NCBI GenBank assembly: GCA_013054445.1
Contig: JAAMPI010000111.1
Location: forward strand, 1 to 64,000
Source: Cudoniella acicularis
Lineage: Eukaryota; Ascomycota; Leotiomycetes; Helotiales; Helotiaceae
DNA: 64,000 bases
Reading direction: 5' to 3'
A program made the translations under genes and the position numbers. Within the stretch, counting starts at the first letter, position 1. The number at the start of each line of letters is the position of its first letter. This document shows, piece after piece, positions 1 through 64,000 of the stretch. The notes beneath the pieces are model-generated. The model did not search any database, was not told the DNA's origin, and was given only the letters and a program-made list of their open reading frames with translations.

Positions 1-512
1 TACAGTACAAGTGCATACATACAAAACCAAAACCAAAATAATATCTAATCTAATACAATCCTGATTTTCCCTTAAATCCTTTTGTTTGTCTCACCTGTTC
101 ACAGGTGGGCGCCTTCCAGCTTTCGAGTGACGTGTTGCACGTCATTTGAGGACCCCTCTATCCCTCCTTTTAAAGATAATAAACTTTTCCTCACCCAAAC
201 ACAGGGGGTTCTTTGAAACAGTCCTACAAAGTTCCCGGTCTCCCCTCTTTTTCTCAACTTCAAATCTTTTTACCCCTATCCCAAAGTTACATACTCTTAA
301 GACCCTATTCAGAAATTCTTCTGAGGCTGGAAAGTTGGAGCCAATAAAACCATTATTTCTAAATTTTCTTTTATGTACTCACTCAAGAAACATATATACA
401 AAAACCTCACTCCCCACCTATTCACAATCACGACACCCAATCCGCATCCCACCAAATCTCCTTCCTTCCCGTCCCTTCCCCATCTCCATCCCCCTCACCT
501 TCCCCCACCCAT

Positions 513-2269
513 TCAAACCAAAGGGTGGCTTCCCCCCTTAACGCTCACCACACCTCCCTTCACGCTACTCACACCAGCCCACTGCAATGCCTTAGGCAAC
601 AGCGGCTGTATCTCCTTCAACCAGACAGTCTCATACATACTGGGTCCACCATCTCCCGCCGTGCTGCCAGGCTCCAGACTTCCCCAGTGATTCCCATCGC
701 TGCAGCACGCGCTGTTGGTGCCCCAGAAGGGACCCGCGGCCCATGCTGCCCAGCCGATATACTCTTCGTTGCTGGCCATGTAGTTTATCATGTCGGAGAG
801 GTAGCTGGCGCATTGGGTGCCGTTTGCTGCGCCGACTGTTTGGTGGTTGTTAGTTTTTCTTCTTTTTCATTCCTTCATTCTGGCCTCGGTATTTTTATCT
901 TCATTCTCAAAAATAACAACGTTTTAAAACCTTCCAACAAACGAACCCCAAAAATAAAAAAGCGGAAAACAAAAACAGCTAGGGGAGGGGAAAAACGCAC
1001 ACTCAGAAACAATAGCCTTAAACTTATTAGCCTTCAACCAAGCCGTCACATCCGCCAGATTCGCCGGTCCACTGGAGTTACAGCTCACGTGCGAGCCCGA
1101 GAAATCAGCATCGAGGTACTCGTGGATATCGATGGCTGTGTTATTGAGAGGATCTTTGATATTGGCCAATGCGGTGGCTGAGGATGGTGAGTAGCCTGTC
1201 CAGCTTTGTGTGAAGGAATGTCCGCCTGTCCAGGAGTTGCCTGGTGCGAGGATACGTGGTTTTGTGTTAGGAAGGGGATGGGGGGAGATAGGGGGAGGAG
1301 TAAAGGGGGGAAACTTACAGTTGTTTCGCTCCAGCCTTGCGGATAGCATCGATGGCTGCTTGGTCGTTGGCAAGCACCAAATCAGTCGACATATCATGAG
1401 GCTGTGTAAAGTCAGTCACTGTCAACCACTCCTTCCCCCCTTCTTCTTACTCCCCCTCCACCCTCCTCTCAACACCCAAACCCGCCTCTTTTCTCAAAAA
1501 AATCAAGAATAAAAGCATACCTCATTCATCAACCCAAAAATAACCCTCTCATTCCCCTTAAACCTCCCCGCCAACTCCCCCCAAAACTCAGCAAACTGCT
1601 TCGTCGTAGCCGCCTTCGGATCAGTCGAATTGCCGATGACGCTGCCCGTCATGGGTTGCTGGCTTGGGTCGTTGTAGCGCATGTAGTTGTGGGGATCGAG
1701 GATGACGTACGCGCCTTTGGTTTTGGTGATGTAGTTTATGGCGTCGGCGTAGAGGTCAAAATGCTGTTTGGACGGTTAGTGGTTTGGATTCAAGGGAAAA
1801 GGGGGAAGGGAGAAGGGGGAGGGAGGACTGACAGTTTGGTTGAATTTAGCGCCGAGTCCAGTTGTCGGGGGACACATACGTTCGAGGAGAAACGCAACAC
1901 GGAAAAGGTTCACCTATATTAATCTCGTCAGCTCTCAAGTCTCCTCTCCTCTCCTCCATTTCGATTTTCCCAAGAAACTCACGTGATCCTGATCAACAAA
2001 CACATCGATGGCGGTCTTGTTGATGAAAGCATAGTCGACTCCGAATCGCCCCGGTAAACCAGTTCCTGGAGTAGAAGTGGCACCTATTCGAGTCAGTAAA
2101 AGAGCAAAATAAAATAAAGGGGGAAGCAAGAAAAAGGTAAGAAGAGAATGATCAACGTACTCCATACTCCGAATTCTCCACTGCTCTCCGAGACACCGGC
2201 GTAGTAAATTGTAGCAGCTGCTTTACTAATAAGCAGTGCCGCGGCAGCGATAGACTTTGAGAACAACAT
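513..2269 (-). CDS. GH5 endoglucanase (cellulase), secreted
   Basis: Endo-beta-1,4-glucanase of glycoside hydrolase family 5, fungal EG II type, acting on cellulose outside the cell. Seven exons fit: 2269-2161, 2083-1983, 1913-1833, 1763-1521, 1401-1319, 1254-1001 and 835-513. They total 1194 nt, giving 397 aa. Residues 1-19 form a signal-peptide-like stretch. The acid/base Glu lies in GLMNEPHD at the exon 4/5 junction. The nucleophile Glu lies in VSEFGAANGTQC, which is rebuilt exactly across the last intron (836-1000). EGNSWTG-like APGNSWTGGHS is also present. No CBM1 and no linker are seen, so this is a single-domain enzyme. The intron ending at 1255 has CG rather than AG at its 3' end, although frame and homology place the junction there. 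Family assignment is firm; activity depends on that intron being spliced. Confidence 0.88.
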
Positions 2270-3098
2270 GTTGAAAAACTTCTCCAGTTCTCTAGAAAAG
2301 CCAAATTCTTAACACTTCACAACCTCTCCAGAAGCACAAGGACGTCCATCTTATATATAACACCACCGCTACCGGAATTAAGCCAAGTTCCCAATCACCA
2401 CCTTACAATGAATTCATCCAAACAATCTCGTCCCGCTCTCAAGAAATTTCAGGTCACAAAAAACGGTGGAGCCTATCGGAAAATTCCACCATCTGGAAAT
2501 TGTACCCCAACGGCACATACCTGGACCTGTACCTGAGTGGCTGCACGAGACAGATCTCGGCACGAGCCCGGCCAGATCGAAGTGATAATCGTGAGGAGGA
2601 GATGGCGGCCCGGAGGCTGAATTTCACCCCTCGTGTCTCGTTTCGGATCCATGCCCCGCCGGAAGCACAGCCTCCGTCGTCTGAAAAAAGATTGGAATAA
2701 AGCATCAGAAATACTTTTTAGAAAGGCAAAGAAATGAATAATAATGTCAATCGGGACTTCAGATCAATGGCGTGAAACTACCGGGCCCGTCGGAAGTTGT
2801 TCCGCAGGCAACAGTTACTATTTAATACACCCTCACGTGTATGTGGAAAGGGAACTGACTTTTTTGTTTGGGACGGAAGAAGGCAAAATCACAAAACCAC
2901 AACGGGATGGAATGAAATCTATTTAGGAGGTTTACTGAAGAAGAGTCTTTCACAAAACAGGTGACAACTCCTAAACACCATATCTATTCGGGCTTGACAA
3001 AATTCACAAAAATACAATCGCTTTGAAACACCGGAAGTTGGTGTCGGAGTACCAAAACGTGTAATTTATTCGTGAGGTTTCCAAGATGGCCAATAAGG
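2270..3098. other. Intergenic, no convincing gene
   Basis: Upstream region of the GH5 gene (TATA-like tatatataac near 2351) running to the end of the SAT4 gene. Short open frames at 2454-2705 on both strands have no recognisable domain and lack introns or conserved motifs, so I do not call a gene. Confidence 0.5.
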
Positions 3099-5006
3099 CT
3101 AAGCATTGGAGTCGTTGGTAGTCCTGTTTTGCCTCAGTGCTTTGAATTTATTCGCAAATTGTTGACGTTTGTCAATCTCAACTGCCAAAGCTCCAGTCCG
3201 AGAAATCGTGGTGCTGATATGAGTTAGGGGGCCGGCTGTTCCTCCCCAGATTTCTGGACTTTCGCTTTGTGTCGTTGAGTTGTTCATAGTTATAGTCTTT
3301 GTGTGTTGTAGCAACTCAACCCTTCGTTCAATTTGAAACCCTTCACCACTACGACGCACAGCATCTTGCATTTTTGCCATCTAGTCAGTAATTAGCTTCA
3401 AAATAAGAAACAATCTCGGCTTGCGAGTAGGATATCTAATAATTTTCGTATCACCGATTCACCGAGATGGGACGTCTTACCGAAGAACGGAGTCCTCGCC
3501 CAAAAGTCTTCATCCTCATTGACGCCGCTTTGCCTCTTGACTCAGCTCGTGGGACCTGATTCTCAACAGGTGGGGTATATCCAGTGCTGCAGGCGTCCAT
3601 GCCGAACTGTGTTTTTCGAATGTGATTGAACCCGTGGCGCCAGAGTCGGTAGAGAATTGGGGCGTTTGCAACGGCGGTCTTCAGAGGTGTAAGTGGATGC
3701 AGATATATTTGGGATATTCAAATGACTAGGCCTTTGCCATAGACTCACCATCAAAAAACACTCGACCTAAATATGCAAATTAGCATGGACTAGCCACAAG
3801 TGGGGATCCTCATTCTTACCTGTCCCCAAATGAGGAGGTTTGGCTGCCAGTGCGCTGGATCCGAGTCAACTCGAGCGACGGTGACGATCCGTGTTATTAT
3901 CACTGCGACAACCTAGGCCCACGTTTAGTAGCGAGTACGAGGGAAGATGACAGGTCCTTACAAAAAGTGCACCGAAAAAGACTGGGGTTATCTGAAAAAT
4001 TGTTCTATATTTTTGTCAGTATCATGTCCGTAAAACCAATGAAATAGCCAACCTGAGGGGAAGGCCCTCCCTGATAATTATCGGCAGAGGTATCCCTATC
4101 AATACCAGGTTGGTGAAAATGTCTGTCTGGACTGTAATCAGCGAGAGACATTCCTGATTGCCAGAAAATGTACGCACCGATGCCATTACTAGGGTGCTAG
4201 CTACCTGTGGTTTGTTAGTGTAGTTTGAAGGCAGAATTGAGGGAGGTTCTCACAGCTTCCTGTTCCTAGTCAGCTGCGAACCATTAAATGAATGGAGTGT
4301 AATACTCACAGCACACTCAGGAACTTGTGGAAGAACCTGCCATTCCAACGACAGAGGATTGCACTCGAGAAATATTGAAACCATGCATGCTAGCCATGTT
4401 ATCGCAACCGAAATTCCTGCCGCTTTGATAATCATAAGTTCAATCATCCGGTCGGTAATTCGAGTGTAGAATATCAGCTTGAAAGTTCATCAGCACTCTG
4501 CTCTTCCATCCACCCAAGAATTGTAAACCCACTATGCAAGCCTTTGTAGACCATATATAGGACAGAAAGAACGGACGGCCAACGAGGATGAATTGGGAGC
4601 CAAGCATGACTGTCGCCGCAATTAGCAGATGGCCTTCAAGTAAGTAGTGGGGGGGATGTATACCACGTTGGATCTGGTGTGGGGACAATTCTCCGGGGTC
4701 GATGGCAGCGAAATTGGTGCCGTTGTAGTACTGTAATGCATCAGCATGATGGCGATGCCACAGATTCTGGCAATCGTTTACAGCGATAGGAAACACAGCC
4801 GTGTAAACGGCATAGAGCACTACCGAAGCCAACATGACGAAGTCGTCTAACAAATACTCCTCATGTTTCAGGCGGCGGAGGATCGTCCTGGAAATGATGA
4901 TCAAGAACGAGACACCAGTAAGCGCGAATGCGACACCAACCACAGCTACGTTCCATGGCTGAATGATCGTGGTCTGGTTGCGACCGGTGTCGTTCATAGC
5001 TGCCAT
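3099..5006 (-). CDS. Rhodopsin/SAT4-domain integral membrane protein (Pth11-like family)
   Basis: Seven-helix membrane protein of the fungal SAT4/rhodopsin-like family (related to Pth11 receptors, no CFEM). Joining exons gives the family signature in order: N-terminal helix with ISRTILRR, then LLDDFVMLASVVLYAVYT, LSPHQIQRG, FFLSYIWSTKACI followed directly by LIFYTRITDRM after a 54-nt intron (about 4475-4528), an FLECNPLSLEW loop, TNLVLIGIPLPII, FFGALFVVAVIITRI, and DPAHWQPNLLIWGQVE. The cytoplasmic tail ends with a Thr/Ser-rich stretch and TTTISRTGALAVEID, typical of the family. At least seven introns are needed, several only about 50 nt. Start at 5006 (MAAMNDTG) precedes the first helix. Ligand and role are unknown. 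The gene is separated from the upstream sensor gene by about 950 nt with no clear ORF. Confidence 0.8.
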
Positions 5007-5961
5007 CTGCTTTCGCAGAGAAAGTCGCGAGAGAAAGAATGAAAATTGGAGATGAAGATTATGAAGGGTTTATTTAGAAGGAATCAGAGAGGGTAGGGAC
5101 CCGGCAGCACGGTTGTGAAGAGTTCCGTGGGGAACGACTGTGGAAGGTGCGAAGTGGGTGTCTTTGCGTATAAAAGAGAAAGAGCTTAGCGGGCCACGCC
5201 CTAGACATGTAAAAAGCCCCAGAGACTACGAAAAAAGCGAAAGAATATATCCAATCGTGCAGGTCGCACAACCCCTCGGAGTGAGAGTGGGAGTATCAAC
5301 TTCTCTAGCGTGTCTGTGTGGCACCAGATCAACAAATATTGCCTTCTAGAAGCTGTCGCCAAGGGACTTGCCTAATGACTATTTGTCGTCAACATGAAGA
5401 GAACGAGATAATTGAGTACGGCATAGAGTACTTCCACGTGTATCTAAGGAGAAAGGTAGGTCAAGTCATGCCTCATGGGTTGAATGAAACTATACGAGGA
5501 TCGCACGTGGCGAGGAGATCAGAGATATAAGAGAAAATCACTTCGAGAAGAAGACAACAAGAACCCCTCTTTTTTCACGGGCCACTGCAGGACCCACCGT
5601 ACTCGGCCGTTTGGAGCGTTACACATTAGCACAGCCGATGCTGCAAGCAGTCGATGAAGTTGCATGCACAATCCTTGACTCGAATCCGGTATGCTAGCTG
5701 AAAGACACGGATACATGCAGATGGTCTGACGATGCGGTGCGATACCTTCCAAACTGCCACGTGTGATTGGCCCCAGTCTCGAGAGAAAATGGGTTGCATT
5801 ACAGTTCGTGGATGTTGAAGCCCGGACAAGGCGTCTCAAAACTGTATTGAGATGCTGCCATATTCTCATCCCATTAGGGCGCTGAGGATATTTCAAGATT
5901 CCGAGGAAGGGAAGAGCCCGCGCTGTAAGGATTGAAGTGGCTACAGCATTACTCAATGCTG
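5007..5961. other. Intergenic between SAT4 gene and GlcNAc sensor-like gene
   Basis: Promoter side of the SAT4 gene (to about 5300), then 3' side of the next minus-strand gene. Open frames at 5519-5992 and 5626-5829 show no family motif and overlap the neighbouring gene's 3' end, so I see no gene here. Confidence 0.5.
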
Positions 5962-8900
5962 TTACCATTGATAGCCTTCGTACTCCCAACATACCTCAAA
6001 TCCCAATTTCTCATAAAACCCCCTAATCACAACCCAGTCAATGCAGACACCTGCTATACCCCTTTCTTTCATGTTTTCCATGGCCTTCACCAAAAGTGCA
6101 AGACCCACGCCTTTTCTTCGAGCGTGTTCATCCACACCCACACAGGCTATCAAACCTGTATTCGGGCCTGAAGGCATGAGAGGAAGAAAGGCGAAGATAT
6201 TGCTGACAAGAGCGGATGGCGAACACATTAATGTCCAACCGACTTGAGCTCCATCTTCATCGAAGGCGACCATGACTTCGTGGTGCTGATTTGCTTTTGC
6301 GAGATCTTCGTAGGCCTTGACCCAACCCTAAAGAGTAAATAATGAGTACATGAAAATATACGTGAAAGAAAATGCACGAACGATGTTCTTGAAATTTGCC
6401 CTTTGTTTTGTCATGCATTCGGCATACATATCTGGTGACCAAGGCGCGAACTTGAGAGGTAATTTTGAGATTCGCTCGACAATATCAGGCGGCGCCACAT
6501 CTTTAGTGATATCTCTGTAAAGATCTCGTGCTGTTGGCTTGGTAGATTTGCGAAACCCTGCAGATTCTTAGTTATAAAATACGATTATGAACTTTAAGGT
6601 ATGCAGACCTCTGTGCAGGAAGAAATCTTTTGTCTCTTGAGGAAAGTCAATGGGAACGCCAGGCCAAAGGCGTGGGAACACGGAGCCGATACCAAGACAG
6701 AGTAAATCCCTGCTTCCATTTGCGATAGCCTCGGCTCTCAGTTCTGCCCGTGCTCTTTTCACCAGGGCTGTCCCTATTCCTTTGCCCCGGGACGGTGCTA
6801 AGACGCCAATTATTGCTATCATGCCGTGGCTTGGTTCTACAATGTAAGTCATACAGAAACCGTCCTTGTGTAGGAGATGTGTTCCTCTGGAAAGGAACTT
6901 TTCTAGGCGTTGTTTTTCGATTCTCCACTTTGGGAATATTTCTTGCCACATTGCCCAAATCCCGTCAATATCCTCAGTTGTTCCAGTGAAGGGTCTAATG
7001 TGATGTTTGGGCGTGACGATACCGACAGGCAGTGAGCCAGACGGCTTGATGTTCCCAAAAATCACATCGACGGCCGATCTGAATGCAGGAATCGTCGGCT
7101 CGTAAATTGCGATATAATTTTTGATCTCTTCAATTTCCTCGAGAAAGTCGTAGGGGTCGCACGTCGAAATAACAATCAGCTTACGCCCAAGCTTCTTTCC
7201 TAGCAAAAGGCCGAGTTCTTTTTGATATGGACTCAAGCTTGCATTCCTTGTAGCGAGGACCACAAACTCTGAATCTTTCAGGGCCTTCTCTGATTCGTAG
7301 GTGAGGGGAACCCCATCAAAGAAACGTATCTCTACAATCGCTTGATTATGAACTCGCAGCAGATCGAGATATGTTGCAGGTGTATAGGGCTCCCTTGTTT
7401 GCTTCTCGCCGCCTTCAACGGCTCCTCCGCCTGCTGCCGTTTTACCAGGACTGACGAAGACAATTTTACTCCCGGGACTTGATGGAAGAGGAAATATTCC
7501 CGGTTCGCTCCGAACCACAGTTGTGCTTTTAGCGTAGATTTCGGATGCGAGTTGGAAATGTTTCTTATTGTCACTGCGCTCATTTCGCAGCCTATCCTCA
7601 TCCAATATCAGGGAGGTCAGTTCTTTAGCGGTCACGCGAACATTTTGTCCCACATCCTGACCGTCTTGATCGATATACTGAAACTCCCCCAAAGCCTTGA
7701 TAATGTAGATGTTTTTGCGAGTCCAGGTGACAAATAGTTCTGAGCCTTCACGGAGACAGTAAGCTAGAATTTTCAGTGCTCTCAACGCATTTCGCCACTT
7801 CTTATCTTTGTCATTCAATTGTTTGTCGAGCATGTCCATGATTTCATAAAAGTCGTTCGATGAAATTTTGGACCTCTGAGCTACTTCACTCATCTCGCTC
7901 TCCGGTGGGGCCCAAGGATCGTTGGAGGTTAGACCCCAATTTCTTCGGGATTCCGAATTTTCGAGTGTAGAGGCTAATATGAATTTTTCTGCGGTAGATA
8001 AGTACTGGGATTTGAGGCGACTGATTCTGTCTACAGATGCTTGAATAGCTTGTTGAAAAAGCTCCCCAGATTTTACAGCCTTAAGGACTAATTCGATAGC
8101 TCCAACTTGAGCAGCCATAGTATGGCAAATCATGACACAATCCGTTCCTGCCTAAAAATTAATGTCAGCCGTGATCTTTATCCCCGGGATGAAAGCATCA
8201 AATATGCAGACCTTCAAGGCCATCACAGCCGCTTTCTCCGTCCCATATGGAGCACGGACTCCATCCATTTCCAGGCAATCGCTAATAATCAACCCTTTGT
8301 ACTGCATTTCATTCCTTAGGATCTGTATGGCAGAAGGATTGAGGCTTGCTGGGAGTTTCTTGGACTCCTCATTGTGGTCCATGCTTGGGCCTTCTATTCC
8401 GGACATCACAATATGTGCTGTCATCACAGCATCGACATTTTCTGCAGTAGCTCTGCGAAATGGAATAAGTTCACATGCATTGATCATGGCCTTGCTCTTT
8501 GATATAACAGGAAGTCCATAGTGCGAATCGACAGCAGTGTCTCCATGACCAGGGAAGTGCTTCACACATGGGACAATACCACCTTCTCGGAGTCCTTTGA
8601 TCTGCCCTGAAACAAATCTCCCAACAGCTTCGGGGTCATCTGACACTGATCGAACACCAATAACAGGATTCTTCGGTTCTGAATTGACATCGGCAATTGG
8701 TGCATAATTCATGTTGATACCAAATTTCTTGAGGGTTTCCGCGGTAGCTAAGGCTACTTTGTACGCGTTTGAAGTATCTTTCGTGGCTCCGAGGGCCATA
8801 GAACCTGGTAATTGAGCTGCGATTGGGGATTTGATCCGAGTGATGAGCCCATTTTCCTGGTCAATGGCAATGAAGAGATCTTGGGAGTGGCCAGCCGATT

Positions 8901-9315
8901 TTGCAATCTCTTGAAGAGAATTTGTGAGGCTCAGGAGTTGAGTCTCACTTTGGACATTCCGCTGAAAGAGAATGACTGTCCCGATCTTGTGAGTGGTGAT
9001 GAGGGTCTTAATATCCTCGCTTGGCACGTGACCATGGAAGCCAACGATGAAGAGCTAGATATGCAGCGTCAGTCAGTCATATGATACCAAGGGATATTAT
9101 ACCTCTGAATGAGAGATAAGCCAACAATGCCAGCCTATCCTCCAGGTGGCGTGGGGGCTTTCCGCGCGGGAGCATGAAGGTCCATGAAAAATGAGAGAGG
9201 TCGGGTTATGGTCTTCGATTGCAGTATTGGAGAAAGTGTTTGAGCTTACCTGTCCTACTTTGGCCCTGAGCTCTTCCTCAGACCAGGGAGTTGCGTGATT
9301 CGATAGGCTTTCCAT
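5962..9315 (-). CDS. Ngs1-like GH3-GNAT protein carrying an inserted ENTH domain
   Basis: Resembles fungal Ngs1, the N-acetylglucosamine sensor whose GH3-like part binds GlcNAc and whose GNAT part acetylates histones. Exons 9315-9250, 9054-8212, 8151-6609, 6557-6382 and 6327-5962 sum to 2994 nt, giving 997 aa. Start MESLSNHATPWSEEEL is followed after the first intron by QLFIVGFHGH. Residues 23-355 are a GH3 beta-N-acetylhexosaminidase domain with KHFPGHGDT (about 187-195) and the nucleophile in SDCLEMDG (Asp about 281). Residues 373-500 are an ENTH domain. Residues about 507-680 resume the GH3 C-terminal region (SEIYAKSTTVVRSEPG). Two GNAT folds follow, with CoA-loop motifs RGKGIG (about 757) and RRKGVG (about 946). 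The frame is open throughout. It is transcribed divergently from an Ngt1-like transporter. GH3-GNAT architecture is known in fungi; the ENTH insertion is not known to me. Confidence 0.88.
7561..7944 (-). other. ENTH (epsin N-terminal homology) domain segment inside the GH3-GNAT gene
   Basis: About 128 residues matching the ENTH core of epsins in order: SNDPWAPPESEMSEVAQ, DFYEIMDMLDKQLNDK, KWRNALRALKILAYC, GSELFVTW, NIYIIKALGEFQYID, GQDVGQNVRVTAKELTS and LILDEDRLRNERSD. The lipid-inducible helix 0 that precedes this core in real epsins is absent; the upstream residues are GH3 linker (STAEKFILASTLENSE). The segment has no intron, no stop and no frame disturbance at either junction. ENTH domains bind phosphoinositides in endocytosis; what it does here is unknown. 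Confidence 0.85.
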
Positions 9316-9901
9316 CTTTCTTCGTCCTGCAGCTGGAACCTGGGGCGCTGGTTGACAGTGCTGGCGAGGATTCCAATGCTTCACCTCTCTCTTGAAGGGA
9401 TGCAATCAGTCCAAGAGGCATCCTCCATACCTGATGCTATGAAAACCCTTTTTTTTTTGTCTAGGTACGAAGTATGTAACATGGCTTGCGGCCCTGGAAG
9501 AAAGGAGTCGTGGTTGTAAAAATAAGCTTGGCGATCACGTGGTGCTAAGGTCAAGCCAATCACATGCGACGGTGGCCAGATTATTCCGGGCCGACAACAA
9601 CCCAAACCAAGTAACGTAGTATTTGTCCCAAGTTCCCTAGCCTTCCCTATCTTCGATTATTTACGTGAACGTAATTCGTCCAGATATACAACGGCTCGTG
9701 AAGCTAGGACTCCTGTCAAACCTTGGTGCGCAAGACTTCCGAACGATCGATAAGATTGTGGCGATTGCGATTAAGGGAAGGCCGTCGAGCCGCGATTCCG
9801 GTTCTTATTTTAAGGACCCAACGGTCGACCTCTCATTATGGCTTCTCCTCGAAGAAACTCCTCGGAACCTTTACTGTTAGTGTCTACTACGAGGGTTCTC
9901 C
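9316..9901. promoter_or_regulatory. Shared divergent intergenic/promoter region
   Basis: 586-nt space between the start codons of the Ngs1-like gene (minus) and the transporter gene (plus). No intervening gene is supported; short open frames at 9381-9605 and 9665-9905 look like leader noise. A T-run (9450-9459) lies inside. Specific sites were not identified. Confidence 0.5.
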
Positions 9902-11854
9902 ATGATGAACGACTCAATTGTTGTCAACAGTCAAAACGACACCGTCACCAAGCAGATTGCTGTCGGCTCATCGGATGTCGATGAGACGAAGACGAAACAG
10001 TTGCAGGAAAATCTCCAGAAATACGAGCAGTTATTTGGTGCTGATGAGGATGCATTCGATCAACCGACTACCACAAGGAAAGAATTATGGTCATACTATC
10101 TGTATTACAATGTAAGTCCACGGTGTGAATGGCTTGCTCATGACTGACGGATTTTAGGGAGACAACGGAGTTGGTCCTGGATCTTATTCGCAAGCGCTAT
10201 TTCAGTCTGTCCTGACTGGTGGTGGCTGGGACCCCGCTATTTCTCCAATTGAGAAGGGAAATTGCACGACCGGGGGTTGTGTAGTTTCCTGGGGTTTGGG
10301 AACAAGATCGGTGGCAAGCGTTGTGTTGATTGCAAATGGCATTTGCTTCGCAGTCATGACCATCATGTTTGTTGCTCTGGGATCAGCAGCGGATTATGGG
10401 AACTTCAGTCGTTGGCTTCTTCTGGTATTAACAGTGATTTGTTGGATTTTCCAATACTGTATGATGGCTATCAGACAGCCAAGCCAGTGGCCTGCTGGAA
10501 TGGTTTTCTACATCATAGCATATATTGCATATGTAAGTCAACGATGAAAGGATGCGGTTATGCCTAAGCTCACTTTCGCTAGGGAGCTACCCTGGTATTT
10601 TATGCAGCGCTCTTCCCAAGGCTTTCGCGATGCATGCCTCACGTCCGGAAGGCGCGTGAAGAAGATTTGAAGAATGGAAAAATCAACCAAGAGGAATATG
10701 ACAAAATCGAAAGTATGGAGCGAAACCATATCAGTAGTGTGTCAACTGCGCATTCGAATATTGGTTATCTTCTCACGCTCGTCATCAATCTGTCTGTTCT
10801 CCTTCCGCTGCAGGGAAATTCATTTGGGAACAATCTTGCTTTGTGCCTGACAAACTCATGTAAGGCTAACCTCCTTTTTGAATGGGATATAACTAACCTC
10901 AAAAGACTGGGTTGTTCTTGGAATTTGGTGGTTTATATTCCAGCAGCCTCGTCCAGGACCAAAGATGCCGAAGGGCAGTAATTATGCCACCATCGGATGG
11001 AAACAGGTCGCCTTGGCTTTGCGTGAAGTCACACATCTACCGCAAACATTCATCTATTTGATCGCCTTCTTCCTCTTAGCGGATGGCCTCAATACAACAG
11101 GTACTCTCATCTCAATTATCCAAAATCAGATCGTGTCATTTTCCTTTCTGGAGATCACGTATCTCGGCCTGGCGCAAGCGGCTTGTTCCATCACATCGAC
11201 TTTCGGATTTTGGTATTTCCAAAAATACTTTGGTATCAAAACTAAGACTATGTTCATGGTCACCAACTTTTTTAGTGTATTCATTCCATTTTATGGCATG
11301 TTGGGGCTCTGGACGAATACAGTTGGATATCATCATGTCAGGGACTTTTGGATTTACAATATCTTGTTCGGTCTCTTTCAAGCTCCTTACTATGCATACG
11401 CACAGACCATGATGTCGGAAGTCACTCCAAGAGGATACGAAAACATGTTCTTTGGGTTGTTTGGCATAACAAATCGCGCCGTAAGTTTTCGCTTTAGCCT
11501 TTTATTTCAGTTAACTTATGGGAGGCTTAGTCAAGCATTATCGGTCCAAATGTTGTGCAAGTTATAATCAATGCTACGAACAACAACTGGTTGGGTTTTC
11601 CATTCCTGTTTGCGTTATGCACTGCCGCTAGCATTGTTATCTGGTTTGTCGATATCGAAAAGGGCAGAGATAATTGTCGGAAATATGTCGAAGACAGAAA
11701 GCTGGTTCAAGTTGCCAAAGAGAGTGGATTGACCATAGGTGAAGTTATAGATGGTGTTGCAACTGGCGAACTGGTTGCTGAAGCCAATGGAAGCAGTAGT
11801 GGGAGTGTTGAAGTCGTTGGAGTTCAGACGGCCAGGAAAGGACATGTTGACTAA
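9902..11854 (+). CDS. Atg22/UMF1-type MFS transporter, possibly GlcNAc transporter (Ngt1-like)
   Basis: Multi-pass transporter. Exons 9902-10111, 10158-10532, 10583-10859, 10906-11480 and 11531-11854 total 1761 nt, giving 586 aa. Soluble N-terminal 65 residues precede RKELWSYYLYYNGDNGVGP, the entry motif of Atg22-like transporters, followed by about 11-12 hydrophobic segments (for example IANGICFAVMTIMFVALG, MVFYIIAYIAYGATLVFY, FIYLIAFFLLADGLNTTGT). A charged loop with REEDLKNGKINQEEYDKIE lies mid-protein. The C-terminus is hydrophilic. All exon phases close. Fungal GlcNAc importers of this general type are found beside GlcNAc catabolic genes; the head-to-head Ngs1-like neighbour supports that role but does not prove it. 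A vacuolar amino-acid exporter (Atg22 proper) is the alternative. Confidence 0.75.
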
Positions 11855-12127
11855 TTGAAATGGCAACAACACTGTAGAGAGCGGAACGCACTCTGTATTG
11901 TGACGACACCGTGGCTCTCTAAGACAGAAGCACATTATTTTTGCAAATATTTCTTCATCACGCCGCCTCCAATTCTTTCATCAATGGCACCAATCGCAGG
12001 CCCACATTAATCAGCTGGATGAGTCATCAGTTATCTCCCCAAAACAAGCAAGAATCTTACATCCAAACATCCACTCCGATTCCGTACTACCTGTTGTTCA
12101 TTTAAAGAGCAAGAACCAAACCCAACA

Positions 12128-14053
12128 ATGACCTCACTCAAGTCTCCTCTTTCATCTCTTACAGAACTCTTACAGAGCAAAGGGACGATGTCTAACCCGA
12201 CACCAAAGCAGAATGAGATAGGCTTGCAAGATGGAGTTCCAGACTCAAGCCACCATTTAGTCCACGACTTCGTCCAAGCACGTGAGAAGCTCATATCACA
12301 AGAGAATTATCACCGCAGTGGTAAAACCCTTTTCAAACACTTCGTTGTATGTTTTTAACATCATCATAGATCATGACTTTCGCGTTGGTTTGTCGCCGAC
12401 AGCGAGGCGCGCATGCGCAATCGTATCCAAGATTCGCACTCAAGAGTTCGAGTCAATATGGTCAGCAACTGCCGATCCATCTCTCAACCCAACGGAACTT
12501 TTCCCGGGCATGATGTTCAACATCGCCAAGAACCATATGAAGACCACGAAGCTATGGCGCATTGTGCAGAAGATGCCAAAAGGCGCGCTTTTGCATTGTC
12601 ATTTAGGAGCCATGGTGGATTTAGAATGGGTGTTCAATGAGGCGTTGAAGACCCCTGGGATGTGTGTTTCCTCTTCGGTTCCGCTTGTGGACGAAGTTGC
12701 GAGAGCGAGTGCGGAAGTCGAGTATTGTTTTTCAAAATCTGGTGTGGAAAAAGGAGCAAGTATTTGGGGTAAGAAATATGTTGCGAAGACGTGGATTCCG
12801 ATCACGGTCGCCGCGGACTCTTATCCGGATGGTGGGAGAAAGGTTTTCGTGGCCTGGATGAAAGATCGATGTTCTATCACCCAAGCTGAGTCTCTGCAAC
12901 ATCATCTTGGCGTGGACGATGTGTGGCGGAAACTCAATTCCGCTTTCTCGATCTTAGTAGGGATCATTTACTATGAACCTGTTATGCGTCAATTCCTGAG
13001 ACAGTTCTTCAAGACATTGCTGGAAGATGGCGTTCGTTGGGTGGAGATAAGAGCAGCTCCCTTTACCAAGTTCAATCTCGAAGGGGAGGAGGAACCTATC
13101 AGTGAGCCTGGACCCTTTTTGAAGGTCGTACAGGAAGAAATCGAGAGGTTCAAAAATAGTGAAGAGGGAAAAAGTTTCTTGGGAGCAAGGATGATATGGG
13201 TTTCAATACGATTCTGGAATGATAAGAGACTTATTGAAGGTGCGACTCCTTCCCACCTCAATCACACCTGCAGACTAATTCTGAATAGACATGGAACACT
13301 GCATTCGCCTCAAATCCCTCTACCCTGACCTAATATCTGGCTATGACCTCGTCGGCCACGAAGATACTGGCCGCACGCTCTCTTCCATGGCCCCTTCAAT
13401 TCTCTATTTCCGCTCCCAATGCGCCTCCAAAAAATCTCACTATCCCCTTCTTCTTCCACGCCGGCGAATGTGTCGGTTCCGGGAACTCAACCGATCACAA
13501 TCTCTTCGACGCCATCCTCTTCAAAACCCGTCGAATCGGCCACGGCTTTTCTCTTTACAAACACCCCATTCTAATCGAGATGGTAAAGGAGAGAGGGATC
13601 TTGGTAGAGAGTTGTCCGATAAGCAATGAGGTGCTCAGATATACGGCGAGTATTATGAGCCATCCGCTGCCGGCTCTGCTTGCTAGTGGCGTCAAGGCAG
13701 CACTGGCGAATGATGATCCGGCTTTGCTTGGGCAAGGGACAAGTGGTATGACGCATGATTTTTGGCAGGCGCTTCAGGGGTGGGATAATTTGGGTTTAGA
13801 TGGTTTGGTATATTTCCCGTCCCCTTGAACAAGAGGAATTGCGGTACTAATATTTGAACAGGGATCGTTGGCCCAAAATAGTATCCGCTGGGCGGCATTC
13901 AAAGACGAGACAGATGAAGAATGGACGAAGAGCATTGTGGAGGGAAAGAATGGAACTGGGATCCGAGGGAAGATAATCAGAGAATGGAAGGTGGAGTGGG
14001 AAGGTTTCTGTCAGTGGATTGTGAATGAATTCGGGGGAGAGGTATTGAATTGA
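12128..14053 (+). CDS. ADGF/CECR1-type adenosine deaminase with one frameshift
   Basis: Adenosine deaminase of the growth-factor (ADA2/ADGF) class. Exons: 12128-12320, 12370-13239, 13289-13807, 13862-14053. Hallmarks are HCHLGAM (metal-binding HxH), HEDTGR, FFFHAGEC, TRRIGHGF, ESCPISNEVL and NDDPALLGQGTSG, all catalytic or metal motifs of the family. The third exon changes frame within a six-A run (13430-13435): before it the frame reads GYDLVGHEDTGRTLSS...YFRSQCAS, and after it NLTIPFFFHAGEC. The coding total is one base over a multiple of three, so one extra A accounts for it. Either a homopolymer error in the draft or a real null mutation. There is no obvious secretion signal at the chosen start. 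Following the transporter by about 270 nt on the same strand, it appears independent. Confidence 0.8.
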
Positions 14054-14231
14054 AAATTCGGGGAAGGTGGTCTCGTTGTCTCGATTTCTCAACGATAAGT
14101 CTCAGAGGCTTGAGTGGCTCAACTATTCATTTCTAATTGTTTTAATCTCTCGCTTAGTACTTTCATCTAATAAATTCAAGTTCCATCCCTCCCGGCCAGT
14201 GCCTCTCACTCCCCCACCCCTCCCTATTCGC
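14054..14231. other. Convergent 3' intergenic spacer
   Basis: Short spacer between the convergent ADGF and SDR genes; T-rich stretch near 14137-14150 may serve transcription termination. Nothing else seen. Confidence 0.4.
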
Positions 14232-15586
14232 TCAATTAATCACATACCCGCCATCAACCACCTATCCTCACGTTATTAGCCCTCATCCTCATCTCTCCTC
14301 AATATCATCTAACCCCGATCCAACCCCAAAACCGCAAAAGAAAAAAAAAACCACAAACTTACCAACGCATGACCCTACACAAAACTAGTCTTACTAGAAC
14401 ACAACCACAAACACGCGCCCGCAATCTCCTGCGCTGTCCTCATTCTCCCCACCAGCGCTACAGCAATCGCTGGGCTAAGAGCCGCGGCGAAATTAGGGTC
14501 GGATTGCGTCATTGGCGTTCTACTTTCCTATCAGCAAGACAAGATCTTCGCCGAGAGAAAAGTGAGAACGGAGTAGGTAGGGAAAAGGGGAACAAACGCT
14601 ATAACGCCCGGGCAAACACGGTTTACTCTTGTGTTGTGTTTTGGATACTTTTGCGTTTGTGGTTAGTTGCGGGGTTAAGAAAGGGAAGGAGAGAAAGGGA
14701 TGAGGGGAGCGAATGGGGAATGAAAACGGACATCAATAGCATCACACTTCGTCATCTGTATCACCGCCGCCTTACTCGCGCAATACGCCGCTATTCATCC
14801 CCATTTATCAACCACCTTCCGCCAAAACATACTTACCCTCTTTCTTCAAAATTTTTTAATAGGGGTGAGGAAAAACGAGCAAACGGGTGGGAAATCTCAC
14901 GAGCATCCCTCCTCCCCACAATCCCCAACTGACTAGCAATATTCACCACTGCCCCCTAGACCCCTCCCTCCCATCACGCGTCCTTAGCGGTTCTTGCCCG
15001 CCATCTGTTTAATTTCCGCGCGTGAGGATAGCCAGGCCCCACGGTAGTTGATCCCGTCTATAGTGTCGAAAATAGCGGAGGGGGTTTCGAGGGAGGGTTT
15101 GCTATCACCCATTACTCCTTCATTGCCCTTTATCAGCTTTTACACCTTCCCACCACTCTCAAATTTCAAAACATCAAGGAGGTTTTAAGTTAGGAGGGAA
15201 AGGGGAAAGGGAAAAGACAAACCAGCAACATTAACCCCATAATCGACCCTCCCCCACCTCTCCACCGTCTTCACCACACAACCTTCCACTTCATTCTCTT
15301 TCAACATATCAACCTCACAATTTAATGCCTCACATTTTGAGGAGATCTCTTGGATGAGCTTTTCGGTGGAGAGAAGGCCAGCGAGGTTCCGGTCGCAGAT
15401 TGTGATGCGGAGGCAGCTTTCGGTTGCGAATGAGAGGGCAGTTTGGCGGCCGATTCCTATGGTTTGGGCTAGTGAGGGAAGGGCAAAGGGGAGTGAAGGG
15501 AGGGAAAGGGAAGAGGAAAGGGAAGGGAGGAGGGTACCGGAAGCAGCGCCTGTGATGAGTGCTACGCCTGGGAATAACGTTGTCAT
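14232..15586 (-). pseudogene. Short-chain dehydrogenase/reductase (SDR), disrupted
   Basis: Classical NAD(P)-dependent SDR. Start MTTLFPGVALITGAASG joins IGRQTALSFA across an intron, giving the TGxxxGIG cofactor motif. Then come NVAG, LETPSAIFDTIDGINYRG, VVNIASQLGIVGR, the catalytic YCASK (about 14777), KHNTRVNRVCPGVI and LVGRMRTAQEIAGACLWLC, ending VVDGGYVIN at 14232. Lesions: two single-base losses about 15001-14955, between EIKQMAG and VVNIASQ, shift the frame there and back, and an in-frame TAG (14375-14377) interrupts SFV and GHAL, where the family normally has Thr. Six or more small introns fit GT-AG rules. Either a recent pseudogene or a gene damaged by draft indels; the two indels sit in G/A runs but the stop does not. 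Confidence 0.72.
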
Positions 15587-17295
15587 TTTTATTATTTTCT
15601 CCCTTCTTTCGTTCTCTCAAAAATTACTCAAATCAATCCTAAATCTACAAAATTCAAAGATTAAATAATTCTCATTATCACATCATATCTTGAAATGAGA
15701 GGAAGGAAAGGTGGGGTAACCCATCAATCATGGCGGGGCAGCTTTATCGATACCGGGTACAATACCTCAGCGGAGGCGGAGATCCGATCCGCTCCGTGGC
15801 GCGTGTGATTCGGGAGTGAGAGGGGGGGAGAGGTTTGGTTGCATATCGCGATTTTGTGCTCGCCGGTGCGTCGCCGGCGAGGTGGATTTGCTGGTTTTTG
15901 GAGGTTTGGATGGGTGAAAGTGGTGATAAGGGGTGGAGGGGTAATGAGTGGGTGGGTCAAGGGGCTGTGTACTATAAGTTTGGCGATGCGGCAATGGGTT
16001 ACAGGGGATGAGTCGCTAAATTGTAGGGAGCATGCGCCTGAAGAATGGTGGATTGAGAGTTGTTGACGGCTGGAGAGGGTCAGCTTCGCGATATGAAGAA
16101 GGGGGACACTTGAAAATAACTAAATAACCACTTAGTTACAACAACACACAATAGTAATAAGTTATGAAAGAAGAGTTTACTAAAAGTTTGATCTATTTCT
16201 TATAATATTTCGCCACAAAACAGTACTTATTTTTTAAAGTGTTTTAAAAGTAGTGATCGAAAAAAGCTTATACATAGACTCTTTCGGATGAAACCCTTAA
16301 TAAGGACTTTTAAAACTAAATATCTCAGTCGCTGTTAGTAATTGAAGTTATGGAGGACTAAAAGGCCACTTCACTATCATTTCAGACAATCTGCCCTTGA
16401 AATTAATGTACCACTTTAGGTATTAAACTCAGTTTAAGTGGCAATTTTTAAGTAATTGTTTAATACCAATCTAATCAATACCACGATGTGCAGTTTACGA
16501 CGGTTTTGGACTGTTACTGGCTAAATTACAGTGAGTTGCAGCTTGTAAGTTGGTGATCGCTGTTTAAATTACAATCCGATACACTCAGAGTAGCAAAGCC
16601 AGCCCTTCTTTTCCCTATTTCGTCGTGCACTTTTGATAATTGTTCACAGAGGCGGTTTTTTACAGTTATTTCGCTTGTTTTCAAAGTATAATAGTATTTT
16701 GTAAATTAAAAAAAGTTCATTTAATTGTTGCGCTGAAGGTGTTTGCTGTTCCGGGAGCTCAACCTGTTACGAGTAAGTTACAACCTATTGCGTCCTGGAA
16801 TTTGACAAGTGACCACTAGATAGGGCGTCGTGCCATGCACGGCAAATACCAATTAAAATACGGATGGATCGGCAAAACTCTTTAAATAACTTGCTAAATA
16901 AAATTTCTCTAAAAGCACTAGAACTAATCAATCATAAGTGACGTAATTCTCATAAGTGTCGTGATTCTAAAGAGCGGCTTTTATTACGCTTGTAGCTAAA
17001 ATCCAGGGGCCTGTAAGCTGTAGTTTAGCGAGTAACTACTGAGTTCTAGGCTTTTATTTTAGGGATAATATCAGTGGTCATTATACTGTTAAATCGCGAT
17101 TTAATTGCTCCAAATAATTTGCTAATGAATCAGGCGCGTAGACTGTCAGTGAAATAATTTGTGCCCATGTTCGTATTGAAGCCTGGGAGAAGAAGAATTT
17201 CTTTTTTTCCCCTTTAAATGTTCGCAACCCTCAATTGACTCGATACTATCGGTAAAAATGCTAGCTCTAAATCTAGAGATATACATGTTGCTAGC
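15587..17295. other. AT-rich noncoding region with repeat remnants
   Basis: The first 500 nt are GC-rich and would be the SDR promoter. From about 16100 the sequence becomes AT-rich with no usable frames. It contains one copy (minus orientation, about 16215-16400) of a dispersed repeat also seen at 19.8 and 28.8 kb. It also holds inversely arranged GCTAAATTACAG (16522-16533) and CTGTAGTTTAGCGAG (17018-17032) motifs that could be ends of a small element. Confidence 0.5.
16215..16400 (-). repeat. Dispersed repeat, copy 1
   Basis: On the minus strand it contains ACTGAGATATTTA, then GGGTTTCATCCGAAAGAG, in the same order and spacing as copies 2 and 3. Too degraded to assign to a transposon class. 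Confidence 0.5.
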
Positions 17296-17800
17296 TCATA
17301 CAGTAAAAGAATCACCCGCCTCTGTTTCCAATTTCACCATGATTTCCAATGCTTTGTCAATCGAGGCATTAACTGACTCGCTGACGTCCTTTTTTAACTC
17401 CGCCAGTCGGCGCTTCCAAAATCCCCATCGCTCAAGATTATACCTTGTATCCCAGGGAACAGAGGAGCTTCCTGGAAGGGGCCCTTTCGCCCAGCGGTCA
17501 TGGCATTGCGCAATAATTCTCTTAGAATTCGGCGCCCACCCTGTATAATCCACTCACAAGCAACTAGAACCCTAGTGTCAAGGATTGGCTTGAGATCAGT
17601 GTTATCTCCGTCTCCTTCTAGGCCAACGCGAAGCTCCTAGATAATAAGGTTTCCTAATCCTCCCCTTGGGCCACTGAAAATCCTTGCAACGAAAGAATTA
17701 AGATTCAACCATTCATCCAAACTAAAAGGCCTGTCATCGTTGTTATCAAGCTCACAAGTAGGGGCTATTATCAGTATCAGCTCTCCGTAACTAATGAGCT
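17296..17800 (-). pseudogene. DUF3632-like gene copy, dead
   Basis: Degenerate paralogue of the gene at 18020-18950. Reading the minus strand gives FSLDEWLNLNSFVARIF, then an in-frame TAG before ELRVGLEGDGDN, then VACEWIIQGG, a frame change, and finally RWGFWKRRLAELKKDV with a C-terminal helix ending at 17296. The same blocks occur in the same order in the downstream copy (VDKWLNINSFIAKLF, CELRNGLEGGKD, TCEWIVQGGWR, RWGFWKRRLTELCKEV). No start or first exon is recognisable. The function of this fungal family is unknown. Confidence 0.65.
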
Positions 17801-18019
17801 TTTCGTCTAGGGTTTATTTTTCCTACTATGAGATACTATAAGAAAGAATAAGGATTTAGCCCAATTCGCCCTATCGTCTTATATTGACTTAAAAAGACTA
17901 AATTCTTTTCACTTAGTCCTAATTTAGTAATTTTCAAGTGACTGGATTAAGTTCGCGACACTGCGTATAACGGTCGAGATAGAATTTAGAGATATACTGT
18001 ACATGTTTCAAAAGCTAAC

Positions 18020-18950
18020 TTATACAACAAAAGCACTTCCGACCGCCTTTTCCAATGCGACAATTATCTGCAACGCTTCATCAATCGATTTATACACCGA
18101 CTGATCAAGGTCAACCTCTTTACATAACTCCGTTAAACGGCGTTTCCAAAACCCCCACCGCTCAATATTGTGCCCACACAGCCCAGAAAATAGGGAACCT
18201 CCCCCAAAAGCATTGGAATGGGTAGTGTCCTCAGTATCGCAGGAGTTGAGCAATGATTCTCGAAATAGCCGCCACCCACCCTGCACAATCCATTCACAAG
18301 TGACACGAACTCGATTATCAGCAACAGACTTAGAAGCAGTGAAGAATTTATCTTTTCCTCCTTCCAGGCCATTTCGAAGCTCGCAGATAGCAAACATGAT
18401 CAATGGTCCCGTGTGATTTCCGAATAACTTCGCAATGAAAGAGTTGATATTGAGCCATTTATCCACAGTGAATTCTATCTCGTCATCAGTCTGCAGCTCG
18501 AATATTAGACCTTTTATTGGTGTTAGTGCGAAAAGACAATAAACAACTCGTCCGGTTTGAGCATATCAGATGACTTACCGTGATTCCAACAACTCCTCAC
18601 AGAAAGCCAAAAGTCAGGCAAATTCTTCCGTGCCTCACTAGATTCTTGTAACAGAGCAACAATTTTGACAAGAACATCTTGGCATAATGGCGATAGTGAA
18701 TGATTCTTGCGATAGAGGTCAGGACTCCCCAGGCATACCAGATAAAAGAGTCCGTATTTAATCCGGATTTACTCTCTGGCGAGAATGCGATCAATTTAGT
18801 AACAAAGACTTTCGACTTCTCATCGACGTTGGGCTCTGGTGATGAACTGATAGCAGTTTGGAATATGGTGAGGATTTCGAGTAGGGTGTCACTCTGCAGA
18901 CCGCGCTCATCATCGTGGAGGGACCCAAAGTTGAGCGGTTCCAATGTCAT
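18020..18950 (-). CDS. DUF3632-like fungal protein, probably frameshifted
   Basis: Fungus-specific protein resembling DUF3632, marked by the RWGFWKRRL block. Start MTLEPLNFGSLHDDERG (18950); an upstream in-frame Met exists but would add a hydrophobic stub. Exon 1 runs to a donor at about 18580; exon 2 begins LIFELQTDDEIEF and ends at 18020 with GSAFVV. Within exon 1 the protein-like frame changes at about 18681-18692: upstream reads FIWYAWGVLTSIARIIHYRH, downstream CQDVLVKIVALLQESSEARK then FWLSVRSCWNHG. One missing base explains this. With its dead neighbour it forms a tandem duplicate. Function unknown; the family name is from motif memory, so moderately sure. Confidence 0.55.
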
Positions 18951-19612
18951 TATCAATATTTCTGAGGAAAGAAGAATGACAAAAAGGGTAAACAAACAAG
19001 AAAAAATGGAGGGTGGACATCCTCAATTAGAACAGATTGTGGTTTTAAAGAGCTAGCCAGTTGTGAACCCACGTCCAGCAGATAAGTTTAGCCTGAAACG
19101 TTACAGAATTAACGCGAGGGGCTGCAAATGCCCAGTGCTCAGATCCTCTGGAAGCTGACAATAGTACAAGAGAGCCTGGGGTTGCTAGAGGAGTGTCGGG
19201 GCTTTTATTGAAGATTTTACTTTTCATTTGTTAGAGAAATTGTCAGGAAATGGGTGAATAATAAAATTGTTCATTTGGTTGCAGTTGAATCCAGATTTCC
19301 GCTTTTTTGCCGCTAATACATGACATTCCTTCAACCGGTCACTGTTTTGGTCTCCCTCTCCCTTTCCAACCCCCCTTTGAACTCGCTTAGCACATATATC
19401 GCACATACCCCGCACTGCACCCCTCCTAGATTCGTCGTTCAAGTCTGGAGGCATTTAATCTCCATGCTGCTAGCAGGAAGCTCAAATAAAATATCTCTAC
19501 CCTTCCACAGCATTCACGTAGAGGGAGCTTGAAATAAATACAAGAACACACCTTGAGCGTACTAGGCCGGAATCTTTGACTTAGGCTGTGGCTCACTAAA
19601 ATATAGGGGTGA

Positions 19613-19655
19613 GCTCGCTAACTTACAGCGTGGCAACCACTGTAAATTAGCGAGC
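19613..19655. repeat. Short inverted repeat (hairpin)
   Basis: Arms GCTCGCTAACTTACAG (19613-19628) and CTGTAAATTAGCGAGC (19640-19655) are reverse complements with one mismatch, separated by 11 nt. Related half-sites occur at 16522-16533, 17018-17032 and about 62985-63000. Confidence 0.7.
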
Positions 19656-19832
19656 ACGATGTTACCGGCCCCACTGTCGCATTGCCCTTTGCGACAACAA
19701 ATGTCTCAAAAAAATGTCAAATACCCCAAATGCCACTTGGACTAAATTGAATACCTTGAGCACCACTTTAGTCAAGGCAGGAGACAGGATAATCTAAAAT
19801 AATACCGTACTAGTCTATAAACCCTTGAATTA

Positions 19833-20050
19833 CTCATACTAACTGAGATACTTAGATTTATAAGTAATCTTACAAATTTGGGGTTTCATCCGAAAGGGTT
19901 GTTTCCGTCTTTTCTGTGAATATTTTGTCATTACTTCAAGAACCATAAAATGTACGAACTAAACAAGGCGGCATGAAAAAGGGCGTCTGGGTTTTATATC
20001 TTTTCAAGTGGCGATTGAGATATTTAACGTAAAAACAATCACAATTTAGA
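19833..20050 (+). repeat. Dispersed repeat, copy 2
   Basis: Shares with copy 3 the blocks CTTGAATTA, AACTGAGATA, GGTTTCATCCG and, after a gap, GCATGAAAAAGGG / GCATAAGGAGGGG and a block ending in AACAATCA. Confidence 0.55.
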
Positions 20051-21339
20051 TAGTAATCCAAGCATGTGGGTAGATACATAAGTAAATTTAGTAGTAGAAT
20101 TAGCTATTCCTAGTTAATATTATGTAAGAAAGCATTATTTATCGCAAGACTTCATGGGAAATAGTATGGTTCTTTAAGGGCCTTTGTGGCTGTAGCAGCG
20201 CCAACACTTCGCGCCGGGCCTCCGGCAATGCGAGAGAGTGAGACGTATGAAAAAGTAAGAGTACAACCGCGAAAAGGCAGATTGCTCTTTCTCTTAGGAT
20301 AGAAGGCATGCTAGTCTCGATAGGTGTATCTACAGATTTTTACCGTCATAAATCACAGGACACGTCTTTGCGATTTTGCGGCATTTCCCCCTTTTTTTTT
20401 GGTCTAACAAGCAGAGTGCCAACATGGTCTACTATACCTAGCTAGACGATTCCTTAAACGAAGAATTTCACTGCCACTAAGCTACATCGCAATGATTCGT
20501 AAATAAGGCTTGATATGTTTGCATCGCCCTTGTGCTGCCTTGCGCCGTTCTGCGAGACCGTAGTAGTTGTGTTGGATTTTCAGCGATGTTCTTTTGAATC
20601 TACAGAAGGAAGTGCGCTATATACACACTAAAAGCCCCTGTAACTGCGGCCTAGAATGTGAATCCTACAGCAGGCTCCAGCGTCTGCCTACAGTGACGCG
20701 TTACTCTATTCATAATCTTAAAGTGGAAGCCTACAGGGCTTACAGGGCTCTTTAGGTACCAATATCCAACAAGTTGGACCACCAGGTTAGCGTAAACAAT
20801 TCAAAATAGTAAAATAAGCAAGAATTAAATGCAGAACAAAACTAACTATTTCTAAAGTATGAACACTTTGAATTACAAAAATTAATTTGTACTTGCATCT
20901 CGAAGCAGTTGGAACCTTGTTTCACGAAGTTTCAAGCCCGTTCACGGCTGCATGTTCATAACTAAGGAGCAGCCAACCATTCGTCGTCAGAGCCGAGCAA
21001 AAAGCCTATTATACATCACTCTGCATATGAGGACCCCGGAGTCAGCCTTGATATTGTGTTTCAGCCTTGGTCTAAACGAGTTGTTGGTTGTTGGAATCCT
21101 CCTATGGCGGAGTATGCAGGCCAAGAAGGGCGGAGCGGCCCCCCGTTTTTTACGTCAGGCGAAGGTGCTGACTAGATATAACATCAACCCGAGACATCCG
21201 CGCAGTCAGTTCATTTTTAATTCACATCAGAAGCTTCATAATAAGAGGGCTTGAAATCGAAGATACGTCGTGTTCTATTTATCGAATTTATCGACTTCAT
21301 CGACTTCATCGACTTCTGATTCCGTCAACTTCGTCTAGG

Positions 21340-22276
21340 ATGGCAGACCGGGCTGAAGCCACCCCTTTCCTGGAAAACAGGTATCGTGACAACGAAGGCG
21401 ATCACGACGAGGAACAAGGTTATATTGTCAGAAATCTGCAAGCAAACGCTCACTTCAAACATGGAATCAGGATCCTGAAAGTTTCTAATTCGTTCTTTTC
21501 TCTTGCGGCATTCGCCCTCCTCATCACATCGGCTGTCATTCTCCAAGTTGGTCCATTTGAGGCTAAATGGATGGCCACAGCAGGGATTCGGGACTTGGCA
21601 ATCGGTGTAAGACCTTCCGATTTGTTTCTCCTTCAACGTCTGCTCCCTAAGCACAATAGCTAAAGTGCATTCTTGAATAGTTAGGAGTTAATCTCCTTGT
21701 CTCAATTCCAGTGCTTTTCCTCGAACTTCCCACTATAATTAATACGGCCGTTCATCTCATTATGTCAATTGTGATCCTTGTTTTCTCCTCCAAGCTATTC
21801 GCAGATGGCTGGCCCAATGACGGATTCTGCCATCGTTGGATTTATCCTGCACCTATGCCTGGGAACCGGTGGCCCAGTCCAATACCGACACCTGAATCAG
21901 AAGAGTGCATATCTGCGAGGGTTATTCTCAGAATCGTCATGGGTGTCGGTGCTGGAACTGGAATCCTCATTGGGTAAACTCCCTTTCGAGAAACTCCATG
22001 CATAGAATTGCATGCTAATAATGTTACTTTAGACTTATCCTCATCGCACTCACATTATTTCAACTCATCGCTGTCATCAGAACTAAATTCTGGGAACGCC
22101 AAAAGTTCTTGTCTCTCAATGCCTTGAGAAGCTGGAAGCCGAAGGGATTCACTGTGCAGTTCACCTTGACTGTCTTGCCACAAGGAGAGTCGGGAGCGGG
22201 CCTTGATAGCACCAAGACGGCAGCACCACCCAAAAAATCAACTAACACCGTGGAAGGTCGATTGATTGAGACTTAA
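21340..22276 (+). CDS. Four-helix fungal membrane protein, unknown function
   Basis: Exons 21340-21604, 21685-21973 and 22033-22276 total 798 nt, giving 265 aa. Residues 1-45 are charged and acidic. Hydrophobic segments follow: FFSLAAFALLITSAVIL, TIINTAVHLIMSIVILVF, ILRIVMGVGAGTGILIGLIL and IALTLFQLIAVI. A Pro-rich extracellular-type loop (YPAPMPGNRWPSPIPTPE) sits between helices 2 and 3. The C-terminus is hydrophilic, ending VEGRLIET. The first donor must be GTGTAA at 21605, not the overlapping GTAAGA, to keep frame. I do not recognise the family; the helix layout is of a small tetraspan protein. The gene converges on a haloacid dehalogenase with 350 nt between stops. Confidence 0.7.
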
Positions 22277-22626
22277 GCTGCTCGCGGGCGGAAATCAAGC
22301 GGGAGTCGGGGGTGCAGCCAGATGACCTCATGGATAAATTGGAAAATTCATGGGAATGATTTTGTCTAGATTGAACACTTGTGTGGGCAGAATACGAACC
22401 TTCCTTCCCCAATTCGTGGGCTTTCAATGTTTTTTAGTGTCACGTCGATTATGAGTTGGAATTATGTCATGGAGTTTACGAAAGTCTTTTTCTCATTGTC
22501 ATGAAGCCGAACAGAAATCCGGAATTTATTACGATTTATTATCAAACGGTCAAAGAATATAAGTCACTCATTTTCAAGGAAGTCTTATGTCATTGCAAAA
22601 TTCTTCAACTTGGCGTGGAAGCTTCG

Positions 22627-23349
22627 TCATTTTGAAGCCTTGATGATTTTATCGGCCATTTCAGGTAGTGTATCCGCTATGACATCCATCTTCGTGTCGA
22701 AAATCTCCAAACATGCCTCTTTTTCGTACTCCGAACAATACGCGCCCCGAAATCCCACTTTCACTGCAGCAGAAACATCCCACATATGCGCTGCCGCGAA
22801 CCATTTCTCATCGCCCTTCTCAAATTGCGCCAAAGCCGGCATGTAGGCCCCCAAGGCAGGCTTCGCAAGACCAGTACTATCACAACTAATGAATTTCTCC
22901 ACCGGCATGTCCACACCTCCTTTCTCAAAGTAGCCCTGTACTCGTTTCAAATCGGCAGTCGTAAGACACCAGACTGTGAATCCTGCACTTCTCAATTTTG
23001 CGAAGCACTCTGCCGCGCCTGGTCTCAATTTCAATTCCGAGTATCCCTGAATGCAAAGATTACGCTCTTCTTCTGTGACTAGAGCTCGCGGGTCTGAAAT
23101 GCCCGCCATCCACAACGTCCGGTAGAACATTGCTTTGAGGATTTCTTTGTATGGTTTGTAGCGTTCTGAGATGGAGAGAAAAGTGAATTCGAGCTCCGCC
23201 CCGGTCATCCATGAGTAACTAAAGAATTTTGGGGTGATATTGTGAGCGAGTAGTTTGGGCCCGATGGCGTTGGCAATGGAGGTTTCATAGGCATCGAAGC
23301 TGACGCAGGTGCCGACAATATCGAATACGACGTGCTTTCCTTTGGCCAT
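22627..23349 (-). CDS. HAD-superfamily haloacid dehalogenase type II
   Basis: Intronless, 240 aa, starting MAKGKHVVFDIVGTCVSFDAYE. The DxxGT motif (Asp at residue 10) is the HAD nucleophile site. The Thr of motif II lies in VWCLTTADLKR and the Lys of motif III in GLAKPALGAYM. The motif IV region is FAAAHMWDVSAAVKVGFRGA, with a single Asp. The helical cap between residues 20 and 100 has the size of L-2-haloacid dehalogenases. The frame continues upstream of Met 23349, but MAKGK fits the family N-terminus. Fungal members act on 2-haloacids or unidentified small phosphate esters; the substrate here is unknown. Confidence 0.85.
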   Translation of the reverse strand: MAKGKHVVFDIVGTCVSFDAYETSIANAIGPKLLAHNITPKFFSYSWMTGAELEFTFLSISERYKPYKEILKAMFYRTLWMAGISDPRALVTEEERNLCIQGYSELKLRPGAAECFAKLRSAGFTVWCLTTADLKRVQGYFEKGGVDMPVEKFISCDSTGLAKPALGAYMPALAQFEKGDEKWFAAAHMWDVSAAVKVGFRGAYCSEYEKEACLEIFDTKMDVIADTLPEMADKIIKASK

Positions 23350-24391
23350 GTTGATGACTTTGACCGAGGGCCTCAGGTTTTGGAATATGGTGGCAAGGTC
23401 GAGCTGTGCAGGTGTTGAGTTGATGTCACAAAGCACGGAACCTCTTGGCGCAGCGTGTTGTGGACACAAGGTACTTTTCAGGATATGGAAGAAAGGAAGA
23501 CTTTAGAAATAACCTTGATACGCGCTGGGGACCTGATTTTGTTCTGCGATTTTGAAGTGGAGGAGTTTTGAGTACCCAGGCTGACGTGGATTTACTGAGA
23601 TGTGCGAGTTCGGTCAAGTGCTGTGGGATTCAGGGGGTGTGCGGGGAAGGGTTGCTTGCTCGCTTAATTCAGGGGTACGGGCGCCTGGCAATGATGGCCA
23701 ACTCCTGCACTGTAAACTACTTTGATAATTGAGCAATGTGGACAATAATTTTCGGAGCTGAGAAACCTCAAGTCCGAATCTTATTCTCGTTCGGTAAAAG
23801 TTCGGTGGAGACCATCGGCAGTTGACATCAGGCAACGGCATTGGTTTCCGGGTATCAGCTCGGCCCGGCATATCTTAATATCGGTGTTCGGCAAAGGTTA
23901 TCAGTTCGGACAACCATACTTTTTGAGTTTACAGAGTGCCGGAGAAGATATGAGCCTCACCGCAACAGCGTTTTATGACTGATAACAAGAAGCATTGTCA
24001 AGCATCGTTGAATCTCTATCTAGGCTCCACTTTTTTGCTTGTTGTGTTCGGCATTCGCGGGCACGATAGGAGAAACGTTCCGCTGCTAACGTTAAAGTGC
24101 TTATCCGGGACGTGACAAAACATATTGACATTCAAGTCGAAGAGCAAGGAAACATTCTTAGTTTTAGAAAAACGAGGTATACCGGAGACGACACGAGCGG
24201 GAATCTTAGGACTTCAACTTGAAGGAATTCACATTTTTCTGATTCTCGTGGAAAATGATGTTTTTCATATATTTTTGTAATTTAGATTAGAGCATGAAAA
24301 CCATATATTTCGTAATTCCAATCGGGTTGTTTTTTAATATAATAACACAATTCAGACCACCGTTCATGTAGTTATAGTCATCAATATTCAA
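23350..24391. other. Intergenic, no gene seen
   Basis: About 1 kb between the dehalogenase promoter side and the 3' end of the permease pseudogene. Frames at 23426-23871 are short and featureless. The last 150 nt are AT-rich. Confidence 0.45.
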
Positions 24392-26029
24392 TCATTCCCA
24401 CAAAATATTGAGCTTCTGAAGGCCTTTCTTCGGCTGCGGCTCCGGCTCCGGGTTATTCTTCCGCAATTCGATGAAACCCTGAATCGGCATTTCCTCTAAA
24501 CTGACAATCTTGGTATTCTTCCACCACTTGAACCCAAAATAGAACACCAAGATAAGCGGAATGTTCAAATACGATGAGATGAAGGTTTCGTCGCTCCATT
24601 CGCCGTGAATAAATGTGGTGTAACCTCCAGTAAAGGGTAAGAGGACGAATAAGACGAAAGACATCCAAGTTGTGTATAGCTGGAGAGGCGCAGCCCAAGG
24701 AAGCTCGGTTTTTGGATCAATTCCCAGCTTTTCACAGCCACAGTAGAACCGGAGATACACAAGGCAAATGGAAATCCAGCTGACCAAAGTAGAGATCGAG
24801 ACGATATCCTGGAGCCAGGTGAAGACTGTACTAGCATTGCTGGAAAGTGTCATGTATCCCAGGCACATGAAAACACCGTAGAGAGCGACAGCAACGTAGG
24901 TAATGCCAAATCGGTTGATGCGTTTGAAAATTACAGGAGCGTGACCGTTGACAGCCATTCAATACAGGACTCGGGAACCACCTAACATGTTATAATTTCC
25001 CGATGACCATGCCGAGGTCAAAATGACGGCGTTGATGATAGAAGGAACGACTTTAATTCCCGCAAGCATAGCTGCAATTACGAAGGGCGATTAGGCAGCG
25101 GTTCCAGTGGAGTGCAACAAGTTTGGATTGTTCGAAGGAACAACTAACCCGGCCATGAATATGCTTAAGGCATAGAAAAGGAAGATTCTGACAAATATGC
25201 GTTTTGTGGCGTGTGAAATTGCCCGCCTCGGGTTTTTCGTTTCTGCGGCTGCTACTGAGATGATTTAAATTCCTGAGTAAGCGTAAAGAGCACTATTGAA
25301 GGTGGTCCAGAAGCTAAGAAACCTTCCAAGTGAACCAGCTATTCCAAGGTACTACACAAAAGGCCTAGGGGTTTTCCAGTAACCGAAACCTATAGCTACT
25401 CCGTTTAGTGCTCCTCCGCAAGTGATAACGAGCGCTATAATGTTGATGCCGATGACTAAGCAAATCTTTAAGATTGAGAAACCAAACTCAAGTTCTCTAT
25501 ATACCCTTACAAAGAGCACCGTAGTAAGAAGCATCAAGCCACCAAAAATAGTGATCCAAAACTCTACCAGGACAACCGGTGTAACAATTTCCGCAGGAAT
25601 CGACATCAAGTAGGAATAAACCAAGTTCCATCCGTTGGCGAAAGATAAAGCTGGATCGAAGAAATGTTCCGCATAACGAACAATTTCACCATTGAGAGGG
25701 ACCAGAGCACCCGTCTCACCCACAGCCAAGACGACGCTCGAGACGGCCATTCTAATAATCCCATATCTCAGAAATGCCCCCGAAGGACCTGATCTGGCGA
25801 TAACTCGTCCAGAACCGAGAAAAAAACCTGTTCCAATCGTTCTAGCAAGCGCAATCATCTGAATGTGCCTTTGTTGCAAGCCTTGTTTGACGATCGTGAC
25901 TTCTTCGAAATTGTCCACACAATCCGTGATATTCCCGTCTTGTACTTCATGATCGCTTGGTTCGTTCTTTTTCTCCGATAATACTTTCTCGTCTGCATAG
26001 GCTGGAAGTGTTTCTACGAGGTTCGACAT
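24392..26029 (-). pseudogene. Amino-acid permease (YAT/AAP family), inactivated
   Basis: Twelve-helix plasma-membrane amino-acid permease remnant. From MSNLVETLPAYADEK (26029) the sequence reads VKQGLQQRHIQMIALARTIGTGFFLGSG, EIVTPVVLVEFW, FGGLMLLTTVLF, FGFSILKICLVIGINIIALVIT, WTTFNSALYAYSG, ISVAAAETKNPRR, YNMLGGSRVLY, VNGHAPVIFKRINRFGITY and ends LQKLNILWE. Four in-frame stops break it: after GYWKTPRPFV (TAG), after LYAYSGI (TAA), after LLHSTGTAA (TAA) and after SRVLY (TGA). The Arg and Leu replaced near the first helix (canonical IGTGLFLGSG) also look degraded. At least one stop (PFV TAG, expected Gln) fits C-to-T change; others need G-to-T. It sits head to head with the FAD oxidase pseudogene, suggesting a lost amine/amino-acid uptake and oxidation pair. 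Confidence 0.85.
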
Positions 26030-26068
26030 ATTTTGGATGAGTCGATCCCAGCTCTCAAATGGGTATCG

Positions 26069-26090
26069 AAGGAAGGAAGGAAGGAAGGAG
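26069..26090 (+). repeat. (GGAA)n microsatellite
   Basis: About five copies of ggaa lie just upstream of the dead permease start codon. Confidence 0.6.
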
Positions 26091-26779
26091 AATTTGGCAA
26101 CAAGAATGACTATTTGAGCTTTGGGAGACACAGGATAGCGGCACAAAATCCTTAAATATTTTCAAAGTTCAAGTCAAGTATCTTTCCACTAGGTACTTGG
26201 AGCTTGGCAGTCGGCCGTGGGGCTCTGCGTATCTCCTTACTCTACTAGAATATTTCCGACGGCAAGGCATGTTACAGGCACTTGCTCACCAACTGGAGTA
26301 TACCTATATAACCTATCTTTGGGTAGGAAGTGAGGGATGGATCTCAAGACTCGTCACACTTGTGGAATTCGAAATCACCGGCACCTGATAGGACAACTTC
26401 TGTATTTTAGGTAAGAGCTGGGGCCATGACTCGCCGTACACTTAAGCGAGCCCCTTAAAAAGAGACTCCCCTACTAAAAATATCACAAGTCACTATTGAC
26501 TTAATTTAAGAGCTTATGCATGTGTAAGTTCATAGCTTCATGATAACTTTCGAGAACGGGAGAAAAGATATTGAAGCGGGAGTTGACAACGGTAACAATT
26601 TTGAAATTTCATTGCCAGATCCTGGCTTGAGTTGCCCGTTGAGAGTGGCAACATCGAATTCAATCTCGAATCTACTCAGATATTCACCGCACTTTTGACC
26701 TCTTCATATGTAAAAAATTTTCCACTAACAAAACTCCTAGAATATCATTCCATCTCACGATCTTTTCATCACTCGCATC

Positions 26780-28280
26780 ATGGGCTTAGTCGAAGTTCTT
26801 TCAGAAACGGTGAAATATTTCCATCTCTCAAACGGAGCATCGATGTCGACGAAAACAGAAGCCTCGAAACTTTTGCTAATTCCCAATCTAGAGGAATGTT
26901 TTTCGCAGACAGAGCTTCGCGAACTGCATGATCATCGGCCTACAGAGCAACTTCCAGAACATAGCGACATACTCTTCATTAGCGCTGGATATTCTGGAGT
27001 CAGCACCGCGTACCACCTTACAAAAGAGCCATGCGCTGCTGGAAAATCTATCACAATTCTAGAGGCATGAGGAGCTTGCTCTGGTGAGACGGGAAGAAAT
27101 GGTGGCCATCTGAGACCAGATCTTTATGGTCATATTCCGACATATTTTGATCGAACGGGAGCGGAGAAAGCAGAATATGAGATTTCTCATGTTCAAGCCA
27201 TCAAGAAGGTCGTCGAGGACGAGAATATCAACTGTGATTTCACTCTCACGAAGACAATCGATGTTTGGTGCAACGAAGAAGCTGCGAAGAAGGCGAAGAA
27301 AGTTTACGATCAAATGAAGGCGCTGAATTTGAAATATATGGACGATATCATTTTTCACACCGGAAAAAATATGGAGGGGGTACAAAAAATTGCCTACTTA
27401 TATTGAATGATACTGATATTTTCGGATATGTGGAGTGAAAGGTGCATTGGCTTGCGCTTCATACACTGCAGGAACTATTTGGCCTTACAAATTCATCATG
27501 CATCTTGTGCAGTCATTTGTCTCCACGGGGTCAGTGAACTTCCAGACACACACACCAGTCACTTCGATCGGCGCAGATCCCAACCGGGGCTATATTGTCG
27601 AGACGCCACGAGGAATAACTCATGCCACTCAGGTCGTTCACGCCAATAATGCATACGTATCAGCTCTACTACCAGAGTACAAACAAAACATTGTGCCCTG
27701 CAAAGGAATATGCTGCCGGATAACCGCTCCAGAAGGTACCACAGTGCCCTTGCTGAACGATTCCTACATCAACCGAACGAAAGACAACACCATGTCGTAT
27801 TTAATTCCATGAGCAGATGGAAGCATTATTGTTGGCGGCGCCCTCGCAAAATTTAAATTGCATCGGAATCAGTGGTACGGCAACGTAGATGACAGCATCC
27901 TCATCGACGCAGCCAAGGAATATTACAACGACTACATGCAACGCACCTATCGAGGCTGGGAGAACACGGGAGCCAAGGTTGTCAATATCTGGATTGGTGT
28001 CATGGGATATTCATACGACTCGAATCCTCATGTTGGAGCTGTTCCTGGCAAACCTGGACAATTCATCACCGCTGGTTGGAATGGCCATGGTATGCCTGCT
28101 ATCTGGCTTTCGGGGAAAGCGTTGGCCAAGATGGTTTCTCAAGGAATTCCGTTTGAGAAAGCTGGGTTGCCAAGGCTTTTCAAGACTACACAGTTTAGAA
28201 TTGATAGGGCAAGAAATAGGAGGGGAGAAGATGGTGATATATTGGGCGAGAATCTAGTATTGCCTTATGTAGCGGAGTAA
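26780..28280 (+). pseudogene. FAD-dependent amino-acid/amine oxidase (DAO fold), inactivated
   Basis: D-amino-acid-oxidase-type flavoprotein. Start MGLVEVLSETVKYFH; the FAD-binding region is degraded (DILFISAGYSGVSTAYHL, expected GxGxxG). SGETGRNGGHLRPDLY, typical of these oxidases, follows. Downstream: FDRTGAEKAEYEISHVQAIK, GTIWPYKFIMHLVQS, FQTHTPVTSI, VVHANNAYVSALLPEY, SIIVGGALAKF, then the C-terminal GQFITAGWNGHGMPAIWLSGKA with FAD contacts. In-frame TGA codons stand after SITILEA (27068) and after TMSYLIP (about 27812); both fit CGA-to-TGA, where Arg is expected. The join around 27372-27425 lacks a clean acceptor. Divergent from the permease pseudogene. Confidence 0.82.
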
Positions 28281-29130
28281 GAACTTCATGGTTCGTTTTT
28301 CTGAGCTGTATGGAATATAGTTTCTTTGAGAATTCATTTTAAGTGTTAAAATTCTGGGTGGTGATACCCGCTGCCCCGTTACCTCGTAAAATTTTAATTT
28401 CATACCATCTAGGGAATATTTCTATGATTTGCTCTGGCAAGTTGGTACTGCAATAAAAGGAGCAAAAATGCCTTGTTATTTCAAGCCACTTAATTCTTTA
28501 ATAGAAATTTGACAATGTAAATACAAATTTGTCGGCTCACATAATAGAATGACGCGGTCGCAAACACTCCAAAATTATCATTGGAGCACTATCTAGAATC
28601 ATGAAAATGACAATAAATTATTTATTTACCACTGTTTCCTAGATCCCCAGTTTATAACAAAAGTATATTCCGCGGTTCTTTTAGTAATTTGAAGTGTGCT
28701 GGGTAAATGACCCCTTTCCCCCTCCGTCACAGAATCCCCAACCCCCAACGCCAATAGTTCACAAGTGCCACCTCAGAAACATCGTAATTTTTAGAATCAA
28801 TTGTGAAATGATCGCCATAAAGTTTTCATGGACTTGAATTAATCACAACAACTGAGATATTTAATTCTAAAAGTACTCATTTGGGATTTCATCCGGAACA
28901 GCCATTTTTTAAGCCGTCCCTTCTTCTTTTCAGTACCCGCGCAATATATAAATTATACGGAGTAGCATAAGGAGGGGCATCTCGGGTATTGATATCGTTT
29001 GAAGTAGCAATTAAGGTATTTGCCGGAATAACAATCATTGATCAAAAAGGAAACTCTAAATAAATTCTATTATGACATGTATATACAATGCACTAATAGC
29101 GACGTTCCCTCTAATCAAACTTTTAGAATC
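28281..29130. other. AT-rich noncoding spacer with dispersed repeat
   Basis: No gene. About 28838-29050 aligns with 19833-20050, sharing the ctgagata-tt core and the ttcatccgg block. Confidence 0.5.
28838..29050 (+). repeat. Dispersed repeat, copy 3
   Basis: Same block order as copy 2 over about 210 nt with heavy AT-biased divergence, as expected for an old mobile-element remnant subject to C-to-T mutation. Confidence 0.55.
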
Positions 29131-30629
29131 CTACAAACTAACTTCGCTAACATGACTTGAAGGTTTCGACTCCATCCCCTTAGAAAAATTATTCATCTCT
29201 ATCAACTCCGCCTCATCCTGATCCCTCTGATTTGCATACTTCACACTATAAGTCTGCGAATACGTAATGCCACTGACACTTCCTTGCAGAGATTTTCCAG
29301 GCTTGTTGACCGAAATGTTCCCCCCCATCTGACTATGGCTGTTTTTTAGGTAGTGTTTTGAATTGTTCGATGAGCCGAGGAATTTGGGGAAGGCGCGGAC
29401 GAGCAGAACTCGAAGATTGGGCATGCATACACAAATGATGCCAACGTTGATTTCGACTGTTGACCAGACACCGACGGGCAGGTCATCCCATGTTGGGTTT
29501 GTCGAGTTTGCGAAGTGAACAAGGGATTGGAGACGTACAATGCTGATTACTGTGACGCTTTATGTTTGTTAGTAAGGCTAAACTTGTGCTGAGAATGCCA
29601 AGAAAGACTTACAAAGTTCCCACAACAAACATCATTGCAACTCCGATCTTCTTCTTCCAATGCAGTTGAAGTCCCATCAATTGATGCATCGGAAGACTCA
29701 ACATCCAAGCGTCCAATACGATACTAATCGCCGCATTGGTCCATCCGAGAACGTTGACATTAAGACAAGTTCCTGTGTGTTCCCCGTCCCATTTCGTCCA
29801 GTAGTAGTCGATTGGCTTGCACTGGAATAACGAAAGAAAAACGAAGGTGATACCGTAGCAAATATCGAAAGCGACGGTACCCAAGATGAATCGTTTGATA
29901 CTTGGTGCCGGAAAAATTCGCAGGTAGAAGAAAAGTAGTGAGAGCTTCAGAAGCGCAACCTGAGCGAAGTAGAGCGCCTCCGAGGCGTAAAAGATGTGTA
30001 TAAATTGCGTTATTTGTTCGGGTGTAACGGTCCAAATATCTCTGCCCAGTCCGTTCGAAGTGAGGCCGTGGGGAACCAAAACGGAAGTTGGTATTCCGGC
30101 TGCTAGCGTGAGCATGACAAAAGTATCGTCGAGTCCCCAGGGTGAGTTGAGCGCAAATTTCGAATACAATCGTAGGAGAACGGCCACACCAGATATTACA
30201 CCAAGGGTTGTCGAGACCGTGTTATACATCTCGCTTTTGCTTCGAACTGGGACGCCGCACATGGTTTCCGTGACATTTTTCGTAACTAATAATATAATTT
30301 TAGTTTTTATCCAAATGGAGAGATTTTTAAGAAACAAACCTAAACTTTGCTTAATAGTGCAAGTTTCTGCAATACACAAGGTTGCATTTGCCTGCAGAGA
30401 TGCGTCCAGACAAATGCATGTTGTATTTGTCGCCGCGCAAGACGAGGTCGCGATTGCGGTCTCAAGACAAAGAAGCTAAATATTGTCGTCAGTCACTATA
30501 TTCTCAAAATGTAGATGTTGGTCTGGTGCGTACTCCGCAAGTAGGTAATTTAGCAAGTAATGAACTTTGGGCGAAAGTCCTTGACACACAATGCAGGAGT
30601 ACAAGCAGAAGTCCTGTGATTGCCTTCAT
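29131..30629 (-). CDS. Pth11-like GPCR with N-terminal CFEM domain
   Basis: Surface receptor class used by filamentous ascomycetes. Start MKAITGLLLVLLHCVSRTFAQ (30629) is a signal peptide. The CFEM domain follows, with eight Cys in family spacing: LPTCG, then after an intron LLCLE, SSCAATNTTCICLD, TLCIAETC, and after another intron ETMCGVP. Seven hydrophobic segments come next: YNTVSTTLGVISGVAVLLRL, LDDTFVMLTLAAGIP, ALYFAQVALLKLSLLFFYLRIF, FDICYGITFVFLSLFQC, WTNAAISIVLDAWMLSLP, KIGVAMMFVVGTF and VEINVGIICVCMP, with LRVLLV at the last helix end. A Ser-rich cytoplasmic tail ends SSHVSEVSL. The final intron joins GT(F) to VTVISIVRLQS through an AAAG acceptor. All motifs are intact. Ligand unknown. 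Confidence 0.85.
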
Positions 30630-30800
30630 GATTGCCTCTCCAAAAATCACAATGGGCGGTCTTCGAGAGCGGAGCGCTTATATGGCAAAAGAAGGTTTCG
30701 ATTGCGTGCAGCTTAGTAGTTGGGTGAAGAGGGAATCCTGGACATGATAAGCCTTCCCCACATTCTTTGCGTAATAGTAAGGGCGGGGTGTCTTGTCTCA

Positions 30801-31919
30801 TCAAAGCGCTATGCCAACTTTCGAATAGATCCAAAATGATGGCTTACAGCACGGACAGAGACAATTTGTTTCCGGCACTTGTGGCAACATTCCAAAATTT
30901 GGCTTTACAAACGGCCAAAAGTCCAGGTTTCTAATCTTCTCCAGGTCAAGATTTTGATCGGACTTCCCAAAAGAGCGATTCTTGAAAGACAGAGAAGACG
31001 CGCAGTGATGATAACTCACAAAACTAGTGTTTCGCTCGGCTTGATTGGTCATGCGAAGAGAGCGCACGGCCAGGGGATGACTCGGCAGATCGGTAGCCAC
31101 CTCCTGACTGGGTATAAACAGTCCATCCCTACCTGCGGCACCGGAAAAAGTATGAAATTGGTCACCGTGTTTGAGATCCGTCAAATAGAATCGGAAACCT
31201 TCCTTTATCTGGCTAGGGTACCGTTGTTGGGTCCCGAGTAGTTGGAAGAGGTCCGAGGCCGATTTTCGATGGAAGAATCTGCCAGAGTTCCAGAACGGCA
31301 GTGCGAGAGTTTTGCTCTGGCCGTGGGCTTTTGAGTTCAAGAAAGATCATCAAAGTTTATGAGAGATCTTTAGAGTTTGAAATGTTCCTTCTTGGTTTCG
31401 TGGCTACCCAGGTGACGATATTTGAATATCAGCTTTAAAGTTAAAACGAATCGCTCTTGAGGATTTCAAATTGAATGGGCGAGTCGACATCTCGCCTTCA
31501 TAATTTCCTGTTTTGACCTGCCGTGCCGTTTGCGACTCTAAAGAGCCGTTTCCTGTGGCGACACAGGGGAGGTCTTGGGGATAGGTTAGGTCCGGCATAC
31601 TGCCGACAGCGGGGTTCCGACAAGTTTTGATGAACTGAGCCATCTCGCAATCGCGCTCGTTTCGGAACGGCATCGTAGCACGGCATTTGGTAGTTGAGAC
31701 CCCCGAAAGGAAAAGAGTCTGCGACTTCCCAAGCCTTAGCTGTTTTATTGTAAAGATACCACACAAACTCAAACCAGTCAACTTTACAGGCCTGCTTGGC
31801 ACTAACGACAAAGACTTATCCTTCTGTCCGTGGATAATAGCCCATTTTTTGATGTTCCAGCTTAGTCTAGCTGACATGGAGTTGGCTTCTGGGGTACGCA
31901 TCTGAGACTTTTTCTCCAC
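30801..31919 (-). other. Possible degraded gene, unresolved
   Basis: Long frames lie on the minus strand (31919-31404, 31764-31498, 31340-30801). Protein-like text alternates between two of them: AKAWEVADSFPFGGLNYQMP in one, then AQFIKTCRNPAVGSMPDL in the other. This would fit a small gene broken by indels. No family, signal peptide or splice pattern is clear, so this may be chance. Confidence 0.25.
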
Positions 31920-33603
31920 AAGTTTTGATGATTTGGTTCAGGGGTAGCGAATCTAGAAATTCCCGATCTACCAGTCAGATCCTTTTTTCAGAACTTCGGG
32001 CACTACCGGGTACCGGGCCGGAGCAGCATACCTGCTTTCGGCCTAACCCACCTATGCTTCAGGTACGGCTCGTAAAGCTAGCGAAATACACGTGCTAAGA
32101 ATTTTCTTTTCTTCAAAAGTCACGGAATTAATTATAAATTATCGCTTCTTGAAAAGAATTCATTCCAGATGGAAGGAAGTGTGATTGTTTTCCGGCTATC
32201 CAAAACTTTTCAAGTGTTCCCAAAACCACAAAAGCAACCGAAGACGCATCACCCACCGGTATCTTCAATCCACCCCCAACTCCCAAGATGCGCGCGCCAT
32301 ACACAAGTCCACAACATAAAAGAAAATCCCAGGGGCTGTACCTGCATAGACACAGGAGAGCAACTACAACCGTCACAACTTACAATCTCCCACTTGTTCG
32401 AATCGACGGTAGCGGCCCCGGTTCCTCAACAAAGGGCTCCACCCATGACGCATAAGGACCGATTCTCTCTCACGGCTCCTCTTCGGGAAGGCTTTAACAT
32501 CCTAATAAGGATGTACCCGAGGACTTCTCCCCGAGAATGGAAGCTTACTCAGGTATTTATCATGTTCTTGGAACGAGTTTGGAAGGAAACGTGTAAGTTG
32601 GTAGGCGACGCGAAATCCACAAATAACCCGACACCACTGACTCCACTCCACCTCGCCGGCACTTAACAAGAAACGAGAGACGAAAACCCCAGCCAAGATA
32701 ACAGAACCGAAGCAGATGTGTATATCAGATGAACTATGAACCAGGAATTCCGAGACAGAAGGACAAAAGAAGGACCGCAAACAAAATCACCAACCCCTAT
32801 CTTTCCTTACGGATATATTTTGGTCATTCTTGGAAGTTGGAAAGCTCATGCCATGAGATGCCAAGAAAAAGGGTTCTTCTCTCGCGCGCCTAATCTCCGC
32901 GTTTGAGTGGGGAACGAAATATCACCTTCTAAGATATGAGGAAGTGCTTGGAAGGAAGGTGACGAGTTCTTCGAGTTCAATAACAGAAACGTGCAAAGAT
33001 GCAAGAATGCACGTGTTCATCGTTATGTTGTTGTTTTCAAGTGTTGGAAACGTGGAAGTTAGAAACCGGAAGCTCTAGAAGTTTGGTTTTTTAGCTGAGC
33101 AACATCAAACTCGATTGCACAGACCTGAAATTGACTTTTCTCACCTCCGCGTGGCCATTAGAGCATGCAGACCAACCAAATCCGACCAAGCACTGCAAAC
33201 AAGCAATGTCCAAAAAATTCGTCAAAGCATCCAGTTCGCCCGAGCATCCCGAAAAATCTCGCTCCGCCCCGCCCCCGCCCGATTCCCTTCCGACTCTATC
33301 GAAACTCAAATTTCTAAAAAACCCAATCCAAAAACAGATCCGTCAGATTTGCCCTCAAAGAATCTCATCTCACCTCAATCGTACCTCGGCATCGTGGGCC
33401 CTACCTATTCGGGCCCTCATGCAAAATTACCTTCCTTTCTCGAACATGTACTTTCATTCCAGTACGTATACAGTCAGTACAAATGTCATTCATTCCTCCT
33501 CCTGNTTTAGAGAAAGAAAAATGAGAAGATATGGCGCTACTCTTTCCCTTTCCTTCCTTCATTCCCTTCTTCACGCCCCATCCAGTCATTCCCTCTTGTC
33601 AAG
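31920..33603. other. Intergenic, no supported gene; contains one N
   Basis: 1.7 kb upstream of the BBE-type oxidase. The frame at 32169-32666 has no recognisable domain. Pyrimidine-rich sequence precedes the next start. An undetermined base stands at 33505. Confidence 0.45.
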
Positions 33604-35432
33604 ATGAAGTTCTCCACCTTCACCTTCACCGCCAGCGCTTTCATCAGTGCCACGACAGCAGCAGCAGTAACCTACAACAATAAAAGCTGCCATTGCTTCC
33701 CGGGCGACTCATGCTGGCCCTCAACTTCCACTTGGGCACAATTAAACAGCACCGTAGGCGGCCGTCTGATCGCTACTGTGCCTATTGGGACGCCTTGTCA
33801 TGAACCGAATTATGATGCTGAGGTGTGTGCGGCGCTGCAGGCTGATTGGACACTGGTTGAGACGCAGTAAATTCCCCTTTTCGAAAAACACCGAGAGGAG
33901 AAAGTGGCTAATAATGGTAGTTTAAACTCGCCTTCTTCGCTGATGGCTCCTATTTTCGCAAACGCATCTTGTGATCCATTTACCGACTCATCGACTCCTT
34001 GTCTCTTAGGTAATTATGTCAGATACGCGATCAATGTTACCAGTGTGGAGGATATCCAAGCTGGCATCAAGTTCGCGGAATGCAATAATGTCCGTTTCGT
34101 GATTAGGAATACGGGTCATGAGTTCGTCTTCCCCTCTCTCCCCCACAAAAAGTATTAAACTAACAACGGGACCCTGATAGTTTCCTCGGCCGTTCAACAG
34201 GTGCCGGTGCTCTCTCAATCTGGACTCACTATCTCAAAGACATCGAATTCAAAACCTGGGCCGACAGCTACTACCAAGGCTCAGCCGTCACCATTGGCGC
34301 CGGCATTGAAGGGTGGGAAATTCTCGAGGCAGCATCAGCAAAAGGCCTCGTTGTCGTCGGCGGCGAATGTCCTACCGTTGGCCTCGCAGGCGGCTATACG
34401 CAAGGAGGCGGGCATTCTGCTCTCTCGACGACTTTCGGCTTGGCTGCTGACCAGACGCTTCAGTTCGAAGTCGTGACTGCTGCTGGAGAATTGGTGACTG
34501 CGTCGAGGGCCCAAAATAGTGATTTATATTGGGCGCTGAGCGGTGGCGGCGGTGGGAATTACGGTGTTGTGGTGTCCATGACCGTCAAGACGTATCCGGA
34601 TGCCATGGTTAGCGGTGCCGGACTCGAGTTCGCCGCTGCGTATACGACGGCCGATTTGTTCTACGAAGCTGTGAGCAAGTTCCACGCTTTGCTTCCGGCT
34701 ATGGTTGATAATGGCACCATGGTGGTGTATTATTTCACCAATACGTTTTTCATCATTAACCCGATGACGGCGTATAACAAGACGAGCGCGGAGGTCGAGG
34801 CCATACTTGCTCCGTTCGTCACGGTGCTCGATGATCTGGCGATTCCATTCACGGTTTCGTATACCCAGTTCGATACGTATGAGGAGCATTATGCAACTTA
34901 TATGGGGCCGTTGCCATATGGAAATATTGGTGCTGAGGAGTACCAGTTTGGAAGCCGTCTTGTGCCAAGGACTGTCGTCCAGGAAAACAACGACGCTCTG
35001 CAAGTCGCCTACCGCAACCTCACTGCAAACGGTGTGATGCTGGTGGGCATTGGTACTGATGTGTCGGCTCCAGTCGAGTCAGGCGGCATTTCCAACGCCG
35101 TTCTGCCTTCATGGCGCAAGGCACTTGTCCACACATACCTGACGACAGCGTGGAACTTGACAGCGCCTTTCTCGGATATGGTGCGTAACGCTGACTTGAT
35201 GACTGATGAGTATGTGCCGCAACTTGCGGCTATGGTCAATGGCAGTGGCTCGTACATGAATGAGGCTGATTGGCAGGAGCCGAATTACAAAGAAACGTTC
35301 TTTGGCACGAACTATGCCAAGCTGCTGAGCATCAAGCAGAAATGGGATCCTAGCAACTTGTTCTATGCCACTGCGGGTGTGGGAAGCGACGCTTGGAATG
35401 TGACTAATAATGGACGAATGTGCAAGGCATGA
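33604..35432 (+). CDS. Secreted BBE-type FAD-linked oxidoreductase
   Basis: Extracellular flavoprotein of the vanillyl-alcohol-oxidase/berberine-bridge-enzyme class. Exons 33604-33866, 33921-34121 and 34181-35432 total 1716 nt, giving 571 aa. Signal peptide MKFSTFTFTASAFISATTAAA is followed by CHCFPGDSCWPSTSTW, the usual N-terminal cap of fungal members. The FAD pyrophosphate region NVRFVIRNTGHDFLGRSTGAG spans the second intron and supplies the covalent-flavin His (GHD). VVVGGECPTVGLAGGYTQGG and GGGGGNYGVVVS follow. The C-terminal BBE motif is YYGTNYAKLLSIKQKWDP-like (FFGTNYAKLL...WDPSNLFYA). Several Asn-glycosylation sites occur. All features are intact. The substrate could be an oligosaccharide, alcohol or secondary metabolite; no biosynthetic cluster is evident around it. 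Confidence 0.9.
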
Positions 35433-36008
35433 GGAGACAATGGAATGACGCAAATGAGTTCATGTACTGTATATATTATATCATGACTCACTCATAACTT
35501 ATAATAGTTAATATTAATGAAGCAGTAAAGATTTTTGTGTGAAACAACTTCATCTCAATTCATAACGGTGATTTTAGATGTTCTGGGCCTCGCCAACATT
35601 TTGGCTGTGAAGTCGGCCAAGATCCTTTTCTTCGAAAATGAAAGCGACATGGACTCGAGTGGAACTCCAGTTTCGTCTTAAGAAATGCGCATTGATTGAT
35701 GAAACAAATATTCTGCTCTACCCAACCTTCAACTCATTTCAAAAGTGAATTCGCCGAAATGAGTAAAGAAACTCAGCCGCTGAGAGCGATATGCAATTTA
35801 TCATGTGGAGGGTGCCTTGGTCCGTACCTACTTCAAGGCTATGATTACTCGAGAAACTTGACTGCCCTCCACTGGGAGTCATTTTTAAGAAAATTTTGTG
35901 CTTTGTCTTGAGAATAATGAACAGCATCATGAAGGAAAGTGGTCAGCTAGAGGCCGGATTTAAAACGCGGTTTGATGGTTTAACCATTGTGCTGGATTTT
36001 ACCTGCCA
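35433..36008. other. Convergent 3' intergenic region
   Basis: 576 nt between the stops of the oxidase and cdc123 genes. AT-rich at the 3' side of the oxidase (35465-35525). No gene seen. Confidence 0.4.
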
Positions 36009-37250
36009 CTATACCGCGGCATTTTCCTCTTCTTCGTCGCCACTTGCGCCTTGCATCTCAACCTCGCCATCCATCATTCTCTTCCAGTGATTCGCAAACT
36101 CTCTCATGCTGCTTTCACCTCCGAGGCTGGCATCTACAACCTCTTTGGGGAGCTTATGTGCACTGTATTGTGGACTTGCGAAACTGTAAGCTTCTGGATC
36201 GTCCTTCCTCACTAATCGAAGCTCCGGCTTCCATTGAACTTCTTCAACATCTTCGTCCTGGGTATCTTCGTCACTACTCGAAAGTGGCAGTGGTGGACTA
36301 GAGCCGGACTCAGGAATCCCGAGTAGTAGCATGGGAACAGACATCGTAAGAAGTTCCAGCCAGGAGAATAGTAATGGATCGGTCCGTGGTGCCCAAGGAT
36401 TTATATCCATCAATCTAACTTTATCGTAGGGTTCGGGGAGATAGGCATCAAACACAAAATTGTCGTCTGGGAAGCTTCCTTTTAACTTCTTATCGAAATA
36501 TTCTTGTATGGTATCCCTGATATGCTCTTTCATTGGGAATAAAAAATCGAAATGGTTTAAATCCCTTTGGCATATCCCAATTATCCGCCTCTGTCTAACG
36601 AAACATCTAAATTCGCAGGATGGGTTCGCCTTGAACCACTTTCTCAAAACTAAGACGTATTTGATATCTTCTTGTCGCAATGGATCGTTCTCCGCACAAT
36701 CGTCGAATGCATGTTCCAAATCGTGAGTTATAAAATCTGATGATTTAAGTAACAGGTATATATCATTCGGCGTCGCGCATTCCATGCTATTCTTCGTCAT
36801 GCTAATCCATGTTGCATCTTTTGGGGAAGACCAGTTGAGTTTGGGCGCCACCAAACCTCCTAGCTCTGCAATTGTATCTTTGATTTGTTGATGGATTTCG
36901 GAGAACTTCAAAGATGGATCTGGGTCTGGATCTTCATCCCACCCATCGCTCGTGGTGTTATCAGTACTGTTTGAGCTCAACACGGGCGTTTCTGAGGGTA
37001 GGATAATGCCGTCTTCGCGCAAGTAGGAGAGGAAGGCATCGGATAGTGGAATTATTCGGGACTTGAGGGTTGAGGATCGGTATCTTGACAATTGTCAGCA
37101 ATTGCACCAAGCGCTACGTTCAAAAACGTACTTAGGATGCCAGTAATCGTAGGAGCAGTGAAGAATATGCGATTTCGAAATTGGTTGAAACGGAAGCTTC
37201 GTAAGAGGGGCGGTCTCTCTCTGAGCTTCTGTTGATTCTAAAGCTGGCAT
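36009..37250 (-). CDS. cdc123: Cell division cycle protein 123 (eIF2 assembly chaperone)
   Basis: Conserved eukaryotic D123 family; Cdc123 binds eIF2gamma and promotes eIF2 complex assembly in the cytosol. Exons 37250-37132 and 37083-36009 give 397 aa. Start [10 protein letters not shown]; FPFSxW-like [22 protein letters not shown] precedes the intron, then [24 protein letters not shown]-grasp-like elements follow: [65 protein letters not shown], and the metal/nucleotide segment [21 protein letters not shown]. The tail is acidic ([15 protein letters not shown], and EEEEN at the end). Housekeeping and intact. It shares a 254-nt divergent promoter with a proteasome chaperone. Confidence 0.93.
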
Positions 37251-37504
37251 TTTGCTCAAAGATAGGAGAATCGAGGAACGGGGCAAAGGGATGACTATGA
37301 AGTGAGGTGAACAAGAGGAATTGAAAGACTTTGTAGGTTTGGCATGAAATATTTCAGAGATCTGAGTCACTGAGCGAGGGGCAAATGAGTACCTTGCAGT
37401 GGCAGAAACACCCGAATTCGGAAGGCGGTGAGAGGCCGAAGCAAGGCTGTGATGAAGGCTGAAGTTCCACTGCTCTTTCAGAACGCGTTGAACAAATAAC
37501 CAAA
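37251..37504. promoter_or_regulatory. Bidirectional promoter of cdc123 and the PAC3-like gene
   Basis: 254 nt separate the two divergent start codons. No long open frame belongs here. Individual sites were not identified. Confidence 0.5.
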
Positions 37505-38036
37505 ATGCCGATTCCAACAATACCCGATGGTCTGCAAGACCTGGAACTCGGTAGCGGAGTGATGCCAGATCGGTTCCCTGCTACTACAAAGCAAGTTGCA
37601 GGCCTCGTCAATGGCATACAAACCGACCTCTCGTCGTTGTATTTCGCAGACAAGATCTTGATCACCATTTCTCAAGCCGGACGATTGGCACAATGGGTAA
37701 ACATGAAGCGCAGTCTTAAAACATTCGATGTTAATGATATCACAGATCCAGGTGCCTCTTACATCGGCTTCGCCAACTGCATTCGACACAGCGCTTCCTG
37801 CTGAATCCGAGGACATGCTTCCCCTTAGCCATCTTACACCGAAGACTCTCCTCGGTGCTGGTGGAGACGAACGCGAAACGATCGGACATCTATATGCAAG
37901 CCAGATCGCGACTGCAATTGCGAAGAGAAACCCAGAGGAGACCAGGGCGGTATTAGTTGGGCTTGGCTTAGAAAAGGTGGACATGGACCGGGAGGCGTTC
38001 TTCGATCTGCTCGAATTGGTTCAAAAAGTCATTTGA
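37505..38036 (+). CDS. Proteasome assembly chaperone 3-like protein
   Basis: Small chaperone of 20S proteasome alpha-ring assembly (PAC3/PSMG3 family). Exons 37505-37696 and 37746-38036 give 160 aa. The 49-nt intron (GTAAAC...CACAG) joins QAGRLAQW to IQVPLTSASP. The N-terminal half reads TKQVAGLVNGIQTDLSSLYF-ADKILITISQ, matching the family beta-strand pair. The second half reads LTPKTLLGAGGDERETIGHL, followed by an amphipathic helix (ASQIATAIA) and VLVGLGLEK, then a C-terminal helix. The hydrophilic loop between halves is longer than in animals. Head to head with cdc123, another housekeeping assembly factor. Confidence 0.82.
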
Positions 38037-38317
38037 AGATTCAAACGAAGATGAAATTCATAGCCACGTGAAAGCAGGCTCTGCTATCTCTTACCCAGGC
38101 ATGGGAAACTTAACTTGAACAGCTGCGACGCATCCGACGAAGAGCTGTGAAGCTGGTGCATGGGGCACGATTGCTGTATTGCATGATTGAGACTTCAAAA
38201 GAGTTTGGGAAGCTTCTATCTGACGGGCGTGACAAGAACAAGCTCTACTGATGAAGAATTTTACGATTTGAAGACCCGGCTACTTAATGTTTGTGTCTAT
38301 CTTCGTTACATTTCTCT

Positions 38318-39654
38318 TCACGCTGCAACAATGGCTGCACTGGGCTCCTGAGCTTCTCTCGCCAGTCTCTTTTTCATCTCATTTGACTCGAGCGAAAATC
38401 TCAATTGACACCCTGCTTGGAATTAGAAAATAGGTATGGAGAACGTAACTAGTTTACTTACAGTCACCGCACGATATCGGCTCATACTTTGGTGGGTTCT
38501 CAGGAGATGTACATGATGGCACAACACCTTCAACACAATTGAAATTGAGGCCTAGATCCTGATTAACCACGGATACGGAAGATTGCCCTTCAAGCTTACC
38601 GAAAAAGAACGGCATCGAAACTCTCTCAACGGTGGATCGGTTGTAGACTCTGTGGACAGTACTCTTATACATGTCGTTGCAGAGTCGCATCATGAAATCG
38701 CCGATGTTCACGACAATGGTTCCTTCAACAGGCACGGCTTTGACCCATTGCCCATCTTTACTCAGTACCTGCAGTCCTCCCGTCATATCCTGCCAAAGGA
38801 GCGTGAAAAGTTGGAGATCAGTGTGACTTCCAAGTCCTACTGAATTTTTTGCTCTCTGCTCTTCCGTTGTAGTGGGGTAGTAGTTGAATACCCCATCAGC
38901 TCCGGGATACGTTGTTCTGCTATCAAAATAGTCCTCTGCAAGGTCAAGACTCAAGGCAAATATTCGGACGAGTTTTCTCGATAAAGTTAGGCAAGCTGCC
39001 CAATAGGCCAGAACTTCCTCTTTGAACCCAGGCAGATGGGATGTACCCTCCCAAACAAATTCTTCTCCCCGGATCCACGGCTTTACCTCCTCTGGGATGG
39101 CATCAAGCGGCTTCGGATCTGGGTCATATTGAGGGTCATATTGCCACATCATCTTTTATTTGTTAGTGGTTATAGGAGTTCCCGGAACAGAGATGCATGC
39201 CGATTCTTTAATGTCTACACTTTCGCTAGGACTAATATTCGTTCTCCCAGGACCTTTATAACCATTAAAGCCTTTCGACTTCGCCTGGCTTATTTTCATT
39301 TTATCTTCTGTCGATTGCTTGAAAAACCTACAGATATCAGCATCACAAGGATCTCGAGTGCCAGGGTACGAACGCGAGAAGCTGCTTCTTTGCATCGGCA
39401 ATCACGTCCTCCTTGATTCCATGGTTTTTAATATAGAAAAACCCCGTATTCACAGCAGCTGCTCGGATTTCCTTAGCGAGTTCCTTTCGATCTTCAATCT
39501 TTAACGAGTAAAGGGGTGAAAGATCAATGATAGGTATCTCGTCTGCTGTACAGTCTCGAGGTGGGGTGTTGAGAACGTCTCGAAACACTGGTCCGTAAGC
39601 TGTTCTAAGTTCCAGCTTCGAAGTGGATGGCGTAATCGTCGTTGTTGACGACAT
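38318..39654 (-). CDS. Isopenicillin-N-synthase-like 2OG-Fe(II) oxygenase
   Basis: Non-heme iron, 2-oxoglutarate-dependent dioxygenase. Exons 39654-39374, 39327-39201, 39152-38462 and 38412-38318 total 1194 nt, giving 397 aa. The N-terminal DIOX_N part reads EIPIIDLSPLY and GFFYIKNHGI. The iron triad is in GLGSHTDLQLFTLL (HxD) and STVHRVYNRS (distal His with the 2OG-binding Arg and RVSMPFFF). The last exon supplies WCQLRFSLESNEMKKRL. Introns 1 and 3 are GT-AG; intron 2 (39153-39200) begins GC and has CTAAC 13 nt before its AG. Active-site residues are complete. The substrate is unknown; no pathway partners adjoin. Confidence 0.88.
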
Positions 39655-40391
39655 TTTGGTGGGACGGGTTTCAAACTGCCAGTTTTCGACTGATGTTGGG
39701 ACGAAGTCCAGTGCCCCCCTTGAATATACCTCAGTACGGAGTCAGGGTACGGAGTACGTACAAATACGGAGTTGGTTCACACGCGATTCTCGGAATATGT
39801 CGGTTTCCGCCGAAGACCGTTCGGTGGCCTGAATATCAAAATAAACCTCAATGACCACTTCGGCAGTGTAGGTATGTATTATCCTTGGGCGGTCGTTGAT
39901 GGTGTCTGGCGCGGCCCGGCTTGTCAGCCAATCATGGGCCTGCAGGTTAAACACACGTGATATTTACCCCACCCTTGGTCGCCTTCCTACCTGCCTCTTT
40001 GAGAAAGGGGAGCTGAAGGCATGTGCTCCTGGTTTGTACCACCTTGGCGAGTACTTGGCCATTTTCTTATCTCAACTTCCCAGCACTCTTCTTCCGCCCT
40101 TGCATTTACATGCTGGTGAGCTTCAGAAATTTGCCATTTATCTGCGGTGGAAGCATTGGGACCGAAAATATGTCGTCCACTTTAGACCGGGCTAGCCGCT
40201 AGTTATCCACAGTATTTTCTTGACAGGTAAATCCTATGGCTTTTTTTTGTCATAGTGCCGGAAAAATGATAAGGATAAAGATGTCAACTATCTGGTTGCA
40301 CGGAGCTATATCTTCGGACGACCCTCAACTTCCCATGAGGTAAATCCGGCCTTCCTCGACTTGAGACCTACAGTCTAGGCCAAACCATAAC
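39655..40391. other. Divergent intergenic region
   Basis: Promoter space between the oxygenase and the NCS1 permease. Contains a recurring TACGGAGT motif (cagtacggagtc, gtacggagtacg, atacggagttg at about 39731-39773). No gene seen. Confidence 0.45.
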
Positions 40392-42314
40392 ATGGCCAGT
40401 CGAATTTTCAAGAGAATACGAGAAGGGGTTCCTCCACCTCATTTAAAGGCGGAAGGAACTGAAAATGCCCATGGAGAGGATGTGTGGCTGGACAATGATG
40501 ACGTTCGACCATTGAAACTTACTGATCGGACGTGGAATCTCTGGGCGTATCTCACATTTTGGTTTTCAGCAAGTAAGACCATATTTTATCAATTCTCCGT
40601 GTGACAGAGCTAATTCCTGAATAGCCGCGACCGTTTCCAATTGGTATGCTGCATCCAGTGCTCAGGCCTTAAAGCTTAGGATGTGGGAATCCCTTGGTTG
40701 CTCGGTCGGAGGTCAAGCTCTCATTGCAATTGTCATCGTCTCCAATGGTCGAGCTGGGGCCAAATACCGTATGTAAAATTCCTCTCATGAATGGCATTTG
40801 CATAACTAAAATTTTCACAGCGGCTATCTCATTCTCAACAGAGCTGCTTTTGGTATATTCGGTGCATGGTGGCCAACTTTCAACAGGGCTGTGATGGCAA
40901 TTGTTTGGAACGGCGTGGATGCTGTCCAAGGAGGCCAATGTGTTTACGTAATGCTCCATGCCCTGACTCCTAAGATTGCCAACATCAAGAATATCATGGG
41001 AGACGGATCTGCTTTTGATTCTGGCGGAATGATTGGGTTCGGCGTCTTTTGGGTCTGCACCTGCTTCTTTCTCGTGATTCCAATCCCCAAGGTGGGCACA
41101 GCGCATTCCATGGTTTGGCAGTTACTGATTTTGAATTAGATGAGAGGATTGGTTTATGCCAAACTAATCGTGTTCATTATTTCGGCCGCCGCCATGTGTG
41201 CATGGACCTTAACGAAAGCCAGCGGCATCGGTGAAGTTGCACGCCAACCAGGAACAGCTACTGGCTCAGAAAGAACATGGTTGCTTATCCGATTCTTCCT
41301 TCCCGGAGCTGCGAACTGTGCTACTTTTGCTTCCAATGCCGCGGACTTTCAAAGATATGCTACCAAGCCAAATGATGTGATTGTTGGAAATATTCTTGGC
41401 TTTCCCCTGACTAATGTGAGAGTTTTCACTTGCCCAAACATGCTTTGGGAAACTATTTGTTATCTGACACAAAACGGCTCATCGCCTCCCTCGTTGGAAA
41501 CCTCGTCGGATCAAGCTGCCAAGTCGTTTTTGGAGAACTAATCTGGAGCCCTCTCAACTATCTCGATATACTCCAAACCACCTCTTACACTGCCGGGAAC
41601 CGCACGGGCTGCTTTTTCATCGCAGTCTGCTTTACTTACTCCGCCATCTTTTCTTCCATCTTCGAGAACTCCCTGCCTGCCGGGAACGTCATCGCAGCCC
41701 TCTTCCCAAAGTACCTCTCGGTCCGAAAGGGCTTCTTCATTTGCGCCGTCATCTCCTTCGCCATAAATCCATGGTACCTTCTCGGCTCTGCCAGCATCTT
41801 CATCTCATTCTTGGCGTCGTACCAGATTTTCCTCAGCGCCATCACCGGTGTCCTGCTCTGCCACTACTACATCGTTTCCCGTGGCTATCTCGAGATCGGC
41901 GACCTTTACACATCTCGTAAAGATGGCGTGTACCATTATTTCTATGGCTGGAATTGGCGTGCTTATCTTACCTACATCATCGGTATTGCGCCGAATTTCT
42001 ACGGGTTCCTGAATAATATGGGTGTTAGTGCGCCACTAGGCGTCACGAAAGCATATTATTTTGCGTATGAGATTGGCTTGGCGCTCAGCTTTGGGGTTTA
42101 TTGGGCGCTTAATGCGTGGTGACCTCCAATGCTGTCTTTCCCATTGAGTGAGTGGAGGGAGCTGGCAGATTATGTGAGACCAGAAGAGAGAGGGTTGGTT
42201 CTTGAGGGGAGGGCAGGTAGGGAGGATGTTGAGAGTTTGAGTGTGGAGAACGAGAATAGGGAAAGGGGTGTAGGGAGGAGTGAGGGGCCGTTGCCGGTTG
42301 GTGTTAATTTTTAG
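40392..42314 (+). CDS. NCS1-family nucleobase/allantoin permease (Fur type), with lesions
   Basis: Proton-coupled permease of purines, uracil or allantoin. Start MASRIFKRIREGV. Family blocks: LTDRTWNLWAYLTFWFSA|TATVSNW, ESLGCSVGGQALIAIV, GYLILNRAAFGIFGAWWPTF, WNGVDAVQGGQCVYVML, IPKM|RGLVYAKL, SNAADFQRYATKPNDVI, SSIFENSLPAGNVIAALFPKY, LSAITGVLLCHYY and NWRAYLTYIIGIAPNFYGF. The helices are all present. The third intron works only with donor GTAAAA at 40772. The intron after FPLTN (41416-41470) must end in GG, not AG. An in-frame TGA at 42120 (TGG expected, AW/WPP) precedes a recognisable hydrophilic tail SEWRELADYVRPEERG ending at 42314. The transporter may be truncated by about 65 residues or inactive. 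Confidence 0.78.
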
Positions 42315-42403
42315 AAAAGTACGGGAGACATAGAAGGATCGCTGAGTACTAATTTCACCTGCCGCTGATTTGGTTAGACTCCGAGCTGGCCAGCTCTTAG
42401 CAC

Positions 42404-43575
42404 AAAGTTTGTTGTAAATCGCACTTTGCAACGGTCCCGGACCATTCCTCTCTCCTCTCTCCTCTCTCCTCTCTCCTCTCTCCATCTACCCCAATAGAAA
42501 GGCAAGAGAATACGATTTGTTGCATTTCGCACTTCATTGTCGACGGAATATCTTTCGTTGGTCCTCTGCTATTTCAGGAGTGTCAAGTCAGTGAAGCCAC
42601 TCAGCTTAGTTACTCTTATTTCGTTGCACTTCGCACACTTCGTTGTTGATCGTTGTTCAGTGACAGCGTAAGGGTTATTCGTTGAAAGTGATTCAAGTGA
42701 AAGTTACTTATAGAGTTTGGTTGCTTATCGCACTTCGCTGTTGATTATTGTTCAGTGGCAACGTAATCGTTGCTCTTAGGAAGTGAAGGTTACTGTAGTC
42801 TTTGTTGCACTTCGCACTTCGTTGACGACTGACTTTTCTCGTTAGAACAGGGGTGAAGCTACCAGTGAAGATTGATCATCGTTGCTGAGCGGAGTACGGT
42901 TGTTTGCACTCGTCATCGACAGTAAAAAAGCCGCCATTGACGGGAGCGCGAAGTGCAATGGAACGAGTTTTACTTTGTAGCCTTTAGTGGATTAAGAGTA
43001 TAATCAGTAGAAGCTCATTGTTGTTCCCGTCAATGACGTCGTAGTAGTCGTCGTTGAAGCGTTATAGGTCGTCGCTGTTTCTGTTGGACCTTCGCTGTAA
43101 AAAGGCCTGAGTTGAAGGGAGGCTATAGTTGCAGGAGATGAGCTGCCATTGAGCCTGTCATTGACGAAGGAAAGCCGCGGTTGTTGTTGGCGGTTGCGAA
43201 ATGCAACAAAAGAGCTTTACTCTATAAGAGAGAAACCCGTCGTACTCGTTGTCAGTGACGAGTTGCGAAGTGCAACAAATCTCTGTTATAACTCCTCGAA
43301 GAGAAGCCCGCGGTTGCACCCGTCAATCACGAACAAGACCGTCGTTGGTGCTAAGCGTAATAAACTTAGCTTTCCTTTACGAGAAAAAAAGACGTCGTTG
43401 CCAATGAATCAATGATAAAATGCAAAGCGTAACAAACCAACACTGAAGGTAAGAGAAAAGTCGATCGTTGCTCTCCCGTCAGTGATGGTCGTTGTTGCGA
43501 AGTGCGACAAAGCGAGAGTTAAAGGAACCAAGGGAAACCTGTCGTTGTACGTCTCCCGGTGCGAAGTGCAACAAA
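42404..43575. repeat. Degenerate inverted array of a TTTGTTGCACTTCGCA motif
   Basis: At least eleven copies of a 13-16 nt core recur at about 70-100 nt spacing. In the left half the core reads GTTGCACTTCGCA (about 42516, 42623, 42720, 42801). In the right half it is reversed, reading TGCGAAGTGCAACAAA (about 42948, 43193, 43262, 43421, 43494, 43559; weak at 43350). Right-half units also share an upstream (A)AGCCCG-CGTTG and a GTCAGTGA block, so the unit is about 75-85 nt. No coding frame is conserved across units. Confidence 0.75.
42446..42483 (+). repeat. (CTCTCTC)n minisatellite
   Basis: Five tandem copies of the 7-bp unit tctctcc lie between the NCS1 permease and the inverted motif array. 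Confidence 0.85.
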
Positions 43576-44819
43576 AGTCCCTTTTAGTGTTCGCTTTTGC
43601 CTATCCTTTCCTCCGCTGCGACCTAAGACTAAGCTTAGGGGTAGGAGATGTTAAGGAAAGAGTAGCTCTAAAAGCAGACGGAAAGGCTGAGGAAGGGAGA
43701 GGTAGACCTTGGTAGGCGGAGGAAGAGGATGGGCAAGGTCGAACACTGTTACGCTGATCTAAATAACCATGTCCTAATTGGGCAATGCTTGCGCTAATAA
43801 ATTCATTATCCAGCAAGACCGGAAGTAAATATTTCTTAAAGTACATTCCCATACAGCTCAAAGCATATATAATTTGGTCACAGAATTGAAATAACCGTCC
43901 GAAAAAGGCAAGTGATTAATAGAACGGCTGGACTGAGTGCAATGACGTAGAAACCTTCTCTGAATAACAAACAAGCTCAGATTTCGCGTTCGCTTATCAT
44001 AGCCGCGAACGCCTTGTAGGTAATAAGTAACTATAAATTAATGAGAAATTGAACTCTGAAATATTATATTTTTTACACGGTTTGGTGGCTCAAGACCCGT
44101 CTCGCTTCACTAACCGGTATATTAACTATCGTCCCTTTTTATAGAATATTGATTAATCTGAGGCTTAAAGTGACTTTCATTTAGTCTATGGTTTCGACCT
44201 TAGTTCCTGAAATTACATTACTAGAGTGAGATACTAAGATCGATACTTCTAGAGGATCATTGTGAAGAAGAGACCGTTTGCTGAACGGATTATATTGGCA
44301 TATTACTTGTGTCGAAGAACAGACAGCAGAGCTCAAGTTTTATAAGAAACTTCGAGAGAATATGGTCTATTTACTATTATCTAATATAGACTACAATTGT
44401 AAAGTGATTTAGTGATAGTTTGTTTACAAAGATGACTTCTACTTAGACGAAATGTAAAAAGGGTTGTGTGTGGGCGATTGACTCGTGTGGCCAATTCGCA
44501 GTACCCTGCCCTGCGTGCCCAAATTTTGGGACTGCGCTGGAATACATGGCTAGAACAGCACTTTTTGACCCTCACTAAAGGTACTCTGCCTATATGGGGT
44601 AGATACTTACACCTTGCGAGCTGGAAACCTGAGGTAGGGCCGTACCTAAGAGCTGGACACCATGTTCAGGGTTATACATAAATTCTGACTGCTGAAAATC
44701 AAAGAAGCAATAGTGTATACGGATCTAAGAATGGATATAAAGGCACAAGTTCCACCTTTCTTAGAATCTTACCTCACACAAGGTAGCGCCAATAATCCGC
44801 ACCAACGGCTTTCTTCAAG
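43576..44819. other. Noncoding spacer
   Basis: 1.2 kb, increasingly AT-rich. No domain in the short frames at 43482-43861 or 44381-44681. Immediate upstream of the AA9-like gene has a possible TATA (ggatataaagg, 44732-44742). Confidence 0.45.
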
Positions 44820-45598
44820 ATGCAGTTCTCTACTCTCACCGTTGTTGCATCCTTAATCGCCAGTGCTTTAGAAAATGGAGAGCTCTACACATATGATTTC
44901 GACGGTGTGAAATACCAAGGGTGCTTTTCTACGATTTCACGTCCATGGATTTTCTTAACATTTTTCTCCACTTCTCAGAAATCCATTAGTAAGTGGGCCT
45001 CCAGCCACCCCACGCATCAGCACCCAAGGACTCGGATTTCATCCAGAATGTCAACTTCGATCCCGCTACGAACCAGAATTCCTACTGGTTCAACTACCTC
45101 TGGGAAATTTCTCGCACTACCCTTGGCGAGAGATCATATTCCTCGTATTTCCCATATGGCCCGCCCGGATGGCCAGTTACTATCCCTAAGAACTTGAAGG
45201 CAGGCAAGTACTTGATTAGGCATGAGGTCATTGCGATTCGGGCTGGGACAGATTCTTCGTATGATTTTTCTAAGAAGGGTTTTGTGGATTTCTATCCGAG
45301 TTGTGCCCAGATTGAGGTTACTGGTGCTGGGAAGGCTGTGCTTGCAAAGAAAGACCTTGTTAGTTTTCCTGGAGCTCATAAATGGGAAGGCAAGTCAAAA
45401 TATTTGTGAATGGGCGATAATCCCTAAGTGAAAAAGCTGATCTGATCATTGGAAATTATAGATCAGAGATTGAGATTGTATAATAATACCGTGAAAGTAA
45501 GTCAATCACTGGATATCCTAGATGCTGGAAAGTCATGCTGATTGATGTAGCCCTACCAATTCCCAGGACCAAAGGTGTGGACCGAAGGAAATTGATAG
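44820..45598 (+). CDS. AA9-type lytic polysaccharide monooxygenase-like, probably degenerate
   Basis: Resembles fungal AA9 copper enzymes that oxidise cellulose. Start MQFSTLTVVASLIASAL is a signal peptide, followed by ENGELYTYDFDGVKYQG; AA9 proteins have His at the first mature position, and here the codon is AAT (Asn). A second exon has WPVTIPKNLKAGKYLIRHEV with the second copper-site His, then DFYPSCAQIEVTG with the axial Tyr and disulphide Cys, and VSFPGAHK. The expected C-terminal YQFPGPKVWTEGN is found at 45553-45591 after an unresolved gap. The middle of the domain is short and its frames do not join cleanly. Likely a pseudogene or a highly diverged form; the C-terminal identity is good, the rest moderate. 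Confidence 0.55.
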
Positions 45599-45599
45599 C

Positions 45600-46131
45600 A
45601 ATTCGGAAGGAATGAAGAGGAGCACGAGACAAATGGAGGCTTCCTATTTGTTATTCCTAATTATGATTTCTCCGAATCCGTCTTCCTTCTAGCTTATCTC
45701 ATGATTTGTAATTTTGCTGTGTTTATATTCTTGTTGCCTTCATTATTCAAATAATTTTCTATTTTCAAAGAGCCTTACTTGACGCTTTGATATTTCACAT
45801 ATAACTTGGATGTGAAAATTTAGCTCTTTAAGAAACAATCTATAGCTATTACCCCACTGACCTTACTATCCCACCTAAGGTCCCGGGACCCAACACTGCT
45901 TGTCTCTTTCCTATATTCCTTATGTTCTTTTCTCTTTTTTTTACCTACTTTTTACGCTCCATAGTCTTTTACTTTCTTTCCATCTCTAGCAACGTGTTTT
46001 CTATCGTTTCTTTACTAATGTGCAGGTTAGAGTGTCATGCAATTGCCTATGTTCACGCTATTTCCTATTTCTCACTAAGAGCTGCCTACTAAGCAGAACA
46101 AGAACCGGTTCAATCGTAACACTCTCTAGCA
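45600..46131. other. Convergent 3' spacer
   Basis: Pyrimidine-rich, no gene seen between the AA9-like gene and the minus-strand membrane protein. Confidence 0.4.
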
Positions 46132-47109
46132 TTATTCAACCTTACTCTTCACAACAGGAACAGTGAACATAGACTCCAAGACGACAAACCCCTAGGCCGC
46201 AGCACCTACAAGCGAGACTACAGCGCTCCACTCCGTCGGTAAATAAAAGTAGCAAGGTATCGCAGCTGCAGAACAAATAATGGCTAGAAATATAAACATC
46301 CAAGTCCAAAACCAGCTTTCAAATGTAAGATCGTTCCGAGTTCGGATGTAGATGATAATGGTCAGAACGAATAGCCATTGCACCCCTGAACTTTGAACCA
46401 GGTACCAGAAATCGGCGTCTTGGACTGTACCAAGTTGATGTGGGAAATATTTCAAGGCCACATTGCCGGGGATAATGGCAAGGAGAAGAGTGAAAATGCT
46501 GACTATGGCTATGATGATTACATATCCCTAATAGGTGAAATTATATTAATTCTCCGTTCAGCATCATATTGATTTCAAAACCCGGTACCTTCTGCGAGTA
46601 TGTCTTGAGAGATGACGGCTGCTCAACAATATTGAGAGGTCGCTCTATCAACCCAGGGCCCTTTCCAGTTTCTTTTATTCTGTATCCATCCATTAGTATA
46701 AATGTGAAGGAAGACCTGCGTTGATATACCTACAATCGTTGATTGATCTCATGTCCGAAAGTCGTTTCTCGAATCCCAAATGCCTCTTCTTTCTTGTCCA
46801 CATTGCCAGGAAATGCTCGTTAAGGTCAAGGGAAATGTCAAGCATATTCCACAGAAGCGACTCAAGATTCTTGACGGGAATAGCCTCTACGTCCTGCGGC
46901 AGGGTCTCTAAAAAACCAAGTCAGCATTTAAAAGAGAATTATTCCAAAGGTTGATTCCAAAGTTCCAACCTACCCACGTAAGCTAGATCATCAGGTTGTA
47001 CACGTTGCTGGCGTCTTTTCTTAAGCGTTGTCTTTGGAACATTGTTGCTGCTGAACCCCTCTGTGCCGCGGCTCTGTTCCTCCAGAAATCTACCTTCTCT
47101 AGTACTCAT
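46132..47109 (-). CDS. Fungal membrane protein of unknown family, with a late nonsense codon
   Basis: Start MSTREGRFLEEQSRGTEGF (47109), a basic KKRRQQR stretch, then an intron and ETLPQDVEAIPVKNLESLLW-NMLDISLDLNEHFLAMWTRKK with FEKRLSDMRSIND. A further exon gives RIKETGKGPGLIERPLNIVE, QPSSLKTYSQK. Four hydrophobic segments follow: GYVIIIAIVSIFTLLLAIIP, VQWLFVLTIIIYI, WFWTWMFIFLAIICSAAAIP and WSAVVSLVGAAA. TAG at 46192-46194 interrupts GAAA and GFVVLESMF; CAG would fit. Readable frame continues to TAA at 46132. I do not recognise the family; the layout is a soluble domain plus four C-terminal helices. Intron edges inside are approximate. Confidence 0.5.
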
Positions 47110-47742
47110 CCTGGATTCTAATCACAGACCGGAGGCATTTGACAATAAATTCAGTGCAGTGCAGCGCGTGATTTAAGGAGCTTGGTTTTATTGTAATTAG
47201 GAAGAAAACAGAACATATGTATTGCCGAGACTGTGCTATTTATCTGTCTGCAGAGTCTCCTTACGCCTAGCCGCTTGCAGCTACCTTGTCTTACCTAGTT
47301 AGAGTCAATGAAAGGCCATCCTAAACGAGGCAAACTTGCTACATGATCAATGTGGTATACTTGAATCATTTGTGCGTACGCAAACCTACGGAGACCCATC
47401 CGTACTGGGGAATTGAAATTTGCTCTTCCCAATCACACGCCCAAATATAGTTAGACTCGATAGGTTAATGAACTTGGGAAAAAAGGAGGGGAAAAAAGAA
47501 AAGACTCACAAGTGGCGTTTCCCGGTGGAAATTGGAACTGCCAATTACGGTAGACTCGGTTACTCAGCCACCACGGCCCGCTTACTTCAAACAGCGCATT
47601 TCTTCGTGGAAATGCTACGAAGGCAGCCTTGTGCAGCAAAATCTTCAAATTCTTTCCTACTGTATATTTTAAGTGCTCTCCAAGTTATCTGCTCAAGATT
47701 CACGCATCAATCAACGCAAATTATCTGCTACACTAGTATACA
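47110..47742. other. Intergenic, no supported gene
   Basis: Divergent upstream region of two hypothetical genes; the frame at 47420-47746 lacks features. Confidence 0.4.
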
Positions 47743-48285
47743 TTGAGACTAATGTCCACTTCACGTGGTTCAATGGAAGATCATATACCTTTATCTCAGG
47801 GCCATGGGGCGCCTGGGTTTAATTTTGAATTTGAGAGGCTAAATGGACGGGATTCACAACTACCAACACCGGAACCAGTATTGCAATCCAACTACAGTGC
47901 AACGCAAGACATAGAAGAGATCGACGTTGCTGGCTTCGAATTTGAGTTACACTATGGCGTCTCCGGAAGAAAGGCAGAGGAGATTTTAGAGGAAATTCTT
48001 GTGGATATGTCGTCGCACAAGCAAATTCATGACTGGGATGCTAAGATCGCGCCTGATTCAGTGAAAGTTTTGGCTGCAACGGCACGAAAATATTTGAATG
48101 GCGACTATTTTGGCCTTATTCTGGGCTTAAATACTCTGATAGCCTATTCAATGGTGGAAGAAGTTCTGTTGGTGGGAGGAGTTAATGAACGACTGCCTGC
48201 AAGGAAAGATATGGATGATACCGCGAGTCACATCTTTTTCACCAAGGTTGGTAGAGACCATTTCCTTTCCACTGAACAAGATTAA
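47743..48285 (+). CDS. Hypothetical protein, possibly first exon of a larger gene
   Basis: 180-aa open frame beginning MRLMSTSRGSMEDHIPLSQG with a Met that could also be the internal MSTSRG or MEDHIP. Acidic DIEEIDVAGFEFELHYGVSG and a charged helix KAEEILEEILVDMSSHKQ precede a hydrophobic LNGDYFGLILGLNTLIAYSM. No known domain. Frames continue with protein-like text to about 48766, so introns are possible. The CorA-like gene starts about 490 nt further on and the two may be related parts of one locus. Confidence 0.4.
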   Translation: MRLMSTSRGSMEDHIPLSQGHGAPGFNFEFERLNGRDSQLPTPEPVLQSNYSATQDIEEIDVAGFEFELHYGVSGRKAEEILEEILVDMSSHKQIHDWDAKIAPDSVKVLAATARKYLNGDYFGLILGLNTLIAYSMVEEVLLVGGVNERLPARKDMDDTASHIFFTKVGRDHFLSTEQD

Positions 48286-48777
48286 CCCCAGACGCTAAAT
48301 GATAAATCAAGAATGCATTTAAGAAAGCTGAAAGCCTTCACTCATCGAACCAAATATCGATTCAAGATAAGACTGATTGCACTACCTTTTCTCAGGGCCG
48401 AATTATGTAAGTCCACAATTTGGAAACACCTTTCGAGTCGTTTCATATCAAGATTTCTGACAGCCAAATGAAATGGTACAGATATATCAAGGAACATATT
48501 CCACATGTGCAAATGGCATCCCTTTTACTGCTGTATGCTTTCTGTATTCGACTACAGTACGAAGACTACGGCTTTATTCGGGGATTTATCGAGAGACATC
48601 TCAGCTTACGAACGATTGTGAAAATGCCATATCACTGGCAGCAAGTCTCCCCTCCAGAGCTAAATTCAGCAAGTCAAATATTTTCAATGGTTACCTGACA
48701 TTTACTGACAATGAATACAGGAGAAACAGAAGTGCTACAGAAGAGTATCACTCTCTTGTCACATAACGTACCTTACA

Positions 48778-50387
48778 ATGACTTCAAACGAAGAGGGCAG
48801 CCGCAAACGCGATTCTCCGAATAGCACACCTCCAATTATATCCCAGAAGTGCGAAAACGAGAAGAATGCTAATTCGATCCATCTCTCTAAGGAATCATCT
48901 TCAACGCTCCTTACAATAGTTATACCAGAACAATCCATTTCCAAAGAGGAAGAGATTGAGCTATTACGTAATCCAAAAGGCTTATGGACTGTACTTGTCG
49001 TTAACTCTCCTTCGGAATTAGCTTCTGATTATGAACCGCGCCATAACCTGACACCCATCTCACAGTTTCTGCGAGGTATAGTTGCCTCGCTTTGCACACA
49101 AAGGATAAATGCGCAACTCATCTATGGAGAATTGAGAGATGTGCTTGCAGATCGTGACAATAACAGCATTTTCGACGACGAAAACTTCACGAAATCCACC
49201 TTATATCATTGGACTATTAAAACCTGCGAGGAAGTTGGCGAATCTATTTCCTCCAGTCTCCGATTCATGCGAAGGGTAAAAAAAAGTCAGGTGGATAAGC
49301 TGTGCAAAGAAGCACATGCCCACGAGAAGCTCGGAATTGACCACTGGTCTCATCAGATTGAAGAAGAAATGTTCGGCTTAGAAGACTTGAGAGCGCAGAT
49401 ATTGGCGTTGAGCGCCCAGGTACAAGAGAGTGTAAGTTTCTCAATTGAATTCAAATAATTCCAGAAAACCTAGTCACATGAAAGAAAACTAACCTTTACT
49501 CAGCGAAATGCGGTATGAATCCTTCGCTATGTGTCAAACAGCAACTAAATATTCACGTAGCTACACGGAGCCACATCAGTTCTCGAAGCAAGACTAGCTT
49601 CACAACAAGCAGACCGTATGAAAATTCTGGCTTATCTGGCGACCATATATATACCTTTGACAGCCACTACTGTACGTCTCTCGTTTGTCTTCGCCACAAT
49701 CCAAATCTGTAGAGACTAATGTAGCCGCCCCAGTCAATATACAGCATGGTCGTCCTTCCAGCTTCGGCCTCGTTCCCATCGTCCTTCATCGTCTTTGGCA
49801 TCCTCTTTCTCTTCACGATACTCCTGGGCATAAATCTTCAGAAAATGATAAAAAGTGCCAAGCTTATTATCAAGAAGATGGGACCTAGCCCACAACTTTG
49901 GCTTCGACTTCCCTCGCTTCGGCAACATATTGAGTACTACATCGACGAGTTAAGTCCTTACAACGACCACACAATTACAGACCTATCAGGGCCATGTTGG
50001 TATTGGCCCGTTAAAATCGTATTCTATATAGCGAATTCATTACCGAAAATTGTTTTGCGTCATTTTTTACTCCCGGAGATTTGCTTTCCTTATGATCAGT
50101 ACATCCTGTACTTGTATAGGCACAATCGATATATCACTGTTGTATACCATCCGTTGTATTTTATTAAAGATGTCATTCGTTTCCCGTTTATACCGGTGTG
50201 GATTGTCTTGAGCGTTGGCATTATTATTTACCTTATTGTATTTGATTTCTTTTTTTGTGGTATGTCTCGGTCCAATATTCGTTTACTTTTGAGGTTTATT
50301 GTCTTAGTAGTTCGAAAATGGAAGTGGCTGCCTTTTTGTAGATCTCTTAATCAAAAGAATAAAGCAATAAAGCGAAAGAAACGTTAA
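48778..50387 (+). CDS. CorA-like fungal membrane protein
   Basis: Exons 48778-49431, 49504-49512, 49561-49671 and 49734-50387 total 1428 nt, giving 475 aa. The N-terminal 190 residues are soluble and include SQFLRGIVASLCTQRINAQL and a long helix LEDLRAQILALSAQVQES. The 9-nt exon 2 encodes Arg-Asn-Ala. Exon 3 gives VLEARLASQQADRMKILAYL then ATIYIPLTATT, the pore-helix entrance of CorA-like proteins; exon 4 continues SIYSMVVLPASASF where CorA has YGMN. A second helix reads FIVFGILFLFTILLGINL. A further C-terminal domain has two more hydrophobic segments and a Lys-rich end (KAIKRKKR). The GMN selectivity motif is absent, so Mg2+ transport is doubtful. Confidence 0.6.
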
Positions 50388-52189
50388 AACTCACGTCCGG
50401 CAAATTCTTGTCGCTGCCTAATTCAACAGGCGATTCGGTATAGCGCGTAGCGCCACTGGCAGTGTATACAAGACCGTCGTTGCCGGTCACAGCGTGCAAA
50501 GTGCAACAAATGCACTGTATTTTAATAATAACATCAAAGTATGTAGAAAAAAACCCTTCATTGTTATTCAAGGAATCGGTTACATGTTAAAAGACTGGGA
50601 GGACCTATTGTGTATAACCGAAATTGCCCCCTGAGCCCCCGAAGGAAGACGAAAAACCAACTCTCCGCGCAACATATTTACTCCACCATTCGAAATGTGT
50701 TTCTTGCAATTTTTACATGTAGCTACACTAGTCTTAGCATGAAATTCACGGTATATTACAGAGTTTCTACATTAATTTCGCACTTAGATTATTTTACGTA
50801 CGATTTCAATTTGTAGGAACTGCTCGTCTATCTTCTACTCCTACGTCAAAAATTACCCTTACTCTTGTGTAAGCTGCCCTTTTCCGTAGCAAAAGCAATG
50901 CTGCCACAAGTGAATGCCGAAGTCTACGATCGGTGAACTCCTTCAAACATAAACAGGTTACACAGAAAATACAGCTGTAAGGCACCATGCAGAAGCCCGC
51001 TTCTCCATACGTAATACATCAAGGTTCTTCATCTATAACTAGAAATGCGGTTGCTTTTACTACAGTGTACAGTACGCGATTGGAAGGCACAGTACACGGT
51101 GTACACCAAAGTAGTCATGATCAATGAAGTTCGCTTCCCTAGATCTTCAAAGGATTACAATCCATAACAACAAATGAACTTACATCAATAATTTAGAAGG
51201 CAACCACTTAGGTTATCCGTAGAGAGGTGGCAAAATGACACAGAATACCAAAGTCGTAATCGAGGAATTTCGCTTCCCAAGATCAGGCATCCTAATCCTT
51301 TACAATAAACGAACTTGCGTTAATGGTTTAGAAGTCACTCACCTAGGTCGAAGTGGCTGGAAAGCGCAGAACTCGGTGTTATCATTGCGTAGCAGTGATA
51401 AGACTTTTTGCACTGTAGAATCCTACCTTCTGCGGGCTGTGTTGGGCCAACACGTAAAACCCCTGCATTTACTTCGTTGCTTCTTCCCCCGTTCCTTTAC
51501 CAACCTCCGCAACCGGCTAGTACATAGGAGCTTACTTCTAACCAGGTTAGGTTGAATATAATTTTGAGGCTGTCGGGTACAGCATCTCAAGTCACACACG
51601 AGCTTCTACTCTGCAGAACGTCACCATCTTAGGAAAGGTCCCGGATGGATGACTTGGTTGCGATCTGCCTAGCGAGAAGGTTGCAAAACCGGCTGAAGAT
51701 ACTCTTGCCAGCCACCATTTTGCCATCCTCTGTTAAGCTAGCGCTTATATCTGTTATATTATTAGGTAATAAGCACTATTCTAAACTTAAGGTTTAAACC
51801 TTAGTAGAATCTTCAAGGTTGTTCTTTGATTTATAAGCTTTGATTTATAAGCGTTGATTTCTAAGCTATAGAAGCTTCTGGTAATTACACTTGTAGTATA
51901 TATAGTCCGCTCACCCCTTTGTAGATAGATAAGTCTTTAAGTCAAAATCATATTATTATTCCACATACTTGAATCTCTCTCGACCTAACAGTTGACTCTT
52001 CTTCCGCCTACACACCTTTACCTCCAACAATATCTTTCACTTATTCATTTCTTTAGCCTTGGATTGCACATTAATCGAAAGACTCAAGAGCTATCCCTAA
52101 TATAACGGCCGAATCTAAACACATTTACACTCTTTTCCTTTTCCCCAACAGTAACAATCTGAAAAGCAACGACTTTACCAATAGCTTCG
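50388..52189. other. Noncoding accessory region with small repeats
   Basis: Contains one isolated core motif GTGCAAAGTGCAACAAA (50494-50510). Two diverged direct copies, about 51123-51215 and 51257-51350, share TCGCTTCCC-AGATC, AACTT and TTTAGAAG blocks. A palindromic tacagtgtacagtac stretch lies near 51060. No gene supported. Confidence 0.45.
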
Positions 52190-52356
52190 TCTTATCCACC
52201 AGAATTCCTGATCGAAAACCAAAGCTACCGAGTAGCGACCTTAGCTTCCAGCTTCGTCGTTCTAGAAGTCTTATTCTTTGGACTATTCATCATCTCTCGG
52301 ATTAAAAGCAAGGCGGCAGATGAACCACTCACCTACCTCATGATACCTGCTTTCTT
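52190..52356 (+). pseudogene. Pth11/SAT4-like receptor fragment
   Basis: One frame reads EFLIENQSYRVATLASSFVV then LEVLFFGLFIISRIKSK, ADEPLTYLMIPAFF. This is the first helix and the start of the second helix of a Pth11-like protein. There is no start codon, and the frame ends exactly where the inverted-repeat element begins. No continuation was found beyond it. Confidence 0.55.
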
Positions 52357-52877
52357 CCAGTGTCGTCGATAGTATTTCCGCATTTAAGCATACGCCCCAC
52401 TCTAGCAATGCGTATTATAAATCTGTACAGTACTGAGGTAATTAGGAGTGATTTGACACGCACAGAAATAGTTATTATTTCTATAAATACGTACTACTTA
52501 CGGAAATATACTAATATACGGAAACACCTCCCTAGCCCCCCCTGTCAGGCGCTTTTCAACCACATAATCTCCACACTTCATGCGAAATATCACGTGGCTT
52601 TATTAGAAATACTTATTCTAAGCCTCTTATATCTGAATTAAGTAATACCTTGTATTACCTACATATAAGATTTAAAATAGAAAGACTATTTCTAAAAATA
52701 TTGACTTTAAGGCCTCTTTTTAATCACGTGTTATGTATAATAGTATATCCTCGGTATTATGTACATCAGGTAGTATTATACGCCGTTAGTGATACAGACT
52801 TAGTAATATACAGGGGGTGGTAAAAAAGCCTTAATATCAGCCACCGGAACACGGGCGTAAACTATCGACGACACTGG
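52357..52877. mobile_element. 521-bp MITE-like element with 17-bp perfect terminal inverted repeats
   Basis: Left end CCAGTGTCGTCGATAGT (52357-52373) and right end ACTATCGACGACACTGG (52861-52877) are perfect reverse complements. The interior is AT-rich with no transposase. No target-site duplication is evident. Superfamily undetermined; size and structure fit a non-autonomous DNA transposon. Confidence 0.7.
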
Positions 52878-53089
52878 CACAGAGTCTGACTTCTATTCAT
52901 GTTTAGAAGACTTATATGCTTACTACTTCGCCGCTAGCTGCAATAACGACAAAAAGTTAAATTGGGCTGAGGGGAAAATATTTAGTGATGAAAGCTTTTA
53001 GCATTTAAAAGGATAAAAAATCCAATTTTATTATTTTTGTGCTCGTAGAATGCGCATCTACAGTCTTGAAGATTCAGATTTTTCAGAAG

Positions 53090-53500
53090 AACGCAGGAAC
53101 GAAAAAGATTGAGGTTGAGTGTGAGATTGAGTGATTGAGATCAAGAGTTAAGATCATGAGGTAAGATCAAGACGTGGGAAATTAAATAAGAAGAATATAT
53201 ACAATCATCAGACTAGATCGGCGCATTGAAGATGAGATTAAAAAGCGAGATGAGGTCAGTAGTTGAGATGAGGTGTTCAGATTAAGAGGTAAGGCCAGGC
53301 TAATAGTTGGGCTTAGGAGGTGAGATCAAGACATCGGATTAAGGTGTGAGAGCAATTGTAGAGTTGAGATCAATACTCAGGTGATGAGGTCAGGGGGCTA
53401 GATCAGGGACTCAAATCGAGTAGAGAGAGCAAGTACTGAGACCAAGGATATTAAGTCACGAGGTTAGGACGTGAGATCAACTAAAATTGCAAAACCGGAG
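53090..53500. repeat. Degenerate GAGATCAAGA-type tandem repeat
   Basis: About 400 nt built from imperfect 11-15 nt units such as gagatcaagag, aagatcatgaggt, aagatcaagacgt, gagatgaggt, gtgagatcaagacat and gacgtgagatcaa. Purine-rich on the plus strand. No conserved frame. Confidence 0.6.
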
Positions 53501-53541
53501 ATCGAGCTGTCGGAAAGGAAATCCTTCTAGCTTTAAAATTT

Positions 53542-53770
53542 GATTGCACGTCGCAATCTCATGTCCTTCTCACGCTATAGTTTACTCAATAGGGCGAGAG
53601 ATAAAGTTTTGTTGCACTTCGCAAAATTCGAGGAAGGAGAGCAAGTCGGGCGAACAGTGCAACCGGGCAGCAAGCATAAGTGCGATATGCAACAAAATAA
53701 ATAAATTCGGCATTGAGGAATTGCAAATGATTCACCTCCCAAAGTGAAGTCTGTTGTGAAGTGCGAGATT
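53542..53770. repeat. Second locus of the GTTGCACTTCGCA motif
   Basis: Copies at 53542-53558 (gattgcacgtcgcaatc), 53608-53623 (tttgttgcacttcgca) and 53681-53696 (tgcgatatgcaacaaa), plus a weak one near 53755. Both orientations occur, as in the 42.4-43.6 kb array. Confidence 0.6.
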
Positions 53771-54126
53771 AATGTGAAGAACGATTGTATTCAAAGTGCT
53801 ATCTAGATGGCGAGTGGATGATTAGACGTAGGAGAAGCAAGGGCAGCTTTTAGAAGGAAAAGTGAGGAGTCGGGGGAGGAAAATAAAGCACAATTTAGTA
53901 TCAAGGAAAGGAGGAAAGGGGTCACGTAAAACAAAATGAGTTCAGATTCCAACTAGAAGGGACAATTCCAAAGTAAAGGCACAAAAAGCAAGATGACCTA
54001 TCCAACCAAGGAAATCACAAATGAAGCACTGAAGCCGAAATCGCTCCTTTTTTTGAACCAACGCAAATAAATCTCAAGCTCGTCCGATGTCTGTCATCAG
54101 CATTTAGACGCTCAGGACCACGGTGC

Positions 54127-55158
54127 TTAGCGACCTTTCCTATACCCGAGAGCAGCATGTTTGTTATACATATGCTCCTTCAACTTGTCAGCACGGGAGT
54201 ACGGACGGCCTTGATTCTTGGGACATCCAATGATTGGGCAGAGGTGAAGAGCCTGATTGACGCCGTGGACTGCTGCTTCATGACGGACGCGATCAGAGTC
54301 GCGGACGAAAGTGATGAAGCAGTTGGGTTGGTGGCAGAGAATTGGTTGTTGGGGAACTGCTGCTGGAGTCTGCGCCTCGAGCTCAGCACCCACGGGATCG
54401 ATCGATGACGGGATCGCGAAGTTGGCTTCTTTAGAGAATGGATTGCTCAAACTATCGTAGTCCTGGTTGAAGCCATGAACCACTGCTTCGTGGCGGACGC
54501 GATCTGAGTCGCGGACGAAGGTCGTGAAGCAGTTTGGTTGGTGGCAGAGAATTGCTTGTTGGGAAACAGTGGCCTGGAATGGTGCCTCTGGTTCAAGGGC
54601 GTTGCCCCAGGCATCGATGGAATACTGGGAAACTGCGAGGTTGGCCCCTTCAATGAATGAGTTGTTTAAGCCATCAAATTCGGGAAATGAAGAAGCTTGT
54701 TGACCGACGTTGAATGTATTGGGTTGGGTATGAGAGTTGCGAAAGTCAGGCACTCCCTGATTATTGAGAGCTAAACTCCATGCTTGTGGTGATAGTCCTG
54801 GTGGATGCCTCGAAATCAACAGCGATTTGGTTGTTGCCGACTCGTCTCCATACCCATGGCCAAATAGAGGAGCACCAATGATAGAATTGTATTCTTTAGC
54901 ATTGCGTCCTAGGCCAGGAAATTCGACACCTGCATCAAACTCGTGAAATGCATTGAGACTGGGTGAATGTGTCCCATTCCAAGTTCCATCCGGGCTATGC
55001 AATGTAGCATCCAGGCTGTGTAACAATTAGTAAAAAAAAAAAAAAACTCACCCAGCTTCAGCGCCACTAAATCCCAAATCGGGATCAAGCGGTCCGCTGA
55101 AAGCAGGCTCCTCCTTCATCTGATTGGCCCAGTCCATGTCGTGGTTGAAATTCTGCAT
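54127..55158 (-). CDS. C2H2-type zinc-finger protein with duplicated finger
   Basis: Probable DNA-binding protein. Exon 1 starts MQNFNHDMDWANQMKEEPAF (55158). A 36-nt intron (55016-55051, GTGAG followed by a T-run, ACTAAT, CACAG) joins GAEAG to LDATLHSPDG. Two near-identical 30-residue finger blocks follow: ILCHQPNCFTTFVRDSDRVRH and ILCHQPNCFITFVRDSDRVRH, each Cx4C-x12-Hx4H-like. A third finger, HLCPIIGCPKNQGRPYSRAD with KLKEHMYNKH, ends the protein. The N-terminal 150 residues are low-complexity and Ser/Asn-rich, as in activation regions. The intron is shorter than usual for fungi but frame requires it or a similar one. Targets unknown. Confidence 0.75.
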
Positions 55159-55851
55159 AAGGGCGATTTGAGGGCGAGCGCTAAGGGCGAGCGACCAGGA
55201 TGATTGAAAAAAGTGAGGCGAGCGAGAGTCGTCAAGAGGTTACACACACCAAAAAATGCGTGAAAATGCGGTAAAGGCAGGAAAAAGAAGACCTGGGAAG
55301 ACACTCGCCTTTATGTCCCGAGCTCGAAAACTGACACAGGCCAGCTCGTCTGAACCCTTGCTGAGAGGGCAAAGCCTGATGGACATGCCACGTGATGAGG
55401 CTCTCCGCAAAGTGGGCTCTCTCTGCCTTGTCATAATCGATATTGATGTACGTAGCCTTGCTCGTTTGTAAGAATCCTTCGGGTTTCAACTTTTAAGAAA
55501 CAAACACAAGCGGAGTGTGTGGGAAAAGTAGCATATATCATTGGCGAGGCATACAGATACGAGGTCGGAAGTCTCCATAAGGCTGAAGCAAGATAAAATT
55601 CGCACTATAGCCGGCGAGTATCAAGAAGAGGCAAAAGCTCCTGAAAAATAATTTCATTGTATAAAAGACGAGAGAAAACTGTGATTGGTTGCTGTGATGA
55701 TGAAGGGGATAACAAATTCCAAAACAACAACACATCGCTCAAATTCCATTCAACAAATATCTTTCAAAGTTACTGGGCGTCAGGGATAGCAGTCTCGCGC
55801 TACGAGGCCGAATATTTTTGGACAACTTTCATCTTCAAATCGCAACATCCT
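55159..55851. other. Intergenic, no supported gene
   Basis: Promoter side of the zinc-finger gene and 3' side of the next minus-strand gene; frames at 55116-55489 carry no motif. Confidence 0.4.
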
Positions 55852-56876
55852 TTAAAATATGACCTGCATATCTTGTAGGCCAGCTGGATGCTCCTCTATG
55901 CTCTCAGATTCCGCCGGAGATGTCGGATAGGGTGCTTGGATTTCGACCCCATTTTTATAACACAATTCTCCATCCAAAAGCAATTCTCCTCCAAAAGCAT
56001 CACTCATCCGCCTAGCGAAATCATTTGGATCCCCACCATATCGTTGCGTGGTAGACGCTATGTCTGCAATGGAACGTCCCAATTTGTCGGATTCCAAGAC
56101 AATCTTCCTTGGCAAGTCACCAAAACACCGTTCAGAAAGGTAACGGAGGCTTTCGAGATACTCTAAAGGGATCGGGTCTGCGGAGAGTATCGCCACTCCA
56201 TCTAGCTCTCTCGAAGCTAAGAAGAAGGACGTCGTCGAAAATTAGGGGACGCAATAAATGTGACAGATTTCAAATTTCCACCGTCGATCCAGCGCCGTAG
56301 GAAATCAAAACAGTTGACGTAAACTAAGGTCTTAACGTGAAAATTCATGACGATATGGCGAATATTGTGTCGAAAATCGGGATGCAGACGTTTCAACGAG
56401 AATAGTGCATCGGGGGTCTCGAAGGCGATTGTGTTCTGGCTCCATAGAATGGCACTTGTCTCATGGTATAATTGGCTGGATGTATAGCAAAGAGAGAGGT
56501 TTATAGGTGAAAGGTTCCAGTATGAGAGGGTCAGAATTCGAGAATTGGGATTCCAAGGTAGTAACCTCCAATGCTGCCGCAAGGTCGGCTTCTCCTGCCA
56601 AGCGTGCCATGGGCCCAGCTGAACACATCCTGTGTGGGAAACGAGGACGTAGGCGTAGATGAGGTTGCGAATTTCGAGCGGAAGGCGGAGGAAGGGGAAA
56701 ACGAACGCAGCCATGATGTCGCTATCGACATCAACGTCGATATTGACATCGGATGGGGGAGTATTGGGAAACATAAGTGAAGGGGATTTGTGAAGCAATT
56801 TATGGCTGTTGATCATGAGAATCGGAGAAGAAGCAAAGTGAACCGCAGATAGGAGCACGCGGAACATTTGATGGGG
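55852..56876 (-). CDS. 2EXR/F-box-like fungal protein, apparently frameshifted
   Basis: Member of the large fungal family defined by an LPxEIRNxIY motif: FPFLRLPLEIRNLIYAYVLV, then NLSLCYTSSQLYHETSAILW and RHIVMNFHVKT. The first frame ends in a stop at 56217 just after IASPNFRRRPSS. The next frame continues in register as FFLASRELDGVAILSADPIP-LEYLESLRYLSERCF to 55852. A single-base change within the CTTCTTCTT tract (about 56218-56230) would join them. No intron consensus fits the gap. Start is uncertain; Met at 56871 (MFRVLLS) or 56766 (MFPNTPPSD) are candidates. Function unknown for this family. Confidence 0.5.
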
Positions 56877-56960
56877 GTCCGAGCGGGGGAGTGGGGGAGG
56901 AGGGGAGAGGGGGTGTCTCGAGGTGTGCAGCGCTGGTGGTAGCGAGCCTTTAGCGAACAA

Positions 56961-57221
56961 TTAGTGCTTTCAGGCGGGCCAATCCACTGCAAGAGCCTGA
57001 AGACACTGTAAATTAGGTACCTAGGTACGTAACCTTAAACCGAGCTTCGGTTAAGCTTCCGCCATCGAATTCCATTGTTAACAGCTTCATATCCGGACTT
57101 GCGCCTTTGCGACGTCCTCCATGCGCCTTCTCAGTTCCTTAAAAACATCAACTCGGTGCGCATTCTCACACCAGACAACTTCTTCAGCTTGCGCCTGAAG
57201 CAGGACCAAATCACGATCAAC
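56961..57221. promoter_or_regulatory. Divergent promoter/5' leader of MED6
   Basis: Space upstream of MED6. An open frame from 57075 runs in phase into the MED6 start but has none of the family sequence, so I treat it as leader. Confidence 0.4.
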
Positions 57222-58261
57222 ATGGCCTCTCAAGACCCCGTCCTCGACGAGATACAATGGAGCGCCCCGCACATCGCTCAGAACATGCAGGGCATCCACT
57301 CGAACTCGGTCCTCTTCTACTTCGCAGATTCACCCTTTTTCGACCGAACGTCCAACAATGCTGTGCTATTCAGTCAAGCTATTTTCAATCCCCAGATGCT
57401 ATATCTCGTCGCGACGCGTGAAGCTTTCGAAGGACGACTGAAGACGATGGCAGGATTGGAATATCTCGTTGCGCAGGAGCCAGCAGACCCAGTAAACGGT
57501 ACTGGCGTATGGGTGATAAACAAGCAGACAAGAAGGAAGAGGCATGGAGAGGAGGACGAGATCACAGTACACTCCAGCTATTTCGTGGTGGGGCTGAATA
57601 TCTACATGGCCCCGTCCTTGGCAGATGTTTTGGGCAGCAGAACGGTAAGCGCATCTTGGTTTGGTGCAGAAGACCTATGGCTAACATTAACTAGCTCTCG
57701 ATTCTCACATCACTAAATAAATTCTTCACTTTAGCTGCCGCCCTCCCCTCGTTCACCCCCGCACTTGGTAACACATATGTTCCACCTCCGAGCACGCGAT
57801 TGAACCAAAACTCTACACAATCTCAACTCGGTCAAGCAAGCAAAGAAAATACACCTCTCCCTGATTCTCTACAAAATCCAAAAAAGGCTGCTCTGCCGTC
57901 CACAAACAATAGCACCTACCTCAGCAGCCGCCTGCTAGAAGAAACACTCAACATCACACTGAAATATGGAGACGAATATATGGACGAGAACCCCATAACA
58001 GGCGAGCCAGGGGCATTCCATTTATCAACGACGGGAAGGAAGGAAAAAGACAAGGACAAGTTGATGGTACCTACAGCGGCTAAACCGGGAACAGGCCCCA
58101 GCAGCAAGGCCCCGACACCTGCTCCGCCCAGTTTGAAGACGGATCTCGAACCGCCGAAGAAAGGGAAGGGAGAGAAAACTCCAACGAAAAGTCCTGCTTC
58201 CGCGAAACCGAAAAGAAAGAAGAGCAAGGTCTTGTCCGCTGGTGGTATCAGCCCAAAATAA
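57222..58261 (+). CDS. med6: Mediator complex subunit 6
   Basis: Core head-module subunit of Mediator, linking activators to RNA polymerase II in the nucleus. Exons 57222-57644 and 57695-58261 give 329 aa. Start MASQDPVLDEIQWSAPHIAQ. The family signature GIHSNSVLFYFADSPFFDRT-SNN follows, then MLYLVATREAFEGRL (family: F-ExRL), and SYFVVGLNIYMAPSLADVLG-SRT before the intron and LSILTSLNKFFTLAAALPSF after it. The C-terminal 120 residues are Pro/Lys-rich and disordered (PPKKGKGEKTPTKSP, PKRKKSK), as in filamentous fungi. Intact, housekeeping. The upstream in-frame ATG at 57075 was rejected because conservation begins at MASQDP. Confidence 0.93.
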
Positions 58262-58670
58262 CTTCGTTTTATAGTTGGGCAGGATTTCTCAACGATTCGG
58301 ATAGATGGTCAGGCGTTAATAGAGGCGAAAAGAAAAGGAAATACCCATATAATGTCGTACAATGAAAGACATACAAATCGAAAACCTGATCTCTTTTCAG
58401 AATTGCTTTTGCCGCACAACGTCACCTGCATAAGCTATCCCTATTCTGGAAATTCTTCTTCACCGAGTGTGGTGGCTTAGCGGTCCAATGGAATGTAGGT
58501 AGCCGCAGCATCAGCCTCGCAAGGAATTCTGAATAACCTCTCTGGTCGTACGACCAAAATGACGAGTATATATTCTACACTCTCCTTGGACAGTTCTTTT
58601 ACCACTTTCAATTTCATATCTTTACTTTACAGAACCCTCGCGCTACAGGACTTACCATCGCAACCAAGAG
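58262..58670. other. Intergenic
   Basis: 410 nt between MED6 stop and the next start. No gene seen. Confidence 0.4.
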
Positions 58671-60717
58671 ATGTCTCCCAAGCGAGCAAGCGACAAGGCA
58701 GACTCGCTCTGCAAGCGGATTGTCAAATTCAGCATCAGAAATTCCATCACTAAAACCCCTTCACGCAAGAGAGCTAGATATGATCTCACTCGGAGACAAG
58801 AAGTAAAATCAGTTCGAAGACACAGAGCTTGCTTAAGGTGCTCACTACTCCGGATCCGGGTTTGCCCTCCCTCACAGATTTCATGACTCACTACTGACAA
58901 CAACTACTTCAGTGTTCTGATGGTGACCTCTGCACTACCTGTGAGCAGCTTGCTTTCGTGGATTGCAATCACAATAGACAAGTTTTGTCTTTTTCGGGAT
59001 GTATCAGAACGCGGCTCTCGGAAGTTAGCATTTTCGAGGCTTGTAAGACGACCATGAAACTCATTCAAGTTGTTGAATGCTTTGTATTGATGTAATAATA
59101 GATATCCCTCATCCTTCGATGAGCGACCGGATGAGAGAAAAGACTGAGAGTCTCTCAGCCGAAAACATAACCCTCGACTTTGCTTCAAACGTCATCTGGG
59201 ATCTCCGAGCCCTCACCGAAGACATCGTGTCCTGGCTAAATACAGCCATGAAACCTGATAAAACAAGCAAGGTCGGCATACTATCCTCTCCGCAATTCCT
59301 AAAACTCGTCGAATCATCTCTAGAGCAAAATCCGAGAATGAATTTCCAGCGTATGATATATGCTATTTCCCTTGCTTATACCCAACCAGCGGCTCCGGAT
59401 AAACACGCTTATGGCGCCCTGGATCTCTATCGCGTGGGATCTATAGCGGGCCATGAGTTCTTGAAAGATTTGGATCGGAGGCTTCGGCCGGAAGCGCTTA
59501 AGCGTTGTGACGAGAATGTTCTACAGGCGCTTTTCCTGCTTCTGGTTGGTACGATTCTTGCCGTGGGGTACACCGAGTTCCGTGGCGAGTTACCAGATTG
59601 CGCAATCGCCAGCACTAATAGTGATCAAGAGTCAGTTCCAGATAATGAAAGCCAGCCTCCCCGGCTAAAATTACGAGAATACATAGCAATGCGCAGTCAT
59701 CTATGTCAAATCCTTGCGCACTACGTTGTCTTTCTCGCCTCGCAACTTAACCTCCGGCTGGATAGTCACGTCGAGCAATTTATGCTAGAGACTGCTGCTA
59801 ATAGGTGGCATAAGAAAGGCGCTTTTTGGTGGAACTCTTCACGCGCGGATCACGACTGTCGGGACGAAAATCTCATTTCCGAAAACGATATACCTACAAA
59901 TTGGATACCATTTAGCGGATGTAAAGCCTGCGGCTTTTGTGACACCTCTTCAAACAACTCCGAAAGTCTTGATGGCACTTTTCATTTGAGATCACAGGCT
60001 ATAGACTCTTATTTTTCCTGTGGCGCTTCCCCGGGCCAAGAATCACCAGACTCGTCCTACTTCCTTCAGGGCTTTCCAACTACAGGATTCTTAGCAGAGC
60101 AAGAACTCATCGTGTCAAATGATAGTCTCAACCTCCCACCTGAATGGACACAACAAATTCACCAGGCGCAGCTGTATCCCTGCTCAAGTATTCCGACAAT
60201 CCTCATCAAAGTCGCAAGCGAACTAGATATCGAAACTGATCATGATATGTCAAAGAACCTTCTCCGGGCTCTCCCTGGTATGCGATGCTTTTACATACCT
60301 GTATTGCATGAAAAAGCCGAGAATTTGAGTCAACGTCCTTTTACAAACCACCCCGCCCAGGAGCCCCCAAGTCCTATTCCCGTCCCTTCACAACCTCCAC
60401 CATCCTTACTTCCCCCTAATCTTTGTCAACAAGATCTTCCTATGCCGAACGCCAAAACTCTCCTTGAAAATCTAAAACAGAGCCAACAAGCGCACCTCTT
60501 TAAAGAACGCGTTTACTGTGATAGCTGCGGGGTGAGTATGAGTGGGGAGGGGAATGGGTATAAGGGCTATTGGAGGGATGTTTGTCAGAGCTGTTTGAAT
60601 GGGATCGATGTGTATAGACACAGGGGAGGAGTTTTTGCAGGGACTAGAAGTGAAGGCGAAGATATAGGTGGTGATAGGGACGAGGGTTTCAGGTGGGAGG
60701 AAAGAGGGTTGGTTTAA
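58671..60717 (+). CDS. Zn2Cys6 fungal transcription factor
   Basis: Exons 58671-58859, 58913-59042 and 59102-60717 total 1935 nt, giving 644 aa. A basic N-terminus (TPSRKRARYDLTRR) leads to the binuclear cluster, split by intron 1: RRHRACLRCSLLRIR then CSDGDLCTTCEQL with further Cys at FVDCNH and FSGC. After exon 2, YIPHPSMSDRMREKTESLSA follows. The middle is helical (regulatory domain: SWLNTAMKPDKT, MIYAISLAYTQPAAPDKHAY-GALD). A Pro-rich linker (about residues 510-535) and a C-terminal Cys pair region ERVYCDSCGVSMSGE, DVCQSCLNG complete it. Start MSPKRASDK fits; an earlier start has no support. Targets unknown; orientation is the same as MED6 but independent. Confidence 0.85.
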
Positions 60718-60899
60718 ATAGCTTTTTTAGTTTATGACTTCATGTTTTGTTTTCTTTTGTTAGAAATTATACCCGGGAAGGCCGTTAGGAAAAATAAATA
60801 TCTGGAAACTGGTTTAGAAGAATTCTACATGTAAATATAAGTTATAGGCTAGTCGTAATTATTATGTCGAGTTTTACTTCTGTTATTCTAGACCCTGAT
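60718..60899. other. 3' flank of the regulator gene
   Basis: T-rich 3' region up to the transposon end; no gene. Confidence 0.35.
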
Positions 60900-62945
60900 T
60901 ATCCGTTGCGCTGCGGCCAGGAGTGCCCTCCCCGGCTCCGGAATAACTGTTGTTCCGGAGGAACACCAAAGCCACGCTTTACTGTTTATATGTAAATAAA
61001 CCATCTAATTGATCAATTATACTATAACTATAATACCAGAAGATACTATATTTGATTCTACTGATAAAGGGACCCTCTGGCCTAACGAAAATCTACTATA
61101 TAATCAAGGGGACTTATTTAAGCCTATATAATTACCTAATTAGGGCTGCGAAATTAACCTATCAGACGACGTCTCTCCTGACGATCCTATTACTTTGTTT
61201 ATAATATACTATACGCTAGAAATCATTGATTTAATAGTCAAGAAGACGAATAACTATCTATAAGAGCCTTAAGACGATTCGTGCCCTCGTATAAGAGCAA
61301 AGGAGTGGTATCTGACGTCTTATAGAGAGATCTATGTCTACTTCGTAATACGTATATATATGACCTTATATATATATAACAAGATAGTAGACTATTAGAT
61401 CACGAAGGATATAGCCCCTAAGTACCTAATTATAAGCTATATGAGTAAGGACAGGTTCTAAGAGCTTTATATACACGTGCGATTCTATAGAGAAGAGGAA
61501 GAAGGACTATATAAGAAGATAGCTAATAACTCTCTATTCCTCTATCTCTTTTTAGTCAAAACTAGCTAATAAACTACCGAATAGGTCGATATCTTAAGTA
61601 TATATATTTAGGACGTTAATTTAAGAGTTTAGAAGCCTAGACGAGACTTAGTAGTAGACAAGATAATAGTACGATTTGAAGGTCGATTAAAGGAGACAAC
61701 TACTATTCTAAACAAGCCTATACCTATAGGATATAAGGTCTAGGGGGTAGCCTAGAGGGGGTTCTTAATCGTCTAGAACTAGTATATTCCTAGACAAAAA
61801 AATAGGCCCGTAGGAGTACGTACTCTAGGAGAGCTTGGTAGGACGATTAAGGCTAGAAATAGTAGAAATAAGACACAAGTAGTAGTCCTATACTTGATTA
61901 AAAGACTACCTAAGCCTCTTAAGGGGTCTGGCTATCACGTCTACCTTGATAATCTCTTTGTTTCTACTCGCTTTGTCTAATATGCCCGCTCCTAGGGAGT
62001 TATAATTACTAGGACATATAGGACAACTAGCGGAGTTATTAAGGAGCTTCTTGACCTTTAGAAATCAGATAAGAAGGATATAATACCCTAGGGCGAGACC
62101 TATTCTAGGTATACGCCTAATAGAGAAGTGTGTTACGTTAGATAGAAAGATCAAGCCTTTGTTTTAATAATGTCTTTCTTTATATTAGGTGACGAGCGTG
62201 TTTTAAGGCTAAGGAAGAGGCCTAAGGAGACTTCTTCTAAAGCAAAGACTATATGAATACCCTTTAGTAATCAGGCTATAAAGGTACTCTTAATTCCTAT
62301 AATTATAGACAGATATAATTATTATATAGGAGTAGTTAACGAGTTCGATTACCTGATTGCCTAGAACGCTAGTTTACGGCACGTGGAGCGAGGGGGGCAT
62401 CAAGCACTAGAGCACTGGCTACTACGTATAGTCTTAATCAACTGCTATTTGCTCTCTTATTGTTCAGACGTACTAGAGCCCCGCCAAGTGAGCTTTAGGA
62501 GCTAGCAGGACTTTAGGAGACAGCTAGTTAGTGCTCTATTAGCTAAAGGAAGAGACGGCGAGGTCTGTCTAAAGAGAAGAATATTATAGATTAGCTAGGG
62601 AGCTGATCAGGTGTCTACGTAGTTATATAAGCAAGTAAAGCTTGGGAAAAAGAGGAGGTGTGTGAGTTGTAAGGGACTATGGTTTGGAGACAGGCCTAAA
62701 AAACGGCAGGCACTAGCTAAAATTATAGCTAATCACGGCAGGAAGAGCTTAATATATGACTCTATATATAGGTATAAGCAATATAACGTTAACTTATATA
62801 AAAATAGAGGTTGTTTTGACGTATTTCACCGTTAAAGCTAAGAATTGATACTTTTGACGCACGAATACAGCTCTCTGATTGGCTATAATTAAGCGAAAAC
62901 CGATGCGCACGGGCCAGGGCACTCCTGGCCGCAGCGCAACGGATA
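60900..62945. mobile_element. piggyBac-like DNA transposon, heavily mutated
   Basis: A perfect 30-bp terminal inverted repeat bounds it: 60900-60929 (starting TATCCGTTGCGCTGCGGCC) and 62916-62945 (its reverse complement). The plus strand between carries a DDE transposase of the piggyBac (DDE_Tnp_1_7) type with many in-frame stops: LVVDKIIVRFEGRL (first catalytic Asp region), SGYHVYLDNLFVSTRFV (second Asp), GVIITRTYRTTSGVIKELLD, YNYYIGVVNEFDYL (third site, Asn where Asp is usual), HWLLRIVLINCYLLSY, and a Cys-rich end. Nearly all stops are TAG or TAA where Trp or Gln is expected, as repeat-induced point mutation gives. No TTAA duplication is seen at the ends. Confidence 0.75.
61200..62850 (+). 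pseudogene. piggyBac-like transposase remnant
   Basis: Coding remnant inside the element above. It reads in one main frame from about 61300 (EWYLTSYREIYVYFVIRIYM, matching the piggyBac N-terminal conserved block) through the Asp motifs to KKRRCVSCKGLWFGDRPKKR near 62650-62710, a Cys-rich terminal domain. Stops occur every 20-60 codons. Not expressible as a full protein. Confidence 0.65.
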
Positions 62946-63342
62946 GCGAGTGATCGCTAATTTTCAGCGTTGAGACCCCTATAATTTAGCGAGGCTACCT
63001 ACTGAAAGTGTCGCAATAGTGTGTATTAATCAGAACACAATTATTATTAAATACAATTAATATATTTTAGTGGTATATATAATGAGAAGCTTAAAATGAA
63101 TTTCTGAGTTATAAATAGTAAAGAACTAGCTATTATTATAGTTATACAAGATCATAATACTTTTAGTAAAGGCCTTACTAGGGTTTAAAGGCTTATAACT
63201 GAAAATTAGTAATCGCTCTATATAGAGAGTATTATAATTATATATATTAATTAAAATATAATTGCTTAATTCTAGTATCGCATGTATTGAAAAGCTGATA
63301 AGCTATTACTTAGTAATAAGTAATTCGACGACTAATTATTAT

Positions 63343-63570
63343 TATCCCCTCCGCCGCGGCCAGGGTTACACTTAAAACTCTATGTCATAATTGTCGTATA
63401 ACACCACAACAGATAAATATTTTAGAATTTGAAACGTTATTAACATAAAGACTTTTATCTAAGCTATTAAATTATAAAAGAATTGGGTCTTTTTATTTCG
63501 TGGCTGTATTTTTATCGCCAGGTGTTTATCGCTTGTCCTAGGTGCAAGGCTGGTCGCAGCGCAGGGGATA
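63343..63570. mobile_element. 228-bp MITE sharing ends with the piggyBac-like element
   Basis: Ends TATCCCCTCCGCCGCGGCC (63343-63361) and, inverted, TATCCCCTGCGCTGCGACC (63570-63552). They match each other at 19 of 22 positions and match the large element's TATCCGTTGCGCTGCGGCC. The interior is AT-rich and noncoding. Probably mobilised by the same transposase. Confidence 0.6.
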
Positions 63571-64000
63571 GTTGTACAGGATTACGATACTTTTGGCGGA
63601 GCCCTCGCTAAGATTTAGGGGTTTTTACATTAAAAATTAGTGATTACTCTACGCAGTATACGAAGAGTATTGTCATCATTTAGAATAAAGCGAATTTAGA
63701 ATTACTAGGTTATTCTCTTAGATATATAGATAGGAAACACAGAATTTTAAAGAACACACCTTTTTAAAATACCGCTCTAAAAACACTCGTACACGATTCT
63801 ACGGTCCTTAACGGTCTCTAACGGTCTCTCTCCCGTAATCGCGACGTAGATAGCTCCTATTGTTATAGAGATATCGTTGTTAGCGTCGCGGGAGGGAGGC
63901 CACGTAGACATCGCGACAGCGACACTGACAATAAACCACTACCGTAAGTAATACCGCGCACTCAAGGCGCTAGTATTTAGCTCGCTATAGACTGATCGGT
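63571..64000. other. AT-rich flank, possibly another repeat
   Basis: No coding frame. A tandem acggtc(t/c)cta run (ctacggtccttaacggtctctaacggtctc, about 63799-63829) and a GC-rich segment after 63830 suggest the edge of a further element that leaves the window. Confidence 0.35.

Follow-up and report, generated by a model that had tools for sequence, protein, structure and literature searches.

Structure of the locus

The window, by which we mean the whole 64,000-nt stretch of Cudoniella acicularis DNA analysed here, comes from a contig of 65,708 bases in a single 53-Mb assembly of 1836 contigs. On its minus strand it carries a GH3-GNAT gene, for which our own gene model gives five exons between positions 9315 and 5962 and a product of 997 aa; all introns are GT-AG (195, 60, 51 and 54 nt), and the model agrees with the public protein P0001 (G7Y89_g2509) over the first 987 aa. 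Exon 1 (9250-9315, minus strand), with its start codon at 9315 and a GT-AG intron, matches P0001, and exon 2 (8212-9054, minus strand) encodes most of the GH3 (beta/alpha)8 barrel (PF00933, 232 bits), with the stretch 7942-9057 being 79% identical to residues 22-379 of the Halenospora varia protein. Exon 3 (6609-8151, minus strand) contains the end of the barrel, a linker interrupted by an ENTH insert, the GH3 C-terminal alpha/beta/alpha part and the first GNAT domain. The second GNAT region begins in exon 4 of our model (6382-6557, minus strand) and is completed, together with the stop codon, in exon 5 (5962-6327, minus strand), where PF13508 and PF00583 both score above cut-off and the C-terminus aligns with relatives; 5965-6561 matches H. 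varia residues 699-879 at 78%.

The Asp-Ser-His hydrolase motif is intact at residue 187 (KHFPGHGDTAVDSH; 8521-8562, minus strand, by pattern match), and the motif SDCLEMDG, placed by alignment at 8260-8283 (minus strand), contains the Asp that we take to be the GH3 nucleophile, with a looser pattern present in 117 of the 119 listed relatives. Both GNAT motifs are present, RGKGIG at residue 758 (6772-6789, minus strand; PF00583, 21.7 bits against a cut-off of 20.7) and RRKGVG at residue 946 (6103-6120, minus strand, by pattern match); GNAT motifs of the RGKGIG type have a role in acetyl-CoA use. The initial annotation had assigned the GH3 catalytic residues and two GNAT domains to the 1543-nt exon that holds the ENTH segment. 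The catalytic motifs instead sit in exon 2 (8260-8562), and exon 3 holds one GNAT domain, the second being encoded by exons 4 and 5.

In a Pfam scan of the 527-aa open frame that includes exon 3 (6568-8151, minus strand), the GNAT domain was just over its cut-off, and the same frame gave scores below cut-off for the end of the GH3 N-terminal family and for part of the GH3 C-terminal family; the C-terminal part, with its Pfam score under cut-off, was assigned by alignment to relatives and to the PDB chain 4zm6. That GH3-GNAT chain is the best PDB sequence match and aligns on both sides of the insert, and the next 15 PDB matches are all epsin-type ENTH chains. GH3 barrel, C-terminal part and GNAT domains follow one another along the chain, which places the protein in the GH3-GNAT family, with the same arrangement as Rhizomucor miehei RmNag (PDB 4ZM6), Trichoderma reesei NAG3/NGS1 and Candida albicans Ngs1. 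Unlike these three, it has a 125-residue ENTH insert between the barrel and the C-terminal part.

Two further features of the gene model deserve mention. The donor GTCTGC, uncommon as an intron donor, opens two of the introns (8206-8211 and 6603-6608). The public model G7Y89_g2509 (1406 aa) joins the GH3-GNAT gene to its neighbour after residue 987 (window 4440-6000); PF20684 is among its precomputed domains, while the single frame 4440-5069 alone gave no Pfam match. The Chlorociboria protein P0018 has the same domain pair as this merged model, so that the GH3-GNAT gene and its PF20684 neighbour are apparently conserved side by side, and both joined models probably arose by artefactual merging. 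Six relatives end in similar residues, which suggests that the GH3-GNAT gene really stops at 5962.

A Pfam scan of 16 further open frames in the window, 14 of them at least 230 aa long and two of them shorter neighbours, gave no sign of a GlcNAc gene cluster: 10 of the 16 had a match at E <=0.001, none to a family named for GlcNAc catabolism, a weak negative given that the scan misses short exons.

The ENTH insert and its absence from relatives

Alignment with 14 relatives, which are Leotiomycetes where named (an assignment we presume), delimits the insert to 125 codons at 7570-7944 (minus strand; residues 373-497), with no host residue lost. ENTH (PF01417) scores 121.5 bits in the frame 6568-8151 (E 2.7e-35, cut-off 24 bits) and 125.7 bits when the ENTH-only stretch is scored alone. 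Pfam score and alignments thus agree with the initial description of an in-frame ENTH domain, lacking helix 0, in the linker that follows the GH3 barrel; the span first proposed, 7561-7944, contained the insert, and its borders are revised to 7570-7944, with the epsin-aligned part at 7570-7930.

Three protein searches addressed whether the architecture occurs elsewhere. The first (7997 candidates scored, 4899 matches) found PF01417 in no protein but the window's own among the best 120 matches, and all 119 relatives listed span the insert site without an insert, with linkers 10 residues shorter to 9 residues longer than the host's own. In a search with the ENTH part among proteins of about 548-1745 aa (280 candidates, 163 matches), the best 120 matches carried PF01417 alone or with PF08226 or PF02809, and none had GH3 besides the window's own protein, which was also the sole return of a third search (about 773-2460 aa, 112 candidates). 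Within the listed matches and length limits of these searches, a GH3 plus ENTH architecture was met in this genome only, and the check proposed at the outset produced no second such protein. Literature searches, with mostly open-access coverage, returned for ENTH combined with GH3 and acetyltransferase architecture a single paper, which concerns a cyanobacterial GH3, no match for epsin fusions in Leotiomycetes, and among the matches listed none for an ENTH domain in a fungal retrocopy, retrogene or gene-fusion context. The one paper retrieved for the C. acicularis genome, PMC10569646, deals with mating genes.

Conservation of the host protein

The genome search located one GH3-GNAT copy; after it, matches to the H. 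varia protein score below 29 bits. Outside the insert, the host has changed at 3 of 239 positions invariant in the 14 relatives, and the same test applied to each relative gave 2-16 changes at 238-252 invariant positions. Relative-rate tests against H. varia with four outgroups detected no acceleration of the host (chi2 0.0-0.67), and tests against P0003 were mixed: one outgroup made the host the slower of the two (5.12), three made it the faster (0.91, 2.21 and 7.45).

The hydrolase motif, K-H-[FI]-P-G-[HL]-G-x4-D-[ST]-H, is intact in the host and in all 119 listed relatives. In the available text of PMC12176254, this Asp-Ser-His motif is defined and described as kept in RmNag, and the host motif is as described there; in the available parts of PMC5063960 and PMC12176254, C. 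albicans Ngs1 and T. reesei NGS1 are described as sensors that have lost the catalytic residues, with GlcNAc sensing and histone acetylation reported for the Candida protein (PMC5063960). Unlike these two sensors, as they are described there, the host retains the motif. Because the motif is kept in the host and in RmNag and lost in CaNgs1 and TrNGS1, we regard the host as an RmNag-like GH3-GNAT protein that is probably active. The sensor role in its initial designation as an Ngs1-like GlcNAc sensor is putative, with the hydrolase triad retained, unlike in CaNgs1 and TrNGS1 as these sources describe them. The presence of the motif in all 119 listed relatives raises the prospect that many family members may be active hydrolases.

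Origin of the ENTH segment

Besides the insert, the genome holds two ENTH loci: L002, called Ent3-like by reading its sequence, and L003, an Ent1/2-like epsin of 551 aa, from exons joined by eye. L003 has two unusual residues of its own: at ENTH index 29 it carries Val, against Ile in all 119 others compared, and at index 113 it carries Met, which among those epsins occurs only in P0159.

The insert contains an epsin-derived block of 361 nt (7570-7930, minus strand) that aligns without gaps to L003 exons 2, 3 and part of 4, and epsin introns 2 and 3, at both exon borders, are absent from it. The matched pieces are 87, 82 and 86% identical; overall 66 of 360 nt differ (82% identity), and 92 of 120 ungapped residues are identical. 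Three methods gave a silent divergence of 0.45-0.67 and a replacement divergence of 0.11-0.15. Profile and nucleotide comparisons found no further copy or other source of the insert in the genome. The exact loss of two epsin introns indicates a spliced RNA as the source, and judging from these alignments the insert is an RNA-derived partial copy of the genome's own epsin gene; the retrocopied epsin fragment that had been raised as a possibility is thereby borne out at the DNA level.

In a set of 121 ENTH sequences, only the own epsin and the fused copy combine Ser at index 10 with Asn at index 115; Asn 115 and Met 113 of the own epsin recur in the metagenome epsin P0159, indicating some homoplasy. 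At the protein level the own epsin is the nearest by a narrow margin, with 28 differences where the runners-up have 29. The Ser-10/Asn-115 pair speaks for copying within the C. acicularis lineage, later than its divergence from H. varia, a species without the insert. The phylogeny originally proposed for comparing the segment with the resident epsins gave no placement: in a tree of 37 rows chosen from the 121, the fused copy sat on an end branch of about 0.3, unsupported at the midpoint root. The link to the own epsin came from the residue pair and the nucleotide match.

Comparison of the flanks by eye revealed no poly(A) at the 3' edge of the insert. AAGAAA occurs at both insert edges and was considered as a target-site duplication, but the two copies are out of frame with the host, which leaves no simple duplication. 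Target-site duplications and poly(A) traces are expected of LINE-type events and not of break repair. The 5' edge lies at most 1 nt from the epsin exon 1/2 junction, a proximity that might be a clue to mechanism, although the edge is not sharp, as 7 of the 15 nt before the copied block also match epsin. Break repair with spliced, intron-free mRNA copies has been shown experimentally in mouse, as described in the available text of PMC4516963. The present insert resembles the captures at double-strand breaks described there in being an intron-free partial mRNA copy with no in-frame target-site duplication, and differs from them in that it interrupts, in frame, a coding exon of a gene conserved in other respects, and in that the genome is that of a wild fungus.

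Constraint on the fused ENTH domain

The 361-nt block contains no indel or stop. We compared it with 120 epsins, the own epsin included, at 85 near-invariant positions (at least 95% conserved), and found departures at 17 of them in the fused copy against 2 in the resident epsin; the two copies differ from one another at 19 such sites, 2 of which are derived in the own epsin. Of all 28 residue differences between them, we assign 23 to change in the fused copy and 2 to change in the own epsin; the remaining 3 are of ambiguous direction. With silent changes shared between the branches at 50:50 to 70:30, a range assumed without coding DNA from a third species, omega was 0.58-0.41 on the fused branch (p against neutrality 0.08-0.002) and 0.08-0.14 on the epsin branch. 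Falling below 1, the fused-branch value gives a hint that the protein is under some selection; at about 0.4-0.6 it is barely separable from neutral.

We also asked of the changes themselves whether they bear a mark of selection for the ENTH core, and their kind and place were not different from those under neutral mutation: 7 of 23 fell on hydrophobic positions (P 0.34), 3 were hydrophobic-to-polar (P 0.48), and the summed BLOSUM score gave P 0.28. A cruder simulation that placed all changes on one branch returned 0 of 20,000 runs as conserved as the observed copy, and a stop-free chance of 0.07; it was set aside because it also counts changes on the constrained epsin branch. Judged by these comparisons, the frame is kept and epsin-level conservation is not. 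The earlier reading, that epsin-level conservation implies selection, does not survive the departures at 17 of 85 near-invariant sites (against 2 in the own epsin) and a pattern of change close to neutral.

The available parts of PMC8129110 and PMC10128014 describe a PIP2 pocket formed by helix 0 (K3 and K10), R24, N29, K61 and R62, a second PIP2 contacted by K66 and K68, binding of Rga2 by Y100 and T104, and a contact with ANTH made by these two residues together with E107; H72 is also listed for lipid binding (PMC10128014). The copied block starts after helix 0 with K3 and K10 and after R24. Of the nine functional residues within the block, three are changed: codon 414 (7819-7821, minus strand), equivalent to the PIP2-pocket R62 of yeast Ent1/2, encodes Gln; codon 424 (7789-7791, minus strand), equivalent to the lipid-binding H72, encodes Asn; and codon 456 (7693-7695, minus strand), equivalent to T104 on the ANTH and Rga2 surface, encodes Ala. 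All 120 epsins have Arg, His and Thr, respectively, at these positions. The fused copy aligns with the resident epsin over 120 ungapped ENTH residues and, unlike the Ent1/Ent2 epsins, lacks helix 0, the native helix 1 and the epsin tail, with helix boundaries as we take them to be. Three changes among nine functional residues are not clearly above the 28 in 120 overall, and relaxed constraint explains the pattern better than removal aimed at these residues. Two substitutions, Ile to Arg at index 18 and Phe to Lys at index 20, could, speculatively, be a response to the missing helix 1.

A first structure model of exon 3 was discarded for its ENTH part, the mixed alignment having set epsin tails, not ENTH domains, against the insert. 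In a second run the best model, of moderate confidence, had a mean pLDDT of 65.6 and the other four 51.5 to 38.7; the ENTH piece is predicted probably still to fold.

Alternative explanations

Taken together, we consider it probable that the in-frame epsin cDNA piece is a young, tolerated passenger in the length-variable linker of the GH3-GNAT gene. The same data bear on a reading in which the ENTH domain is a recruited module, kept by selection for a new protein partner or location. An intact frame free of indels, a fused-branch omega somewhat below 1 and the retained equivalents of N29, K61, K66, K68, Y100 and E107 (roles as given in the available parts of PMC8129110 and PMC10128014) would all be expected of such a module; the near-neutral distribution of changes over hydrophobic and polar positions, the 17 lost near-invariant sites and the lack of a second species with the insert among the matches listed by three protein searches speak against it, and we judge it unlikely. 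Quite unlikely, too, is the specific form in which a lineage-specific chimera uses an ENTH domain, which would have lost lipid binding together with helix 0 and its pocket residues, as a protein-interaction or allosteric module that would link the intracellular GH3-GNAT protein to the endocytic or polarity partners of epsin. As for the role proposed at the outset of a spacer or protein-binding module, a spacer fits, and a protein-binding part is conceivable.

Alternatively, the ENTH segment might be spliced out as an intron, leaving an ordinary protein. Between 200 nt upstream and 25 nt downstream of the insert start for donors, and between 12 nt upstream and 150 nt downstream of its end for acceptors, 28 frame-preserving GT-AG pairs span the segment, the most plausible being GTACTT...GCGCAG (432 nt), which has branch-like motifs. 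Donor scores separate poorly (2-3 of 4 for the gene's real donors, at most 2 of 4 for the candidates), but an intron of 432 nt would exceed the gene's 51-195 nt introns and take about 20 linker residues with it, and the public model retains the segment as coding; we hold this to be distinctly unlikely.

That the ENTH domain ties a sensor to PI(4,5)P2 membranes, the phosphoinositide link first suggested, has little left to stand on, the lipid site being largely uncopied or changed. The ENTH domain is a PIP2-binding fold (PMC8129110, available text) and the fused copy retains the equivalents of N29, K61, K66 and K68, but the copied block includes neither R24 nor helix 0 with its K3/K10, and R62 and H72 have become Gln and Asn, which makes this reading highly improbable. 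Weak residual lipid binding is possible nonetheless: in the available part of PMC10128014, yeast R62L and H72L impair function in part only and still partly complement, and the mutants in the available parts of the two papers (R62L, H72L and T104D; PMC10128014, PMC8129110) are unlike the substitutions found here. An assembly or joining artefact, conceivable for a segment seen in one genome and on one contig, is scarcely credible when the insert differs from the resident epsin at 66 of 360 nt, lacks its introns, has both joins in frame and has no other source found in the genome.

A model for the insertion and its significance

Combining these results, we chart a model for the tolerated passenger. 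A piece of spliced epsin mRNA would have been reverse-transcribed in the C. acicularis lineage, and the cDNA inserted in frame into the linker that joins the barrel to the C-terminal domain in the single GH3-GNAT gene detected, most likely through capture during break repair. The mature mRNA would retain the ENTH segment, and the host protein, judging from its sequence, would work on as in its relatives. The ENTH piece would fold and serve as a presumably inert spacer under weak selection, no longer acting as an epsin.

The locus offers a clear case of a multidomain protein gaining a whole domain in one step, in which the parent gene, the insert-free relatives and the changed residues are all visible. 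It also carries a warning: a chimera may give a strong Pfam match for a domain whose function it has not kept. Should the segment be expressed, the fused protein would provide a direct test of how well a conserved enzyme tolerates a domain-sized insert, and of whether a fold borrowed from another system is reused or merely carried.
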